Source: Streptomyces sp. I6 (GTDB lineage Bacteria; Actinomycetota; Actinomycetes; Streptomycetales; Streptomycetaceae). Taken from it: DNA of 64,000 nt. Numbering within the stretch: position 1 is the stretch's first letter; every line of letters starts with the position of its first letter. Under the pieces are notes generated by a model. That model saw only the letters and a list, made by a program, of their open reading frames with translations, was not told the origin of the DNA and ran no database searches. The position numbers and the translations under genes are program-made. This document shows, in pieces, positions 1-64,000 of this stretch. The DNA lies in assembly GCA_003725745.1 (NCBI GenBank), contig RHDP01000001.1, positions 3,005,501 through 3,069,500 on the forward strand. Reading direction: 5' to 3'.

Positions 1-106
1 AGGTTCCTCGTCGACTCCACTGATGCATCCGATTGACGCAGTGTTCCCGCCACTGAATCACAGCGAGCTGCCCACCCGGTACACAGGGTCAACAATTACC
101 GGTCTC

Positions 107-122
107 TGTGACTCAAGTCACA
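107..122. promoter_or_regulatory. candidate Crp (cAMP receptor protein) site
   Basis: TGTGACTCAAGTCACA has 7-bp inverted arms around a 2-bp centre and fits the Streptomyces Crp pattern GTG-N6-GNCAC exactly. It is about 220 bp upstream of the flavin reductase start. The rest of 1-339 is GC-rich and holds no gene I can support. The target could also be a gene left of the window. Confidence 0.4.
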
Positions 123-339
123 ACAGATGATGATGGGGGTGGCTTGGCGACGGGGGGCGCCCCGTCCTTCCGGAAAGCAAATCCGACCGGACTCGGCCGG
201 GAAACCCACGGGACCGCGCAGCTACGGAGGGCCGAGACCCGGACGCCGGCCGCGGCGGCGGGCCCCGCCCGGAGTCCTAGGACCCGGCTGGTCCTCCGGC
301 CCGATGCGGCCGGGCGCCGGACGGGGCTAGCGTGCGGCC

Positions 340-903
340 GTGCCACAGACGAGTCCCACCCCGAGTACCGCGACCATCCTCCATGCTGAGGGGGTGAGCG
401 ACGACGAGTTCCGTGCCGCGATGTCCCGGCTGGCCGCCGGAGTGGTGCTGATCACGGCGCACGAACCGCCCCTGGCGGAGGACGGGCCGCGCGGGGACGA
501 CGTCGGTATGACCGCTACGGCGTTCATGTCCGTATCGCTCGACCCTCCGCTGGTGCTCGTGAGCCTGCGCAACGGCTCGCGCATGGACGACCTGCTGGCC
601 GAGCAGCCCATGTGGGGTGCGTCGGTGCTCTCCGAGAGCCAGCGGCACATCGCGGGCCGCTTCTCCATGAAGGGGCGCATCAGCGACCGGCTGCTCTTCG
701 AGGACACCGCGTACACCCGCGGAGAGCTGTGCGGCGCACCGCTGATGGGCGGCGCGCTGGCGGTCCTCGAATGCAGAACCGAGCAGCGCGTCGAGGCCGG
801 CGACCACACCCTGGTGATCGGCCGCGTTCTGAAGGCGGGACTGCCCAGCGCGGACGGCGGCCCCCTGACCTACTTCCGAGGGCGCTACCGGCACCTGGCC
901 TGA
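340..903 (+). CDS. flavin reductase family protein
   Basis: This 187-aa protein belongs to the flavin reductase-like (FMN-binding split barrel) family, which reduces flavin with NAD(P)H or serves a partner monooxygenase. Visible family features are the N-terminal FRAAMSRLAAGVVLIT segment, the flavin-binding MTATAFMSVSLDPPLVLVSL region, and a C-terminal YFRGRYRHL tail. The GTG start gives normal family length. No monooxygenase gene is adjacent, so the physiological partner is unknown. Confidence 0.8.
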   Translation: MPQTSPTPSTATILHAEGVSDDEFRAAMSRLAAGVVLITAHEPPLAEDGPRGDDVGMTATAFMSVSLDPPLVLVSLRNGSRMDDLLAEQPMWGASVLSESQRHIAGRFSMKGRISDRLLFEDTAYTRGELCGAPLMGGALAVLECRTEQRVEAGDHTLVIGRVLKAGLPSADGGPLTYFRGRYRHLA

Positions 904-990
904 CACCCGGCGGCGCGAGGCGCGCGCCGGAACGGAACGGCGAGGCCCGCCGCGGGTCGCCGGCACGGGACGGCGGTCACACCGCGGGTC

Positions 991-1106
991 GCCGGGGCCG
1001 GGGTACGGGACAGCGGCACGAACGCAGACCGCCGGGGCCGGGGTACGGGACAGCGACACGAACGCAGACCGCCGGGGCCGGGGTACGGGACAGCGACACG
1101 AACGCG
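991..1106. repeat. 40-bp direct tandem repeat, about 2.9 copies
   Basis: A 40-bp unit beginning GCCGGGGCCGGGGTACGGGA runs at 991-1030, 1031-1070 and 1071-1106; the first two copies differ by one base. It fills the gap between the convergent flavin reductase and arfB genes. There are no spacers, so it is not CRISPR. Confidence 0.85.
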
Positions 1107-1196
1107 GGGCGGGGAACGGAACCCGCGGTCCGGGCCGGGGAACGGCAGGGGCGCCCGGGAGCCGCGGCGACGCGCCCGACCGCCGCCGACGCCGGA

Positions 1197-1631
1197 TCAC
1201 CAGTCGCGGGCGTTGCGGCCGCGCTTGGTCTCTCCCCGCCGCTTCTTCTCGCGCAGACGGCGTTCGTTGATGCCGCGCGGGACCTTCGTGGGCCGACGCG
1301 GTCGCGGCGGAGGCGCGGTGGCCTCCGCGAGGAGTGCCGCCAGACGGACCGCCGCCGCCTCCCGGTTGCGCCACTGGGAGCGGTGCTCCGACGAGCGGAC
1401 GCTGAGCACGCCGTCGTTCAGCCGGGACGCGAGGCGCTCCAGCGCCCGCGCCTTCCACACGGCCGGCAGTGCCTTCGTCGCCGCCAGGTCGAAGCGCAGC
1501 TCCACCTGGGAGTCGCTCGTGTTGACGTGCTGGCCTCCGGGACCCGACGACCGCGAGAAACGCCATATGAGCTCGGCCTCCGGCAGGGAGACCGAGCCGC
1601 GAACGACGTAGGGCCCGGACATACGTCCCAT
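1197..1631 (-). CDS. arfB: ArfB/YaeJ-type peptidyl-tRNA hydrolase, ribosome rescue
   Basis: This 144-aa protein is homologous to the catalytic domain of class I release factors. It carries the [14 protein letters not shown] motif (GGQ) that hydrolyses peptidyl-tRNA, and a basic C-terminal tail ([15 protein letters not shown]) that in ArfB sits in the empty mRNA channel of stalled ribosomes. Size and architecture fit ArfB rather than a full release factor, because the codon-recognition domain is absent. A second ATG three codons downstream (1622) is an alternative start. Confidence 0.88.
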
Positions 1632-1779
1632 GGTCGCCCCCGTGGGCGAGCCGCGTCATGTTCTTTTCACCGACGGCTGGGAACCTGGTGGCACTCCGTC
1701 CGCGTTAGGGACGGTGACGGTAGCTTCGGAACGCACGAAGCCCGACCGCACTGCACTCGACCAGGAAAGGGACCTCCTC

Positions 1780-2355
1780 ATGGCCGTAAGCCTGTCCAAG
1801 GGCGGCAACGTCTCGCTCACCAAGGAGGCACCGGGCCTGACCGCCGTCACGGTGGGCCTCGGCTGGGACGTCCGTACCACCACCGGCACCGACTTCGACC
1901 TCGACGCATCCGCGATCGCGGTCAACGGTGGCGGGAAGGTCGTCTCCGACGGCCACTTCGTCTTCTTCAACAACAAGTCGACGCCGGACCAGTCCATCGT
2001 CCACACCGGCGACAACCGCACCGGCGAGGGCGGCGGCGACGACGAGCAGATCAACGTCAACCTGTCCGGGCTCGCCGCGGATGTCGACAAGATCGTCTTC
2101 CCGGTGTCCATCTACGACGCCGAGAACCGCAGCCAGAACTTCGGCCAGGTGCGCAACGCCTACATCCGCATCGTGAACCAGGCGGGCGGCACGGAGATCG
2201 CCCGCTACGACCTGAGCGAGGACGCCGCCACCGAGACCGCGATGGTCTTCGGCGAGCTGTACCGCAACGGCGCGGAGTGGAAGTTCCGTGCGGTCGGCCA
2301 GGGTTACGCCTCGGGCCTGGTCGGCATCGCCCAGGACTTCGGCGTCAACGTCTGA
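1780..2355 (+). CDS. TerD family stress/tellurium-resistance protein
   Basis: 191 aa, full family length, starting [20 protein letters not shown]. The conserved calcium-binding TerD signatures are visible: [20 protein letters not shown], then [22 protein letters not shown]-like spacing and [23 protein letters not shown] chose the ATG at 1780 because AGGAAAGG lies 8 nt upstream and homologs start here. Streptomyces carry many TerD paralogs; this one stands alone, without a ter operon, so a general stress role is more likely than tellurite resistance. Confidence 0.9.
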
Positions 2356-2365
2356 CACACGCGCC

Positions 2366-2403
2366 CCGAAGGTCCCGGCCGCCGTCCCGGCCGGGACCTT
2401 CGG
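2366..2403. terminator. hairpin terminator after terD-like gene
   Basis: A 16-bp perfect stem (CCGAAGGTCCCGGCCG with its complement) around a 6-nt loop starts 10 nt after the stop codon. It could serve both the terD-like gene and the convergent peptidase gene. Confidence 0.8.
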
Positions 2404-2532
2404 CACATCCGCCACGGCCGGCGAAGGCCCCTGCGACGACCGCCACGACCCACGACATACGGCATACGGGAACGACGGGGAACGGCAGGCCACGGCAGGC
2501 GACGGCCAGGGACAGTCGGGGAACGGCGGGCG

Positions 2533-3935
2533 CTACGGCTTCGCGGGCCTGCCGTCGCCATGGAGCCAGACTTCCCACAGCTCCGTCAGATCCTCACCAG
2601 ACCTCTCCTCCACATGGGCGGTGAAGTCCTCGGTGGACGCGTTGCCGTGACGGTGCTTCTGCGCCCAGCTCCTCAACAGTCCGAAGAAGGCATCGTCGCC
2701 GACGGTCTGCCGGATCTTGTGGAGGACCATCGCGCCGCGCCCGTACACCGGCGCGCCCAGCAGGTCGTCCTTCGGCGGTGCGGACGGCGGGAAGGCCCAG
2801 TTGCCGTCGTCCTCGAACTCCTTCTCGAAACGCTCCTGCGCCGGGACGCCCCTGAAGTCCTCGTCGTACAGCCATTCCGCGTAGGTCGCGAAGGCCTCGT
2901 TCAGCCACACGTCCTTCCACTCCTTCGGCGATACCGAGTTGCCGTACCACTGGTGGGCCAGCTCGTGGACGAGGAACTCCTCGTTGAAGGCACCGGCCGG
3001 GTACACGGGCCGCGTCTGCGTCTCCAGCGCGTAGTCCACGTCGTCCGCGCGCTCGACGATCGCCCCGGTGGACGAGAAGGGGTAGGGGCCGAAGTTCTTC
3101 TGCGCCCACTCCAGCACCTCGGGGATGCGGGCGCGCACCTTCTCACTCCGCGCCGCGACCGTCCTGTCCACGGCGGTGAACTCCGGAATCCCTCCCGCGG
3201 GGCGTGAGGTCCTCACGTCGTACTCGCCGATGCCCACGGTCGCGAGATAGCTCGACATCGGCTCGGGCGAGTGCCATGCGAAGGCGGTCCTGCTGCCTCC
3301 GGCCGCGGGCCGCTGGGACCTGAGCTCCCCGTTGGAGACCGCGGTCAGCCCCTTCGGCACGGTGACGGTGATGTCGTAGGCGGCCTTGTCGCTGGGGTGG
3401 TGGTTGCCGGGGAACCATGCCATCGAGCCCTGCGGCTCGCCCAACGCGATTGCTCCGTCCTCGGTCCTCAGCCAGCCCTCCTCGGAGCCGTCCGGGTCCG
3501 TGACGCTCCTCGGGCTGCCGGAGTAGCGGACGACGGTCCGGAAGGTGCTGCCGTCGCCGATGGCCTCGCGCGGGCGGACGGTGAGTTCGTCACCCGCGCG
3601 GCCGGACCCGGCCGGGACGCCGTTCACGGTGACGCCGTCGACGGCCAGGCCGTGCAGATCGAGGTTGAAGGCGCTGAGGTCCTGGGTGGCGCGGGCGGTG
3701 ATGGTCGCGGTGCCGCTGAGCCGGTTGGGCTTCGGCTCGTAGTCGAGGGCGAGGTCGTAGTGCTGTACGTCGTACCCGCCGTTGCCCAGCCCGGGGAAGT
3801 ACGGATCGCTCAGCCCCCGGCCCCGGGGGTGCCGCCGGTGCCGGTGCCCTCACCACTCCCCGCGCATGCCGAGACCGTGAGCACGAGGAAGGCGGCGACG
3901 GGCGCCAGGGCGCGGAGGGGGGATCGCTGGTCCAC
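2533..3935 (-). CDS. M1 family zinc metallopeptidase, lipoprotein (frame broken once)
   Basis: The catalytic part contains the M1 signature: the HELAHQW zinc site, then NEAFATYAEW supplying the third ligand, and a GAMEN-like exopeptidase region (ETQTRP) before it. The N-terminus lies in another frame: GTG at 3935 begins VDQRSPLRALAPVAAFLVLTV followed by lipobox VSAC. Restoring one C in the C5 run near 3813-3817 joins the frames into 467 aa. I read this as a secreted, membrane-anchored aminopeptidase. The break matches the single-base losses seen elsewhere in the window. Confidence 0.85.
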
Positions 3936-4210
3936 ATGGCGATCCTATGTGCGGAATGTCCGACTCCGTCGAGCCCTGCGGGGATCTCCCGCCTGTGCCG
4001 CACGGCACCGAGTGCGGAACCGACCGGCATCGGACTCGGAACCGACCGGTACAGGGCTCGGAACCGACCGGCATCGGCTGTGCGCAGTGCCGCGGCGGAC
4101 CTCCTCCGCACGGAGCGACACTCCCGGCCTGGAGTACGGGTCCCAGCCGGAATCCTCCGACGTACTCCCGAACGTGTGGGCGAGCCTCTTCGCCGTGACA
4201 CCATCGGACC

Positions 4211-4711
4211 GTGCTCGACATCGGCTACTCCCTCTCCCGGCGCTTCCCGGACCCTCCGCAGACCGACTACCGGACCGCGGACGTCCACGCCCTGCGCCAC
4301 GACCTCTTCTGCGGCGACGTCTATCTCGCGGACACCAGGGCGGACCGCGAGGTGTCCACGGCCTGGGGATGGGTTCCGGTGCTCGACTTCGCCTGGGCGC
4401 TGTGCGACATCGTGGAGCGGCTGGACCGGGACCCGAAGGGCAGCCGGGCCGCACAACCGCAGTACGCGGAGATCGACTTCACCGAATCGACCGACCGCAT
4501 GCTCTTCGAGCGCCGCTTCGGCTGGGTGGACGTGGAGGCCGACTGGATGCCCGGCGACGAGGCCCCGCTCACCGTCAACCACGGCGAACTGCGGCGGGAG
4601 GCAAGGGACTTCCTGCACGATCTGATCGCCGACCTCACCGACATGCACGAGGGGCTCGGCGGCAACCCCGTCCTCTGGGACCTCCAGGCACGCTTCCCGC
4701 GCCTGCCCTGA
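4211..4711 (+). CDS. hypothetical protein, 166 aa
   Basis: A GTG-started open frame with Streptomyces codon usage. It is acidic, aromatic-rich and soluble, with no signal peptide or membrane segment (for example GWVPVLDFAWALCDIVERLDRD). It resembles small uncharacterised Streptomyces proteins, perhaps immunity- or regulation-type, but I do not recognise a named family. Upstream, 4010-4080 holds three imperfect copies of GGAACCGACCGGNAT, a local repeat. Confidence 0.65.
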   Translation: MLDIGYSLSRRFPDPPQTDYRTADVHALRHDLFCGDVYLADTRADREVSTAWGWVPVLDFAWALCDIVERLDRDPKGSRAAQPQYAEIDFTESTDRMLFERRFGWVDVEADWMPGDEAPLTVNHGELRREARDFLHDLIADLTDMHEGLGGNPVLWDLQARFPRLP

Positions 4712-4815
4712 GCCGCCGGCCCCTCCTCGACCCCGCGTCGGGGCTCCGTCCCGCCCGGGGCCCTCTCGCGGCCCCCGCACCCGGAGCCCGCGGCAGCCCG
4801 CTCCCCCGCTCTCGG

Positions 4816-5493
4816 TCAGTCCTCGACACGCACCCCCCACTGCGCCGCGAACACCGGCGCCAGGTCCATCAGCTGGGCCGTACTGATCACCGCGCCCGAC
4901 AGTCCCTCCACGCCCCGCGCGACATCGAGTTCGGTCACCCGGCGCAGATCGACGTCCCGCATCCGGGCGCCGGTGAAGTCCGCCCGGCGCAGCACGCACT
5001 CGCGGAACTCGACCCGCTCCAGCCGCGCAGCCCCGAAATCGGGCTCGGACAGCACGCACCCCTCGAACACCACGTCCGTGAGCCGGGCATCGCGCAGGTT
5101 CAGATAGTCGATCTTGCCGCCCCGCACCAGCACCCGCTCCAGTGCGGCGCCGTGCAGCTGCACCCCGCCCAGCCGCGCGTCCACGATCTCCGAGTCCCGC
5201 AGCGAGGCGCCCGCGAGATCCGCCCCCACCCCGCGCACACCGGTCAGGACCGAGTCGACGAACCGCGCCCGCACCAGCGAGGTCTGCTCCAGCACACAGT
5301 CCCTCAGCGCGCAGTCCAGGAAGAGCGCGCCCGCGCCGTCCCCGCCCGACAGGTCCAGACCGGCCAGCTCCACACCGTCGTAGTCGCCGTCCGGCTCCAG
5401 GCCGCCGCCCTCATGGGGACGGAGGGGAGGCAGCCGCACCTCCGGCTGCCGTGCCGCCGCCACCCGCGTCTTGTTCCCGGTCCTCCGCACCAT
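4816..5493 (-). CDS. pentapeptide-repeat protein
   Basis: A 225-aa protein dominated by A(D/N)LXX-type pentapeptides (GVELAGLDLSGGD, ADLAGASLRDSEI, ADFTGARMRDVDL), which fold as a right-handed quadrilateral beta-helix. Some pentapeptide proteins protect DNA gyrase, but that cannot be inferred here. Start ATG 5493 was chosen; the open frame runs further upstream to 5706, but that extension is Arg/Pro-rich noncoding-like sequence. Confidence 0.85.
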   Translation of the reverse strand: MVRRTGNKTRVAAARQPEVRLPPLRPHEGGGLEPDGDYDGVELAGLDLSGGDGAGALFLDCALRDCVLEQTSLVRARFVDSVLTGVRGVGADLAGASLRDSEIVDARLGGVQLHGAALERVLVRGGKIDYLNLRDARLTDVVFEGCVLSEPDFGAARLERVEFRECVLRRADFTGARMRDVDLRRVTELDVARGVEGLSGAVISTAQLMDLAPVFAAQWGVRVED

Positions 5494-5710
5494 GAGGCCA
5501 TGGTGGCGCACACCACTGACAGCGCACGGAACCGCGGACGGCAGGGGGCGGGCAGCCGATGCGGGCAACGCGGGCAGTGGTGAACCGTCCCGGGTGCTCC
5601 CACCTGGACCGCCCGGCACCCGGTGCGGCAGCCGTCGGGTACCGCTGCGGACCGCGGGCCGTCCGCACCGTGCGTCGCGGCACCGCCCACCGGCGGCGCG
5701 GCGCACCGGG

Positions 5711-6562
5711 TCAGCTCCGCAGGAAGTCCACGAGGCTCGGTGCGAGCTTCTTGGGAGCCATCACCACGGCACCGTGGTGGAGGCCGTCGACCGTCCGGTG
5801 TTCCGCGTAGGGCAGCACCCCCGCCAGCGCCCGCGCGGCGCGTTGGAACCCCGTGGCGCTCCTGCCGCCGGCGAGGACGAGCGTCCGGACCTTCGCGGCC
5901 GACCACACACCGGCCTCCAGCGGCTTGCCCTGCTGGGTGTCGCCCATCACCGCGATGTCGTACGGCAGCGTGTGGGCCAGCGCCTTGAGGTTGGACCAGA
6001 CGCCCGGCATGAACCGCATCGACGCCACGACGAACCCCGGCATCCCCTGGGCCTGGGTCATGAAGTACCGCACCGCGTCGCCGCGCCGGTCCTGGGCGAT
6101 CAGCTCGTCGATGTGCCGTGCGAAGCCCGAGGGCGGTCCGAAACCGTCGTCGTCGACCACGAAGGGCGGCTCGTACAGTGCCAGCCGCCGGATCTCCAGC
6201 CCCGACGTGGCCGCCCGCAGCGCCAGGACTGCGCCGGAGGAACTGCCGAACACCGAGACCGGGCCTTCGGCCTCGCCGATGAGCGCCGCGATGTCCTCCA
6301 CCTCACGCTCGACCGCGTAGTCCGCGCTGTCGCCGCTGGCGCCCCGGCCGCGGCGGTCATAGTTGATCACGGTGAAGTGCTGTGACAGCAGGCCGGCGAG
6401 TTTCGCGGCGTCGGACCGGTCGGCCAGCGCCGACGAGACCAGGATCAGCGCCGGACCGCTGCCGGACCGCTCGAAGGCGATCTCCGTCCCGTCACTCGAA
6501 AGGACTGTCGACTTCACGGCCGCCGTCTTCGCACCGGTTCCAGGCATCCTCTTCGTCCCCAT
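5711..6562 (-). CDS. alpha/beta fold hydrolase
   Basis: About 283 aa. The nucleophile elbow FGSSSGA (G-X-S-X-G), the YDRRGRGASGDS strand-loop typical of alpha/beta hydrolases, and a C-terminal DGLHHGAV segment providing the His are visible. The substrate is unknown. Start ATG 6562 gives a short N-terminal extension before STVLSSDGTEIAFERSGSG; ATG 6547 is equally possible. The gene is divergent from the FAD oxidoreductase. Confidence 0.82.
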   Translation of the reverse strand: MGTKRMPGTGAKTAAVKSTVLSSDGTEIAFERSGSGPALILVSSALADRSDAAKLAGLLSQHFTVINYDRRGRGASGDSADYAVEREVEDIAALIGEAEGPVSVFGSSSGAVLALRAATSGLEIRRLALYEPPFVVDDDGFGPPSGFARHIDELIAQDRRGDAVRYFMTQAQGMPGFVVASMRFMPGVWSNLKALAHTLPYDIAVMGDTQQGKPLEAGVWSAAKVRTLVLAGGRSATGFQRAARALAGVLPYAEHRTVDGLHHGAVVMAPKKLAPSLVDFLRS

Positions 6563-6887
6563 TCCGTTGATGGCTCGCTCCGCTGTGCGATAAGACCGCG
6601 GCGCGCTGGCGAACTCATCGCTCCGCCTCCCCGTGCTCCTCCCCGCAGACCTCCGCGTGCTCCTCCCCGCAGACCTCCCCGTGGTCCGCCGTGCGCGGGG
6701 CGGCACGGGCCTCACCCGCACGGCCTCCCGGACGGGCCCGTCCGGGAGGCCGGTGAGGAACGGGCCGGCCGGGCACCAGGAGCCCCCGGCGCGCCGCCGG
6801 CACCCGGTCGTATGCGCCGGCGAGCGTACGACCGCCGCCACCGGTCCCACCTGGACAGCCCCATGGGCACGGGTGTACGAACAGCCC
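6563..6887. other. intergenic region between divergent genes, with direct repeat
   Basis: 325 bp with no gene. A 22-bp direct repeat beginning GTGCTCCTCCCCGCAGACCT occurs twice near 6631-6680. Promoters for both divergent genes must lie here, but I see no convincing -35/-10 pair. Confidence 0.5.
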
Positions 6888-8282
6888 ATGACGAGCACGA
6901 TCAACGGCGGCATCTCCTTCTGGTACGCGGACGACGGCATACCCGCGCCGCGCGAACCCCTGCCGGGTGACACGACCGCCGACGTCTGCATCGTCGGTGG
7001 CGGGTACACGGGGCTGTGGACGGCGTACTACCTCAAGAAGGCCGTCCCCTTCCTCGACATCACCGTGCTCGAGTCCAGGTTCTGCGGCTACGGGGCCTCG
7101 GGACGCAACGGCGGCTGGCTCTACAACGGCATCGCCGGCCGCGACCGCTACGCACGCCTCCACGGCCACGACGCCGCCGTACGCCTCCAGCAGGCCATGA
7201 ACGACACCGTGGACGAGGTGGTCCGCACCGCCGCGGAGGAGGGCATCGACGCCGGCATCCACCGGGGCGGTGTCCTCGAAGTCGCCTGCACCCCCGCCCA
7301 GCTCGCCCGTCTCAGGGCCTTCCACGCCACCGAGACCGCCTTCGGCGAGAAGGACCGCGAACTGTACGGCGCCCGCGAGACCGCCGACCGCGTCCGCGTC
7401 GCCGGGGCCGTCGGCTCCGGCTGGACCCCGCACGGTGCCCGACTGCACCCGGTCAGGCTCCTCAAGGGACTCGCCGGCGCCGTCGAGGCGCTCGGCGTCA
7501 CCGTCCACGAGTCCACCCCCGTCACGGAGATCAGGCCGAAGCACGCGGTCACCCCCTACGGCACCGTCCGGGCCCCCTACGTCCTGCGCTGCACCGAGGG
7601 CTTCACCGCCTCCCTGGCCGGCCAGCGCCGGACCTGGCTGCCCATGAACTCCTCCATGATCGTCACGGCGCCGCTCCCGGAGGAGGTCTGGGAGCAGATC
7701 GGGTGGTCCGGCCGCGAGACCCTCGGCGACATGGCCCACGCCTACGTGTACGCCCAGCGCACCGCCGACGACCGCATCGCGCTCGGCGGACGGGGCGTCC
7801 CCTACCGCTACGGCTCCCGCACGGACAACGACGGCAGCACCCAGGCCGCCACCGTCGAGGCCCTGCGTGCCGTGCTCGTCCGCTTCTTTCCCCAGCTCAC
7901 CGGCACGGAGATCACCCACGCCTGGTCCGGCGTCCTCGGCGTCCCACGCGACTGGTGCGCGACGGTCACCCTGGACCGGTCCACCGGCCTCGGCTGGGCG
8001 GGGGGTTACGTCGGCTCCGGTGTGGCCGCCGCCAACCTCGCCGCCCGCACCCTCCGGGACCTCGTCCAGCAGGACTCCGGCCAGGCCGGCCCCACCGATC
8101 TCACCACTCTCCCCTGGGTCGGCCACAAGGTCCGCAAGTGGGAGCCCGAACCCCTCCGCTGGCTCGGCGTCCACACCCTCTACGCCGCCTACCGCCGGGC
8201 CGACCGCCGCGAACTCACCCACCACACGGCGGACACGGCACGCATCGCCGCACTGGCGGACCGGGTCTCGGGCCGCCACTGA
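6888..8282 (+). CDS. FAD-dependent oxidoreductase (DAO family)
   Basis: 464 aa. The N-terminal dinucleotide-binding fold reads VCIVGGGYTGLWTAYYLKK, then E in TVLESRF binds the ADP ribose, and GASGRNGGW is the typical DAO-family second motif. The C-terminal GWAGGYVGSGVAAANLAARTL contacts FAD. Relatives oxidise amino acids or amines (DadA, PuuB-type); the substrate cannot be assigned. ATG 6888 is used because the motif lies at the usual distance from it; the longer open frame to 6633 has no family match. Confidence 0.88.
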   Translation: MTSTINGGISFWYADDGIPAPREPLPGDTTADVCIVGGGYTGLWTAYYLKKAVPFLDITVLESRFCGYGASGRNGGWLYNGIAGRDRYARLHGHDAAVRLQQAMNDTVDEVVRTAAEEGIDAGIHRGGVLEVACTPAQLARLRAFHATETAFGEKDRELYGARETADRVRVAGAVGSGWTPHGARLHPVRLLKGLAGAVEALGVTVHESTPVTEIRPKHAVTPYGTVRAPYVLRCTEGFTASLAGQRRTWLPMNSSMIVTAPLPEEVWEQIGWSGRETLGDMAHAYVYAQRTADDRIALGGRGVPYRYGSRTDNDGSTQAATVEALRAVLVRFFPQLTGTEITHAWSGVLGVPRDWCATVTLDRSTGLGWAGGYVGSGVAAANLAARTLRDLVQQDSGQAGPTDLTTLPWVGHKVRKWEPEPLRWLGVHTLYAAYRRADRRELTHHTADTARIAALADRVSGRH

Positions 8283-8801
8283 GCGAGGCCCGGCCACACC
8301 CGGGCGCGGAACCCGGCGGCACCCCGGCGGTACCCCGGCGACACCCCGGCGCAGAACCCGGCGGCACCCCGGGCGCAGAAGCAGTTCGGGCGGGCCCGGG
8401 CGGACGCGGTACGACGCGGTGCCGTACCGGGCCCCGCCCGCGCGCCCTCGACTCCCCGCCCAGGACGGGTTCTTGTACCGGCTCCGCCCTTGCCGATCGG
8501 CGTGCCCACCGCGTAGGGGACGCTCGCGCCGCCGCTCCCCCGGTAGGGCGGCGGGCGACCCGTCGCTGCCTGAACGGGCCGGTACGGACGGCGGCGCCGG
8601 CGGACATCCGCCCCACTGCCGCCGCCGGGCGTCGGAGCTTCCGGGGCGGTCGGACAGCCCGGGTACGCGCCCCCCTTGCCTCCTCGTCATTCGTTTCGGG
8701 CGTTTGCCCCGATGAGAAGCCATTTGGGGTGGTTCGGGCTGGCAGAGTGGCGGGCGCTGCGGGTCCCGACAGGCGGGGCCCCACAAGCTTTGAGGAGCAG
8801 G
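8283..8801. other. intergenic region with short GC repeats
   Basis: 519 bp without a supportable gene. 8300-8385 contains degenerate repeats of ACCCCGGCGG type. The last 100 bp before the secreted-protein gene are less repetitive and presumably hold its promoter. Confidence 0.5.
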
Positions 8802-9170
8802 ATGCGAGGCATGAAGGCTCTCGGTGCGGGTGCGCTGGTGCTGGCCCTGATGTCGGGTGTCGGCTGGGCGCAGGCGGCGGACAGCAAGGCGCCGGCCGAG
8901 CCGAAGGCGGCCCCGGCCGCACCGGCGGCGATCGACGGGTACCAGGTCGTCCGGCTGCCCAACCAGAACGTGCCGAACTTCCAGCGGCGGGTGGCCTACT
9001 GCCCGGGCGGGAAGGTGGCCATCAGCGGCGGCGCGGAGGCACAGGGCAACGACGCGATCCTGGTCGGCTCGTTCCCGACCGACGACGGGCGGGGCTGGAT
9101 CGGCCTCGGCCGCCAGACCCGCTACGGCGACGTGGGCGTCTCGGTGTACGTGATCTGCGCGAACCGCTGA
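8802..9170 (+). CDS. small secreted protein, function unknown
   Basis: 122 aa with a clear Sec signal peptide (MRGMKALGAGALVLALMSGV followed by an AQA cleavage region), an Ala/Pro/Lys linker, and a roughly 80-residue domain with two Cys (YCPGGKVAISGG and YVICANR) that probably form a disulfide. A GAGGAG ribosome site precedes the ATG. The domain resembles small secreted Streptomyces proteins of unknown role. Confidence 0.75.
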   Translation: MRGMKALGAGALVLALMSGVGWAQAADSKAPAEPKAAPAAPAAIDGYQVVRLPNQNVPNFQRRVAYCPGGKVAISGGAEAQGNDAILVGSFPTDDGRGWIGLGRQTRYGDVGVSVYVICANR

Positions 9171-9236
9171 CCCGCCGATCCGCCGCGCCCCGCCCCGCCA
9201 CCGGGTGCGGGGCGCGGTGCCGCCCCGAGCCAACCG

Positions 9237-9273
9237 GAAGCCCCGGCTCGGCGGACATCGGAACCGGGGCTTC
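9237..9273 (-). terminator. hairpin terminator after tRNA-Thr
   Basis: GAAGCCCCGG pairs with CCGGGGCTTC across a 17-nt loop, five bases beyond the tRNA 3' end on the minus strand. Confidence 0.6.
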
Positions 9274-9278
9274 ATCGG

Positions 9279-9352
9279 AGCCCCCTGTCGGATTCGAACC
9301 GACGACCTACGCATTACAAGTGCGTTGCTCTGGCCAGCTGAGCTAAGGAGGC
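9279..9352 (-). tRNA. tRNA-Thr (anticodon TGT)
   Basis: On the minus strand the sequence folds as a cloverleaf: acceptor GCCTCCT with AGGGGGC, D-arm AGCTCAGCTGGCCAGAGC, anticodon stem CGCAC/GCGTA around TTGTAAT, and T-loop TTCGAAT. The anticodon TGT reads ACA threonine codons. No CCA is encoded. No integrated element is attached to this tRNA in the window. Confidence 0.93.
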
Positions 9353-9532
9353 ACTGCGCACGAGTGTAACCGGATCCGTGCCGCTCCCCGCCGCGAATTC
9401 CGCCGCTCCCGGCTGCTGACAGAACCGCCTCCGCAGGGTACCGTCACCCGGAGTTCACTTCGGTGGACTAGACCCGTCCTTCCTTTACTCGGATCGTCCG
9501 GCACGTTCCTGCCGGTGAAGGGACGCATCACC

Positions 9533-10669
9533 ATGGCCACTGTCACGTTCGACAAAGCGACCCGGCTCTACCCGGGCTCCACCAAGCCCGCGGTCGACGG
9601 TCTCGACATCGAGATCGCGGACGGCGAGTTCCTCGTCCTCGTCGGCCCCTCCGGCTGCGGCAAGTCGACCTCGCTGCGGATGCTCGCCGGGCTCGAGGAC
9701 GTCAACGGCGGAGCGATCCGCATCGGTGACCGCGATGTCACCCACCTGCCGCCGAAGGACCGGGACATCGCCATGGTGTTCCAGAACTACGCGCTCTACC
9801 CGCACATGACCGTCGCCGACAACATGGGCTTCGCGCTCAAGATCGCCGGCGTCGGCAAGGCCACCATCCGGCAGAAGGTCGAGGAGGCCGCGAAGATCCT
9901 CGACCTGACCGAGTACCTGGACCGCAAGCCGAAGGCGCTGTCCGGCGGGCAGCGGCAGCGGGTGGCGATGGGCCGGGCCATCGTGCGCGAGCCGCAGGTG
10001 TTCCTCATGGACGAGCCGTTGTCGAACCTCGACGCCAAGCTCCGCGTCTCGACCCGTACGCAGATCGCGAGCCTGCAGCGCCGCCTGGGGATCACCACGG
10101 TGTACGTGACGCACGACCAGGTCGAGGCCATGACGATGGGCGACCGGGTCGCCGTACTCAAGGACGGCCTGCTGCAGCAGGTCGACTCGCCGCGCAATAT
10201 GTACGACCGCCCGGCGAACCTCTTCGTCGCCGGCTTCATCGGCTCCCCGGCCATGAACCTGGTCGAGGTGCCGATCACCGACGGGGGTGTGAAGTTCGGC
10301 AACAGCGTCGTGCCGGTGAGCCGGGAGGCGCTGTCGGCGGCCGCGGACCGCGGCGACCGCACCGTCACCGTCGGCGTGCGGCCCGAGCACTTCGACGTGG
10401 TGGAGCTGAACGGCGGCGCGACCGGTGCGCTCTCCAAGGACACCGAGGACGCACCGGCGGGCCTCGCCGTGACGGTCAACGTCGTCGAGGAACTCGGGGC
10501 GGACGGCTACGTGTACGGCACCGCCGAGGTCGGCGGCCAGCACAAGGACCTGGTGGTCCGCGTCAACGGCCGGTCCGTTCCGCGGAAGGGCGCGGAGCTG
10601 CACGTGGTGCCGCGACCGGGCGAGACGCACGTCTTCTCGACCTCCACGGGCGAGCGACTGAGCGACTGA
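9533..10669 (+). CDS. msiK: multiple-sugar ABC transporter ATPase MsiK
   Basis: 378 aa MalK/UgpC-type ATPase. Walker A GPSGCGKST, Q-loop VFQNYALYPHMT, signature LSGGQRQRVAMGRA, Walker B VFLMDEPLSNLD and switch THDQVEA are all present, followed by the C-terminal OB-like regulatory domain (VRPEHFDV). MsiK is the shared ATPase energising several sugar importers in Streptomyces, and it stands alone here without permease genes, as expected. Start ATG 9533 lies just after AAGGGAC. The last codons run into a GAGCGACT tandem repeat (10657-10685). Confidence 0.92.
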   Translation: MATVTFDKATRLYPGSTKPAVDGLDIEIADGEFLVLVGPSGCGKSTSLRMLAGLEDVNGGAIRIGDRDVTHLPPKDRDIAMVFQNYALYPHMTVADNMGFALKIAGVGKATIRQKVEEAAKILDLTEYLDRKPKALSGGQRQRVAMGRAIVREPQVFLMDEPLSNLDAKLRVSTRTQIASLQRRLGITTVYVTHDQVEAMTMGDRVAVLKDGLLQQVDSPRNMYDRPANLFVAGFIGSPAMNLVEVPITDGGVKFGNSVVPVSREALSAAADRGDRTVTVGVRPEHFDVVELNGGATGALSKDTEDAPAGLAVTVNVVEELGADGYVYGTAEVGGQHKDLVVRVNGRSVPRKGAELHVVPRPGETHVFSTSTGERLSD

Positions 10670-10739
10670 GCGACTGAGCGACTGACGTACGGCACCACAG
10701 GCAGCGGCCCCTCGACTGCTCGGGCTCCGTCGGGCCTCG

Positions 10740-10782
10740 CAACACCCACGATCCATGGGACGTGCGAGGACCGTGGGTGTTG
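10740..10782 (+). terminator. hairpin terminator after msiK
   Basis: A 15-bp stem (CAACACCCACGATCC with GGACCGTGGGTGTTG, one mismatch) lies about 70 nt after the msiK stop. Confidence 0.7.
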
Positions 10783-10940
10783 AGCGTGAGGGGGTCGCCG
10801 CCGCATGCCAGTAAATACCCCGCCAAATCGGGCAATTCACACACCGGCGTCAACATGCGATTCGAATAATTCCCTCGAACCATCCCTCACGGGGGTGACT
10901 AAATGTCTCCACACCACTACTGGCCGCTACGCTCGCCTCC

Positions 10941-11366
10941 GTGACCCAGACAGCAGCCCGCCGTATCGGCCGTACCCTCGCTCTCGTCCTGCCCGTCGTC
11001 CTGGTGCTCTCCGGCACTCTGGCGGTCACCAGCGTCCCATGGGCGAACCGCAGCACCGAATCCCAGATGCTCACCGCGTCCTCGGAGAACGTGTCGGTCC
11101 GCGCCACCTCCCGTGCCCCGCACGAGGTCCTCCGCGAGAAGCTCCTCACGGACCTGCAGCAGAAGGACCCGGGGGTCGCGCTCACCAACCTCCAGCGCGC
11201 GGTCGAGGGCCGCCCCTCACTGGCACGGCACTGCATGACGATCGCCCGCGACCTGGGCCGCGCCGCCGTCGCCCGCTACGGGCCCACGCGCGCCCAGTCG
11301 TTCTCCCGCCCCGTCTGCGACACCTCCTTCGCGGCCGGCGTCTCCCAGCAGGCACAGGGCAGCTGA
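10941..11366 (+). CDS. secreted or membrane-anchored protein, unknown
   Basis: 141 aa from GTG. An N-terminal hydrophobic segment (IGRTLALVLPVVLVLSGTLAV) follows two Arg, acting as signal peptide or anchor. The remainder has two Cys (RHCMTIARDLG and RPVCDTSF). No family recognised. It lies 125 bp upstream of the nucleotidyltransferase on the same strand. Confidence 0.65.
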   Translation: MTQTAARRIGRTLALVLPVVLVLSGTLAVTSVPWANRSTESQMLTASSENVSVRATSRAPHEVLREKLLTDLQQKDPGVALTNLQRAVEGRPSLARHCMTIARDLGRAAVARYGPTRAQSFSRPVCDTSFAAGVSQQAQGS

Positions 11367-11491
11367 GGCTGCCGACGCCCCGCCCCGGACCCAACCGGAT
11401 CCAACCGGAACCGCCGGACCCGCAGAGCCCGGAGCGGGCGCAGAGGCAGCACCGGAAGGCCCGTGAGCGGCGCACCGCATATCGTGCCCCT

Positions 11492-12208
11492 ATGCAGACC
11501 CTTCCGGCCCAGGCCGTGGTCCTGGCGGGCGGCCAGGGCTCCCGGCTGCGCCCCTACACCGACGACCGCCCCAAGCCGATGGTCGAGATCCCCGGAACCG
11601 GGATCCCGATCATCGGCCATCAGCTTTCCTGGCTGGCCGCCGAGGGCGTGACAGACGCGGTGGTCTCGTGCGGGCATCTCGCCGAAGTGCTTCAGGAGTG
11701 GCTCGACTCCGCCGTGCTCCCGCTGCGGGTCACGACCGTGGTCGAGACGGAACCGCTGGGCCGCGGCGGTGGCCTGAAGTACGCCGCGAAGAGCCTCCCG
11801 CTCCCGGACGAGCCGTGGTACGCCACCAACGGCGACATCTGGACCCGCTTCTCGCTGCGTGAGATGGCCGAGTTCCACGCCGAGCGCGACGCCGTCGCCA
11901 CACTCGCCCTGGCCCGCCCCCGCATCCCATGGGGTGCGGTGGAGACGGACGAGTTCGGCCATGTCCTCGACTTCATCGAGTCACCGCCGTCGCCGTATCT
12001 GATCAACGCGGGTGTGTACGTGTTCTCGTCGGCGTTCACGAATCTGCTGCCCGACCGCGGCGACCATGAGCGGACCACGTTCCCCCGGCTGGCGCGGGAA
12101 CGCTCACTGGCCGGGTTCCCCCTGCCGCAGGGGGCGTACTGGCGGGCGATCGACACGGCCAAGGACCTCACCGAGGCAGCGAGGGAACTCAGCTCCCGGA
12201 GCCGCTGA
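11492..12208 (+). CDS. sugar-1-phosphate nucleotidyltransferase family protein
   Basis: 238 aa, the NTP_transferase fold. AVVLAGGQGSRLRPYTDDRPKPM is the GGXGXRLXPLT nucleotide-binding signature with the conserved K; YATNGDIW provides the metal-binding D, and EFGHVLDFIESP and INAGVYVFSS complete the pattern. It transfers NMP to a sugar phosphate to make an activated sugar; the sugar is not predictable. The protein is short, with no left-handed helix domain. Confidence 0.85.
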   Translation: MQTLPAQAVVLAGGQGSRLRPYTDDRPKPMVEIPGTGIPIIGHQLSWLAAEGVTDAVVSCGHLAEVLQEWLDSAVLPLRVTTVVETEPLGRGGGLKYAAKSLPLPDEPWYATNGDIWTRFSLREMAEFHAERDAVATLALARPRIPWGAVETDEFGHVLDFIESPPSPYLINAGVYVFSSAFTNLLPDRGDHERTTFPRLARERSLAGFPLPQGAYWRAIDTAKDLTEAARELSSRSR

Positions 12209-12477
12209 GCCCGCCCGCCGTCCGCGCACTCCCCGGCCCGCACGCCCGCGCGCCGGCCCCGTACTTCCCGCCCACCGCTGCCTGAGCGCCGTACGCCCCG
12301 CCTCCGCACCCCCCACCGCCGCGAACCCGGTCCGCGCACTCCCCGGCCGCACGCCGGCGTCCCGGCCGCACGCCGGCGTCCCGGCCGCCGCGCACCCGGC
12401 CCGCGGACCGGACCCGCCGGGCGGCAGCGGGCACCCGCCGCGGGCACGCACGCCGCAGCGGTCACACCGCGTACGAA

Positions 12478-12518
12478 GGGGCGGTCACCGAGCACGACTC
12501 GTGCTCGGTGACCGCCCC
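12478..12518. terminator. bidirectional terminator, 20-bp perfect stem
   Basis: GGGGCGGTCACCGAGCACGA and its exact complement flank a single base. It lies between the convergent nucleotidyltransferase and DoxX genes. Confidence 0.85.
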
Positions 12519-12639
12519 GCCGCGTGTCAGCCGCCGGGCCGGGCGGCGGCCCGGCAGGTGACCGGAAGAGCTGAAGACGGGAAAGCCGGAACCGAGACCG
12601 GAACCGGAACCGGAACCGGGAACAGAAGCGGAACCGACA

Positions 12640-12803
12640 GGACCCACCGAACCCACCGAACCCACCAAACCCACCGGACCCATCGGACCCACCGGACCCA
12701 TCGGACCCACCGGACCCACCGGACCCACCGGACCCACCGGACCCACCGGACCCACCGGACCCACCGGACCCACCGGACCCACCGGACCCACCGAACCCAC
12801 GAG
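12640..12803. repeat. 9-bp minisatellite (GGACCCACC), about 18 copies
   Basis: Near-perfect 9-bp direct repeats, preceded at 12590-12620 by GGAACC hexamers. They lie between the terminator and the DoxX stop. On the minus strand one frame reads Gly-Pro-Val triplets like collagen, but it is not in frame with DoxX. Confidence 0.9.
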
Positions 12804-12825
12804 ACTTGTCGGACCCAGCCGCGCC

Positions 12826-14570
12826 CTAGCCCAGAAGGCCGCCGATCGGGTTCCGGTTGCCGCCGCTGCCGCCTCCGCTGCCACCGCCGTTGCCACCACC
12901 CGTAGCGGCGCTGCCGCCTCCGCCGTCGGAGCCGCCGACCGAACCGCCCGTACCACCGCCCGTGGCACCCGAGTCACCGGTCCCGGACGAGGAGGGGCCC
13001 GAGCTGCTGGACGGCGGGTTCACGGGCTCGGACTGGACGGGGGCCTGCTGTCCGTCGGTGCCCCGGGACTCGCTGGGCCGGCCGGCCTCGTCCGCGACAC
13101 CGGTGTCGCGGGCCGTCTCGGACGGCTCGGCCCGCTCCGCCGCGGGGGTGCTCGACTCGCTCCTGGCGGGCTGGGCGCTCCGCTCGGCCTCCCGGGTCGG
13201 GCTGCGCCGGCCGGCCTCGCTGGGGAGCGCGGTGCCCGGAAGGTGGTTGGTCGGGTCGGCGTCCGGGCCGGGGACGGTCACGAGTTCCGTGGAGCGAACC
13301 GCGCCCCCAGGACCGAGCCGATCAGCAGCGTCAGACCGACCACGACGGCGGCGACCATCCCGCCGCGCCGCAGCACCCGGCGCCGCAGCTCCCAGAGTTC
13401 GGAGCGCGGGCCGAGGGTACGCCAGGCCTCGCCCGCGAGGCGGCCGTCGACGGAGTAGACCGGTGCGCCTGCGATGATCAGCGGGGACCAGGCCGCGAGG
13501 TTCATGATGTCCGGCGCGTCGTACACCGGCGCGGTCCGCCAGCTGACGGTCATGATCAGGGCGGCGGAGAGCGACGCACCGACGGCGGCGGCGGCACGCT
13601 GCCAGAGGCCGAGGACGGTCAGCACACCGACGACGACCTGGAGGAACGCGACCGTGAGCCCGGCACCGACGGGGTAGGCGAGGGCGAAGTCGCGCAGCGG
13701 CTCGGCGAGGGCCCAGGGCTCCAGGGACGACAGCCACTTGATCATGGAGCCGCGCTCCCCGCCGTCGAAGTAGACGGGGTCGCAGAGCTTGCCCATGCCC
13801 GCGTAGATCGAGATGAAGCCGAGGAACACGCGGAGGGGCAGCAGGACGACGCCGAGGTTCATCCGGCGGCCGGGATAGTAGGCGTGCCGTACGCCGCCGG
13901 GCGGCCCGGCAGCGGTCCCCCGGCCGCGGGAGCCGTCGTGCCGTGCGAAGCCGGTCGCGTCCTCCTCCGCCTCCTCCCCGTACGGCTCGTAGGCGTCGTA
14001 CGCGCCCTCCGCCCGCCGCATCGGGGGCAGCAGCGGCTCCCGGCGCTGGGCGCCGATGACGGGGGTGGGCAGGGTGTCCGGGGTGGCCTCCACAGCGACG
14101 CGGGGGATGACCTGCGTGGCACCGCCGGCGCCGGGACCGTGCCCGCCGTCGAGGCCCCGTGCGGTGTCGAACGCGCGCGTGCCGTCCAAGCCGGGAGGGC
14201 CATCGAAGCCGGGAGGGCCGTCGAACGCGGGACGGCCCTCGTGTCCGCGCGCGGGGTGGGTGACGGATCCCGCGCTGCGCACGGCCTGCAGCAGCCCCGA
14301 GGCCGCGGGGTCCCCGGGAGCCGACTTCCCGCTCCACACGACGGGGGCCCGCCGCCGCGCCACGGTACGCGCACCGGCACCGCTGAGGGCGGGGATCCTG
14401 GTGGTGTCGGCCATCCCCCGGACGGGGCGCCTGGCCTGACTCGGGCCGAGCTTCACCCGGAAGCTGGCGTGGTTCACGATGACCTGCGCCGGGTCGCAGT
14501 CCACCTTGGGGGTGTTCAGGGGGAGCTGATCATCGAACCCGGGCCTGGGCGTTCTGGTGTCCACACTCAT
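12826..14570 (-). CDS. DoxX family membrane protein with long soluble ends (frame broken once)
   Basis: Residues 1 to about 215 are a low-complexity cytoplasmic region. The DoxX core follows: [22 protein letters not shown], further helices [20 protein letters not shown] and [13 protein letters not shown], and a last helix [15 protein letters not shown]. The frame ends early at 13278; restoring one G in the G5 run near 13304-13308 continues it into a Ser/Gly-rich tail ending NPIGGLLG, 581 aa in all. DoxX proteins are quinone- or redox-linked membrane proteins; the role here is unproven. Confidence 0.82.
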
Positions 14571-14753
14571 CTAACCGAGTGACCTGTCCTTAGGACACTG
14601 CCTTGACGGCCCCGGAATGTCCGAGACCCGTCAAGATCGTTCCCGGTCGGAGCCACCCGGTGGCGCGCCGTGCGGGACGCGCCTGCGGCAGGCCCCCGAC
14701 GTGCGAGGACGCCTCCGCTGAGCCCCGGGGCCCGAAGGCGTCGCCGTTCGCCG

Positions 14754-15704
14754 TCAGCCCCGGCGGCGCGCCGCCTCGTAGAGCACCACGCCCGCCGCGA
14801 CACCGGCGTTGAGGGACTCCGCGCCACCCGGCATGGGGATCCGGACACGGAAGTCGCAGGTCTCGCCGACCAGTCGGGACAGGCCCTTGCCCTCGCTGCC
14901 GACGACGATGACGACCGGCCCGTCGAGGGCCTCCAGCTCCCCGACCTCGACCTCGCCGTCCGCGGCCAGGCCGACCACGGTGATGCCGGCCTTCTGGTAG
15001 GCCTCCAGGGCCCGGGTCAGATTGGTGGCCCGGGCGACCGGGGTGCGGGCGGCGGTGCCCGCCGAGGTCTTCCACGCGCCGGCCGTCATCCCCGCGGCGC
15101 GGCGCTCCGGTACGACCACGCCGTGGCCGCCGAACGCCGCGACGGAGCGGACGACCGCGCCCAGGTTGCGCGGGTCGGTGACCCCGTCGAGAGCGACGAT
15201 CAGCGGGTCCTCGCCGTCGTCGAGGGCGGCGGCCGCCAGGTCCTCGGGGTGGGCGTACTCGTACGGCGGGACCTGCAGGACCAGGCCCTGGTGGTTGAGC
15301 CCGTTGGTCATCCGGTCCAGCTCGGCGCGCGGCGCCTCCATCAGGTTGATGTTGCCGCGCTGCCCGGCGAGGTGCAGCGCCTCGCGCACCCGTTCGTCGT
15401 TGTCGATGAACTGCTGGACGTACAGGGTCGTCGCGGGCACGCCGTCGCGCAGCGCCTCGAAGACGGGATTGCGGCCGACGACCATCTCGGACGCCCCCTT
15501 GCCGCCGCGGCGGGCGACGGGACGCCGCTGGGCCTGCTTGGCCTTGGCGTTGGCGATGCGGTTCTTCACGTGGCCCTTGCGCGCGGACGCCGGCGGGGTC
15601 GGCCCCTTGCCCTCGAGGGAACGGCGCCGCTTGCCACCGCTGCCGACCGTCGCGCCCTTCTTGTTGGACGTGCGGCGGTTCCTGCGCTGGCTGTTCCCGG
15701 CCAT
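14754..15704 (-). CDS. rlmB: 23S rRNA (guanosine-2'-O-)-methyltransferase RlmB
   Basis: 316 aa SPOUT (TrmH/SpoU) enzyme. A basic N-terminal extension ([23 protein letters not shown]) precedes the substrate-binding domain and the catalytic domain with motif 1 [18 protein letters not shown], motif 2 [15 protein letters not shown] and motif 3 [18 protein letters not shown]. It methylates a 23S rRNA guanosine using AdoMet. It is the next gene after cysS on the same strand, a conserved actinobacterial pairing. Confidence 0.9.
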
Positions 15705-15782
15705 GACTACCTGTTTCCTGAATGCTCGTGGGCCCCGGGCGATGCCGTCCGGGTCCCCTATGCGTGTGTACGTACGGAGGAA

Positions 15783-15814
15783 AGTGTGCCGCCCGGACGG
15801 CCGGGCGGCACACT
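15783..15814 (-). terminator. hairpin between cysS and rlmB
   Basis: AGTGTGCCGCCCGG pairs exactly with CCGGGCGGCACACT around ACGG, 9 nt after the cysS stop codon. It may attenuate rather than end transcription into rlmB. Confidence 0.8.
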
Positions 15815-15822
15815 GTCGCTGG

Positions 15823-17220
15823 TCAGCGGGGTGCGAGTGTCCAGCGGGGGCCGTCGGGGCCGTCCTCGACGGCCAGCCCGGACTGGTTGAGCCGGTCGCG
15901 GATCGCGTCCGCGGTGGCCCAGTCCTTGCGGGCCCGCGCGGACTCGCGCTGCTGGAGCACGAGCCCGACGAGGGTGTCGACCACGCCGTGCAGGTCCTCG
16001 CCGCGGTCGGCCTCGCCGGCCCAGTGCGGGTCGAGCGGGTCGAGGCCGAGGACGCCGAGCATGGCGCGCACCTCGGCGAGCCGGGCGACGGCCTCCTCCT
16101 TGTCGTCGGCGGCCAGGGCAGAGTTGCCCTGGCGGACGGTGGTGTGGATGATCGCGAGCGCCTGGGGACGCCCAGGTCGTCGTCCATGGCCTCGGCGAAC
16201 GCGGGCGGTACCTCGGCGGCGGGCACCACCGCCTTCCCCGCCTTCTCGGTGACCCGCTGGACGAAGCCCTCGATCCGCGCGAAAGCCGACTCGGCCTCGC
16301 GCAGGGCCTCCTCGCTGTACTCGATCATCGAGCGGTAGTGCGGGGTGCCGAGGTAGTAGCGCAGCACGACGGGCCGCCAGTTCCTGACCATCTCGCTCAC
16401 CAGGACCGAGTTGCCGAGCGACTTCGACATCTTCTCGCCGCTCATGGTCACCCAGGCGTTGTGCACCCAGTAGGACGCGAAGTCGTCGCCGAAGGCCCTG
16501 GCCTGCGCGATCTCGTTCTCATGGTGGGGGAAGACCAGGTCGAGGCCGCCGCCGTGGATGTCGAAGGCGGAACCCAGGTACTTGTGGGCCATGGCCGAGC
16601 ACTCCAGGTGCCAGCCGGGCCGGCCGGGGCCCCACGGGGTCCCCAGGACGGCTCGCCGGGGCGCTCCGCCTTCCACATGGCGAAGTCGCGCGGGTCGCGC
16701 TTGCCGGTCTCGTTGTCTCCGGAGGGCTGACGCAGGTCGTCGATGTCCTGGTTGGAGAGTTCGAGGTACCCCGGGAAGGAGCGTACGTCGAAGTAGACGT
16801 TGCCGTCGGCCTCGTAGGCGTGCCCGCGCTCGATCAGACCGCGCATCATCTCGACCATCTCGGGATGTGGCCGGTGGCACGCGGCTCGTAGGTGGGCGGC
16901 AGGCAGCCGAGGGCCTGGTAGCCCGCGGTGAAGGCGCGCTCGTTCTCGTACCCGATCGCCCACCAGGGGCGCCCCTGGTCGGCGGCCTTGGTGATGATCT
17001 TGTCGTCGATGTCCGTCACGTTGCGGACGAACGTGACGTCGTAGCCGCGGTACTCGAACCAGCGGCGCATGATGTCGAAGTTGAGTCCGGACCTGATGTG
17101 CCCGATGTGCGGAGCGGACTGCACGGTCGCGCCGCACAGGTAGATCGAGACGCAGCCCGGCACGAGCGGGACGAAGTCGCGGATCTGCCGGGCGCTGGTG
17201 TCGTACAGCCGAATAGTCAC
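15823..17220 (-). CDS. cysS: cysteinyl-tRNA synthetase (frame broken three times)
   Basis: Charges tRNA-Cys. The HIGH motif ([11 protein letters not shown]) is near residue 35 and the KMSKS loop ([10 protein letters not shown]) lies mid-protein; HHENEIAQ supplies zinc-site residues. Three one-base losses break the frame: in C/G runs near 16862-16864 (TGHIP to EMVEMM), 16641-16644 (PSWG to TPWGPG) and 16164-16167 (DLGVP to QALAII). Restoring one base at each gives 466 aa, the normal length. An essential gene with three homopolymer breaks indicates sequencing error. The start is GTG 17220. Confidence 0.92.
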
Positions 17221-17336
17221 GCGTCAAGAGTAGTGGGCCGGTGGCGGTGCCCCGCGCCCTCCGCGGGACGCGGGCACCCGACGGTGACCGGTGAGGCGCG
17301 TCACGGCCGCGGTCGCCGCCTCCCCGGGCGATACCC

Positions 17337-17740
17337 CTAGAGCCTGCCGACGATCTTCCGCGGGGTGAGCCGGACCACCACGCGCGGTGCGTCCCGGCCC
17401 GCCTCCGGGTTGAACTCCGCGTACCGCTTGCCGGTGTACTTCATCGACAGCTCGTCGATCAGCTCCTGCCCGCCCTCCTCGGTGAGGGTGACGATGCCGC
17501 GGACCTCGGCGTAGGTGTACGGCGCGTCGAAGGGCTGGACGACCACGCTGGCACGCGGGTCGCGCCGGAGGTTCCTCTCCTTGCGCCGGCCGAGGGTCGT
17601 GGAGATCAGCAGTTCGTCGCCGTCGCGCTTGACCCACACGGGGAGACCTGGGGGCTGCCGTCGGGCTGGATGGTGGCGAGATCGACGAACACGGGGCCGT
17701 CGAGGATCTCCTTGAGCTTCTCGCTGAGTACGGCGGTCAC
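17337..17740 (-). CDS. PPOX/F420-dependent split-barrel protein (frame broken once)
   Basis: N-terminal [25 protein letters not shown] and C-terminal [20 protein letters not shown] lie in different frames. Restoring one C after CTCCCC near 17641-17645 joins them as [14 protein letters not shown], 134 aa. The layout ([14 protein letters not shown], then a [15 protein letters not shown] strand) is typical of the pyridoxamine-oxidase-like family that binds F420 or flavin. Substrate unknown. Confidence 0.82.
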
Positions 17741-17816
17741 AGTGCGGTCCTCCAAGGCGTCGGCACGCTGGGGGCGTGCGCGGGGTTTCGTTGGCGTCAC
17801 CACCGCGTCCACGGAC

Positions 17817-17858
17817 GGGCTTGCCGGGGAATCGAGGTGGTGCCTCCCCGGCAAGCCC
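17817..17858 (-). terminator. hairpin terminator after ispF
   Basis: GGGCTTGCCGGGG pairs perfectly with CCCCGGCAAGCCC over a 16-nt loop, 26 nt beyond the ispF stop. Confidence 0.75.
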
Positions 17859-17884
17859 TTACCCCAACGGGCGCCCCGTGCCAC

Positions 17885-18415
17885 TCAGGACGCGCGGAAG
17901 ACGAGGGCCGTGGCGATCGCGGCCAGTCCTTCGGCCCTGCCGGTCAGCCCGAGGCCGTCGGTCGTCGTGCCCGAGACGGAGACCGGTGCGCCGGCCGCGG
18001 CGCTCAGCGCCTTCTGCGCCTCGTCGCGGCGCCTGCCGATCTTCGGGCGTACGCCGATGACCTGGACCCCGATATTGCCGATCTCGAAGCCCTCGGCGCG
18101 CACGATCCTGGCCGCCTCGGCGAGCAGCGTGACGCCGGAGGCGCCGGACCACTCGGGCCTGCCGGTGCCGAAGTGCGCGCCGAGGTCGCCGACGCCCGCG
18201 GCGGAGAACAGGGCGTCGCACGCGGCGTGGGCGGCCACGTCCCCGTCGGAGTGGCCGGCGAGGCCCCAGCCGCCGGAGTCCTCCCAGAGGAGTCCCGCAC
18301 ACCACAGCTCGCGGCCCTGCTCGAAGGCGTGGACGTCGGTGCCGATGCCGACGAGCGGCAGCACGGCCGGCGGTGCCGCCGGCCGCCGGGGTGGCACGGG
18401 TGTGTCAGAAGCCAT
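17885..18415 (-). CDS. ispF: 2-C-methyl-D-erythritol 2,4-cyclodiphosphate synthase
   Basis: 176 aa, MEP isoprenoid pathway. Metal-binding DVH in GIGTDVHAF and the third ligand His in [13 protein letters not shown] are present, as is the conserved DLGAHFGTG loop and the [14 protein letters not shown]-terminus. ispF overlaps the ispD stop by 11 nt (ATG 18415), implying translational coupling. Confidence 0.93.
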
Positions 18416-19151
18416 CGTTGGCCCTCCTGCGGGCGAGCACGGCCTCGGCGAGGACCAGGTCGAGCGGACGGGTCACCTTGAACGCCTCCTCGTGGCCGGG
18501 CACGACCACCACCGGGGTGCCGAGGCGCTCGACCATCCCCGCGTCGTCGGTGGCGCCGTCACCGGCGACGGCGACGGTCCGGTGGGCGCGCAGGAGCGTG
18601 TCGCGGTCGAAACCCTGCGGCGTCTGCACCGCCCGCAGCCTGGCGCGCTCGGGGGTGGCGACGACGGGTTCGGGCTCGCCCTTCTCCCCTGGCTCGACCT
18701 CCTTGACGGTGTCGGTGAGCGGAAGGGCGGGGACGACGGCGGGTGCCCCGTCGAGGACCGCCGCGATCACGGCGTCGACGGTGTCGACGGGCACGAGCGG
18801 ACGGGCTGCGTCGTGGACGAGGACGGTGCCGATGCCCTCGGGCAGCGCCTCGAGGCCGAGGCGAACGGACTCCTGGCGGGTGTCACCACCCGGTACGACC
18901 AGGTAGTCGGTCCGCTCGGGCAGGGAGTGCGCGTCGAGGAGGTTCTTGACCTCGGGGGCGCCGTCCGGCGGGGCCACCACGACGACGAGCGAGACGGCGC
19001 GCGAGGCGGCCATGGCGCGTACCGCGTGGATCAGCAGGGGTGTGCCACCCAGTGCGCGGAGCGCCTTGGGCGCGCCGGGGCCGAGCCGTACGCCCCGGCC
19101 GGCCGCGGGAATCACCGCGGCGGTGCGGCCCGCACGCGTCTGTTCTGACAT
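18405..19151 (-). CDS. ispD: 2-C-methyl-D-erythritol 4-phosphate cytidylyltransferase
   Basis: 248 aa. [20 protein letters not shown] is the nucleotide-binding signature; [12 protein letters not shown] and [14 protein letters not shown] are IspD family motifs. It forms CDP-ME upstream of IspF. The start is ATG 19151, though the frame is open further upstream. carD lies about 460 bp upstream on the same strand. Confidence 0.93.
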
Positions 19152-19611
19152 CGGTTCCACTCCGGAGATCAATCGCGGGGAATCCACCGGAAGCCGCCGG
19201 AAGCCGGAAAGGAAGGGCCCCCTTTTTCGGCATGCCCGGGGAGAATTGACATGGCCAGGTTTGTTCCCTCGGCCGATATGGGTATGGCCTGGGCGTACCC
19301 CCGACCGAGGGCCGGGGAGTGCCGGGCGCGGCGCCCTCGACCGGACCCTTCCGTGACAACCGGTCGAGTCGGCGGTCCGCCCGGCGCGGCGCACCAGGAG
19401 GCTGCCACGAGGGCGGGGACGGGGGACGGGACACACAGCGGGGAACGGCACGCGATGAGGGGCGCCCGGCGGTGCGATGAACACGCCGCAGTGCCCGGCG
19501 ACACAACCTTCCAGCTGGGTCAGCGGGCACCGCTGCATTCAGTTCTGCACCGTGGAACGGGCCCGCTGCCTCACTCCCGGCCTCGGGCCCCGCTGCACAG
19601 CAGGACACCCG
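19152..19611. other. intergenic region between carD and ispD
   Basis: 460 bp with no gene or clear hairpin that I can support. The region 19190-19300 is less GC-rich than its surroundings and is a plausible ispD promoter region. Confidence 0.45.
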
Positions 19612-20094
19612 TCAGGACGCCAGGACCTCGTCGAGCAGGGCCTCGGCCTTGTCCTCATTGGTGTTCTCCGCGAGAGCCAGCTCGCTCACCAGGATCTGGC
19701 GGGCCTTGGCCAGCATGCGCTTCTCCCCTGCGGAGAGACCGCGCTCACGCTCGCGGCGCCACAGGTCACGCACCACTTCGGCGACCTTGATGACGTCGCC
19801 GGAGGCGAGCTTCTCGAGATTTGCCTTGTAGCGACGGGACCAGTTCGTCGGCTCCTCGGCGTACGGCGCGCGCAGCACGTCGAAGACCCGGTCCAGTCCG
19901 TCCTGACCGACCACATCGCGCACGCCAACGAGGTCCGCATTGTCCGCCGGCACACGAACCGTCAAGTCGCCCTGGGCGACCTTGAGCACCAAGTAGGTCT
20001 TGTCCACGCCTTTGATCTGGCGAGTTTCGATGGCCTCGATCAGCGCGGCCCCGTGATGGGGATAGACCACGGTGTCGCCAACCTTGAACGTCAT
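19612..20094 (-). CDS. carD: CarD/CdnL family RNA polymerase-binding regulator
   Basis: 160 aa. An N-terminal Tudor-like RNAP-interaction domain ([20 protein letters not shown], then [19 protein letters not shown]) precedes a helical DNA-binding domain with the conserved W ([15 protein letters not shown]...VRDLWRRE). Actinobacterial CarD binds the RNAP beta subunit and stabilises the open complex at housekeeping promoters, including rRNA. Upstream of ispD-ispF, as in other actinobacteria. Confidence 0.93.
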
Positions 20095-20673
20095 GTGACA
20101 GGTACCCCTTCCGTGGCTATCCAGGGTAACACGAGAACCGCTTCTTCTGAATGGCGTTTTCGCAGGTCAGGGCATATCTCGGGGCTTGACAACAGCAACA
20201 CGAACGTGCTGCGGCCGACTTCCGGAGGGGGGTATTCGCAGGTCGGAGCGGCTGCACGGGGCCTGGAAACCCGGGCGTTGCACACCTCACACCCCTCGCC
20301 GAAGTGGGCGAAAATACCGATTTGCCGGGTTCTGAACAGTCTACTTCGCCTACTCCGTTCGAGGCTCGGTCACCCGTCCGGCGGGACGCCGGAGAAGGAA
20401 TCCCGAATTGATCACCGCGGACGCGGAAGCCCGCCGTGGCCCGAGGGGGTTTTCCGGAGGAATGCGCGGGACCGCGGAATTGATCACGACGACTTATGTG
20501 AACGGCTGATGAAATCCGGCCGGGCACGGGGTCGACACCCGGCCGCGGAAGGCGCCGGGGGCACCCGGGCCGTCTCGGGGCGGGTCGGGTGCGGGGCGCC
20601 GACGAGGGGTCGGTAACCTAAGCCCGCTGACCGATCTTCACCCCGTCCGTACGTCCTAGGAGATGCCGCCGCC
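20095..20673. other. intergenic region between divergent carD and lipoprotein gene
   Basis: 579 bp without a gene. 20100-20470 is markedly less GC-rich than the window average, so it likely holds the carD promoter(s). No hairpin or known operator recognised. Confidence 0.45.
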
Positions 20674-21375
20674 GTGAGCAGCAGCCTTCGACGCGGCGCC
20701 CTCGCCGCCACTGCCCTCCTGATCCCGATCGCCTCCCTCTCCGCATGCGCCGCGGGCAACGACGCGCAGACGCTCGGCGTCAGGCCGGACAACGCCGAGA
20801 CCTCGGTGGGCGACATCAAGATCCAGAACGCGACGGTGATCACTCAGCCGCAGCCCGGTGTCCAGGGCCAGGCCGCGGTGTCGGCGACCCTGTTCAACGA
20901 CGGCACCGAGGAGCAGACGCTCGACTCCGTCACGCTCCCGGGCACCCAGAGCGCGGTCAAGCTGTCCCCCGCCACCGGTTCCGGCCCGATCACGCTCGGT
21001 CCCGGCGGCTCGGTCGTCCTGGGCGGCAAGGGCAACCCCTCGGGCGTCATCGAGAACAGCGACGAGGCCGGCCGTCTCGGCGACGTGCAGCGGATCGTCT
21101 TCCGGTTCAGCGAGACCGGCGACGTCCCGATCGACGCGTTCGTCGTCCCCGCCGCCGACTTCTACCGCGACTACGGACCGTCCAACCTGCCCCAGACCCC
21201 GGCCGCCAGCCCGACGGGCTCCGCACCGGCCCAGGAAGGCGCCCACGGCGACGAGGCCGAGGACGGTCAGGCCGTCGAGGGCGGTGACCACGGCGCAGCG
21301 GAGGAGAGCGACGGGCACGGCAGCGAGCCGACCCCGTCGGACTCCGCGTCCGCGTCCCAGGACGCGGGCCACTGA
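20674..21375 (+). CDS. lipoprotein, possible copper-chaperone-like domain
   Basis: 233 aa from GTG. The signal peptide ends in lipobox LSAC (IASLSACAAGND), predicting lipidation. The beta-rich middle (IQNATVITQPQPGVQGQAAV, VDLPGT-like strands, DVPIDAFVVPAADFYRDY) resembles DUF461/PCuAC-type domains, but no Met/His copper motif is evident. A His/Glu/Ser-rich tail follows (EGAHGDEAEDGQ...HGSEPTPSDS). Confidence 0.7.
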   Translation: MSSSLRRGALAATALLIPIASLSACAAGNDAQTLGVRPDNAETSVGDIKIQNATVITQPQPGVQGQAAVSATLFNDGTEEQTLDSVTLPGTQSAVKLSPATGSGPITLGPGGSVVLGGKGNPSGVIENSDEAGRLGDVQRIVFRFSETGDVPIDAFVVPAADFYRDYGPSNLPQTPAASPTGSAPAQEGAHGDEAEDGQAVEGGDHGAAEESDGHGSEPTPSDSASASQDAGH

Positions 21376-21398
21376 CGCCTCTCGGGCGCGGCGCGTGA

Positions 21399-21448
21399 AC
21401 CACCAGCCGAAGCGGGGCCCTCGCAAGGGCCCCGCTTCGGCTGGTGGT
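21399..21448. terminator. strong bidirectional terminator, 23-bp perfect stem
   Basis: The arms at 21399-21421 and 21426-21448 are exact complements around CGCA. It separates the convergent lipoprotein gene and phoP. The rest of 21376-21766 contains a direct repeat (CCGCGCGTACGGCGTCCTCG near 21475 and 21512) and no gene. Confidence 0.88.
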
Positions 21449-21766
21449 CGCTTCGCTCAGAAGCCGGCATGAACCCGCGCGTACGGCGTCCTCGCGCCTG
21501 GTCCGCCTGAACCCCGCGCGTACGGCGTCCTCGTGCCGGGCCGCCGTGCTCGCACCGGTCCACACCGGGAGACGAAAGCGGCCCCCGGGATGACCTGGCG
21601 GGGCCGCCTCGGAGCGTGTTCGGCGCGACCGGGGGTTCGAAGCCGCTCCGCGGCGTGGACCGGTCCGTCCGGATCCGGTCCACGGCCGGATCCCGGTCCA
21701 CGGCCGGCGGCACCGATTCCTCAGCCGCAACAGGAACCGCAACCGGAACCGGAACCGCAACGTGGT

Positions 21767-22447
21767 CTACGGCTCGAACTTGTAGCCCAGACCGCGCACC
21801 GTCACCAGATAGCGCGGGGCGCCCGGATCGGGCTCGATCTTGGCCCGGAGGCGCTTGACGTGCACGTCGAGGGTCTTGGTGTCGCCGACGTAGTCCGCCC
21901 CCCAGACCCGGTCGATCAACTGCATCCGGGTCAGGACGCGGCCCGCGTTGCGCAGCAGCATCTCCAGGAGGTCGAACTCCTTCAGCGGAAGGTCGACCTT
22001 CCCGCCCGACACCGTGACGACATGGCGGTCGACGTCCATCCGCACCGGTCCGGCCTCGAGTGCCGCCGGCGCGACCTCCTCCGGCTCACCACGGCGGCGC
22101 AGTACCGCACGGATGCGGGCGACCAGCTCCCGTGAGGAGAAGGGCTTCGTCACGTAGTCGTCGGCTCCTATCTCCAGGCCGACGACCTTGTCGATCTCGC
22201 TGTCCTTGGCCGTGACCATGATCACCGGGACGTTGGACCGGCCGCGCAGCTGGCGGCAGACCTCCGTACCGGGGAGTCCGGGCAGCATCAGGTCGAGCAG
22301 GACGAGGTCGGCTCCGTTGCGCTCGAACTCGTCGAGCCCCTCGGGCCCGGTGGTCGCGACGGCGACCTCGAAGCCCTCCTTGCGGAGCATGTAGGAAAGA
22401 GCGTCGCTGAAGGATTCCTCGTCCTCGACGACAAGCACTCGGGTCAC
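21767..22447 (-). CDS. phoP: phosphate response regulator PhoP
   Basis: 226 aa OmpR-type regulator. Receiver domain with acidic pocket EDEE, phospho-acceptor D in VLLDLMLPG and K in YVTKPFSSREL; C-terminal winged helix with PLKEFDLLEMLLRNAGRVLT and TLDVHVKRLRAKIE. PhoP activates phosphate-scavenging genes and represses antibiotic production in Streptomyces. Its start overlaps the phoR stop by 4 nt, so the two are co-translated; phoU is divergent. Confidence 0.95.
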   Translation of the reverse strand: MTRVLVVEDEESFSDALSYMLRKEGFEVAVATTGPEGLDEFERNGADLVLLDLMLPGLPGTEVCRQLRGRSNVPVIMVTAKDSEIDKVVGLEIGADDYVTKPFSSRELVARIRAVLRRRGEPEEVAPAALEAGPVRMDVDRHVVTVSGGKVDLPLKEFDLLEMLLRNAGRVLTRMQLIDRVWGADYVGDTKTLDVHVKRLRAKIEPDPGAPRYLVTVRGLGYKFEP

Positions 22448-23892
22448 GGAAGGACCTCCGGGGCAGGCAGTGGTTCGCGTGGTGTGGTCCGAGGATCAGG
22501 ACCATAGAGGGAATCGGGGCCCCGCTCCGGGTGGTGGTCCGCCTCCGCACCGGGATCTCCGCGGTGGCGGGATGCGGCCCCGGAAACGGAACCGGAACCC
22601 GGATCGGGGTCCGAATCGGAGTCGGAGTCGGAGTCGGGAGCCGGGTCGGGAGCCGGGTCGGAGTCGTAAGGTCCGTGGCCGGCCTCTTCGCCGTCCCGGA
22701 CCCGGGTACGGTCCCTGACGGAGCCGGCCTCCGGCAACCGCAGGGTGAAGGTGGAGCCCTGTCCTTCGGTGCTCCACACCGTGACCTCCCCGCCGTGCGA
22801 GGCTGCCACGTGCTTGACGATGGCCAGGCCCAGACCGGTGCCACCGGTCGCGCGGGAGCGGGCGGGGTCGACGCGGTAGAAGCGTTCGAAGATCCGCTCG
22901 CGGTCCTTCTCGGAGATGCCGATGCCCTGGTCGGTCACGGCGATCTCGATCTGGTCCCCGCCGGGTGCGGTGACGCGGCGCGCGGCGATGCCGACGCGGG
23001 TGCGCGCCGGGGAGTAGTTGACGGCGTTCTCGACGAGATTGCCGAGGGCCGCCGCCAACTGGCCGCGGTGGCCCCACACGTGCAGGCCGGCGGTACCGGC
23101 GCCGTCGGCCGTGGTGGTGCTCCCGACGGCCATGATGATCTGCTTGGTGGACGCCGCGTGGCGGGACCGGTCGATGGCCTCGGCCACCAGCTCGTCCACA
23201 CGTACGGGCTCGGCGTCCTCCAGGGGGTCGTCGTTCTGCACCCTGGAGAGGTCGATCAGCTCCTGTACGAGATTGGTGAGCCGGGTCGCCTCGATCTGCA
23301 TCCGGCCCGCGAAGCGGGTGACGGCATCGGGATCGTCGGAGGCGTCCATCACGGCCTCGGAGAGCAGCGAGAGCGCGCCGACCGGGGTCTTGAGCTCATG
23401 GCTCACATTGGCGACGAAGTCACGCCGTACCGCTTCTATGCGCCGGGCCTCGGTGAGGTCCTCGACGAGGAGCAGCACCAGGCGCGAGCCGAGCGGGGCG
23501 ACCCGGGCGGAGACGGCGAGGGCCTCACCGCGTCCGGTGCCGCGCCGCGGCAGGTCGAGCTCGACCTGCCGTATCTCGCCGTCACGGCGGGTGTCACGGG
23601 CCATGTGCAGCATGGGTTCGACCGCCAGTTTCCCGCCTCTGACGAGCCCGAGCGCATAGGCGGCCGAGCTGGCCTTGACGACGGAGTCGCTCTCGTCGAG
23701 GACGACCGCCGATGAGCGCAGCACGGAGAGCACGGTGTCGACGCCGGGAGGCAGCGCGGCGTCCGTGTGCAGGGAGCTGCGGGTGGGTCTTGCCTGGTCG
23801 CGCTCGCTCCAGCGGAACGCCAGCATGGCGATCACGCCGGTGCACACCCCGGCGATCGCGGCCAATGCGGCGACCGCCGCGTTCACGTCCAT
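22444..23892 (-). CDS. phoR: phosphate sensor histidine kinase PhoR
   Basis: 482 aa. One N-terminal membrane helix (AAVAALAAIAGVCTGVIAMLAF), a PAS-like domain, H-box NVSHELKTPVGAL with the phosphorylated His, N-box LGNLVENAVNYSP, then DQGIGISEKD and GGTGLGLAIVKH. After the kinase core (about residue 390) comes an unusual acidic Asp-Pro/Asp-Ser repetitive tail, making the protein longer than the roughly 426 aa I recall for S. coelicolor PhoR. Co-transcribed with phoP. Confidence 0.93.
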   Translation of the reverse strand: MDVNAAVAALAAIAGVCTGVIAMLAFRWSERDQARPTRSSLHTDAALPPGVDTVLSVLRSSAVVLDESDSVVKASSAAYALGLVRGGKLAVEPMLHMARDTRRDGEIRQVELDLPRRGTGRGEALAVSARVAPLGSRLVLLLVEDLTEARRIEAVRRDFVANVSHELKTPVGALSLLSEAVMDASDDPDAVTRFAGRMQIEATRLTNLVQELIDLSRVQNDDPLEDAEPVRVDELVAEAIDRSRHAASTKQIIMAVGSTTTADGAGTAGLHVWGHRGQLAAALGNLVENAVNYSPARTRVGIAARRVTAPGGDQIEIAVTDQGIGISEKDRERIFERFYRVDPARSRATGGTGLGLAIVKHVAASHGGEVTVWSTEGQGSTFTLRLPEAGSVRDRTRVRDGEEAGHGPYDSDPAPDPAPDSDSDSDSDPDPGSGSVSGAASRHRGDPGAEADHHPERGPDSLYGPDPRTTPREPLPAPEVLP

Positions 23893-23965
23893 GCATCCAG
23901 GTTATGCACGCTCGCCGTGGCTCTCCCAGCCATCCGAGTGGCACCTCGAACAGTCGTCGCTCAGA

Positions 23966-23998
23966 GTTCACCAAGGGGAAGGGATCGGTTCACTTGGG
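23966..23998. promoter_or_regulatory. PHO box (PhoP operator) between phoR and phoU
   Basis: Direct-repeat units GTTCACCAAGG (23966) and GTTCACTTGGG (23988) are spaced exactly 22 bp, with a weaker unit between them, matching the 11-bp periodic GTTCACC units bound by PhoP. It lies in the 197-bp gap between the divergent phoR and phoU genes, so phosphate autoregulation of both is expected. Confidence 0.85.
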
Positions 23999-24089
23999 AA
24001 GGTGGATCCGGACGCGTTGCGGACGGAACGTGGGAGCGTGGGGGTTCAGCCCCACCCGGACCCCTGACGCATCCAAGAGAGGGAACCCC

Positions 24090-24767
24090 ATGCGGGACGC
24101 GTACCACGAGGAACTGGACTCGATCGGCGAGGGTCTCGTCGAGATGGCCAGGCTGGTCGGCTCGGCGATCGGGCGCGCCACCACGGCCATGCTCGACGCC
24201 GATCTCAAGCTCGCGGAGAGTGTGATCGCCGCGGACCAGAAGGTCGACGATCTGCAGCACGACCTGGAGGCCCGGGCGATAGCCCTGCTGGCGCGCCAGC
24301 AGCCGGTCGCGACGGACCTCCGTATCGTGGTGACCTCGCTGCGGATGAGCGCGGATCTCGAGCGCTCCGGCGACCTGGCCCAGCACGTGGCCAAGCTGGC
24401 CCGGCTGCGCTTCCCGGACTCGGCGGTACCGCGGGACCTGCACGCGACCATCCTGGAGATGGGGCAGCTCGCCCAGCGTCTGATGGCGAAGGCCGCTGAG
24501 GTCATCATCACCAAGGACGTCGACCTGGCGCTCCAGCTGGAGAACGACGACGACGAGATGGACCTGCTGCACCGCACGCTCTTCACCCACCTGATCGACG
24601 ACCGGTGGAAGCACGGCATCGAGACCGCGGTCGACGTCACCCTGCTCGGGCGCTACTACGAGCGGTACGCCGACCACGCGGTCGCCGTCGCCAAGCGCGT
24701 CGTCTACCTGGTCACCGGTGAGCACGCCGACGAGATCCAGCCGGAAACGAGGGTCGAGGGCGCGTAA
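24090..24767 (+). CDS. phoU: phosphate signalling protein PhoU
   Basis: 225 aa, two repeated three-helix PhoU domains, each with a conserved E/D-R metal motif (TSLRMSADLERSGDLAQHV and LGRYYERYADHAVAVAKRV). PhoU links Pst transporter state to PhoR. ATG 24090 is preceded by GAGAGGGAA. Divergent from phoR across the PHO box. Confidence 0.94.
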   Translation: MRDAYHEELDSIGEGLVEMARLVGSAIGRATTAMLDADLKLAESVIAADQKVDDLQHDLEARAIALLARQQPVATDLRIVVTSLRMSADLERSGDLAQHVAKLARLRFPDSAVPRDLHATILEMGQLAQRLMAKAAEVIITKDVDLALQLENDDDEMDLLHRTLFTHLIDDRWKHGIETAVDVTLLGRYYERYADHAVAVAKRVVYLVTGEHADEIQPETRVEGA

Positions 24768-25340
24768 CCGGACCGAGCCGAGCCGGACCGGAACGGGTGC
24801 GGGAACGGCCGGGTGCGGGAACGGGCCGAGCCGGACCCGGCCGGGCGAGGCCAGGCCGACGAGGGCAGCGGGAACGGGCATCCCGCCCCGGGCAGGCACC
24901 GGTCTCAGAACGGGCATCCGGAGGCCGGAAGCGCGCTGCTCCGGAAGCGCTCCGCTCCGGAGGGGCGCTGTCCCGGAGGGGCGCAGGTCGCGGGACGGGC
25001 TGCCCTCCGCAGGAGTGCACGCCCTGCGGGCACTCCTACGGGCACGGCGAGGGCCTGCCCCGGTGTACTCGGCCACCGGGGCCCCGTAAATCGCGACCTG
25101 CCGGGGCAACCGGGGGCCTCGATGATCGGGGGCGGCGCCCGCTTACGGACGATCAGGCGTACGGGCGTGCGGGCGTACGGGCGTACGGGCCTTTCGAGGT
25201 ACCGGCCGTTCGGCGGGGCGGGCGCGGCCGGCTCGCCGCGGCTTCGCCCCGGTGCGCCGTTGATGCGCCGTTGATGCGCCGGGCCGGGTGGGCGTGCCAT
25301 GGGGGAAGGACGTCACGCATGCGTCTTCGAGGAGGATCCG
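24768..25340. other. intergenic region, repetitive
   Basis: 573 bp with no supportable gene. 24770-24860 has degenerate CGGGTGCGGGAACGG repeats, and 25150-25195 has repeated GTACGGGCGTGCGGGC. Nothing else recognised. Confidence 0.5.
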
Positions 25341-25493
25341 ATGGCCGACTCCCCCACGACCGAACCGCACCGGGAGGCCCTGGTCGATGAGTCCCGGCAG
25401 CCACGCCGGCTGCCGTTGCTCGGTGCCTGCGGCTGCGGCTCCGGCTGCGGCTGCGGCTGCCGGTCCGGCGCGCCGTGCCGGTGCGGCTGCTGA
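25341..25493 (+). CDS. small cysteine-rich, metallothionein-like protein
   Basis: 50 aa. The last 21 residues hold eight Cys in a CGCGSGCGCGC...PCRCGC pattern; the first 28 residues contain no Cys and are acidic/basic mixed. A strong GAGGAGG ribosome site 6 nt before ATG 25341 supports translation. The Cys spacing suggests binding of Zn, Cu or another soft metal, but no named bacterial metallothionein family is matched. Confidence 0.65.
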   Translation: MADSPTTEPHREALVDESRQPRRLPLLGACGCGSGCGCGCRSGAPCRCGC

Positions 25494-25696
25494 GCCGCAG
25501 GGCGTCCGAAGGGTCCCGCCCCGGCATCGCTCGCCGGTCGTACCGCCCGGCCGCGTTCCACCCCCGGGACGCAGCTCTTCGGCGGCGGTGCCGCGCGTGC
25601 AGGGCCCCGGGACCTCGCCCGTCCAGGGCCGTGGCAGGGGGCCGCACCGTCAAGGCCGCCGGGGCCCGCAGATCCCTCGGGAGCGGCGCACGGTCT

Positions 25697-26170
25697 TCAG
25701 GAGGCGTGGGCCAGGTCCAGTACGCCGACGGTCTGGCCCCCGCTGGTCTCGCCGGTCGTCCGGAAGCCGAGCTTGGTATAGAACGCCCCGGGGCCGGACT
25801 CCCCCGGCTCCCAGGTCGTGAAGAGACGATCCCCGCCGCGCCGCCTGATCTCTTCGCCGACCGCGCCTACGGCGAAGCGCCCGTAGCCCCGACTCTGCTC
25901 GTCCGCGGCGATGTTCAGCCGCCACAGTCCGCTGCGCCGGTCCTCGGGGTCCTTGGCCGGATTCCACGGTATGTCGACGAACGCCATGAGGAAGCCCACG
26001 AGCCGGTCCCCGTCGAGGATCAGCCGCGGCCATGCCGTGTCGCCCCAGGCATACGCCTCGGCGAGGGACACCGCCACCGGCTCGACGTTCCCGTCCTGCT
26101 CCGGTCGCACGCGGATCTGCAGCGCGGCCTCCACGTTGTCCGGTGTGATCTTCTCCAGGCGCACGGTCAT
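25697..26170 (-). CDS. GNAT family N-acetyltransferase
   Basis: 157 aa. VGFLMAFVDIPW is the central strand and DEQSRGYGRFAVGAVGEEI is the acetyl-CoA-binding motif A (Q/R-X-X-G-X-G/A), followed by the FYTKLGFRTTGE C-terminal motif. The acceptor is unknown. Confidence 0.85.
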   Translation of the reverse strand: MTVRLEKITPDNVEAALQIRVRPEQDGNVEPVAVSLAEAYAWGDTAWPRLILDGDRLVGFLMAFVDIPWNPAKDPEDRRSGLWRLNIAADEQSRGYGRFAVGAVGEEIRRRGGDRLFTTWEPGESGPGAFYTKLGFRTTGETSGGQTVGVLDLAHAS

Positions 26171-26187
26171 CCGCGCACGCTAGCAGC

Positions 26188-26214
26188 GAACCGCCCCCGC
26201 CAGAGGGGCGGTTC
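26188..26214 (-). terminator. hairpin after the secreted-protein gene
   Basis: GAACCGCCCC pairs exactly with GGGGCGGTTC over a 7-nt loop, between the two minus-strand genes. Confidence 0.65.
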
Positions 26215-26240
26215 CGGTGCTGCTCAGCCGCCGGTCGCGC

Positions 26241-26519
26241 TCACCGCGCGGCGACGAGTATCACCACGACGTCGTTGAAGTTCCTGTTGAAGTCGTCGTA
26301 GTAGTACCGGTCGTAGTAGTGCCGGTCGTAGTACCGATCGTGGTGCCGGTAGTCGCGGTAGTCGTTGTAGTGACCGCAGCCCCCGCCCCTCCAGTCGGAA
26401 CAACCACGATCGGCCGTGACCTGGTTCGCCGCGTACGCCCCGGTCGCCGGCATCACACCGAGTGCGAGCCCCGCGACCCCTGCCGACAAAGCGGCTACGA
26501 CCCTACGGCGCATTCCCAT
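26241..26519 (-). CDS. secreted Tyr/His/Asp-rich small protein
   Basis: 92 aa. The Sec signal peptide (RRRVVAALSAGVAGLALGV, AYA cleavage) is followed by a Cys-containing stretch (RGCSDWRGGGCGHY) and a striking DYRDYRHHDRYYDRHYYDRYYYDDF repeat. Function unknown; the composition suggests surface or metal interaction. Confidence 0.7.
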   Translation of the reverse strand: MGMRRRVVAALSAGVAGLALGVMPATGAYAANQVTADRGCSDWRGGGCGHYNDYRDYRHHDRYYDRHYYDRYYYDDFNRNFNDVVVILVAAR

Positions 26520-27069
26520 GCACCTCCGACCATAGGGAATTAATCAGACTTTCAGGGCATTTCCAGGGTGCTCCCCCTGCGAGGACCTGTCAAAGAGAAC
26601 GGCTCCGCCCCCACGACGCGGCATTCGCCGTCCCGGCGAACCGCCACGGCAGCGGGCGGTTGACGGCTTGTGACGTCCGCCCCGAGCGCAGCGACGGCGG
26701 ACGCCCGCTGCTTCCCGTCGGCCGGCGAAGGAGTCGCTGTCGGCCTACGAAGGGGTCTGCCGTCGCGCGAAGGAGTCGCCGGCCCGCGAAGGGGTCTGCC
26801 GTCGCGCCGGGAGCGCCCGTATGGCCGCGGCCGCCCTCCTCGACGCCACCGCATCTACGCCCCACGGCGGTTGGGGGCTGCACGCGACGCACCGGAGAAG
26901 GGCGGTGATCCTCGGCCGCGCCCCCGGGAGCACGGCGTGGCACCCGCGGCAGCTCCGAGAAGTGGCAGCACGGGCGGAGACGGGAGAGCAGCCGGTGCCG
27001 GGCATCCCGGGTACCGACGGCTGCGCGGTCGCACCGTCGAGGGCCCGGAGCCGGACCCGGGACGGCACC
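26520..27069. other. intergenic region left of the element, direct repeats
   Basis: 550 bp, no gene. Near 26720-26815 the segment GAAGGGGTCTGCCGTCGCGC occurs twice with related GAAGGAGTCGC copies between. The right end contains the native gpm terminator described separately. Confidence 0.5.
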
Positions 27070-27108
27070 AGGCCCCTCACCCGCGGAGAACTCCCGGGCG
27101 AGGGGCCT
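27070..27108 (-). terminator. displaced native gpm terminator
   Basis: AGGCCCCTC/GAGGGGCCT closes a hairpin whose loop includes ACCCGCGGAGAA. It lies 12 nt left of the att core, where gpm transcription would have ended before the element inserted. The same loop string and spacing recur inside the right end of the element (39414-39450). Confidence 0.75.
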
Positions 27109-27120
27109 GATCGTGTCTGG

Positions 27121-27139
27121 TTACTTCTTCTTGCCCTGG
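27121..27139. repeat. attL core of the element
   Basis: TTACTTCTTCTTGCCCTGG, identical to 39464-39482. To its left is chromosomal flank with the gpm terminator; to its right is element DNA. Confidence 0.85.
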
Positions 27140-27185
27140 GTCTTGTCCCAGATCTTGGTGACCTGGGTTTCCGCAGGTCCAGCCG

Positions 27186-28178
27186 CTATTGGTCCATCTG
27201 TGAGCTGTCGTTGTTGGCCGCTGACGGTTGCTCGTGATCCTCCTCGGACGGCCCAGAGACGGCCCGGGCCTTCATCGCTGCGGAGCGTCGAAGGTCGTCG
27301 GGAGTCATGAACGTGGAGATGTCAGAACTGGGTGTGCATGGGGCTGCCAAGCGTCGCTGCCTCTCCTCTTCGGACAGCGGAACGTACTCGGGCGGTTCGT
27401 AGGTCTCGTCTGTCCACCCGCAGTGCGAGCAGACCCCGGCCACCACGTTGTAGGACTCACACTCTTCACACCGCCTCACAGACCTCGCGAGCCGTAGCCG
27501 CGCCGCGGTGAAGACACCGAGCAGGTGCTCAACGGCCTTCAAACCGATCTCTGCGTCCAGCCGCACCGCGCTCTTGGCGTGCGTCAACCAGTTGACGTAC
27601 TCCCAGGTCTCAACGGAGATCTTCTTTAGATACGAGCGAAGCTTGGCGGTGGATGCTCCGGCGGCCAAGTAGTTGGCCAGCAACTCTGACCATGCCCGGA
27701 AGTCGGCGTTCTTCGGTCGTTCCTTGCCCGCCGGCACCAAGTGATCGGAGCACGCCTCCCCGATGAAGGAGACCAAGCACTCCCGCAGTCGGACGCCCAC
27801 AGCCTGAAAGTTCTCGGCTTCGTCTCCGCTGTCATAGGCCTCGAAGGCTTGTTCCCACCGACGCCACGTGCCAGGCAGCAGATCGACTTTCTCTGGCCCG
27901 ACTGGCACTTCTCGTTCTTGGAGGTACGACATCCGAAGCATGAGGCCGACGTGGAAGGTCAGGACGACGTCTCGGCTTTTGAAGTCGCGCTGATCGTAGA
28001 GGTTCGTGCTGTTGGTTACAACCCACCAGCGGCTCCCCTCGCAGTGCACATCCCAGATGTCATGGCGTACTGGGCCAACCATCTCTGAGGCTGATTTCTC
28101 CAGATGCACGACCTTCTCGTGCGCCTGGTCCTCAACGTAGGCCCTGATGTCGTCCTTCTCGCGGTTCGTAGCGCGCAT
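27186..28178 (-). CDS. element cargo, unknown protein with C-terminal zinc ribbon
   Basis: 330 aa from ATG 28178. An N-terminal alpha/beta-looking region (VRHDIWDVHCEGSRWWVVTN) and a long helical middle (ELLANYLAAGASTAKLRSYL, then WEYVNWLTHAKSAV) are followed by a C-X2-C...C-X2-C zinc ribbon (RRCEECESYNVVAGVCSHCGW), and a charged tail. It follows the 422-aa gene by 66 nt on the same strand, suggesting a two-gene unit. No family recognised; the helical WLTH region is reminiscent of HEPN-like folds but lacks an R-x4-H motif. Confidence 0.75.
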   Translation of the reverse strand: MRATNREKDDIRAYVEDQAHEKVVHLEKSASEMVGPVRHDIWDVHCEGSRWWVVTNSTNLYDQRDFKSRDVVLTFHVGLMLRMSYLQEREVPVGPEKVDLLPGTWRRWEQAFEAYDSGDEAENFQAVGVRLRECLVSFIGEACSDHLVPAGKERPKNADFRAWSELLANYLAAGASTAKLRSYLKKISVETWEYVNWLTHAKSAVRLDAEIGLKAVEHLLGVFTAARLRLARSVRRCEECESYNVVAGVCSHCGWTDETYEPPEYVPLSEEERQRRLAAPCTPSSDISTFMTPDDLRRSAAMKARAVSGPSEEDHEQPSAANNDSSQMDQ

Positions 28179-28244
28179 GCCTCCCCTCAACTCTCTTCGG
28201 GGCAAGGATAGCGGTGACAGTGCCACCGATCGGACTGTTTTTGC

Positions 28245-29513
28245 TCATTTCAACGAAATTGGAGTCGAACACGGGCCCACACTGCCGACTCGTACGGCCA
28301 CGGGGGATAGCCTGATCCGGGGAAGTTCTGTGAGTACCTGTCCTATCGAAAGCTCCGGACGGCCTCTATTCACCCTCGGGTGACTGGGTACCCAGCAAGG
28401 AAAGCGGTGCAACCCCAGGAGCATGGAAAGCGCATATGTAAGCTGCGCCGAAGTGTTAACCAAACCAGATATAAGCGGCGTGACATCTCCGTCATCATCA
28501 ATAATGCCATTGATCACTTTGACTACCTGATCGGGCTCCTGTGGGTTAATGAACGAGGAAAGCACAGCTTCCGCTCGGCGATTGGCTTGCCGCACTGTCG
28601 GAACCATGTCGGGCGGAGGAGTCGCACGGGAGAATATATGCGACACCGGGTCTTCCGCTCGCACCGCTGACTCGATAGCTTGGAGGGCTTGCAGCGTAGG
28701 GAACGGATGCAAGCTAAAATCTCCGCCACTGCTACTGGTCGGAATCTTGAAAGCTGCCAGGTTTGCTCCGGGTTCTACATCTTCGTAGTCACTCCCTCGG
28801 ATCTCCTCGATTACGGCAGCGCAATCTTCGATCAGCATCCGAAGAGTGTTCCGTTCGATCTCGAGATATCCCGCCATGGCGTCATCCATGAGGGGAATTA
28901 TCTCAATTTTTTCCGGCCACCCCTGGAGTAGAGACTTAGCATGCCTGCTCCATTTGAACCTGGCCGACAATAGTTCGGAACGGTTCAGGTGCAGGCATGT
29001 CAACCTTTGCCCATTCGAACCGGAAGAAACTGTAATGCCCGAGGAGGGGATTCCGCAGTGCTGCGTGTAGTCCCGAAGATTATAGAGGAATCGGTACCCC
29101 TCATGCGCGTCAAAAGCGCCAGACATCGACTTTTTGAAGCTCAAAAACTGTGCGCTACCCTCGCCGAACGCGGACATCATGAAATCGCGTTCGCTCTCGA
29201 GGTAAAGTCGAGTCGCAGCAAGCCAAGTCGCCAAACGCTCCATCAGTAAGGCTCCAGCTTGGCGCCAATTAATCTTTCGAAAACTGCCACCCAGGTTCTC
29301 GATATTTACATAAGCTGAAAGGATTGATTTCAACTCGCTTGACGAACGCTCGAGGAACTGGAAGGCTCGCCTCTCTTGTAGAGTCAGAAATTTTCCCGCT
29401 ATTACTCCATAGCGATCATATTCCGCCTCCGAGATGTCTCGCCGATGAGAAACGGTCATCCCTTTTTGATCCGGCTTCTGAGTCCAAATACCTACGGCGT
29501 ACCTATGCCCCAT
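28245..29513 (-). CDS. element cargo, unknown protein with HEPN-like motif
   Basis: 422 aa (or 404 aa from a second Met, MTVSHRR). Base composition is visibly AT-richer than the rest of the window, with codons rare in Streptomyces, indicating recent acquisition. The protein is mostly helical. It contains YNLRDYTQHCGIP, in which R-D-Y-T-Q-H fits the R-X4-6-H catalytic motif of HEPN ribonucleases. That motif alone is weak evidence. Together with the neighbouring zinc-ribbon protein it could be a defence or toxin-type cargo unit; equally it may be an unrelated accessory gene. Confidence 0.7.
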   Translation of the reverse strand: MGHRYAVGIWTQKPDQKGMTVSHRRDISEAEYDRYGVIAGKFLTLQERRAFQFLERSSSELKSILSAYVNIENLGGSFRKINWRQAGALLMERLATWLAATRLYLESERDFMMSAFGEGSAQFLSFKKSMSGAFDAHEGYRFLYNLRDYTQHCGIPSSGITVSSGSNGQRLTCLHLNRSELLSARFKWSRHAKSLLQGWPEKIEIIPLMDDAMAGYLEIERNTLRMLIEDCAAVIEEIRGSDYEDVEPGANLAAFKIPTSSSGGDFSLHPFPTLQALQAIESAVRAEDPVSHIFSRATPPPDMVPTVRQANRRAEAVLSSFINPQEPDQVVKVINGIIDDDGDVTPLISGLVNTSAQLTYALSMLLGLHRFPCWVPSHPRVNRGRPELSIGQVLTELPRIRLSPVAVRVGSVGPCSTPISLK

Positions 29514-29950
29514 TAGAGGTCCCTCCCGAGTGTTGCATTGACAGATGATGCCTTATGTGTGGTTGGCGCACCATCGGTTTGCGGAGTACGAACATGAGGT
29601 CGGCGGAGCGGGTTTGGCCGGTGGCCTGCCCGGTCTGGGGTCGAGCATGATCAGGGGGCCGTACGCTGGTTGGCAACTCGGGCAGGCTTTGGACCTGCCC
29701 GCAATGTGCACGAGTGGCCCCCTGGTCTTGCTCGACGCGGGCCCCGGACCGGGGAGGTGGCTAAAGCCGTGGAGCCGACCGGCCCCAGCCACGACGAACC
29801 CCTTCTACGGCAAGCGGCTGATTGCTGCGTGCGCGGCACGGGCGTCGGCCGGGCTGGAGCGGGGCGGAGACAGGAGCGCGGCCCGGACGGGGCCGGGCCG
29901 CGCGCGGTGAGCGGAGCGAGCCGCCTTGAACCAGTAGAGAAAGTTGTAAC
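29514..29950. other. 437-bp noncoding segment of the element with large inverted structure
   Basis: Arms 29640-29660 and 29716-29736 pair over 21 positions with two mismatches. Inside is a perfect 8-bp hairpin (CGGGCAGG 29679-29686 with 29694-29701, 7-nt loop), and just outside is CCCCGGACCGGGG. Open frames here are short and have no family likeness. It could be a structured RNA or a replication or transfer origin; both are unproven. Confidence 0.6.
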
Positions 29951-30328
29951 TCAGTCTGCACGGTGGTGATTGAAGCTGTGTGCGCATGCGGGGAGCTCGG
30001 CGTCCTGCCGGTGTGCGAGGGGCAGGAAGAGCACGGGTCGGATCGTCCAGGTGATGCGGATGTCGGCATGGGCGATGGTCACCGTGCAGGGCTCGGAGCG
30101 CATCAGGGCTCTTCGGGTCTCGGCTCGCTCTTCGTGTAGCCACGTCCACGCTTCGTCCGACGCGTCGGAGTCAAGTGCCGGTGAAATGGTGCGGAGAGCG
30201 ATGGCGACCCATCGGTCTGCCTGGGGTGCCGAGTACGCGTCGAACGATGCCAGGCGCGCTGGCCCTCCCGTGCCGGTGACTTCCTCGGTCCAGCATTCGC
30301 ACCAGTAGCCGCGGGTGGGCCCGTTTAT
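29951..30328 (-). CDS. AICE-conserved small protein, possible ATA start
   Basis: About 125 aa beginning INGPTRGYWCECWTEEV, with a CXC pair and a core RWVAIALRTISPALDSDASDEAWTWLHE. No ATG, GTG, TTG or CTG lies upstream near the coding region; ATA at 30328 sits 8 nt after GGGAG and overlaps the stop of the upstream gene (ATAA). Either ATA is used or an ATG was miscalled or mutated. Function unknown. Confidence 0.6.
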   Translation of the reverse strand: MNGPTRGYWCECWTEEVTGTGGPARLASFDAYSAPQADRWVAIALRTISPALDSDASDEAWTWLHEERAETRRALMRSEPCTVTIAHADIRITWTIRPVLFLPLAHRQDAELPACAHSFNHHRAD

Positions 30329-30666
30329 GGGGTCGCTCCCGCCGGGTAGGCCAGCAGCACGTAGCGGGTGCTCTCGTCGTAGAGAGTGAGTTGGTAGCCC
30401 GTGCCACCGGTCAGGTAGGCGAGGGCCCGCTCGTGCTCGGCCTCGTCCGTCAGCCAGTGCAGGCCCGGCCGTGCGTAGGCGGCGTCGAGCTGGTCGGTGA
30501 TGTGCCGCGTGCGCTCGCGTAACCAGCGCAGTGCCAGGCGTGGACTCGTGGCGTCGTGTGCTCCCAAGGGGATGGCACGGACCTCGTTCAACGGGTAGGC
30601 GGCGGCTCGGCACAGGTAGGGGAGGGGCCGGCCGTCTGTATTCAGCACTACGGGAGGAGCGGACAT
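30325..30666 (-). CDS. AICE-conserved small protein, 113 aa
   Basis: MSAPPVVLNTDGRPLPYL start; a soluble protein with YQLTLYDESTRYVLLAYPAG near the end. The ATG overlaps the stop of the upstream HATPase gene (ATGA), so the three genes 31096 to 29951 form a translationally coupled operon. No function recognised. Confidence 0.7.
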   Translation of the reverse strand: MSAPPVVLNTDGRPLPYLCRAAAYPLNEVRAIPLGAHDATSPRLALRWLRERTRHITDQLDAAYARPGLHWLTDEAEHERALAYLTGGTGYQLTLYDESTRYVLLAYPAGATP

Positions 30667-31096
30667 CAGCACGGGCGCCCTCCTGCCGGTCCGACTTCGG
30701 TGAAGAGTTCCGCGGTGACCGTGTAACCGCCGTGGCTGCCGTGGACGACGACCCGGTGCGCGAGGACGCTGACCATGCCGAGCCCTCGGCCGTGCTCCGC
30801 CTCCTGGCCCTGGTGCTCGACCTTCGGGGCCGTGCCGGTGCCTCCGTCGTCCGTGACGGACAGGGCGATCACCTGCGGGGAGACCGCGAGTGCCAGATGG
30901 AAGCTGCCGGATGTCTGGCCGCTGGCCGTGTGGAGGATCGCGTTCGCGCTCAGCTCGCTCACGATCAGCTCGGCGTCCTCCGCCAGCGGCGATCCCCGCA
31001 GGATGTCGCGGGTCCAGCGGCGGGCCCTGCTGACCTCTTCCGGGAATCCTGGGCAACTGAGCCCCAGACCCGGACGCTACTCGTATACTCGTGCAT
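30666..31096 (-). CDS. RsbW-like ATP-binding (anti-sigma type) protein (frame broken once)
   Basis: HATPase_c fold: N-box ELSANAILHTASG, G1-type VTDDGGTGT, and HGRGLGMVSVLAH. The proper start ATG 31096 (MHEYTSSVRVWG) is in another frame; restoring one G in the G4 run near 31060-31063 gives WGLSCPGFPEEVSRARRW and a 143-aa protein. Such proteins are typical Streptomyces single-domain anti-sigma-like kinases. It is preceded by a KorSA-type operator candidate. Confidence 0.8.
31079..31094. promoter_or_regulatory. element operator copy 1
   Basis: ACTCGTATACTCGTGC, a diverged copy of the ACTCGTCTAGACGAGT palindrome, overlapping the start region of the HATPase operon. Confidence 0.55.
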
Positions 31097-31142
31097 ACAA
31101 GTTCCTTCGTGCTGGTAGGCCGCCATGTGCAGCGGGTTCGGG

Positions 31143-31574
31143 CTAGACGAGTTTCACGCCGTCGTGGGCGCGGATGGCCGGCGGGGATGCCGCGTCGAGT
31201 GCGTCAAGCACACGTATCGCGTACGCCTCGTCGGTGAGTTCGATGACCTCTTCGCGGGTGGCCCAGTGCAGGGCGCGGGTCTCGTCCCCCGTGGTGGGTG
31301 TGCCGTCGGCCGCCTGGCAGCGGAAGACGAGGGAGACGATCAGGCCCGTCATGTTCTTGTAGACGCCGGTCAGGGTCGCGGGAAGCTCGATCTTGATGCC
31401 AGTCTCTTCGAGGACTTCGCGCTGAAGGGCTTCGGGGATGGTCTCCTCGCGTTCGAGGACTCCGCCCGGGGGTTCCCAGTGGCCGTTGTCGCGGCGCTTG
31501 ATCAGGAGGGCCCGGCCTTGGCCATCGACGATGACCCCGGCGACGCTCACGGAGTGCGGGCGTTCTGTGCTCAC
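31143..31574 (-). CDS. Nudix hydrolase, Pif-like
   Basis: 143 aa from GTG 31574. The Nudix box GGVLEREETIPEALQREVLEETGI matches G-X5-E-X7-REUXEEXGU. In pSAM2 the Nudix-motif protein Pif gives immunity against redundant transfer and is encoded near korSA; this gene has the same position, divergent from the KorSA-like gene. Pif identity is therefore inferred from context. Confidence 0.85.
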   Translation of the reverse strand: MSTERPHSVSVAGVIVDGQGRALLIKRRDNGHWEPPGGVLEREETIPEALQREVLEETGIKIELPATLTGVYKNMTGLIVSLVFRCQAADGTPTTGDETRALHWATREEVIELTDEAYAIRVLDALDAASPPAIRAHDGVKLV

Positions 31575-31629
31575 GTTCCTCGGCCCTCTCGGCTGACTAG
31601 GCTCTCCACCGTAGCAACAAGACTCGCCC

Positions 31630-31645
31630 ACTCGTCTAGATACCT
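31630..31645. promoter_or_regulatory. element operator copy 2
   Basis: ACTCGTCTAGATACCT: a perfect left half of the palindrome 13 nt before the GntR start codon, overlapping the likely promoter of both the repressor and Nudix genes. Fits autorepression. Confidence 0.65.
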
Positions 31646-31657
31646 AAAGGAGTACGC

Positions 31658-32443
31658 ATGGCGTCTCTACCGAGCATTCTCGGCGGCCTCGACCCGACCA
31701 GTGATCGTGCGGTCTTCCGGCAGATCGCCGACCAGCTGCGCGAGGCCATCGACCGTGGGCGATTCAAGGAAGGGGAGAAGCTGCCCTCCGAGGCCGAATT
31801 GGTCGAGCACTACGGGGTTTCCCGGATGACGGTCCGGAACTCCTTCTCGATCCTCCAGGGCGAGGGCCTGGTGCACGCCGAGCACGGCCGGGGCGTCTTC
31901 GTCCGGCCCCGGCCTCCGGTGCGCCGCCTCGCCTCCGACCGGTTCGCCCGGCGCCACCGCGAGCAGGGCAAGTCCGCGTTCATCGTGGAGGCCGACGCCG
32001 CGGGCAGCCACCCCACCGTGGACAGCCTGGAGGTGAAAGAGGAGAAGGCCAGCCAGGACATCTCCACCCGGCTCGGTTCCGTGCGGCGCGTGCTCGCCCG
32101 GCGTCGCCGGTACCTGCTCGACGGCCGGCCGGTCGAGTTCGCCACGTCGTACCTCCCGCTCGACATCGCCCGCGGAACGCAGATTGCCGAGCCCAACCCC
32201 GGCCCCGGTGGCATCTACGCCCGGCTTGAGGAACTGGGCCACCAGCTCGACCACTTCGAGGAGGAGATCCGGGCCCGGATGCCTTCACCGTCCGAGGTGA
32301 AGACGCTGCAACTGGCCTCCGGTGTGCCAGTGATCCACCTGATCCGCACCGCCTTCGACACGGCGGGGCGGGCCGTGGAGGTCTGCGACACGGTGATGGC
32401 GGCGGACGCGTACGTCCTCTCCTACCAGCTTCCGGCGACCTGA
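31658..32443 (+). CDS. GntR/HutC family repressor, KorSA-like
   Basis: 261 aa. N-terminal GntR winged helix (FRQIADQLREAIDRGRFKEG, EAELVEHYGVSRMTVRNSFS, GEGLVHAEHGRGVFV) and C-terminal UTRA ligand domain (ARRRRYLLDGRPVEFATSYLP, VIHLIRTAFDTAGRAVEV). By position and family it is the counterpart of pSAM2 KorSA, which represses transfer and replication activators. AAAGGAG precedes the ATG. Five copies of a shared operator in the element are its probable targets. Confidence 0.88.
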   Translation: MASLPSILGGLDPTSDRAVFRQIADQLREAIDRGRFKEGEKLPSEAELVEHYGVSRMTVRNSFSILQGEGLVHAEHGRGVFVRPRPPVRRLASDRFARRHREQGKSAFIVEADAAGSHPTVDSLEVKEEKASQDISTRLGSVRRVLARRRRYLLDGRPVEFATSYLPLDIARGTQIAEPNPGPGGIYARLEELGHQLDHFEEEIRARMPSPSEVKTLQLASGVPVIHLIRTAFDTAGRAVEVCDTVMAADAYVLSYQLPAT

Positions 32444-32493
32444 TCGGCGGTGCGCGAGGCCACTTCCCCGGACTCGTACACACCGACACGCAT

Positions 32494-32509
32494 ACTCGTA
32501 TAGACGAGT
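32494..32509. promoter_or_regulatory. element operator copy 3, near-perfect palindrome
   Basis: ACTCGTATAGACGAGT differs from a perfect 16-bp palindrome at one centre base. It lies 91 nt before the TTG start of the transfer operon; a further half-site GACTCGTACA is at 32471. Confidence 0.7.
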
Positions 32510-32568
32510 GGGCAAGTTGTGTGGCAAGGTGATCCACGTTCCCGGCGCCACCGGGTTCGAAGGATGCA

Positions 32569-32584
32569 TCTTGTCTAGACGAGT
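32569..32584. promoter_or_regulatory. element operator copy 4
   Basis: TCTTGTCTAGACGAGT holds a perfect right half. With copy 3 it brackets the probable promoter of the transfer operon, ending 16 nt before the start codon. Confidence 0.65.
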
Positions 32585-32599
32585 AGATGGGAAGAAACC

Positions 32600-32956
32600 T
32601 TGCGCACCATCCGTGTGGAGACCTCGGCCGCGACGATCCTGCTGACCGAGGCACCCGAGCCCAAGGTCCGCGACCGGCAGTCGGGCGAGATCGCGAAGGA
32701 CGCCGTCAGCGGTGAGGCGCTGATGACCATCGGCGTCGTGTACATCGAGGAGGGAGAGTCGTCCCTGATCAAGGTGACCGTCCCGGAGAGCGGAGTGTCG
32801 GAAGGGCTCGCCCTCGGTGCCCCGGTCTCCCTGCCGGGTCTGATCGCCCGGCCGTGGGAGAGCGTGTTCAACGGCCAGCAGCGGCACGGCATCGCCTTCC
32901 GGGCCGCCGCCGTCACTCCGGCCACCTTCCCGGCCGCCGTGGGGGCGTCGGCCTGA
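32600..32956 (+). CDS. AICE-conserved protein upstream of traB
   Basis: 118 aa from TTG after GGGAAGAAA. A beta-rich small soluble protein (TIRVETSAATILLTEAPEPK, GVVYIEEGESSLIKVTVPES, GAPVSLPGLIARPWE). It overlaps the translocase start (TGATG), indicating an operon. Relatives accompany transfer genes on Streptomyces plasmids and AICEs; function unknown, possibly a DNA-binding or scaffold partner. Confidence 0.75.
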   Translation: MRTIRVETSAATILLTEAPEPKVRDRQSGEIAKDAVSGEALMTIGVVYIEEGESSLIKVTVPESGVSEGLALGAPVSLPGLIARPWESVFNGQQRHGIAFRAAAVTPATFPAAVGASA

Positions 32957-34334
32957 TGACCGACCTGGCAACGATTCTGGAGGTGGGTGGTCCCCTCGCC
33001 GCGCTCGGCGGTGGGGCCGCCTACACCCGGGCGCGACACCCCGGCGCCTACTGGTCCACGGTCGGCTTACCGGTGTCCACGGTCCGGCTGCTCAGCTCCT
33101 ACGGCTCCGTCATGGAGGCGTGCGGGCTGACCGTGGCCCCCTCCCGGCTGCGGGTCCTGGCGGTCAAGGCCACCACCCGCCGTGAGGTCCGGCCCGTACC
33201 GCCGCGCCGGGGATCATCCGGCCGACCACGACGGGGCTGCGGGTCCGCCTGCGGCTCGCCCCGGGACAGGAACCCGCCGACGTGGCCGCCTCCGCCGAAC
33301 GGCTGCGGCACGCCTGGGGCGTCCACGCCGTCTACGTGACCACGCTCAAGCCGGGCGTGGTCGAACTGCGGCTCGTCGGCTTCGACGTGCTGCGGCGGGT
33401 GCGCATGCCGCGCAAGCTCCGCCCGGACCTGCTCCGGGTGCCGGTCGCACTGCGCGAGGACGCCACTCCGTTCGTACGCGACTACCGCACCGTGCCGCAC
33501 CAACTCACCCTCGGCGCAACGCTGTCCGGCAAATCCATGTACCTGCGTCACCTCGTCGCCGGCCTCGCCCGCCAGCCCGTCGCCCTGGTCGGCATCGACT
33601 GCAAGCGGGGCGTGGAACTGGCGCCCTTCGCCCCGCGTCTGTCGGCGCTCGCCACCGACCCGGAACAGGCCGCCGAACTGCTGCCCGTGCTCATCAAGGA
33701 AATGGAGGACCGCTACGACCTGATCAAGGCTCGGCAGGGCATCGCGCTGAGCATGCCGGACGAGGAGATAACCTCCGACATCTGGGGCCTGTCCGAGCAT
33801 AAACGCCCGGTACCCGTCGTGCTGTTCGTCGACGAGGTGGCTGAACTTTTCCTCGTGGCCACGAAGAAGGACGAGGAACGCCGGGACGAGATGGTCACCC
33901 AGCTCATCCGGCTCGCCCAGCTCGGCCGGGCCGCCGGTATCTACCTGGAGGTCTGCGGGCAGCGCTTCGGCGCCGAGCTGGGCAAGGGCGCGACCATGCT
34001 GCGGGCCCAGTTGACCGGCCGGGTCTGCCACCGCGTCAACGACGAAGCCTCCGCCAAGATGGCGCTGGGCGACATCGCGCCCGAGGCGGTCTCGGCCGCC
34101 TGCGCCATCGCTCCCGAGCTGCCCGGCCTCGCCGTGGCCGGTGACACCTCCGGCGGCTGGTCCCGCATCCGCACGCCGTACCTCTCCCTCGGCGACGCCG
34201 CCGAGACCTGCCGCGAGTCGGCCCACCTGGTCCCCGACCTGCCCGCGCTCAAGCCCTTCCGGCCCGACGTGCCCGTGCGACCGCCCGCCGAGACACCGAG
34301 CCCGGTCGTGCGGCCCCGCCCGGTGACCGACTGA
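32956..34334 (+). CDS. FtsK/SpoIIIE-type DNA translocase, TraB/TraSA-like (frame broken once)
   Basis: The only protein needed for intermycelial transfer of double-stranded DNA in Streptomyces elements. Walker A GATLSGKS and Walker B VVLFVDEVAEL are present, then GIYLEVCGQRFGAELGKGATMLRAQL near the C-terminus. The first 84 codons lie in another frame; restoring one G in the G4 run near 33209-33212 reads GIIRPTTTGLRVRLRLAPGQ and gives 459 aa. Membrane attachment would come from the N-terminal part. Confidence 0.9.
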
Positions 34335-34422
34335 CCCGCGCCCGCACGCATCCCCGGTCGGCGTGACCGCCTCACGCCATGTCCCTACCCCTCCCATGCC
34401 CGAACCCGGAAGGAGCCGCAGC

Positions 34423-35081
34423 ATGCGCGCCCACCTGGCCCGCGTCGACGCGGTGCTCGTCCAAGCGGTCATCGCCGCCGCGCTGTCCTTCGCCCACCTG
34501 CACGACGTCGCCTCGGCGGCCGGACAGGACGGGTGGAAGGCGTGGGCCTATCCCGTCTCGGTCGACCTGCTGCTCGTCGCCGCCTGGCGCCGACTGCGGA
34601 CCGGCGACGCGAAAGCGGCCGGGTGGTGCTGGTTCCTGATCGCCCTCGCCGCATCCCTGGGCGCCAACGTCGCCACCGCCGGACTGCTCGACCTGGACCA
34701 CGTGCCGGCCTGGCTCCGCATCCTCGTCGCGGGCTGGCCCGCGGTCGCCTTCCTCGGCGGAACCCTCCTCGTCCACTCGTCGCCGACCACGCACGACGAG
34801 ACCAGTGACGCCGTGGGACAGGAGACGCCCGAGGACATCGAGGACCAGGAGGACGCGCCCGATCCCGCACCGGGACCCCCGGCGCCTCCGGCAGTCGAGT
34901 CGGCACCGACCCCGGCTCCGGTCCCGCCGCCGGTCGCCGTCCCGGCCGCCCTGGTCGAGCACGCCCGCAAAGTCGCCGCCGAACACCACGCCCGCACCGG
35001 AACGGCCATCGACCCCCGACGCTGCGCGCCCGCCTCGGCGTCCCGCCACCCATGGCCGATGCCATCGCTGCCCAGCTCTGA
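34423..35081 (+). CDS. DUF2637/SpdB-type membrane protein (frame broken once)
   Basis: ATG 34423 has GGAAGGAG 7 nt upstream and begins MRAHLARVDAVLVQAVIAAA. Three to four helices follow (AVIAAALSFAHLHDVA, WAYPVSVDLLLVAAW, WFLIALAASLGANVATAGLL, ILVAGWPAVAFLGGTLLV), then an acidic Pro-rich linker and a helix-turn-helix-like end (ALVEHARKVAAEHHARTG). Restoring one C in the C5 run near 35010-35014 gives an ending RARLGVPPPMADAIAAQL, 219 aa, with a stop just before the next ribosome site. Spd proteins assist spreading within the recipient mycelium. Confidence 0.8.
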
Positions 35082-35093
35082 AAGGAGACCCAT

Positions 35094-35285
35094 ATGAGTG
35101 CCAACCGCCGCTTCCGCTCCCTCACCCGCATCGGCCCCGTCCAGGTCGGCACGTCCTACGACGGCCGCGGCCGGGAGAAGCACACCGCCGCCTGCACGGC
35201 CCCGCGCTGCGGCTTCTCCGCCGACTACGACAGCCGCGCCGCCGCCGAACTGGCGGCCCGTACCCATCGCTGCCCCGTTCGCTGA
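35094..35285 (+). CDS. mobile element transfer protein, 63 aa
   Basis: Small basic protein (MSANRRFRSLTRIGPVQVGT) with two Cys and a His near the end (CTAPRCGF, THRCPV) suggesting a zinc site. AAAGGAG precedes the ATG. This size and motif recur in AICEs between spd genes. Confidence 0.75.
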   Translation: MSANRRFRSLTRIGPVQVGTSYDGRGREKHTAACTAPRCGFSADYDSRAAAELAARTHRCPVR

Positions 35286-35300
35286 AAGGACCCGGAAACC

Positions 35301-35495
35301 GTGACCGTCAGTCTGCCGCTCGTCGTCCTCCTCGGCTTCTTCGCCTGGGGAGCGGTCAAGTTCCTCGGCGTCCGCACATGGATCGTCGTCCTGATCGCCC
35401 TCTTCGGCTTCTGGCTCTCGGACACCTCGATGGCCCCCGCCATCGAGTCCGGCACGCGCTCCGGCGTGGACACCGTCAACGGCTCACATGACTAG
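35301..35495 (+). CDS. SpdA/SpdD-like small membrane protein
   Basis: 64 aa from GTG; two hydrophobic helices (LPLVVLLGFFAWGAVKFLGV and TWIVVLIALFGFWLS) and a polar tail. GAAAGGACC precedes. Part of the spread module. Confidence 0.72.
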   Translation: MTVSLPLVVLLGFFAWGAVKFLGVRTWIVVLIALFGFWLSDTSMAPAIESGTRSGVDTVNGSHD

Positions 35496-35501
35496 ACGAG
35501 T
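35486..35501. promoter_or_regulatory. element operator copy 5
   Basis: ACATGACTAGACGAGT contains the conserved half CTAGACGAGT; it sits just before a GGTAAGGAG ribosome site and suggests an internal promoter for the next spd gene and the replication genes. Confidence 0.55.
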
Positions 35502-35520
35502 AGGTAAGGAGAGCTTCGCC

Positions 35521-35766
35521 GTGTTCCTGCCCAAGTACCCCGATAGCCCGACACCGCCGCCCGCACACCCCCACACCGCGGCCGACCAGGCCCCGGCCCG
35601 GCGGCCGGTCCCTCAGATCTCCGTCAGCACCGGAGCGGTCGCGGCTGTCCTCGTCGGCGGCGTCGTGCTGACCGCGCTCCTGGCCGCCCTCGCCGTCACG
35701 GCCGTCTCCGTGGCCGTCGCCGCCGTGGTCCTGCGCTCGCTGCTGCGCGACCAACACCGCCGCTGA
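35521..35766 (+). CDS. SpdD-like membrane protein
   Basis: 81 aa from GTG 35521 (MFLPKYPDSPTPPP), with a Pro-rich N-terminus and one long hydrophobic segment (GAVAAVLVGGVVLTALLAAL and VTAVSVAVAAVVL). An earlier ATG at 35488 overlaps the operator and lacks a ribosome site. Confidence 0.7.
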   Translation: MFLPKYPDSPTPPPAHPHTAADQAPARRPVPQISVSTGAVAAVLVGGVVLTALLAALAVTAVSVAVAAVVLRSLLRDQHRR

Positions 35767-35855
35767 CGCACCGGACCCCCGGGCGGCCTCGATACCGCCA
35801 AGCATCCGCCGCCCCGGGGGCCGTCTCCCTCCAGCCGAACCAGAAGGAGAAAGCC

Positions 35856-37214
35856 ATCATCACCCGCGCCACTCCGCCTCCGCTCCATGAACTCGGCGAA
35901 CTGGCCGCCCTCGGCACCATGCCCGCACTCCTGCGCCAGCTCTCCGGCCTCGGCGGCTGCACGCACCCGATCCGCCTCGACGGCCACCGCACCGAGTACG
36001 ACGTGAACACCCGCACCGGCGAGATCGGCAGCGTCCTCCACCACCTCGACTCCTCCAGTCTCCCGGCCGGTCACCTCCTGGTCCGCTGCAACAACCGCCG
36101 CACCACCCGGTGCGCGGCCTGCGCCGAGGTCTACCGCCGCGACACCTTCCACCTGATCACCTCCGGACTGCGCGGCGGCAAGGGCGTCCCCGAACGCGTC
36201 GCCGCCCACCCGCGCGTCTTCGCCACCTTCACCGCACCGAGCTTCGGCCCGGTCCACAACCGCCCCACCGGCTCGGCCGGTTCGGTCCGCCGCTGTCGCT
36301 GCGGCGCGCTCCACGACCAGGACGATCCCGCCCTCGGCACCCCGCTCGACCCGGACACCTACGACTACGAAGCGGCCGTGCTCTGGAACGCGCACGCCGG
36401 TCCGCTGTGGCGGCGCTTCTCCATCTACCTACGGCGGGAGGTCGCCAAGCGCGCTGGCCTCACCCAGCGGGCCCTTCGCGAGCACGCCCGGGTGTCCTTC
36501 GCCAAGGTCGCCGAGTACCAGAAGCGCGGGGCGGTCCACTTCCACGCCGTCATTCGCATCGACGGCCCCGAGGGCGGCGACACCCCGCCTCCCGCCTGGG
36601 CCACCGCCGAACTGCTCACCGACGCCATTCGGGCCGCCGCCACCGCCGCCCGCGTGGACGGCCCGGTCGTCGACGGCCGGGCCCACGCCTTCGCCTTCGG
36701 CCGACAGCTCGACGTCCGCACCATCCGCTCGGCCGACTTCGATGGTGGCCAGGAGCTGACCGAACGGGCCGTCGCCGCGTACATCGCCAAGTACGCCACC
36801 AAGGGCGCCGAGACCGCCACGGGAGCTCTGGACCGGCCGCTGAGGTTCCTCGCCGAACTCGCCCAGCTCGACATCAGCGACCACGCCCGCCGGCTCATCC
36901 GCACCGCTTGGACCCTCGGCGCGCGCAAGGACCTCGAACACCTCCGCCTGCGGGCCTGGGCCCACATGCTCGGCTTCCGCGGCCACTTCTCCACCAAGTC
37001 CCGCCGCTACTCCACCACCCTCGGCGCCCTCCGCGACGCCCGCGCCGAATGGCGCCGCGCACAGGCCCTGGAAGCGGCCGAGACCGACCCGGACACGACC
37101 CTCGTCCTCGCGCACTGGGTCTACGCCGGAACCGGCCTCACCGACGCCGAAGCCTGGCTCGCCGAAACCCTCGAACCCGCCCCCGGAACGGAAGGAGAAC
37201 CCACCCATGGGTAG
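35856..37214 (+). CDS. replication initiator, RepSA-like
   Basis: Rolling-circle type. The HUH motif (GAVHFHAVIRIDG) and a YIAKYATKG segment with Tyr and Lys typical of motif III are present; a Cys cluster (RCAACAEVY, RRCRCGALH) suggests zinc. The clean ATG at 35919 has no ribosome site, whereas ATC at 35856 is 7 nt after AGAAGGAG and gives the additional conserved-looking ITRATPPPLHELGELAALG. So either ATC is the start or ATG was lost; from 35919 the protein is 431 aa. It overlaps xis. Confidence 0.85.
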   Translation: MITRATPPPLHELGELAALGTMPALLRQLSGLGGCTHPIRLDGHRTEYDVNTRTGEIGSVLHHLDSSSLPAGHLLVRCNNRRTTRCAACAEVYRRDTFHLITSGLRGGKGVPERVAAHPRVFATFTAPSFGPVHNRPTGSAGSVRRCRCGALHDQDDPALGTPLDPDTYDYEAAVLWNAHAGPLWRRFSIYLRREVAKRAGLTQRALREHARVSFAKVAEYQKRGAVHFHAVIRIDGPEGGDTPPPAWATAELLTDAIRAAATAARVDGPVVDGRAHAFAFGRQLDVRTIRSADFDGGQELTERAVAAYIAKYATKGAETATGALDRPLRFLAELAQLDISDHARRLIRTAWTLGARKDLEHLRLRAWAHMLGFRGHFSTKSRRYSTTLGALRDARAEWRRAQALEAAETDPDTTLVLAHWVYAGTGLTDAEAWLAETLEPAPGTEGEPTHG

Positions 37215-37446
37215 CCGTCGCCTCGCTGTCGCGGAAGCGGTCTCCGAGCCGCGTGGTCTGCCGTCGCGGTACCTGACTCCTGACGACCTGGTGGCGATGT
37301 TCGACCTGCCCAGCGTCGAGACGGTCTACCAGTGGCGCCGCAAGCGCACCGGTCCCCGTGGCTTCCGGGTCGGCCGGCACCTGCGCTACGACCCTGCGGA
37401 CGTCCAAGCCTGGGTCGAGTCCCTGCGGGAAGGGGCTGCCGCCTGA
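37207..37446 (+). CDS. excisionase Xis, MerR-like helix-turn-helix
   Basis: 79 aa. RYLTPDDLVAMFDLPSVETVYQWRRK then GFRVGRHLRYDPADVQAWVE is the classic small DNA-binding excisionase fold. The ATG overlaps the repSA end and its stop overlaps the integrase start (ATGA), giving rep-xis-int in one transcript. Confidence 0.88.
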   Translation: MGSRRLAVAEAVSEPRGLPSRYLTPDDLVAMFDLPSVETVYQWRRKRTGPRGFRVGRHLRYDPADVQAWVESLREGAAA

Positions 37447-38705
37447 TGGCCGGGCACGTCCAAGACCGTTGGTACAGAACCGAAACCGGCCCGGACGGGA
37501 AGGCGCGCAAGGTCAAGACCGAGCGTTACGGGTCCGGTCTCCGCTACCGCGCTCGCTACGTCGGCCCGGACGGCACGGAGAAGGCCAAGAGCTTCCCCGA
37601 CCGTCAGAAGCGGCTTGCTGATCAGTGGCTGGCGCACATCGAGGCGGACATGGCGCGCGGGCAGTACATCGACCCGCGCGCCGCCCGGATCACCTTCCAG
37701 CAGTACGCCGAACGCTGGGTCGCCACGCAGGGCGCCGACCCGAACACCCAAGCCTCGATGGAGTCGCAACTACGGCTGCACGCCTTCCCCTACCTCGGCT
37801 CGCGTCCGCTCGGATCCTTCCAGCCGGCGCACATCCGTGACTGGGTGCGGCAGTTGCAGGAGAACGGCGTCCGCGGGTCGTACGCCCGGACGATCTACTC
37901 CAACGTGCGCGCGGCGCTCAGTGCGGCAGTGGACGATGGCCACCTTCCCCGGAACCCTTGTGCAGCTCGGTCCGTCCGTCCGCCGACCGTCGACAACAAG
38001 CGCATCGTGCCCTGGACGCCTGAGCGGGTCTTCGCCGTCCGGGCCGCCATGCCCGAGCGCTACCAAGCCATGGTCGACCTGGGCGGCGGCTGTGGGCTCC
38101 GCCAGGGCGAGATTCTGGGTGTGGCCGTCGACGCGATCGACTTCGCCTCGGACACGCTCCACGTGGTTCAGCAACTGAAGCTGAGCCGCAGCAAGGCCGT
38201 GTTCGCACCGCCGAAGGGCGGCAAGCTGCGGGACGTGCCGCTCCCCGGCCCTGTCGCCGATGCGCTCCGGGCCCACATGAAGCGGTTCCCGCCGGTCGAG
38301 ATCACCTTGCCATGGAAGGTCGCCGACGGTCCTCCGGTGACCAAGCGGCTCATCTTCACCGGGCCGCGTGGCGGGCACGTCTGGCGTACGTCGCTCAACG
38401 AGGAGGCGTGGAAACCGGCGCTGGCCGCGGCCGGCGTCATCCCCGTGCCCGAGCGCGGCCGACCGTACGCCGAGTCCCGCGAGAACGGCATGCACGCGCT
38501 CCGCCACTTCTACGCCTCGGTGCTGCTGGACGCCGGCGAAAACGTCAAGGCCCTCGCCGAGTACCTGGGCCACTCGGACCCAGGCCTGACACTCCGGGTG
38601 TACGCGCACCTGATGCCGTCAAGTCAGGAGCGCACTCGCAAGGCCGTCACATCAGTCTTCGCTGTGCGCTCCCTCGCCCCGCGTGTCGTTGCACGCGAAA
38701 CATGA
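37446..38705 (+). CDS. tyrosine recombinase integrase
   Basis: 419 aa. An N-terminal arm-binding/SAM-like domain (TFQQYAERWVATQ...IRDWVRQLQ) and a catalytic domain with R (GGCGLRQGEILG), K (PPKGGKLRDVPLP), H-X-X-R (MHALRHFYAS), H (LGHSDPGLTL) and the nucleophile Y (RVYAHLMP). It should recombine the 19-bp gpm core. All catalytic residues are intact, so the element is probably capable of excision with Xis. Confidence 0.93.
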   Translation: MAGHVQDRWYRTETGPDGKARKVKTERYGSGLRYRARYVGPDGTEKAKSFPDRQKRLADQWLAHIEADMARGQYIDPRAARITFQQYAERWVATQGADPNTQASMESQLRLHAFPYLGSRPLGSFQPAHIRDWVRQLQENGVRGSYARTIYSNVRAALSAAVDDGHLPRNPCAARSVRPPTVDNKRIVPWTPERVFAVRAAMPERYQAMVDLGGGCGLRQGEILGVAVDAIDFASDTLHVVQQLKLSRSKAVFAPPKGGKLRDVPLPGPVADALRAHMKRFPPVEITLPWKVADGPPVTKRLIFTGPRGGHVWRTSLNEEAWKPALAAAGVIPVPERGRPYAESRENGMHALRHFYASVLLDAGENVKALAEYLGHSDPGLTLRVYAHLMPSSQERTRKAVTSVFAVRSLAPRVVARET

Positions 38706-38729
38706 GAGCCAAATCAATCTTGCCGAAGA

Positions 38730-38908
38730 TGTTTCACGTGAAATGCGACGCCGACAGCAAAGTTCGGATCGGTGAAACGGAGGACACAAACCCAAAGTTC
38801 GCGACGGTGTTTCACGTGAAATACGACGCTGGCAGCAAAGTTCGGATCACGTTTCATGTGAAACAAGGGAACCGGGACTAAATCCAGGATGATGTTTCAC
38901 GTGAAACA
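38730..38908. repeat. cluster of four parS-like sites
   Basis: Against TGTTTCACGTGAAACA: 38730-38745 (14/16), 38808-38823 (14/16), 38850-38865 (14/16) and 38893-38908 (16/16). The first two and the third are linked by a repeated GACGCYGRCAGCAAAGTTCGGATC segment, and a half-site GGTGAAAC is at 38771. No ParA/ParB genes are in the element. Confidence 0.85.
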
Positions 38909-39105
38909 GAAGCTGCACGTCAACGCGCACTTCGCACCCCCGGGAAGGCAACTCGGAGGGCCCAGCACTCGACCTTGCCATGCACGGGAGGACCCCGCAG
39001 GACACGGAGAGGGACGGAGGGCTCCGGGGCCAACGACAATAGACCGGCATTCACCTGCGGATTTTCATCGAAGCGCGCACGCGGTGTAATGTCCTTGAAT
39101 CAAAG

Positions 39106-39137
39106 AGGAAGGCCGCCCGGCCAGGGGCGGCCTTCCT
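39106..39137. terminator. hairpin terminator, 13-bp stem
   Basis: AGGAAGGCCGCCC pairs exactly with GGGCGGCCTTCCT over 6 nt. It isolates the int transcript from the small gene downstream. The 38910-39100 stretch upstream holds nothing else recognised. Confidence 0.82.
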
Positions 39138-39195
39138 GTGTCCATCGGTGCTGCGTTAACCAGTCCACGGCAAACACGACACTTCTGGAGGGACC

Positions 39196-39375
39196 ATGAT
39201 GCCACGGCCCGGCCTGGCGATCTTTCTCACCCCGCGTGAACTTCCGTTCGGCCTCATCGGGGCAGGTGGCGCGACGCTGGGCGTCTGGGCGGGGGCACCG
39301 GTCATCCCCGTCATCGCGGTTGGGTTCTTTGTGGCCGTGCGCGTCACCATCCAGGGGGTTCGTAACCCCAGCTAG
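39196..39375 (+). CDS. small hydrophobic protein, 59 aa
   Basis: MMPRPGLAIFLTPRELPFGL, then a helix GAPVIPVIAVGFFVAVRVTI. GGAGGG lies 6 nt before the ATG. Location between two terminators, with its own upstream region, supports a separately expressed gene. Unknown function. Confidence 0.5.
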   Translation: MMPRPGLAIFLTPRELPFGLIGAGGATLGVWAGAPVIPVIAVGFFVAVRVTIQGVRNPS

Positions 39376-39413
39376 TAGCTTGACGGCCCCGACGCGGCCC
39401 AGGACCAACCACG

Positions 39414-39450
39414 AGCCCCCTACCCGCGGAGAATCCGCAGGTAGGGGGCT
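39414..39450 (-). terminator. element-borne gpm terminator
   Basis: AGCCCCCTACC pairs with GGTAGGGGGCT around a loop containing CGCGGAGAATCCGC. It lies 13 nt beyond the gpm stop. The string ACCCGCGGAGAA and the 30-nt spacing to the att core are identical in layout to the native terminator at 27070-27108. Confidence 0.8.
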
Positions 39451-39463
39451 TATAGGTGCGGGC

Positions 39464-39482
39464 TTACTTCTTCTTGCCCTGG
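39464..39482. repeat. attR core, at the gpm 3' end
   Basis: TTACTTCTTCTTGCCCTGG on the plus strand encodes the gpm end (QGKKK and TAA) on the minus strand. Confidence 0.85.
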
Positions 39483-40225
39483 TTCCTGACCGCCTCGATC
39501 GCCGCCTTGGCGGCCTCCGGGTCGAGGTAGGTGCCGCCCGGGTGGACCGGCTTGAAGTCGGCGTCCAGGTCGTAGGCGAGCGGGATGCCCGTCGGAATGT
39601 TCAGGGCCGCGATGTCGGCGTCGGAGACGCCGTCCAGGTGCTTGACCAGAGCACGCAGGCTGTTTCCGTGGGCGGCGACGAGGACCGTGCGACCGGTCAG
39701 CAGGTCGGGGACGACGGCGTCGTACCAGTACGGCAGCATCCGGACGACGACGTCCTTGAGGCACTCGGTACGCGGGCGCAACTCCGGCGGGATCGCCGCG
39801 TAGCGGGCGTCGTGCGCCTGGGAGAACTCGTTGTCGTCGTCGATCGGCGGAGGCGGCACGTCGTAGGAGCGCCGCCACAGCATGAACTGCTCCTCGCCGA
39901 ACTCCGCGAGTGTCTGGGCCTTGTCCTTGCCCTGCAGGGCGCCGTAGTGGCGCTCGTTGAGGCGCCAGGAGCGGTGCACCGGGATCCAGTGGCGGTCCGC
40001 GGCCTCCAGCGCGAGCTGAGCGGTGCGGATGGCACGCTTCTGGAGCGAGGTGTGCACCACGTCGGGGAGCAGACCGGCGTCCTCGAGCAGCTCGCCGCCC
40101 CGGACGGCCTCCTTCTCGCCCTTCTCGGTGAGGTTGACGTCCACCCAGCCGGTGAACAGGTTCTTCGCGTTCCACTCGCTCTCGCCGTGGCGGAGGAGGA
40201 TCAGCTTGTACGTCGCGTCGGCCAT
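39464..40225 (-). CDS. gpm: 2,3-bisphosphoglycerate-dependent phosphoglycerate mutase
   Basis: 253 aa, the standard Streptomyces length. [18 protein letters not shown] carries the RHG catalytic His, RTAQLALE and ERHYGALQG are substrate motifs, and [13 protein letters not shown] holds the second His. It interconverts 3- and 2-phosphoglycerate. The last six codons are the element core, yet the protein remains full length. Downstream neighbour of ybjN and mshA, as in Mycobacterium (mshA-Rv0487-gpm1). Confidence 0.95.
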
Positions 40226-40359
40226 GTGGCCGAGCCTAATCGACGCCCCGCACGGTCGATGACGGACGTCCGCCGGCAACTCGCTGGCCTTCCGGAGAGA
40301 CCTACCCGTAATTGCCCGGTCTCCATAGGGCCACTTACACATTCCCGAGGTACGCCCGT

Positions 40360-40512
40360 ATGTCCCTCGCCGCGCTCAAACGGGCCGCCGAGGAGAGCGT
40401 TTCGGGCCTGCCCCGGGCCTTCTGGTGGTGCTGGTGCACGGCCGCGGCCGCGGCCGCTACCAGGGTGTCCCCGCCCTCTCCCGGTCGGCAGCCGCGCTCC
40501 TCGCCCCACTGA
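40360..40512 (+). pseudogene. possible remnant of an MFS transporter N-terminus
   Basis: [23 protein letters not shown] resembles the start of MFS permeases found beside gpm in Streptomyces, but the frame then degenerates into Ala/Arg/Pro sequence and stops after 50 aa. GAGG precedes the ATG. From here to 40851 (340 bp) I see only degenerate GGCCGAGCCCG-type repeats. Confidence 0.4.
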
Positions 40513-40851
40513 TGGCCGGGATACGTGATCCACCACTTCGGTGCCGCCTGGCCGTGGGTGTCATGCGCGGTCATCGGCACCCTGGCGGCGCCCGGCCTCT
40601 GGCTGCTCATGCGCGGACTGCCGGCCGGCCCAGCGGAATCCGGGAAGCACGCGCCCACCGGGGTCCGGCACGGCGAACCCAACCGGCACCGGCCGAGCCC
40701 GTACTGGCCGAGCCCGCACCGACGGGCTCCCCTGCGGCGGAGCCCCACGGGGGAACAGTGACCGAGGCCGGATCTGCCGAAGCCAGCCGGTGCCGGTCCG
40801 GGGACACCGGATCGGCCCGGGGCGGACGCCGGATCGGCCCGGGGACGCCGG

Positions 40852-41343
40852 TCAGTCCGTGGCCCGCCGGGTCAGATGCGTGAACGCCTCGAGGTTCCGG
40901 GTGGATTCGCCGCGCGCGACCCGCCAGGCGTACTCCTTGCGGATGGCGGCGGCGAACCCGAGTTCCAGCAGGGAGTTGAATGCGCCGTCCGCGGCCTCCA
41001 GCACCGTCCCGAGCAGGCGGTCGAGTTCCTCGGGGCCGACCGCCGACAGCGGCAGCCTGCCGACGAGGTAGACGTCGCCGAGCCGGTCGACCGCGTAGCT
41101 CACCCCGTACAGCTTGAGGTTGCGCTCCAGCAGCCAGCGGTGGACACGGGCCTCGTTCTCGTCGGGGTGGCGGATGACGAAGGCGTTGACGGACAGCGTG
41201 TGCCGGCCGACGCGCAGGGAGCAGGTCGTGGCGAGCTTGCGCGTGCCGGGAAGGGTGACGACGTAGGCGCCCGGTTCCGGGCACTCCCACTCCAGCTCCG
41301 CGCTCTTGAGATACGTCTCGATGATCTGCCGCGGGTCAGCCAT
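40852..41343 (-). CDS. YbjN domain-containing protein
   Basis: 163 aa. YbjN-like fold ([70 protein letters not shown]). Its ATG overlaps the mshA stop by 8 nt, so it is translationally coupled to mshA, matching Rv0487 of M. tuberculosis. Fold relatives include type III secretion chaperones; role unknown. Confidence 0.85.
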
Positions 41344-42679
41344 GGTGGGAGCGTACGCGACGGCGGTGCTCGTGCATGGCGGCCGTGTAGACCTCGGCGG
41401 TGGCCGAGGCCGCCGTGTCCCAGCCGAAGCCGCGGGCGTGCACGGCGGCCGCCCCGCCCATCCGGGCCGTCAGGCGAGGGTCGTCGACGAAGCGGCGCAG
41501 TGCGCGGGCGTAGTCCGCGGGGTCGTGGCCGGACACCAGGAAGCCGGTCCTGCCGTCCCGCACGGCCACCGGCAGCCCGCCGACCGAGGCTGCGACGACG
41601 GGCGTGCCGGCCGCCTGCGCCTCTATGGCGACCAGCCCGAACGACTCACTGTGCGAGGGCATGACCAGCACCGACGCCGCACGGAACCAGTCCGCGAGCC
41701 GGTCCTGGGCGACCGGCGGCCGGAACTGCACGACATCGGCGATGCCCAGACCGGCAGCCAGTTTCTGCAGGCCCTCCGGCTTGGACAGTCCGCTGCCGCT
41801 CGGGCCGCCCACTATCGGCACCACCATCGTGGACCGCAGCGAAGGGTCCTCCTCCAACAGCAGCGCGACGGCCCTCAGCAGTACGTCGGGAGCCTTCAGC
41901 GGCTGGATGCGACCGGCGAACAGCGGGATCACGGCGTCCCTCGGCAGGCCCAGGCGAGCGCGTGCGGCCGAACGGCCGTCGGCGACCCGGAAGCGGTCGA
42001 GGTTCACACCGGGGTGGACGACGGCGACCTTCGCGGGACGGGCACCGTAGTGGCGGACCAGCTCGCCGGCCTCCTCGGCGGTGTTGGCGATCAGCCGGTC
42101 GGCGGCCTCGACGACCTGGGTCTCGCCGATCACCCGGGCCGCGGGCTCCGGGGTGTCCCCGTCCGCGAGGGCGGCGTTCTTGACCTTGGCCATGGTGTGC
42201 ATGGCGTGGACCAGGGGGACGCCCCACCGCTCGGCGGCCAGCCAGCCGACGTGGCCGGACAGCCAGTAGTGGGAGTGGACGAGGTCGTAGTGGCCGGGCC
42301 GGTGCCCCGCCCAGGCCTGCATCACCCCGTGGGTGAAGGCGCACAGCTGCGCCGGCAGGTCCTCCTTGGCCAGTCCCTCGTACGGACCGGCGTCCACGTG
42401 CCGGACCAGCACACCCGGCGCCAGCTCCACCGCGGGCGGCAGTCCGCCCGTCGTGGCGCGAGTGAAGATCTCGACCTCCACGCCGATGGCCGCGAGCCGC
42501 CTGGCCAGCTCCACGATGTAGACGTTCATCCCGCCCGCGTCGCCGGTGCCCGGCTGGTGCAGGGGCGAGGTGTGCACGCTGAGCATGGCCACCCGGCGCG
42601 GTCTGCGGTGGTGGCCGGGGAGCCGCAGCCGGGGCGGCGCCGCCAGGGTGCCGGCGAGCCGGGACACGTACTGGCTCAC
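41336..42679 (-). CDS. mshA: D-inositol-3-phosphate glycosyltransferase, mycothiol synthesis
   Basis: 447 aa GT4 (GT-B fold) enzyme, first committed step of mycothiol. N-terminal [24 protein letters not shown], then [28 protein letters not shown] and the nucleotide-binding [22 protein letters not shown] with the E-X7-E motif. Normal length for MshA. Confidence 0.93.
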
Positions 42680-43212
42680 AGGGACAGTCCTCTCGGCTCT
42701 TGTACACGGGCACGACGAACAAGGGCGATCACGGCCCTCCGAAGCCGATCAACAGTGGAACCGTCTCTTTCATTTCCGCGCCCCGCTCCCCTTTGCCCAA
42801 TCGTTGCCAAGTGCGCCTCGGCGTGAGAGCGCCGACTCGGGGACGCGGGAGGTGTGGGGACACGGGAGGCAGGAGACAGGAGGCAGGAGGCACGGGGACA
42901 GGAACGTGAAGACCTGGGGACACAGGGACACAGGGACACAGGGACACAGAGGCACAGAGGCAGGAGGTGCGGGAGGCGCGGGAGGCGGCGTTCCTGCGGA
43001 TCCTGTCCGGCCTGTACCCCGCCCGTGGACGCCCGGCGTGCGGCCGGTACAGGGGAGGCACAGGTCCGGCGTGCGACCGGGGTAGGCCGGCGTGCGGCAG
43101 GCGTAGGGCCGGCATCCGGTCGGCGGGCGGTCCGTCCCGGGCCGTGCCTCCGTCCCGGGTACCCCTACAGACCGGTACCGGCGCCGTTTTCCTCCGGTTT
43201 ACCCTCGTGTCC
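42680..43212. other. intergenic region with short tandem repeats
   Basis: 533 bp without a supportable gene. GGGACACA repeats occur at 42915-42955, GCAGGAGGCAGGAG at 42870-42890, and GGCGTGCGRCCGG repeats at 43030-43105. mshA and the methyltransferase diverge across it. Confidence 0.55.
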
Positions 43213-44055
43213 ATGTCCCCGCCCCCCGTCACGCCCCCGCCCCGCCCCGTGGGCACGGTGACGCGCGGCACCACCCATCCGAACCGGCTTCGCCGCATGG
43301 ACCGCTGGATCGCCGCCGTGCACGGCCCGGCGCTCCGCCGTTCGGCAGCCGCACCCGTAGCGGTCGACCTCGGATACGGGGCCGCTCCCTGGACCGCCGT
43401 GGAACTGCTGGTGAGGCTGCGCGCCGCCGAACCGCGCACCAGGGTCGTGGGCGTCGAGATCGAGCCGACCCGGGTGGAGGCCGCTCGTGCTTATGTGCGG
43501 GACGGGCTGAGCTTCGTTCACGGCGGCTTCGAGGTGCCGATCCCCGATCCCGTCCGCCCGCTGGTCATCAGGGCGGCCAACGTACTCCGCCAGTACGACG
43601 AGGAGCAGGTCGCCGAAGTCTGGCGGCGGCTGTGCGGGCGTCTCGCTCCCGGCGGTCTGCTGGTCGAGGGCACCTGCGACGAGATCGGCCGTCGGCACGT
43701 GTGGGTGGCGCTCGGCCCGGAGGGCCCGAGGACCGTCACCTTCGCCACCCGCCTCGGCTCGCTGGACCGCCCCTCCGACCTCGCCGAACGCCTGCCCAAG
43801 GCCCTCATCCACCGCAATGTGCCGGGGGAACCGGTCCACGCGTTCCTTCGGGACTTCGACCGGGCGTGGGCGGCCGCGGCACCGTACGCCTCGCTCGGCG
43901 CGCGGCAGCGCTGGATCAGGGCGGTGCGCCTGCTGGCCGCGGACTGGCCGCTGACGGACGCCCGCACGGACGGGCGGCGGCGGTGGCGGCAGGGCGAGGT
44001 GACCGTCGAGTGGTCGGCGCTGGCCCCGGGTCCGTCCGCCGAGGGCCGCGACTGA
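43213..44055 (+). CDS. class I SAM-dependent methyltransferase
   Basis: 280 aa. Motif I is VAVDLGYGAAPWTAVELL, followed by VVGVEIEPTRVEAARAY with the acidic residue that binds the ribose, and LVIRAANVLRQYDEEQVAEV. The target is unknown. ATG 43213 or GTG 43207 is likely; the longer open frame upstream is repetitive DNA. Confidence 0.82.
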   Translation: MSPPPVTPPPRPVGTVTRGTTHPNRLRRMDRWIAAVHGPALRRSAAAPVAVDLGYGAAPWTAVELLVRLRAAEPRTRVVGVEIEPTRVEAARAYVRDGLSFVHGGFEVPIPDPVRPLVIRAANVLRQYDEEQVAEVWRRLCGRLAPGGLLVEGTCDEIGRRHVWVALGPEGPRTVTFATRLGSLDRPSDLAERLPKALIHRNVPGEPVHAFLRDFDRAWAAAAPYASLGARQRWIRAVRLLAADWPLTDARTDGRRRWRQGEVTVEWSALAPGPSAEGRD

Positions 44056-44334
44056 CAGGCCCGGGCGGCGTACGGCATACGGTGCAGTGCCTGCCGCGCG
44101 CACGTACGGCGCGCGACCTAAGAAGGGGCGCAGTGCGTGCGGCGTGCGGGACATACGGCGTAGCGGGTGCGGTGCGTCGGGGCGAACGGCGGGGAGGGAG
44201 GAGGGGGACGGCCGGGGAGGGACCGGCGGCACGGTGGCCGGCGCGGTAACCGGCGCGGTAACCGGCGGCGGGTGGTCAGCTGAGCGGCGGCCGGTCAGCT
44301 GAGCGGCGGAAGCATGCGCCGACGCGGAAGCGGA

Positions 44335-44383
44335 CACCCGGCACCCGGCACCCGGCACCCGGCACCCGGCACCCGGCACCCGG
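44335..44383. repeat. 7-bp tandem repeat (CACCCGG), seven copies
   Basis: Exact heptamer repeat in the 589-bp gap (44056-44644) before the NlpC/P60 gene. The rest of the gap is GC-rich, except 44520-44620, which is less so and likely promoter-bearing; it includes the small inverted repeat TTACTGACGGTAA at 44583. Confidence 0.85.
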
Positions 44384-44644
44384 ATCGGGAACGCGGTCCG
44401 GTGTCCGTTCGTCGGAATGGCAGTGATCAGAGATCAGAGATCCACGGCTGGTCCATCCGCAGGAACGAGTGGGTGTGACGGGTGACGGACCGGAGCGCGG
44501 ACGGGTGACAGAAGTGACCGGGGCGGACTTGCTCTGTCGCTTTGGCTCGCGTCATGGCACCATCGCGTCGAAAGCCGTAAGTTACTGACGGTAAATCATA
44601 TTGAGTGGGACCAGAGTCGTCTGGCGTTGTCCGGAGGGGGACTT

Positions 44645-45685
44645 GTGAACCGACGCCGCTATGCCGCCGCCGTCACGGTGGTGGGCGCCGTGACACTACT
44701 GGCCGCACCGGGCCAGGCCTTCGCCGTGCCCCAGCCGCCCGAACCGCCCCGCAAGAGCCTCGAAGAGGTACGCGAGGAGCTCGACGAGCTATACCGCAAG
44801 GCCGCTTCGGCCACGGACGCCTACAACCTGGCGGAGGAGCAGGCCGAACGGCAGTCGGCGCAGATCGTGACGCTGGCCAAGGAGATCACCGAGGGGCGGG
44901 CCAGGATCGACGACCTCAAGGACCGGGCCGGCGCCACGGCCCGTGCCCAGTACCGGGGCGGCGGCCTGCCGCCGGAGGCGCAGCTGGTCCTCAGCGACGA
45001 CCCGCACCTCTTCCTCGACGCCGCCGGACGCATCAAGGCGGGCGGCAAGGCGACCAGGGACCTTCTCGGCGAACTGAACAGGACCCAGGCCGACTTGCAG
45101 ACCTACAGCAGGGAGGCCAGCGTCCAGTGGGCGCTGCTGGAGGCCAACCGGGTCAAGAAGGAGAAGCACAAGAAGGAGATCAACGAGCAGATCGCCGCGG
45201 CCAGGAGGATAGAGGCCCAGCTCCAGAAGGAAGAGCTGGAGCGGCTGCGGAAGCTGGAACAGGAAGCGGCGAACGAGGCCCAGACGGCCTGGCTGGGCTC
45301 CGGCGTCCTCAAGGAGATCAACGGCCGTGCGAGCGAGCAGGGCAAGGCCGCCGTCGCGTTCGCGACCGGGCAGATCGGCAAGCCCTACGTGTGGGGCGCG
45401 GAGGGGCCGGGCTCCTACGACTGCTCCGGACTGACCTCGCAGGCCTGGGCGGCCGCCGGGCGCGGCATTCCGCGCACCTCGCAGGAGCAGTGGCGGCGGC
45501 TGCCTCGCATCGACATCAAGGACATGCGGCCGGGCGACCTGATCATCTACCACGCGGACGCCAGCCACGTGGGGATGTACGTGGGCGACGGCGCGATCGT
45601 CCACGCCCCCCGCCCCGGGCGGAACGTGACGCTGGCGGGTGCGGGCTCGATGGCGATCCTCGGGGTCGTCCGCCCGGACAAGTGA
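44645..45685 (+). CDS. NlpC/P60 family cell-wall peptidase (C40)
   Basis: 346 aa from GTG with GGAGGGGG upstream. Signal peptide RRRYAAAVTVVGAVTLLAAP; then a long coiled coil (about 45-210); then the C-terminal NlpC/P60 domain with catalytic Cys in YDCSGLTSQAW, His in ASHVGMYVGDG and the third residue in IVHAPRPG. Like RipA-type hydrolases, it should cut peptidoglycan stem peptides. Confidence 0.92.
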   Translation: MNRRRYAAAVTVVGAVTLLAAPGQAFAVPQPPEPPRKSLEEVREELDELYRKAASATDAYNLAEEQAERQSAQIVTLAKEITEGRARIDDLKDRAGATARAQYRGGGLPPEAQLVLSDDPHLFLDAAGRIKAGGKATRDLLGELNRTQADLQTYSREASVQWALLEANRVKKEKHKKEINEQIAAARRIEAQLQKEELERLRKLEQEAANEAQTAWLGSGVLKEINGRASEQGKAAVAFATGQIGKPYVWGAEGPGSYDCSGLTSQAWAAAGRGIPRTSQEQWRRLPRIDIKDMRPGDLIIYHADASHVGMYVGDGAIVHAPRPGRNVTLAGAGSMAILGVVRPDK

Positions 45686-45710
45686 GCGAAACCACAGCAA
45701 AACGTACAGG

Positions 45711-45749
45711 GTGAGCCGGGTCACGCGGGAGTTGCGTGACCCGGCTCAC
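45711..45749 (+). terminator. hairpin terminator, 16-bp stem
   Basis: GTGAGCCGGGTCACGC and its exact complement enclose a 7-nt loop, 26 nt after the NlpC/P60 stop. Confidence 0.85.
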
Positions 45750-45929
45750 CTGCACCGGGTGACGTTCGTCATCACCCAGGGGGCAACTACGCCCTGATGC
45801 GCGGCATATGCCATTCACTCTCCCCGGAACGCCATTCCCCCGCACCCCCCGCTACCGCTATGGTCCCCGTCGGGTGGGACGTCGTTCGTCGACCCGCCGC
45901 GCCCTCGGGGGAGGGAAGGAAGCACACCG

Positions 45930-47315
45930 ATGCCCGTACCCGTTCCGCGCCAGCGGACCGGCTCACCAGTCACCGCAGGCCCCGCCGCAGCGCCGGTCCC
46001 CGCGGGTCCCGTCGCCGCCGACCCGATGCCGGAGTCCGCCGCCGACCCGATGCCGGAGTCCACGGCCGGCCCCATGCCGGAGTCCACCGCACCCGTCTCG
46101 GAGTCCGCCGGAGGCGACCTCACGCTCCTCGTCATCGAGGACGACCCGGCGGGCACCTTCACCGTCCCCGAACTGCTCGGCGCCGCCGGCACACGGGTCC
46201 GTATCCGCACGGCCCGCAACCTCACCGAGGCCGAACGGCTCCTCACCGACGACATCCACTGCATCCTCGTGGATCTCGCGCTTCCCGGCTCCGCCCGCGA
46301 GCGCGCGGAGGGCGACGATCTGGCCGTGCTGCGGCACGTGCTGCGCATCGCGCCGAAGCACGCCGTGCTGGCACTCGCCGCGGACGCCGACTCCGAGCGC
46401 GCCGCCGAGGCCGTAAGGGTCGGGGCGCAGGACTTCCTGCACCGCGACGAGCTGGACGGAAGGGTCCTCAGCCGGGCCATCCGGTACGCGGTGGAACGCA
46501 AGCGCGCCGACAGCGCGCAGGTGAAGCTGGCCGAGTCCCGGCTGCGCGCCCAGGAGAACGCCCGGCTCGAGCGGGGGCTCCTGCCCACGCCCCTGCTGCA
46601 GGGCAGTGACCTGCGGTTCGCGGCCCGCTACCGCCCGGGGCGCTCGCGCGCCCTGCTCGGCGGTGACTTCTACGACACGGTCCGCACCCCGGACGGCACC
46701 GTCCACGCGATGATCGGCGACGTGTGCGGGCACGGCCCCGACGAGGCCGCCCTCGGCGTGGAACTGCGCATCGCCTGGCGTGCGCTGACCTTCGCCGGGA
46801 TGTGCGGGGACGAGCTGCTCTCCACGCTCCAGAAGGTACTGGAGCACGAGCGTGAGAGCGACGAGATCTTCGCGACCCTCTGCACGGTCGACATCGCCCC
46901 GGACGGCCGGCGCGCGGGCCTGTGCCTGGCCGGCCACCCGTCCCCGCTCGTCGTCCGCCGGGGACGGCCCGCGCAACTGCTTCCGTACGAGAGCGGCGGC
47001 CCGGCCCTGGGTCTGCTGCCACGCGCCCGCTGGCCGCGCCGGCAGGTGGAGCTGGGTGCCTCGTGGAGCCTGATGATGTACACGGACGGCCTGATCGAGG
47101 GCCGGATCGCACCGGGCGGCGACCGGCTGGGCCAGGACGGCATGGTCGACATGGTCAACCGCCAGCTGGCGGCCGGGCTCAGCGGCGAGGCGCTGCTGGA
47201 GGCCGCGGTGGCGGAGGTGCGGGAGATGAACGGCGGCGATCTCACCGACGACGTGGCGGTGCTGCTGCTGGACCGCGACCGGGTGCACGACCGCGACCGG
47301 GTGCACGCCCCGTAA
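45930..47315 (+). CDS. response-regulator PP2C/SpoIIE phosphatase
   Basis: 461 aa. The N-terminus has three to four copies of (A)DPMPES; a receiver-like domain follows (TLLVIEDDPAG, ILVDLALPGS with the Asp), then a helical linker, and a PP2C/SpoIIE phosphatase domain (LLGGDFYDTV, MIGDVCGHGPDEAAL, GHPSPLVVRRG, DGLIEGR, LTDDVAVLLL) with metal-binding Asps. It resembles RsbU-type phosphatases that release sigma factors via anti-anti-sigma proteins; no such partners are adjacent. Confidence 0.9.
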   Translation: MPVPVPRQRTGSPVTAGPAAAPVPAGPVAADPMPESAADPMPESTAGPMPESTAPVSESAGGDLTLLVIEDDPAGTFTVPELLGAAGTRVRIRTARNLTEAERLLTDDIHCILVDLALPGSARERAEGDDLAVLRHVLRIAPKHAVLALAADADSERAAEAVRVGAQDFLHRDELDGRVLSRAIRYAVERKRADSAQVKLAESRLRAQENARLERGLLPTPLLQGSDLRFAARYRPGRSRALLGGDFYDTVRTPDGTVHAMIGDVCGHGPDEAALGVELRIAWRALTFAGMCGDELLSTLQKVLEHERESDEIFATLCTVDIAPDGRRAGLCLAGHPSPLVVRRGRPAQLLPYESGGPALGLLPRARWPRRQVELGASWSLMMYTDGLIEGRIAPGGDRLGQDGMVDMVNRQLAAGLSGEALLEAAVAEVREMNGGDLTDDVAVLLLDRDRVHDRDRVHAP

Positions 47316-47357
47316 GCGCTGAGGGCCGGCCGCGGCCGGCCCTCAGCGCTTACGGGG
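47308..47357. terminator. 50-bp nearly perfect palindrome, bidirectional terminator
   Basis: Two 24-bp exactly complementary arms (47308-47331 and 47334-47357) around GC. It includes the stop codon of the phosphatase gene and faces the convergent DUF2516 gene. Confidence 0.88.
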
Positions 47358-47407
47358 GCGCGCCGTGTGCGCGGGTGCCGCGTGCCGTGCGCGCCGCGTG
47401 GCCGGCC

Positions 47408-47749
47408 CTAGCGTCCACCGTTGTAGGGCCCGTACGGCCCGTCGCTGCTGGAGCCGCCGCGGCGGCCGCCGCCGGACACCTGCTGGAGCGCGGGGCGGAC
47501 GTCGACCAGGAAGACGATCGTCGCGATCAGCCCGGCGATCTGCAGGAACAGCATCGGAATGATCAGGTTCACGGCGACCGTGACGCCGAGCAGGATCAGC
47601 CAGAACATCTTCGACTGCTTGCCGGCCGCACGGTACGCGTCCTCACGGGCGAAGGCGGCGAAGCCCAGCGCGACCACCGCGAGGACGAGCATGGCCAGGT
47701 TGAGCAGCCAGAGAATCGTGCCGAATCCCTCGAGCAACATGCTGTGCAC
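47408..47749 (-). CDS. DUF2516 membrane protein
   Basis: 113 aa with three helices (ILWLLNLAMLVLAVVALGFAAF, FWLILLGVTVAVNLIIPMLFL, GLIATIVFLVDV) and a Gly-rich tail. Third gene of an XRE/HBHA-like/DUF2516 set that mirrors Rv0474-Rv0475-Rv0476. Confidence 0.85.
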   Translation of the reverse strand: MHSMLLEGFGTILWLLNLAMLVLAVVALGFAAFAREDAYRAAGKQSKMFWLILLGVTVAVNLIIPMLFLQIAGLIATIVFLVDVRPALQQVSGGGRRGGSSSDGPYGPYNGGR

Positions 47750-47897
47750 CGCCTAGTGGGTTGAAACGCGTCCCGACCACGGTACGGCCGGGACAAGGCC
47801 AACGTACCCGCACAACGGGCCGGGAACCCGAAAGGTGCCCGGCCCGTGGGGGATGCGCCCCGGCCGCGGCGGCTCGGCCGCCCACGGGGCGTTACCG

Positions 47898-48595
47898 CTA
47901 CTTGCCTGCCTGCGGGCCGGTGGACTTCTTCGCCACGGGCTTGCGGGGCGCGGGCTTGCGGGCGGCCGGCGGCGCAGGCTTCCTGTCCTCGGCCCTGGCC
48001 GCCGGCTTCGGAGCGGGCTGGGTCTTCACCGCGCCGTTCGCGGCCTTCGGCGCCTCCGCCCTAGGCGAGGGCTTCGGCGCGGCCTTCGGCTCGGGCTTCG
48101 GCGCCGTCTTGGGCGTGGTCTTCGGCGTGGTCTTCGGCTGCGCCTTGGGCTCGACGGCCACGGCGATCTCGGCGATCTCCTCCGCGGCCTCGCCGCGCCA
48201 CGCCTTCACAGCCTGCTCACCGTGCTCGGCGACCTTCTCGTAGGTATCCCGGGCCCGCACCGCGTACTCCGCGGCCACGCCCACGCTGCGCAGCGCCAGG
48301 TCCTGCGCGTTCTCACCGAGCTTCTTCAGGTCGGTGTCCAGGCTCCCGAGCACCTCGGTCACCTTGGCCTGCATGGTGGCCTGGGCCTCCCGGGCCTGAG
48401 CCACCATCTTCGCCTGCACGGCCTTCGGGTCGGTCTCGCGCACGGCCTCGATACGGGCCGGCGCCTCGGTACGCAGCTGCTCGATCAGCGTGGGCACCTT
48501 CTTCGCCTGCTGGACCGCGAGGTCGGCCGTGCCGGCCGCGAAGTAGAGGGGGTGGGGTCGGTGAGGGTCTTGCGCAGGTCATCGGTGATGGCCAT
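47898..48595 (-). CDS. HBHA-like coiled-coil protein (frame broken once)
   Basis: ATG 48595 begins MAITDDLRKTLTDPTPLYFAAG after restoring one C in the run near 48550-48554; it then joins VPTLIEQLRTEAPARIEAV, a long alanine-rich coiled coil, and a Lys/Pro/Ala tail (KPAPPAARKPAPRKPVAKKS), 232 aa. The order of helix then lysine-rich tail is that of mycobacterial heparin-binding haemagglutinin HbhA. Confidence 0.82.
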
Positions 48596-48629
48596 GACTG
48601 TGGTCCTCCCGGATCGCAGATTCGTCGGT

Positions 48630-49064
48630 TCAGACTTCGGGTGATGAGGGCTGGTCGGCACCACTTCCTGCGGCCGTGCGGGGGCCGCCCTCGGTGGTGT
48701 CCCTATCCGTATCGGCGTCGAAGCCGTTCTCCTTGCGGAACGATTCGTAGATCTGCAGCAGCACCTGCTTCTGCTTCTCGTTGATCGAGGGGTCGGCCAG
48801 GATGACGGCCCGCGTCTCCAGCTCGTCCCGCTCGCGCTCGTCGAGGATCCCGGCCCGCACGTACAGCGTCTCGGCGGAGATCCGCAGCGCCTTGGCGACC
48901 TGCTGCAGCACCTCGGCGCTCGGCTTGCGCAGCCCGCGCTCGATCTGGCTCAGGTACGGATTGGACACCCCGGCGGCGTCGGCGAGCTGCCGCAGCGACA
49001 GCTGCGCGTTGCGCCGCTGCTCGCGGAGGTAGTCACCGAGGCTGCCGACGTTGAGGGATGCCAT
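48630..49064 (-). CDS. XRE family transcriptional regulator
   Basis: 144 aa. N-terminal helix-turn-helix (LGDYLREQRRNAQLSLRQLADAAGVSNPYLSQIERGLRKPS in two segments) and a helical C-terminus. The Rv0474-like position upstream of the HBHA-like gene suggests it regulates this cluster. Confidence 0.88.
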   Translation of the reverse strand: MASLNVGSLGDYLREQRRNAQLSLRQLADAAGVSNPYLSQIERGLRKPSAEVLQQVAKALRISAETLYVRAGILDERERDELETRAVILADPSINEKQKQVLLQIYESFRKENGFDADTDRDTTEGGPRTAAGSGADQPSSPEV

Positions 49065-49372
49065 GGTGTCGATGGTGCGCCATCGATGCTAACAATTGCA
49101 AGCACCTGCTTGCAAAAGTGCGCTCCATCACCCGGGCAGCGGAGTGAGACCGAGCACGATAGGTGTCCGTTCCCGAGGGACATGGCGAAGGCCCACCGGA
49201 TCTGGCGACGGACTTGGCGGAGTCTCACCGATCTGGCGTCTACTGCGTGGCTGGCCCGACTCGCCTTCTTCTCAGCCACCGCCCCCCACTCGGACCCTGA
49301 ACCGCCCTCCTTCACCCAACCGGCGACGAATCCGAATGACGGCGCACGTGGTGCTGGCCTAGCGTTCCGCCC
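49065..49372. other. intergenic region between divergent genes
   Basis: 308 bp. An AT-richer patch at 49083-49120 (CAATTGCAAGCACCTGCTTGCAAAAG, shown here as positions only beyond GCAAGCANNTGCTTGC at 49098-49113) contains a palindrome just upstream of the XRE gene; it may be that regulator's operator. No gene seen. Confidence 0.5.
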
Positions 49373-49816
49373 ATGACCTCCCCGGACGACAAGCCCGGCG
49401 TGACCATCCGCTGCCAGGACAGCGCATCCGTCGGCGTGACGTTCTGCGACCGGTTCAGCTTCGACGCAGACTCCGTGCACTATGCCGTCGAGCTGTGGGG
49501 CCCGGGTCTGACCGCTCGCGCCAACGAGGTTGTCGCCCGGATCTGGGACAGCGGTCTCGCCCCGTTCCTGGAAGAGCTCGCCGCCGACTACCGGGGATGG
49601 GACGGCGAACGGAGCTGGCAGACCAACGACCGGGACCTCGCGGTGTCGGCCGTCTTCCGGTCCGGCGGGCACGTCGGGCTGACCTGGACCTTGCGGCCAT
49701 GGCCGCAGGTCGCTGGCGGCTGGGGCGCATCGGTGACCACCTGGCTGGAAGCCAGCGAGCAGACGGCTTCTCTGGCGGCCGACATCCGGCACTTCCCCGC
49801 CGGGGAGCAGCAGTGA
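49373..49816 (+). CDS. DUF6228 family protein
   Basis: 147 aa, recognised by VHYAVELWGPGLTARANEVVARIWDSGLAPFLEELAADYRGW-like features (given in part) and VSAVFRSGGHVGLTWTLRPW. Unknown function; common in Streptomyces, often beside toxin-immunity-like genes. Confidence 0.75.
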   Translation: MTSPDDKPGVTIRCQDSASVGVTFCDRFSFDADSVHYAVELWGPGLTARANEVVARIWDSGLAPFLEELAADYRGWDGERSWQTNDRDLAVSAVFRSGGHVGLTWTLRPWPQVAGGWGASVTTWLEASEQTASLAADIRHFPAGEQQ

Positions 49817-49900
49817 CATCCGCTATCCGCATTACCTGGACGTTGGCGGCCCACGGATGGGCCGACTGCACCCTTGAGGATCATCATGCGAAGGCCGGGC
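49813..49900 (+). pseudogene. truncated 5' end of a small conserved gene
   Basis: GTG 49813 overlaps the DUF6228 stop (GTGA) and encodes TSAIRITWTLAAHGWADCTL, which I recall as the N-terminus of a longer Streptomyces protein that often follows DUF6228. After about 28 codons the likeness ends and the frame runs into the Nudix gene. Confidence 0.45.
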
Positions 49901-49990
49901 TCACATCCGCGTGCGGCCTCCTGGTGCAGGCGTTCCGGGCCGGCCTCCGCGAGCCGCCGACGAACAGCTTTGTCGGTGGGCTCTGCCAGG

Positions 49991-50500
49991 GTGTGCGTCG
50001 TGGACGAATCGGTGGAGCGTGTCGACGGTCAAGATCGCGTGCTGGGGGTGATCAGCCGTGGGGAGGCCATCCGGGAGGGCCGGCTGCATCGGGTCGCCTT
50101 GACGGTGTGTCGTGATGAGGATGGCCGGATTCTCGTCCACCGGCGGTCGGAGCAGGTGTCGCGCTTCCCAGGGCTCTATGAGGTCGGGGTCGGTGGCGCT
50201 GCAATTGCCGGCGAGTCCTATGAACAGGCCGCCGCGCGGGAACTGGCCGAAGAGCTGGGCATTCGTGCGCTGCCGCGCCTGCTGTTCACGTTCATCAACC
50301 GCAGCGGCTTGAGCCCTCACCGGCTCGGCGTGCACGAAGCCGTGGTGCCGAATGCCGTGGCCCCCGATCCCGACGAGGTCGCCTGGCATGGCTGGCTGAC
50401 CGAGCCGGAGCTCGGCTCGGCCCTGCTGGAGCGGCACTTCACCCCCGACAGCCACGAAACCTTCAGGCAGTATCTCGCGTTCCGGAGCGCGCACTCCTGA
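49991..50500 (+). CDS. Nudix hydrolase, IDI/YfcD-like
   Basis: 169 aa from GTG (GTG 50000 is an alternative). Nudix box GGAAIAGESYEQAAARELAEELGI, preceded by HRVALTVCRDEDGRILVHRR as in YfcD-type proteins related to isopentenyl-diphosphate isomerase. Substrate unknown. Confidence 0.82.
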   Translation: MCVVDESVERVDGQDRVLGVISRGEAIREGRLHRVALTVCRDEDGRILVHRRSEQVSRFPGLYEVGVGGAAIAGESYEQAAARELAEELGIRALPRLLFTFINRSGLSPHRLGVHEAVVPNAVAPDPDEVAWHGWLTEPELGSALLERHFTPDSHETFRQYLAFRSAHS

Positions 50501-50745
50501 CCTTGCTCGCCTCGCGGGCGAGGTCTGGCCGGCTGATCCCGTCCGGACCACCTCTTCACCACCATCGGGCACCACTTCGGCCGCGTCGAACCCCGCCGCC
50601 GGATGCGGGACTACGTGCACGGACGGTCGTTTCGCAGCTTGAGTCCGCGTAAGGCACGATTCGGCATGCGTTCCGGTCGGATAACGATCGGTTCTGGCGA
50701 CTCAGGGGTGACATTCAGCCCCGTAGAGTGCATACGTATCTATGT

Positions 50746-50761
50746 CTTGAACATGTTCAAG
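50746..50761. promoter_or_regulatory. 16-bp perfect palindrome upstream of PBP gene
   Basis: CTTGAACATGTTCAAG lies 58 bp before the start codon in a locally AT-rich promoter region (50690-50790). It resembles a dimeric repressor site; spacing does not fit the actinobacterial SOS box. The rest of 50501-50818 holds no gene. Confidence 0.5.
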
Positions 50762-50818
50762 TGGACATGCTCGTACGCCGGGGTCGTCCGTACGGGGCTC
50801 TTGGGGAGGGTCTACACC

Positions 50819-52459
50819 ATGCGCAGCGGAGTGAACACCGCTTTCGTCGGCGGCGTGTTCGTCCTGGTGGCAGGCGGGGTGGGGTTCGCGGGCTACGAGA
50901 TGCTGGGCGGGGACTCGGGTGGCGCGGACCTGGGTGGCGCGGACGCCGCGCCGCTGAACTCGTCCGAGTCCGGGGAGGTTACGGCCAAGGAGGTCGAGCG
51001 GACATCGCGGGACTTCCTGGCGGCGTGGGCCCGCGGGGACGCGGACGCGGCGGGGACGCTGACCGACGATCCGGCGGCGGCCGGGGAGGCGCTGCGCGGC
51101 TTCCGGGAGACCGGGCATGTGGAGAGCGCCGTGGTCACGCCGGGCGCGGCGAACGGCGCCACGGTGCCGTACACGGTGAAGGCGACCATCAGTTTCAAGG
51201 GGCACGAGAAGGAGCTGGCGTACGCCTCGGAGCTGACCGTGGTGCGGGGCAAGAGCAGTGGGCGGGCGCTGGTGGACTGGACGCCGACGGTGCTGCACCC
51301 GAAGCTGATCGAGGGCGCGACCCTGCGGACCGGTGAGGCGAAGACGATCCAGGCGGTGGACCGCGAGGGCCGGGAACTGACCGCCGAGAAGTACCCGTCG
51401 CTGGCCCCCGTGCTGGACACCCTGCGTACCCGGTACGCGGACGGGGCCGCGGGCGAGCCCGGCGTCGAGACCTGGATCGAGCCGGCCGACGCCGACGCGC
51501 CGAACCGGACGCTGCTCACCCTCGCCAAGGGAAGGACGAAGAAGCTCCAGACGACGCTGGACGCCGATGTACAGGCCGCCGCCGAGCGCGCGGTGAAGAA
51601 GTACGACCGGGCCTCGGTGGTCGCCGTCCGGCCCAGCACCGGCGAGATCAGCGCGGTCGCCAACAGCCCGGCCGGCGGGTTCAACGTGGCGATGGAGGGG
51701 GCGCAGGCCCCCGGCTCCACGATGAAGGTCGTGACCGCGGCGATGATGCTGGAGCACGGCCTGGTCGGCGGACCGGCCTCCCCGGTCGAGTGTCCGAAGG
51801 AGGTGACCTGGTCGGGCCGGACCTTCCACAACAACAAGAACTTCTCCATCGCGAACGGCACCTTCCGGGACAGCTTCCGCCGCTCCTGCAACACCTTCTT
51901 CATGAAGGCGCTGGGCCCGCTGAACGCCAAGGGCGTGGAGGACATCGCCCTGAGCCAGACGGCCCGCAAGTACTTCGGCCTGGGCGGGGTGTGGTCCGTC
52001 GGGATCGTCTCCACCGACGCCCGCATCCCGGTCTCGAAGGGCCCCGAGACGGCCGCCTCCTACATCGGCCAGGGCAAGGTCACCATGAACGCCCTCAGCG
52101 TCGCCTCCCTCTCGGCGACCGTGAAGAACGGCGCGTTCCGCCAGCCGGTGATCGTGCCCAGGGAGATGATCAAGGGCGAGCTGACCACCGCCCAGCCGCT
52201 GCCCGGGAGCATGGCCGCCACCCTGCGCAGCGTGATGGGCGCCGCCGCGACCGACGGCACCGCCGCCAAGGCGATGTCCGCGGTCAGCGGCGACAAGGGA
52301 GCCAAGACCGGGTCGGCCGAGGTCGACGGGCAGAGCGACTCCAACAGCTGGTTCACCGGCTACGCGGACGACCTGGCCGCCGGCTCGGTCGTCCAGTCCG
52401 GCGGCTACGGCAGCGGGCCGGCGGGCAACGTCGTCGCGGCCGTGCTGAACGCACGGTAG
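50819..52459 (+). CDS. penicillin-binding protein, transpeptidase with NTF2-like domain
   Basis: 546 aa from ATG 50819 after GGGGAGGG. N-terminal anchor (AFVGGVFVLVAGGVGFAGYE), an NTF2-like MecA-N domain (about 55-165), a dimer-type linker, then the transpeptidase with SXXK (GSTMK), SXN (SCN) and KTG (AKTGSAE). A class B-like PBP for peptidoglycan crosslinking; Streptomyces have several paralogs. Confidence 0.9.
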   Translation: MRSGVNTAFVGGVFVLVAGGVGFAGYEMLGGDSGGADLGGADAAPLNSSESGEVTAKEVERTSRDFLAAWARGDADAAGTLTDDPAAAGEALRGFRETGHVESAVVTPGAANGATVPYTVKATISFKGHEKELAYASELTVVRGKSSGRALVDWTPTVLHPKLIEGATLRTGEAKTIQAVDREGRELTAEKYPSLAPVLDTLRTRYADGAAGEPGVETWIEPADADAPNRTLLTLAKGRTKKLQTTLDADVQAAAERAVKKYDRASVVAVRPSTGEISAVANSPAGGFNVAMEGAQAPGSTMKVVTAAMMLEHGLVGGPASPVECPKEVTWSGRTFHNNKNFSIANGTFRDSFRRSCNTFFMKALGPLNAKGVEDIALSQTARKYFGLGGVWSVGIVSTDARIPVSKGPETAASYIGQGKVTMNALSVASLSATVKNGAFRQPVIVPREMIKGELTTAQPLPGSMAATLRSVMGAAATDGTAAKAMSAVSGDKGAKTGSAEVDGQSDSNSWFTGYADDLAAGSVVQSGGYGSGPAGNVVAAVLNAR

Positions 52460-52675
52460 GGCGGCGTCGGTCCGGTCGGCGGCGCGGAGACGGCCGGACG
52501 GGCCGAGGCGCACGACAGGACCGCGGAGGCTGTCGACGCCGTGGCCAGTCCCGTTCCCGTACATCCACACGGGGCCGACCGAGACAGTTGCGGGCAGAGT
52601 GCCGTTCGCGGAAGGGTTCTGCCCGCCGGCCCTCGACGGAGTGCCCACGACGAGGGTCGTGGCAGTTTCCAGCAT

Positions 52676-52990
52676 CCGGCGGACGCGGTTGTCCTGTCCA
52701 TAGGCAGCGTCCGCCGTCACCCGGGCGATCGGCAGCGGCGAGGACAGCGCCCTGCGGACGATCGCCGCGGCGATCGCGTCTTTGGTGGCGAACTCCCGCT
52801 CGTCGGGGACCTTGGCGGCGTGGCAGCGGTCACGGCCGTCGGTCCAGGGCTTGGGCAGGTAGAGCTCCCGGTCCACCAGGGTGCGGCCGGCCGTGCTGGC
52901 GTAGGCGGCGAAGACGCCTGTCTGGCAGTTCTCGGTGCGGCCGGGGCCTGCGGGCTTCGGCTTCGCGATCCGGGACGGTCGCTTCCGGCT
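52676..52990 (-). pseudogene. IS701-family transposase remnant
   Basis: The minus strand reads IAKPKPAGPGRTENCQTGVF and on through LVDRELYLPKPWTDGRDRC and ITADAAYGQD-like VTADAAYGQDNRVRRMLE, the central part of the IS701 DDE transposase, including the conserved D of TADAAYG. The start and end of the gene and terminal inverted repeats are absent. Confidence 0.8.
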
Positions 52991-53028
52991 CCCCCTTCCC
53001 GCTTACGGGCGGCCGGTACCGTGTCCCC

Positions 53029-53457
53029 GTGTCCCGAACACCCCTCTCCGACCTCGTCAGGCTGCGCCGGGCCCGTGACGCGATGGACCGCGACTACGCA
53101 CAGCCCCTGGACGTACCCGCGCTGGCGCGCATCGCCCTCATGTCGGCCGGGCACTTCTCACGCAGCTTCCGGGCCGCATACGGCGAGACGCCCTACAGCT
53201 ACCTCATGACCCGACGGATCGAGCGGGCCAAGGCGCTGCTGCGGCGTGGCGACCTGTCGGTCACGGAGGTCTGTATGGAGGTCGGCTGCACCTCACTGGG
53301 CTCGTTCAGCTCGCGGTTCACCGAACTGGTCGGCGAGAGCCCCAGCGCCTACCGCGCCCGCGGCCACGATCACGGATCCGCCATCCCCGCCTGCATCGCG
53401 AAGATCCACACCAGGCCGGTCAGGAACGGAGAAGCGAGCGGCCCCGCCCGTCCGTAG
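53029..53457 (+). CDS. AraC family regulator, DNA-binding domain only
   Basis: 142 aa from GTG. Two helix-turn-helices (DVPALARIALMSAGHFSRSF and SVTEVCMEVGCTSLGSFSSRF) and the consensus FRAAYGETPYSYL. It lacks a ligand domain. It ends 10 nt before the VOC gene and probably forms an operon with it. Confidence 0.88.
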   Translation: MSRTPLSDLVRLRRARDAMDRDYAQPLDVPALARIALMSAGHFSRSFRAAYGETPYSYLMTRRIERAKALLRRGDLSVTEVCMEVGCTSLGSFSSRFTELVGESPSAYRARGHDHGSAIPACIAKIHTRPVRNGEASGPARP

Positions 53458-53467
53458 CGTGGCGGAC

Positions 53468-53884
53468 ATGGACATCAATCTTTCGCAGTGCTTCATCGCC
53501 GTCGACGACCACGACAAGGCACTCGCCTTCTACCGCGACGTACTCGGTCTCGAGGTGCGCAACGACGTCGGGTTCGAGGGCATGCGCTGGGTGACGGTGG
53601 GCTCTCCCTCTCAGCCGGACGTGGAGATCGTCCTCGAGCCGCCGCTCGCGGATCCGAACGCCACGGAAGCCGACCGCCGGGCGGTGGCCGAACTGCTCGC
53701 CAAGGGCATGCTGCGCGGTGTCATCTTCCGGACCGGCGACGTGGACGCCACGTTCGAGCGGATCCGCGCCGCGGGGGCCGAGGTGCTGCAGGAGCCCGTG
53801 GACCAGCCGTACGGCGTCCGCGACTGCGCCTTCCGCGACCCGGCGGGGAACATGCTGCGGTTCAACCAGCCTCGCGGCGCGTAG
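53468..53884 (+). CDS. VOC (glyoxalase/bleomycin-resistance) family protein
   Basis: 138 aa. Two beta-alpha-beta-beta-beta modules (LSQCFIAVDDHDKALAFYRDVLGLEVRND and VIFRTGDVDATFERIRAAGAEV, each read in part), with DPAGNMLRFNQP at the end. The AraC-VOC pairing is frequent in Streptomyces. Confidence 0.87.
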   Translation: MDINLSQCFIAVDDHDKALAFYRDVLGLEVRNDVGFEGMRWVTVGSPSQPDVEIVLEPPLADPNATEADRRAVAELLAKGMLRGVIFRTGDVDATFERIRAAGAEVLQEPVDQPYGVRDCAFRDPAGNMLRFNQPRGA

Positions 53885-54148
53885 CACCCGGAACCGGAGC
53901 CGGGGCCGACAGGGGAGCGGGACGGCGCAGGCAGCCCCCTCGCAGGCCGGCCCGATCATACGGGCCTGCCCCTGACCGGCCCGGCTCGGGCCTCACTCCT
54001 GCCGCGCGTCGGCCCTGGCCCGCATCCGCCCTGGCCCGCGTCGGCCCTGGCGCGCATCGGTTCTGGCCCGCGTCGGCCCTGGCGCGTGACCGGCGACGGG
54101 ACGGACGGGCAGCGGCGGGACGGGGCCTCCAAACGGTGCGGGTGGCGG

Positions 54149-55039
54149 TCAGACGTGCGGGACGCTCGACAGGAGGGCCATGTCCTCCTCGGTCAGCCGC
54201 AGCGCGCCCGCCGCCACGTTCTCCTCCAGGTGCACGGGATCCCCCGTACCCGGGATCGCCAGTACGTGGGCGCCGAGTCCGAGCGTCCACGCCACGCGGA
54301 CCTGGGCCGGGCTCACGCCGTGCGCCCGGGCGACGGTGAGGACGGGGTCGTGCTCGGTGCCGGTGGCTCCCGCCTCCCGGCCCCGCCCCGCGATCGCGAA
54401 GAACGGTACGTACGCGACGCCCTGTTCACCGCACGCACCGACGAACTCGAGTTGCTCGCGCGCCCCGATGGTGCAGGCGTTCTGGACGCACACGACCGGC
54501 GCGATCTCGCGCGCCTCCGCGAGTTGGGCCGGAGAGACGTTGGAGACACCGAGGTGGCGGACGAGTCCGGCCTGCCGGAGTTCGGCCAGGGCGCCGAAGT
54601 GCTCCGCGATGGAGCCCGTCTGCCCGCTCCTCGGGACGCGGAGGTTGACCAGGTCGAGATGGTCGCGGCCGAGCTGGCGGAGGTTCTCCTCCACCTGTCC
54701 GCGTAGCTCTGCGGGCGAGGCCCAGCGCCAGTCCCCGGACGGGTCCCGCCCCGCCCACACCTTGGTGGCGATGACCAGGCCGTCCGGGTACGGGGCGAGC
54801 GCGGTGTTGATCAGCTCGTTGGCGGACCGCAGCGACGAGAAGTAGAAGGCGGCCGTGTCGATGTGGTTCACGCCCAGCTCGACCGCGCGGCGCAGCACCG
54901 CGACCGCCCGGTCCCGGTCGCCGGGGCTGCCGTCGGCGTTCGCCGTCAGGCGCATCGCACCGAATCCGAGCCGGTTGACCGGGAGGTCGCCGAGAGTCCA
55001 GGTGCCGGACGTGGTCGCGTTGATGGTCTCAGTGGTCAT
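54149..55039 (-). CDS. aldo/keto reductase
   Basis: 296 aa. Catalytic D and Y in HIDTAAFYF, K in VIATKVWAG, and the C-terminal cofactor region VLAIPGTGDPVHLEENV. The usual active-site His is replaced: the corresponding strand reads LDLVNLRVP. Substrate unknown. 53885-54148 upstream-right holds a CTGGCSCGCRTCGG repeat at 54010-54090. Confidence 0.88.
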   Translation of the reverse strand: MTTETINATTSGTWTLGDLPVNRLGFGAMRLTANADGSPGDRDRAVAVLRRAVELGVNHIDTAAFYFSSLRSANELINTALAPYPDGLVIATKVWAGRDPSGDWRWASPAELRGQVEENLRQLGRDHLDLVNLRVPRSGQTGSIAEHFGALAELRQAGLVRHLGVSNVSPAQLAEAREIAPVVCVQNACTIGAREQLEFVGACGEQGVAYVPFFAIAGRGREAGATGTEHDPVLTVARAHGVSPAQVRVAWTLGLGAHVLAIPGTGDPVHLEENVAAGALRLTEEDMALLSSVPHV

Positions 55040-55185
55040 GCGCGGAGTCTTACAGCCCACGAGGGGGCGCGGCTCCGGAGTGGCACGGGACCGGTCGGCC
55101 GGTCGTCAGGTCACTCACCCCGCCCACCACACCGGCGTCCCGGTCACACGCTTCACCCACGGCACCGACCGGACCGGCCCGGTGC

Positions 55186-56436
55186 TCAGAACATGTCCGG
55201 GCACCATGCCCGACGCGGCGCCCGGAACACCGCGTCCGCCAGGGCCGCCACGCCCGCCCGGTGCTCCGACACCCGCCCCAGCGCCATCAGCCGCAGCACC
55301 GACTCGTCTCCCAGGTACAGCGATCCCAACGCCCCGAGGTCCAGGGACAGTTCGGCCGCCAGCTCGGTCGGCGAGCACTCGGCCGTGCCGTCGGGCGACA
55401 CCTCCAGCCGGAACCGGCCCCCTGCCTGCCCCAGTGGGTCGTGCACGTCCAGCACCAGCCTGCCGGGGATGCCGTAGGTGCGCGCCTCCAGCGCCCGCAC
55501 CACGTCCAGCACCCGGACCCACAGGAAGTCCGCGCAGGTGACCGTGCGGGCGGCACGCGGGTCGGGGAACAGCAGCGGGAGCAGATCGTCGGGGGCGCGC
55601 CGCCCCGACCTGACCGTGGTGACCCAGTCCACCGAGCACACGAAGTGCCACAGGGCCCGCTCGGCGGCGGGTGAGACCGTGATCAGCTTCTCGACCTCCA
55701 GGGCCGTGTCGGGCTGCCCCGCGTCGGACCAGCCGGACGTCGCGGCCCGGTACACGGCCAGCCCCTCCACGTCACCAGCCGCCGAGCGGTACAGCGCGGA
55801 GAACGGCTCCTTCCAGGGTTCGGGCCCCGCCGGGACCACTCCGGTGTTCAGCTGCCACCAGCGCGCGTCGCGGTCGGTCGCCCCGGCCCGGCCGGCGCGG
55901 AAGCGGTCGTACAGCTCCGGACCGAGCTTGCGGACCTCCTCTCCGTCGGCCAGGTCGATCCGGGCACCGTCCCCGGGGCCCGGCCGACGCGGGTCGAGCC
56001 CGGTGCGCGCCACGTCGATGCTCCACTCCGTGAACCAGGTCGCGGGGCCGAAGCCGTACCGCCCGTAGATGGGGAACTCGGCCGCGATCAGCGTCGAGAC
56101 GATCTCGCCCCGCTCCTTCGCGGCCGCGAGGTCGGGCGTGATCATGCTGGTGAGCAGGCCGCGACGGCGGTGCGTCGGGGAGACGGTGACGTTCGAGACG
56201 GCGTTCGCCGGTACCGCGGCACCGCCGGGGACAGTGAGCTGCTGGGTGTATGACCGGTAGGTCGCCACGCAGCGGCCCGCGTCGAAGGCGCCCCGCACCC
56301 GGGGCATGTCGAAGTGCGCGAGCCGGTCGGCGGCCAGTTCCTCACCGACCTCCGGGGACTGCAGGAACCCGGTCCTGCATGCACGCAGCCAGTCGGTGAC
56401 CTCGGACTCGGTGACAGGACGCACATCAGGGCTCAT
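55186..56436 (-). CDS. GNAT acetyltransferase, Eis-like
   Basis: 416 aa. N-terminal GNAT domain with [20 protein letters not shown] (acetyl-CoA motif), a second degenerate GNAT domain, and a C-terminal SCP2-like domain ([16 protein letters not shown]...[12 protein letters not shown]) ending in a free C-terminal F as in Eis. Eis proteins acetylate aminoglycosides and other amines at several positions. Confidence 0.88.
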
Positions 56437-56718
56437 GACACCCACGCTATGCCGCCCGGCCTCACCCGTCACAGCGATTACGGCGCCCTCCGGCGAGCGG
56501 GCGAGCGGCAGGGCGGGCGGGCGACCGGCAGGGCGGGCGGTCCGGCTCACCGCCCGGTCCGGTGTCCCCACACCCGGCCGCGATCCGGGTGCGGGGTCGG
56601 GTGTGGGGTCGGCCTTGCCGTTCGGCCTCCCGGGCCCGAGGGCTCCGTTCGAGAGCTGCGCAGGCGTGCCACGGCGAGCCGACAGCCCGCGGTCTCGGTG
56701 CGCAGGCCCCGCGGCACC

Positions 56719-57371
56719 TCAGGTGAGCAGGTCGTCCACCTGCGCTTCGCCCTCGCGGTACCGGCGGGCGATCTCCGCGCTGCAGTCGTCCGCGGTGCGC
56801 TGCAACTGCTGCCGCTGCCCCGACACTTCCTGCTCGTAGCCCGCGAGCCGCCCCATCGCCGCGCGCAGTTCGCCGTCCGTGCGCGCGTCCAGGTCGGACA
56901 GCTCGACCTCGGAGAGCATCTCCGCGGCCAGCAGCCGGTACTCCTCGCCGCGCGGCTCGGACAGCGTGACGTGCCGGGCCGAACTGCCGCGCCGCGACGG
57001 CGGGTCGGCGAGGATCCGCGAGAGCCGGTCGACTACGGCGGCGTCCGGTCCGGGCGGCTCCGGTCCGGACGCCGCACCGGGCAGCAGCGGCGACGGCGGT
57101 GCCGACCGCCGGGACAGCTCCGCGCGCAGGATGTCGATCCGTCCCTGCAGCAGCCGCCGCACATAGCTCAGATCGGCCTCGTCCCGCTGGGACTCCTTGC
57201 GCAGGGCCCGCAGCTCCGGCAGCCGCAGTGCGGCGAGATCGCGCCCACCGGCGGAGTCGGAACGGCCTTCGCCGGTGCGCTGCGCGGGCGGGCGGGCGGT
57301 GCCGGCCCCGAGCAGGCACCGCGGGTCGTCTGAACGGGACCGGGCGACTGCCCGGTGCCAGGTGTGATCAT
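56719..57371 (-). CDS. rsiG: anti-sigma factor RsiG, c-di-GMP-dependent (frame broken once)
   Basis: Two copies of the c-di-GMP motif E-X3-S-X2-R-X3-Q-X3-D are exact: [16 protein letters not shown] and [16 protein letters not shown], in the two antiparallel helices. RsiG with c-di-GMP holds the sporulation sigma WhiG inactive. The frame with these motifs has no ATG or GTG before the first; the start ATG 57371 ([11 protein letters not shown]) joins it if one G is restored near 57243-57245, giving 217 aa. Confidence 0.9.
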
Positions 57372-57517
57372 GCGTGAATCAGTCCCCTCGACCGGTGCCT
57401 GAGGTCTCCCCGGGCCCGGAGGGCCGAAGGGATGCACCGACTCCGTGCATCGTGCCACTACGAACGGTGCCCATGCAGGCGGTCTGCACCCGTTCAGCCC
57501 CCGATAGGTTGGTGTGT

Positions 57518-57943
57518 ATGCGTGCAGTGGTGCAGAGGGTCGACGGCGCGAGCGTCGTGGTGGCCGGTGAGACCGTGGGAGAGATCGTCGGCGAGGGGCT
57601 GTGCGTCCTGGTGGGGGTGACCCACGGGGACACGTCCGAGAAGGCGGCGCAGCTGGCCCGCAAGCTGTGGTCGGTGCGGATCCTGGAAGGCGAGAAGTCC
57701 TGCTCGGACGTGAACGCTCCGCTGCTGGTGATCTCGCAGTTCACTCTCTACGGGGACGCCCGCAAGGGCCGCCGGCCCACCTGGAACGCCGCGGCAGCCG
57801 GCGAGATCGCCGAGCCGCTCGTCGACGAGGTGGTGGCGCGGCTGCGGGAACTGGGAGCGCAGGTGGAGACGGGCCGGTTCGGGGCGCAGATGAGGGTGTC
57901 GCTCACGAACAACGGCCCGTTCACGGTGCTGCTGGAGGTGTAG
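57518..57943 (+). CDS. dtd: D-aminoacyl-tRNA deacylase
   Basis: 141 aa, exact family length. [15 protein letters not shown] start, [15 protein letters not shown] with catalytic Thr/Gln region, and the Gly-cisPro equivalent [13 protein letters not shown]. Removes D-amino acids from mischarged tRNA. Confidence 0.95.
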
Positions 57944-57969
57944 GCACGGCCGCCCCGCCCGGGGAGTCC

Positions 57970-58935
57970 CTAAGGCTCGACCACGACCTCCTGGGCCGCC
58001 GCCGTGCTCCCGGCCATCAGTTCCGCGTCCACCGGCACGTTCCGCTTCACCAGGGCCAGGGCGATCGGCCCCAGCTCGTGGTGGCGTGCCGACGTCGTGA
58101 CGAAGCCGAGCTGCCTCCCGTCCGCACCGTCCGCCGCCAATCGGACCGGCGTACCGTGCCCCGGCAGATGCACCTCGCTGCCGTCGAGGTGCAGGAACAC
58201 CAGCCGGCGCGGCGGCTTCCCCAGGTTGTGGACGCGCGCCACGGTCTCCTGCCCCCGGTAGCAGCCCTTCTGCAGGTGAACGGCGGCGCCGACCAGCCCG
58301 AGCTCGTGCGGAATGGTGCGGTGGTCGGTCTCGAAGCCCAGCCGCGGGCGGTGCGCCTCCACGCGCAGGGCCTCGTACGCCAGGACGCCGATCGCCGGGC
58401 CGTTGGCCGCGGCGTACGACTCCAGTGCCGCCCGCGGCAGGAACAGGTCGCGGCCCTGCGGGGTCTCCCGTACGACCACGCCCTCCGGGACCTCCGCGAT
58501 CGAACCGGCGGGCAGGTACACCACGGCGAACTCGTCCGTACGGTCCGCGATGTCCACCTGGTAGAAGAACTTCATCGACTCCAGGTATGCGAGGAGTGCC
58601 TCCCGGGTCCCCGGTTCGACATGGGCCCACACCGTCTCGCCGTCGTCCACGAGGTACAGCGCGTGCTCGATGTGGCCGTGCGCGGAGAGGATCAGGGCTT
58701 CGGTGGCCTCCCCGGGGGGCAGCTCGCTGACGTGCTGGGTGAGCAGCAGATGCAGCCAGCCGAGCCGGTCCTTCCCGGAGACGGTGATCACGCCCCGGTG
58801 CGAGAGGTCGACGAGACCGGTGCCGTCGGCGAGGGCACGCTGCTCGCGGAACAGATCACCGTAGTGCGCGGCGACACCTTCGTCGCGCCCCTCGGCGGGG
58901 ACGGCGCCGGGCAGGGACAGCAGAGGGCTCTTCAT
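57970..58935 (-). CDS. ygfZ: folate-binding YgfZ/GcvT family protein
   Basis: 321 aa. The diagnostic KGCYRGQETVARVH motif with its Cys is intact; the fold is that of aminomethyltransferase GcvT. YgfZ supports assembly or repair of certain Fe-S enzymes. Downstream of nur on the same strand, 10 nt apart. Confidence 0.92.
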   Translation of the reverse strand: MKSPLLSLPGAVPAEGRDEGVAAHYGDLFREQRALADGTGLVDLSHRGVITVSGKDRLGWLHLLLTQHVSELPPGEATEALILSAHGHIEHALYLVDDGETVWAHVEPGTREALLAYLESMKFFYQVDIADRTDEFAVVYLPAGSIAEVPEGVVVRETPQGRDLFLPRAALESYAAANGPAIGVLAYEALRVEAHRPRLGFETDHRTIPHELGLVGAAVHLQKGCYRGQETVARVHNLGKPPRRLVFLHLDGSEVHLPGHGTPVRLAADGADGRQLGFVTTSARHHELGPIALALVKRNVPVDAELMAGSTAAAQEVVVEP

Positions 58936-58945
58936 GAGCCCAAGC

Positions 58946-59383
58946 CTACGACCGGCCGTCTGCGGCGCTTCCCTCGCACTTCCGGCACCGGCCGAAGATC
59001 GCGAAGTGCTTCATATCGGTGACGAAGCCGAACTTCTCGCGCAGTTCCGCGGTGAATCCGGCGGCCACGTCGACGTCCGCCTCGATCACGTCCCCGCAGT
59101 CACGGCAGACCAGATGGAGGTGGTGGTGCCGGTCTGCCAGGTGGTAGGTGGGGGCGCCGTGCCCGAGATGGGCGTGCGAGACCAGGCCCAGCTCCTCCAG
59201 CAGCTCAAGGGTCCGGTAGACCGTCGAGATGTTCACCCCGGACGCGGTCTTGCGCACCTCGACGAGGATGTCGTCGGGCGTCGCGTGCTCCAGCGTGTCG
59301 ACGGCTTCGAGAACGAGCTGACGCTGCGGGGTCAGACGGTAACCGCGCTGCCGCAGATCACTCTTCCAGTCGGTGCTCACCAC
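58946..59383 (-). CDS. nur: nickel-responsive Fur-family repressor Nur
   Basis: 145 aa. Winged helix (RGYRLTPQRQLVLEAVDTLEHAT, NISTVYRTLELLEELGL) and dimer/metal domain with HHHLHLVCRDCG and CRKC. The sequence closely matches my memory of S. coelicolor Nur (SCO4179), which represses nickel uptake and controls Fe- versus Ni-superoxide dismutase. GTG start. Confidence 0.92.
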   Translation of the reverse strand: MVSTDWKSDLRQRGYRLTPQRQLVLEAVDTLEHATPDDILVEVRKTASGVNISTVYRTLELLEELGLVSHAHLGHGAPTYHLADRHHHLHLVCRDCGDVIEADVDVAAGFTAELREKFGFVTDMKHFAIFGRCRKCEGSAADGRS

Positions 59384-59556
59384 GCGTCCAGTGTAGGCAG
59401 CGGGGGCCGGGACCGCGGAGGGACGGCGGTCCGTCCGCGCCCCCGGTTGCGGCGCGAGCCGCGCGCGGTGCGGGAGCCGCAGGCGCTACGCGAGCCGCGC
59501 GCGGTGCGGGAAGGCTGCGCGTGCCGGGGCACGCGGAGAGGTCACTTGCGGAGAGG

Positions 59557-60129
59557 TCACTTGAAGAAGGCGATGCCGTCGTCCGGCAGGTCACCGAGGT
59601 CCTTGGCCCATGCCTCGACCTGCTCGGGCGTGACGGTCTTCTTCAGGTGGGCCGACATATAGGGCCGCAGCGGCACCTCGGGGGTGGACTTCTCACCGAC
59701 CCACATCAGGTCGCCCTTGACATAGCCGTAGAGCCGCTTGCCGGCGGAGTACGGCGGAGCGGAGACGGTGTGCGCGACCGCGTCCGTGGCCAGGTCGATC
59801 TGCGGCTTCTTGTCCGCGAGATCGCCGTACCAGATCTCCACGACGCCCTGGTCGCGGACCATCACGACCTCGACCTTGCGGTCCTTGTCGATCCTCCAGT
59901 AGCCGGACTCGCTCTCCAGGGGGCGGACCTTCCTGCCCTCGGAGTCCAGCACCCAGCTGTGCGAGACGTACTCGATGAAGTCGCGGCCGTCGTGGCTGAA
60001 GGTCACGGACTGGCCGAAGTTGCACTTCTCCGAGCCGGGGAAGTCGGACACGCCCGCGCCCTCCCAGGTGCCGAGGAGAAACGCGAGCGGCACGAGGTCG
60101 GGGTTGAGGTCTGACGGGATCTCGATCAT
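59557..60129 (-). CDS. FABP-like/nitrobindin family heme-binding protein
   Basis: 190 aa lipocalin-like barrel (LAFLLGTWEGAG, GRDFIEYVSHSWVLD, GYWRIDKDRKVEVVMV, GDLMWVGEKSTP). Family members bind heme; the conserved GXWXGXG motif is present. Upstream of nur on the same strand. Confidence 0.85.
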   Translation of the reverse strand: MIEIPSDLNPDLVPLAFLLGTWEGAGVSDFPGSEKCNFGQSVTFSHDGRDFIEYVSHSWVLDSEGRKVRPLESESGYWRIDKDRKVEVVMVRDQGVVEIWYGDLADKKPQIDLATDAVAHTVSAPPYSAGKRLYGYVKGDLMWVGEKSTPEVPLRPYMSAHLKKTVTPEQVEAWAKDLGDLPDDGIAFFK

Positions 60130-60159
60130 GGCTGGCTCTGTCGGTCAGTGGGATAGGGA

Positions 60160-60258
60160 CTAGCGCTGGCCCTGGTACAGCTTCTTCACGGCCAGGCCGG
60201 TGAAGGCGAGGACGCCCACACACACCAGGACCAGCAGCAGTTCGAAGAAAACAATCAC
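60160..60258 (-). CDS. 32-aa single-pass membrane protein
   Basis: GTG then IVFFELLLVLVCVGVLAFTG as one transmembrane helix and LAVKKLYQGQR as a basic cytoplasmic tail. AGGAGCACCT lies 3-10 nt upstream. The reading frame is clean and the pattern recurs next to the FABP-like gene in Streptomyces as I recall. Confidence 0.65.
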   Translation of the reverse strand: MIVFFELLLVLVCVGVLAFTGLAVKKLYQGQR

Positions 60259-60620
60259 AGGTGCTCCTCGGGTGAGCGCGAAGGCAGATCGGGCCGCACC
60301 CCAGCTTAGTGGGCGGGGGCGCGGCCCTCTCCGCGAGGTCAGCCCGGCGGCTTCTGCGTGGTCAGCCCGGCGGCCCCGAGGCAGCCGGCGACCTCCGCGT
60401 GGTCAGCGCGGCGGAGCGGTCCGGGCTGTCCGGCCGGTCCGGGCTGTCCGGCGCGACCGACGACGCCTCCGCCTTCGACTCGGCCGGCTCCGGCCGCGCT
60501 CCGTGCCGTTCCAAGAGAATCCACCACGAGACCTGCGGGCGCCCAGCCGGTTGTCCGCGCTCATACGACTGCCCCGCGCCCCGAGGTCGGGTCGCGGCCC
60601 GTCCGATTACAGTTCGGCAT

Positions 60621-60982
60621 ATGGCGAAGAAGCTCGTGATCAAGGTGACCGCCGGGGCCGACGCCCCGAACGCTGCTCGCAGGCCTTCACGGTGGCCGCC
60701 GTCGCCGTGGCGAGCGGGGTGGAGGTCTCGCTCTGGCTGACGGGCGAGTCGTCGTGGTTCGCCCTGCCGGGCCGGGCCGCGGAGTTCGAACTCCCGCACG
60801 CGGCGCCGCTGCCGGATCTCATCGATTCGGTCCTGGCGGCCGGGCGGATCACCCTCTGCACGCAGTGCGCGGCACGGCGCGAGATCACGGAGAAGGACGT
60901 GATCGAAGGCGTACGGATCGCGGGCGCGCAGGTCTTCGTGAGTGAGGCGCTGGCCGACGGCACCCAGGCGCTCGTCTACTAG
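60621..60982 (+). CDS. DsrE family protein (frame broken once)
   Basis: MAKKLVIKVTAGADAP then, after restoring one C in the run at 60666-60669, ERCSQAFTVAAVAVASGVEV; 120 aa. Two Cys (LCTQCAARREI) near the end resemble sulfur-relay Cys of DsrE/TusD-like proteins. Near the sulfurtransferase operon but on the other strand. Confidence 0.82.
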
Positions 60983-61360
60983 GACACTCCTCGACCGGCC
61001 GGTGCCAGGGCACTCGTCGACCGGCCGGTATCGGGACACTCGTCGACCGGCCGGTAACCGGGACGGTCGTCCGCCAGTCGGGTGCGGGACCGGACCGCCC
61101 CGCGGATTGCGGGCGCGGGCCGGTGATCGGTACGCACACGGGGTCACAGCGGCGTGAGGGCGGGATACCGGGCACCAGGGACCGGGGATCCGCCCCGGAC
61201 CGGGCGCCACGGACCGGGTATCAGGGACAGGCACCAGGGACAGGGACCAGGGACACGGATTCGGGACACGGATTCGGGACACGGATTCGGGGGAGGGGGC
61301 CGGGAGCAGCGCGGGCCCTCCGATCAGGGGCGAGGAGCCGGACTGCGGCGTTGCGCCACG
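60983..61360. repeat. intergenic repeats
   Basis: A 28-32-bp unit (CACTCGTCGACCGGCCGGTA) occurs three times at 60986-61057, and GGGACACGGATTC three times at 61250-61290. No gene. Confidence 0.8.
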
Positions 61361-61636
61361 TCATGGACGCGGGCCCTGGCCCGGCTTCCTTCTGCCGTCG
61401 AGTTCGTCCCACCACTCGTCGGACTGCGGGTCACCCGACGGGTCGTCCCACCAGCGGTCCTCCGGTCCCCGCCGGTTCGCCACCACCGCCGCGAGCGGTG
61501 GGATCACCATCGCGACGAAGCACATGCCGACCGCGACCGGCACCGACCACAGGCGCACGAAGGCCCAGGCGGAGACGAAGAGGACGAGACATCCGCCCAT
61601 CAGCAGGAAGTAGGCGTGACGGCGCCGCGCGTACAT
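61361..61636 (-). CDS. DUF3099 membrane protein
   Basis: 91 aa. RRRHAYFLLMGGCLVLFVSAW and VPVAVGMCFVAMVIPPLAAVV are two helices, followed by an acidic Trp-rich tail (EDRWWDDPSGDPQSDEWWDE). Typical DUF3099. Confidence 0.85.
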   Translation of the reverse strand: MYARRRHAYFLLMGGCLVLFVSAWAFVRLWSVPVAVGMCFVAMVIPPLAAVVANRRGPEDRWWDDPSGDPQSDEWWDELDGRRKPGQGPRP

Positions 61637-61787
61637 ACTTCCAGCGTAGGACGCGGCGACCCGGACGGCACCGAGGGCCGCACCCGCGTCCGCGGCAGGC
61701 CCGCGAGGGCACGAAGGGCCGCACCCGCGTCCAGGAAAGCGTCCAACCCCCTGGGGTGCGGCCCTTCGGCCGGTCCGGTTCGCGCCG

Positions 61788-62075
61788 TCAGACGGCGATG
61801 GCCACCTCGGAGAGGCCACCCGTCTGCGCGACGACCGTACGGTCCGCCGTGGCGCCCGGGACGAGGGCCCGCACGGTCCACGTCCCTTCGGCCGCGTAGA
61901 AGCGGAACTGTCCGGTCGCCGAGGTCGGGACCTCGGCGGTGAACTCGCCGGTCGAGTCCAGCAGGCGCACATAGCCGGTGACCGGCTCGCCGTCGCGGGT
62001 CACCTGGCCTTGGATGGTGGTCTCACCGGGCTTGATCGTCGAGGCGTCGGGGCCGCCGGCCTTCGCTCCACACAT
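61788..62075 (-). CDS. DUF1416 protein
   Basis: 95 aa beginning MCGAKAGGPDASTIKPGETT; a carboxypeptidase-regulatory-like beta fold (TGYVRLLDSTGEFTAEVPTS). It usually lies directly after thiosulfate sulfurtransferase in actinobacteria, as here. Confidence 0.88.
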   Translation of the reverse strand: MCGAKAGGPDASTIKPGETTIQGQVTRDGEPVTGYVRLLDSTGEFTAEVPTSATGQFRFYAAEGTWTVRALVPGATADRTVVAQTGGLSEVAIAV

Positions 62076-62142
62076 GCTTTTTGTCCTTACGGTCGAGAGG
62101 TCCGGAGGCCCGAAGGTCCGGGAGGTCCGGGAGGTCCGGGGC

Positions 62143-62988
62143 TTACTTGTTGGCACCGAGCTCGATCGGCACGCCGACGAGCGAGCCGTACTCGGTCCAG
62201 GAACCGTCGTAGTTCTTGACGTTCTCCACACCGAGCAGCTCGTGCAGGACGAACCAGGTCAGGGCGGAACGCTCACCGATGCGGCAGTAGGCGATGGTGT
62301 CCTTCGCCAGGTCGACCTGCTCCTCGGCGTAGAGGGCCTTGAGCTCGTCGTCCGACTTGAAGGTGCCGTCGTCGTTGGCGTTCTTCGACCACGGGATGTT
62401 GCGGGCGGTCGGCACGTGGCCGGGGCGCTGCGACTGCTCCTGCGGCAGGTGGGCCGGGGCGAGCAGCTTGCCGCTGAACTCGTCGGGCGAACGGACGTCC
62501 ACCAGGTTCTGGCTGCCGATTGCGGCCACCACGTCGTCGCGGAACGCGCGGATGGACGCGTTCTGGGCCGTGGCCTTGTACTCGGTGGCCGGGCGCTGCG
62601 GGACCTCGGAGCCGTCGACGAGGTCGCGGGAGTCGAGCTCCCACTTCTTGCGCCCGCCGTCGAGGAGCTTCACGTCCTGGTGGCCGTAGAGCTTGAAGTA
62701 CCAGTACGCGTAGGAGGCGAACCAGTTGTTGTTGCCGCCGTAGAGGACGACGGTGTCGTCGTTGGCGATCCCCTTCTTGGACAGCAGCTTCTCGAAACCG
62801 GCCTGGTCCACGAAGTCACGGCGGACCGGGTCCTGGAGGTCCTTCTGCCAGTCGATCCGGACGGCGTTCTTGATGTGGTTCTTGTCGTAGGCCGAGGTGT
62901 CCTCGTCGACCTCGACGACGACCACCTTCGGGTCGTCGAGGCGGGCCTCGACCCAGTCGGCGTCTACCAGGACGTCGCTGCGGCTCAT
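62143..62988 (-). CDS. thiosulfate/3-mercaptopyruvate sulfurtransferase
   Basis: 281 aa, two rhodanese domains. The C-terminal domain carries the active-site loop CRIGERS with the catalytic Cys; the first domain is inactive. DVLVDADWVEARL start. Followed by DUF1416 at 67 nt, one operon behind a leader peptide. Confidence 0.92.
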   Translation of the reverse strand: MSRSDVLVDADWVEARLDDPKVVVVEVDEDTSAYDKNHIKNAVRIDWQKDLQDPVRRDFVDQAGFEKLLSKKGIANDDTVVLYGGNNNWFASYAYWYFKLYGHQDVKLLDGGRKKWELDSRDLVDGSEVPQRPATEYKATAQNASIRAFRDDVVAAIGSQNLVDVRSPDEFSGKLLAPAHLPQEQSQRPGHVPTARNIPWSKNANDDGTFKSDDELKALYAEEQVDLAKDTIAYCRIGERSALTWFVLHELLGVENVKNYDGSWTEYGSLVGVPIELGANK

Positions 62989-63139
62989 GCTGTCTCTCCT
63001 CCGGGGCAGTGTGCGGCGAGTGGTGCGCTGGGGTGTCGCGCGGGGCTGTGCGGTACGCCGCGAGGGCGTCGGGCACGGGGTTGGCCCTGATCCATGGCAG
63101 GTCAGAAGGCCCGGGGAATACGGAAGTCGGCGCTTCCGC

Positions 63140-63220
63140 TCAGATGCCGCGACAGAGCATGGCGGCGACACGGCACAGGTCGACTGCCCGCCGCTTCGTG
63201 AGATCCGCCTGTCGCTTCAT
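63140..63220 (-). CDS. cysteine-type leader peptide, 26 aa
   Basis: MKRQADLTKRRAVDLCRVAA then MLCRGI. The (V/L)DL(C/L)RVA..LCR pattern is that of actinobacterial putative leader peptides before sulfur-metabolism genes. It ends 151 nt before the sulfurtransferase start, leaving room for attenuation. Confidence 0.75.
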   Translation of the reverse strand: MKRQADLTKRRAVDLCRVAAMLCRGI

Positions 63221-63678
<458 letters not shown>

Positions 63679-64000
63679 TCAGCCGGTCAGCGGAACGTTC
63701 CTGCCCGAGACGGTGATGACGAGGCCGTTCTCCTCCGCCTGCACCTTCTCCAGCTCCATCCCCTGCGGCAGGCCGCTGATCTCGCGGTCGAAGTCGGTCT
63801 TCTGCCGGATGAGGTTCTCGAGCATCGGTATGCCCTCCCCGGGCACCTCGTCGGCCCGCACCCTGATCGTGTCGCCGTCGACCAGGCTGACCGTGGAGAC
63901 CACCCCGCGCGACAGCGTCCGGCCGGCGATGTCGACCGAGCCGGTGACCTTCACCTTGCCGTCCCCGCCGTACGCCAGTGTGACGTCCTCGTCGGCCGCC
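63679..64000 (-). CDS. DUF2993 (LmeA-like) protein, partial at window edge
   Basis: The last 106 codons are visible; the frame stays open to the window end. DVTLAYGGDGKVKVTGSVDI and GRTLSRGVVSTVSLVDGDTI form repeated strands as in LmeA-like phospholipid-binding proteins, ending SGRNVPLTG. Confidence 0.75.
   Translation of the reverse strand, partial: AADEDVTLAYGGDGKVKVTGSVDIAGRTLSRGVVSTVSLVDGDTIRVRADEVPGEGIPMLENLIRQKTDFDREISGLPQGMELEKVQAEENGLVITVSGRNVPLTG

Follow-up and report, generated by a model that had tools for sequence, protein, structure and literature searches.

A candidate ParB-loading array of parS-like sites between int and attR of an integrated element in Streptomyces sp. I6

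Results

The window analysed here comprises 64,000 nt of Streptomyces sp. I6 (GCA_003725745.1, RHDP01000001.1:3,005,501-3,069,500, forward strand), a genome of 7.05 Mb in 2 contigs whose assembly completeness is rated at 87%, so that base errors in degenerate sites are possible. It holds an integrated element (AICE) of 12,362 bp (12.36 kb) between 19-bp direct att repeats at 27121 and 39464. The attL core TTACTTCTTCTTGCCCTGG (27121..27139) repeats the 3' end of pgm, and a pgm-type terminator-like sequence was recognized by eye directly to its left. The attR core (39464..39482) was assigned from the same repeat and from comparison with relatives, and lies within the 3' end of the integration target, a gene for a pgm-like histidine phosphatase (39464..40342, minus strand, PF00300) that is the neighbour of the relatives as well. 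The pgm coordinates are those of the longest ORF, inside which the gene probably starts later; it runs leftwards from about 40.2-40.3 kb. Chromosomal synteny with relatives stops near 24.77 kb on the left and restarts at pgm on the right. A tRNA attachment site was considered and dismissed, as the insertion point has no tRNA and the target is pgm.

A large AICE family uses the 3' end of the phosphoglycerate mutase gene pgm as its insertion site instead of a tRNA gene, with a pgm-type terminator on the element side; our sample holds 67 distinct int-to-core segments from relatives at this site, the window's own not counted. AICEs integrated in protein genes are already known, as the accessible text of PMC9513070 and PMC3218068 indicates. 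In another locus (L106, near 16890) a second pgm 3' end with terminator lies left of the pgm match and resembles a scar left at this insertion site by an element that was lost or has decayed.

The genes of the element, on the plus strand where a position is given unless stated otherwise, include those for a GntR-UTRA regulator (31658..32443, PF00392 and PF07702), an FtsK/SpoIIIE-type transfer protein (33282..34334, PF01580, with a weak plasmid TraB match below cut-off), a DUF2637 protein and the spread protein SpdB (35094..35285, PF05122). These are followed by a pSAM2-type replication initiator RepSA (35919..37214, PF20199, E 4e-156, with the NCBIfam RepSA model below its own cut-off), an excisionase (37207..37446, HTH_17, PHROG excisionase) and a tyrosine integrase (int, 37446..38705, PF00589). 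On the minus strand, the element also encodes a HATPase_c_2-like protein (30666-30962) and a NUDIX hydrolase (31143-31631). Two minus-strand ORFs at the left end, of 346 aa (27186-28226) and 422 aa (28245-29513), are without Pfam match; the latter bears a weak likeness to phrog_30874. With a tyrosine integrase, an excisionase, a RepSA-type Rep and an FtsK-type Tra between direct att repeats, inserted site-specifically at the pgm end that relatives use, the element is an AICE by its gene set, and its excision as a circle, replication and transfer are predicted.

Immediately behind int lie palindromes of the chromosomal parS type, for which matches were counted against the 16-bp sequence TGTTTCACGTGAAACA. 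The initial annotation had described four of them, one matching at 16/16 and three at 14/16, and all four are present on the plus strand, at 38730, 38808, 38850 and 38893. Its counts hold for site 1, TGTTTCACGTGAAATG (38730..38745, 14/16), site 3, CGTTTCATGTGAAACA (38850..38865, 14/16), and site 4 (38893..38908, 16/16), but not for site 2, TGTTTCACGTGAAATA (38808..38823), which matches at 15/16. Sites 1 and 2 are changed at the outer base of one half and site 3 at a central base. A degenerate fifth site on the same strand, CGTTGCACGCGAAACA (38687..38702, 3/16 mismatched), overlaps the end and stop of int, and a half site GTGAAAC (38772..38778, plus strand) was found by eye where the second copy of an internal repeat has a full site. 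That repeat, a 41-bp stretch from 38730 that by eye recurs 78 bp on at 38808, bears out the partly repeated spacers that had been described.

The starts of the five matches are spaced 43, 78, 42 and 43 bp apart, and the half site splits the 78-bp gap into 34 and 44 bp, so that four of five intervals measure 42-44 bp, about four helical turns. The match to the chromosomal-type palindrome goes beyond chance: the window holds five 16-mers with up to 3 mismatches against 0.02 expected, a number reached in none of 100 shuffles. Palindromes of the five full units are 69-94% identical pairwise, and nine of ten spacer pairs are at or below the shuffle 95% level (0.63), with one at 0.67; this contrast of palindrome over spacer is partly circular, since the sites were picked by their match to parS. 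The array ends 556 bp to the left of the attR core, which rules out that it is chromosomal DNA outside the element; lying between int and the core, the cluster is therefore part of the element.

A Pfam scan of 18 ORFs of the element (at least 3 of them mechanical ORFs and perhaps not genes) gave neither ParA nor ParB. When the whole genome was searched in six frames for ParB_N, matches appeared at two places, both outside the element. In agreement with the initial annotation, these scans thus detected no ParA or ParB gene in the element, and the sites are not part of a self-sufficient ParABS cassette with parA and parB beside them.

The Int C-terminus was located in 176 loci (the window's included), of which 90 reach a recognisable pgm core and 86 without one were set aside; between Int residue 400 and the core, the 90 loci gave 68 segments that differ from one another. 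Thirty-two segments measure 111-131 bp and 36, with the window's among them, 606-1869 bp; the short-form relatives have no array between int and core, an observation that bears on a conceivable role of the array as clt, the short direct repeats to which TraB binds. The interval corresponding to 38660-39380 of the window can be regarded as a slot that is filled in 36/68 segments and whose contents differ among relatives (nothing, other cargo, other tandem arrays).

Being placed between int and attR, the array could represent arm-type binding sites of Int or Xis, the alternative that the initial annotation had named. A different repeat fits this role better. A pair of ACGGCCC/GCGGCCC repeats, 11 bp apart, stands beside the core in 50 of the 68 segments (at -84/-73 in 44, at -87/-76 in one and at -82/-71 in five). 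In the window the right pair lies at 39383..39404 (plus strand), in the same position as in relatives, and an ACGGCCC pair with the same distance lies near the left end (27248..27269, plus strand), a repeat also seen at the right end of many relatives, so that both ends of the element carry such a pair. These repeats are likely the arm sites of Int, as judged from their position and recurrence. Three relatives whose Int is 96-98% identical (L120-L122) have only about 130 bp from int to core and no parS; it is thus the ACGGCCC repeats, and not the array, that are shared along with the integrase. The remaining 18 segments, with an Int 68-80% identical, have no ACGGCCC repeat near the core, which indicates that arm sites vary in the wider family and speaks to some extent for the alternative. 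Against the close relatives and the placement of the pair at both ends, however, an arm-site function of the array is hardly credible. Since the ACGGCCC pair likely provides the arm sites and little else lies between int and core in L120-L122, the parS array is best described as cargo that lies outside the recombination site.

Further right, the slot of the window contains a 59-aa ORF (39196..39375, plus strand), hydrophobic by eye, that tblastn detected in 24 of the 36 filled slots, a count that includes the window and one 22-residue match (L082); a further slot scored as lacking it (L090) seems by eye to hold a diverged one. The ORF product had no match in Pfam, NCBIfam or PHROG. Upstream of it are a promoter-like box, ACCTGCGGATTTTC ... 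TGTAATGT (39053..39092, plus strand), assigned by eye and recurring in many of the 24 upstream sequences, and a GC-rich hairpin (39107..39137, plus strand), possibly a terminator or attenuator, in a stretch that folds at -32.6 kcal/mol, a value without shuffle control; by eye, GC hairpins occupy the same place in relatives. A search for known RNA families in 38600-39500 yielded a miRNA match below threshold and nothing else. As slot contents, DnaA boxes (TTGTCCACA, up to 1 mismatch) were considered and rejected, with 4 sites against 4.5 expected.

Upstream of the promoter-like box and hairpin, 12 of the 24 slots with the 59-aa ORF carry tandem arrays with periods of 26-72 bp, as against none in 120 shuffles; the test does not flag the window's own, diverged array. 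Among the 12 slots counted as lacking the ORF, one has a tandem array, namely that of L090. Inspected by eye, most of the arrays bear no relation to one another, with a common unit in L076 and L129, and they differ even between elements whose Int is more than 90% identical to that of the window. The parS array thus occupies the place where relatives keep other arrays.

From this it could be argued that the array is simply one of the fast-evolving tandem arrays of the slot, serving some other factor or a structural role, and that its resemblance to parS arose by convergence or is incidental to what it does. The motif counts in relatives lend this a little weight. Gapped pairs TTTCAC-N0..8-GTGAAA with up to 2 mismatches numbered 9 in 22 slots, above the shuffle mean of 1.7 and maximum of 6 (60 shuffles), a count that is inflated by tandem copies and comes from 4 of the 22 slots. 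GTGAAA itself was present in 7 of the 22 relatives' slots where 2.8 were expected (z 2.6), a number exceeded among the shuffles. On these counts parS-likeness is not demonstrable for the arrays of relatives, a point against the reading of the array as a ParB-loading site. A scan of all 36 slots found two 8-mers in 7 slots each, as against at most 6 in shuffles. In the window, by contrast, five near-matches to a 16-bp palindrome where 0.02 are expected make convergence very unlikely, and the host ParB should bind such sites in any case. We consider this explanation improbable.

For a wider search, Int relatives were taken from 29 loci (L073-L101), from the best 80 of 547 relatives (L120-L199) and from 60 downstream stretches (L200-L259), giving 169 loci with an Int 58-98% identical in tblastn, of which 151 are distinct when the first 130 bases behind int are compared; the loci cover part of the int matches obtained in 295 genomes. 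None of the 169 relative loci has a parS with 2 or fewer mismatches in the 1500 bp that follow int; two of them (L166 and L235) end 139 and 194 bp after int and say little. One relative (L087) has a 3-mismatch site downstream of int. Upstream of int, sites with one mismatch (L150) or two (L165 and L199) occur at about the level expected by chance for 1.95 Mb. As far as examined, the array is private to this one element, and a parS array as a general trait of AICEs finds no support in these loci. The initial annotation, which had suggested this search, had named absence from related elements together with lack of ParB binding as the outcome that would speak against its own reading; the first of these two is what was found.

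No PLSDB plasmid was similar to 38600-39200 at E 1e-5. In 138 loci with parS pairs or triples, many of which span only 3 kb, tblastn detected no AICE proteins close to these sites; as a control, 3 of 6 queries recovered the window's own locus (L072). The combination GTTTCACGTGAAAT-N10..40-TTTCAYGTGAAA was found in one of 392 Streptomyces genomes, the window's own. Close parS pairs are usual in the genus (the pair pattern matched in 335/392 genomes), and triple arrays occur in 42 genomes, this one included, of which the others, among the matches listed, begin with perfect sites.

The restriction to one element, together with the state of the sites (three full ones changed, one halved and one with 3/16 mismatches), is also what a captured chromosomal parS locus without present function would look like while decaying. 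A donor was not recognized in the DNA compared. In BLAST comparisons the array shares with the 12 other parS regions of the host only the palindromes and a few matches of 8-11 bases, with no common flank, so that an origin from a host parS locus was discarded. The fetched loci of other genomes gave only parS-to-parS matches for the array itself; the sole other match nearby (63 bases, 79%, to L040) concerns 38959-39018, to the right of it. Moreover, one site is still intact at 16/16. A decaying capture hence appears distinctly improbable.

The 14-mer GTTTCACGTGAAAC occurs in perfect form 13 times in the whole genome, 12 times elsewhere and once in the array, and all 3 one-mismatch copies genome-wide are in the array. 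The 12 other perfect sites lie at genome positions 3331289-3640118, the region that holds the host parB (3391037); the nearest is about 287 kb from the array, and parB is about 347 kb from the element. The host ParB was aligned with ParB chain 6t1f, which we take to be C. crescentus ParB, and with Noc chains. In the recognition helix it carries R opposite the Q of Noc, and at a second position G opposite an R of Noc, and its specificity set reads R-T-R-G. If the chain index is taken as shifted by ten, which also fits T179 and A184, the two residues fall on 173 and 201 in the numbering of PMC7383237. In the available portion of that source R173 and G201 go with parS specificity, and an RTKG variant bound several sites. 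The outer base changed in sites 1 and 2 is position 1, which distinguishes parS from the Noc site. Read in this way, the same cell contains a cognate ParB with parS-type specificity residues, and a change of the outer base is plausibly tolerated by an RTRG protein. The description of the sites as chromosomal-type parS inside a conjugative element was thus upheld: they are of the host type, lie between int and the attR core, and share the cell with a ParB of parS-type specificity. The host ParB therefore likely binds the array, perhaps with weakened affinity.

The second contig, of about 119 kb, has a weak ParB_N match at 106416-106733 (minus strand, 22.2 bits, below cut-off). It is perhaps a plasmid's own partition protein, and another possible reader of the array.

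Discussion

The array may be an element-borne site for ParB loading that exploits the protein of the host. Binding is likely from the sequence of the sites, the benefit to the element is more conjectural, and we regard the reading as a whole as evenly balanced between true and false. ParB-CTP of the host would be loaded onto the array and slide away from it for 2.5-3 kb, the distance over which S. venezuelae ParB spreads according to the accessible part of PMC12511625, and would thereby cover repSA, xis, int, attR and pgm. Together with the chromosome, excised, replicating circles would then be moved by ParB and ParA to hyphal tips and into spores, and their loss would be lowered. Against this stands the finding of the array in one element only, and in 0/169 relative loci.

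Precedents exist for the individual steps. Chromosomal par operons with a parS stabilised unstable plasmids, as reported in the portion of PMC7022226 at hand, and AICEs replicate as circles (PMC3218068, in the text seen). For these two reasons we rate partition of the circle by the host ParAB somewhat above a control of rep-xis-int and attR by ParB. A counterpoint is that the element is ordinarily passed on together with the chromosome, so that partition is less needed. The suggestion that the sites keep the integrated copy near the origin domain adds little, because the element is already about 347 kb from parB.

In Caulobacter a strong parS on a plasmid was toxic and a weak parS was not, as far as the excerpt of PMC5815017 goes. 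A benefit to the element is for this reason not a given, and by the same observation weakened sites on a replicating element become understandable: the changed and halved sites may keep the array too weak for harmful competition with the host parS. A more specific version would have a deliberately weakened array, placed in a slot of fast-changing arrays, that borrows ParB and ParA of the host to segregate excised circles to tips and spores. This version is put forward tentatively and is, in our judgement, doubtful.

ParB loading might also act closer to the array. In one variant of the loading reading, it would dampen rep-xis-int and the recombination at attR and so couple the element to host development. 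Taken as the sole role, the bound protein would serve as a roadblock or repressor over repSA-xis-int and attR, tying excision and replication to the developmental rise of ParB. The array adjoins int and is 556 bp from the attR core, well inside the spreading range cited above, and stands upstream of the promoter-like box and of the 59-aa ORF shared by 24/36 filled slots. Gene expression is under the control of BisD, a ParB-like protein, in Pseudomonas ICEs (PMC12704722, in the part consulted), and a title cited in PMC7022226 describes the S. coelicolor parAB promoter as developmentally controlled. Relatives with the same type of int, however, manage without parS, and local control as the main role seems rather unlikely.

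Compared with known systems, the array resembles the chromosomal parS clusters of Streptomyces (ParABS) in its 14-16 bp palindrome and in a spacing as close as that of native pairs. It differs from them in being on a mobile element, 287 kb outside the other host parS, and in that three of its four full sites are degenerate, whereas the 12 others of the genome are perfect 14-mers. The element itself is similar to the pSAM2-type RepSA AICEs in carrying RepSA, an FtsK-type Tra, SpdB, GntR, Xis, Int and att repeats, and has relatives at the same pgm site. Unlike pSAM2-type elements it resides in a protein gene and not in a tRNA gene, and its parS array was seen in no relative examined. With the test plasmids stabilised by chromosomal par operons and parS it has in common a parS in cis on a second replicon. 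Here, however, the array is natural, the element has no par genes and is mostly integrated, and stabilisation is putative. The BisD protein of Pseudomonas putida ICEs, a ParB-like CTPase regulator, is likewise a ParB-fold protein acting on an ICE, but it is the ICE's own protein, whereas the present element brings only the DNA sites and would rely on a protein of the host. A search of titles and abstract starts in the open-access literature found no report of parS in an AICE, and a literature search on parS on excised ICEs, or on host or chromosomal ParB with mobile elements, brought up no AICE report either.

Host-type parS on mobile DNA may extend beyond this case. In IMG/VR, 70 stretches have closely paired perfect parS, and ParB matches were obtained in two of them (L275 and L308). 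Ten proteins of five high-GC contigs were scanned, revealing a portal/head ORF in L268, L293 and L299, a terminase in L308 and two proteins without match in L287. Two or three perfect parS, 24-45 bp apart, lie at L268:4750-4853, L299:5492-5529 and L293:6958-7019. They are inside the portal/head ORF in L299 and L293, and beside it, within a mechanical 277-aa ORF, in L268. ParB genes of their own outside the fetched stretches, or misassigned contigs, are possible for these sequences.

If the array works as a ParB-loading site, it would represent a natural mobile element that uses the chromosome segregation of its host by means of DNA sites alone. It would also make it possible to test how much parS affinity is tolerable to a host when placed on a second replicon, and whether the excision of AICEs in the developing mycelium responds to ParB loading. 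A family of natural swaps, with which the role of such arrays may be probed, is provided by the hypervariable slot between int and attR.
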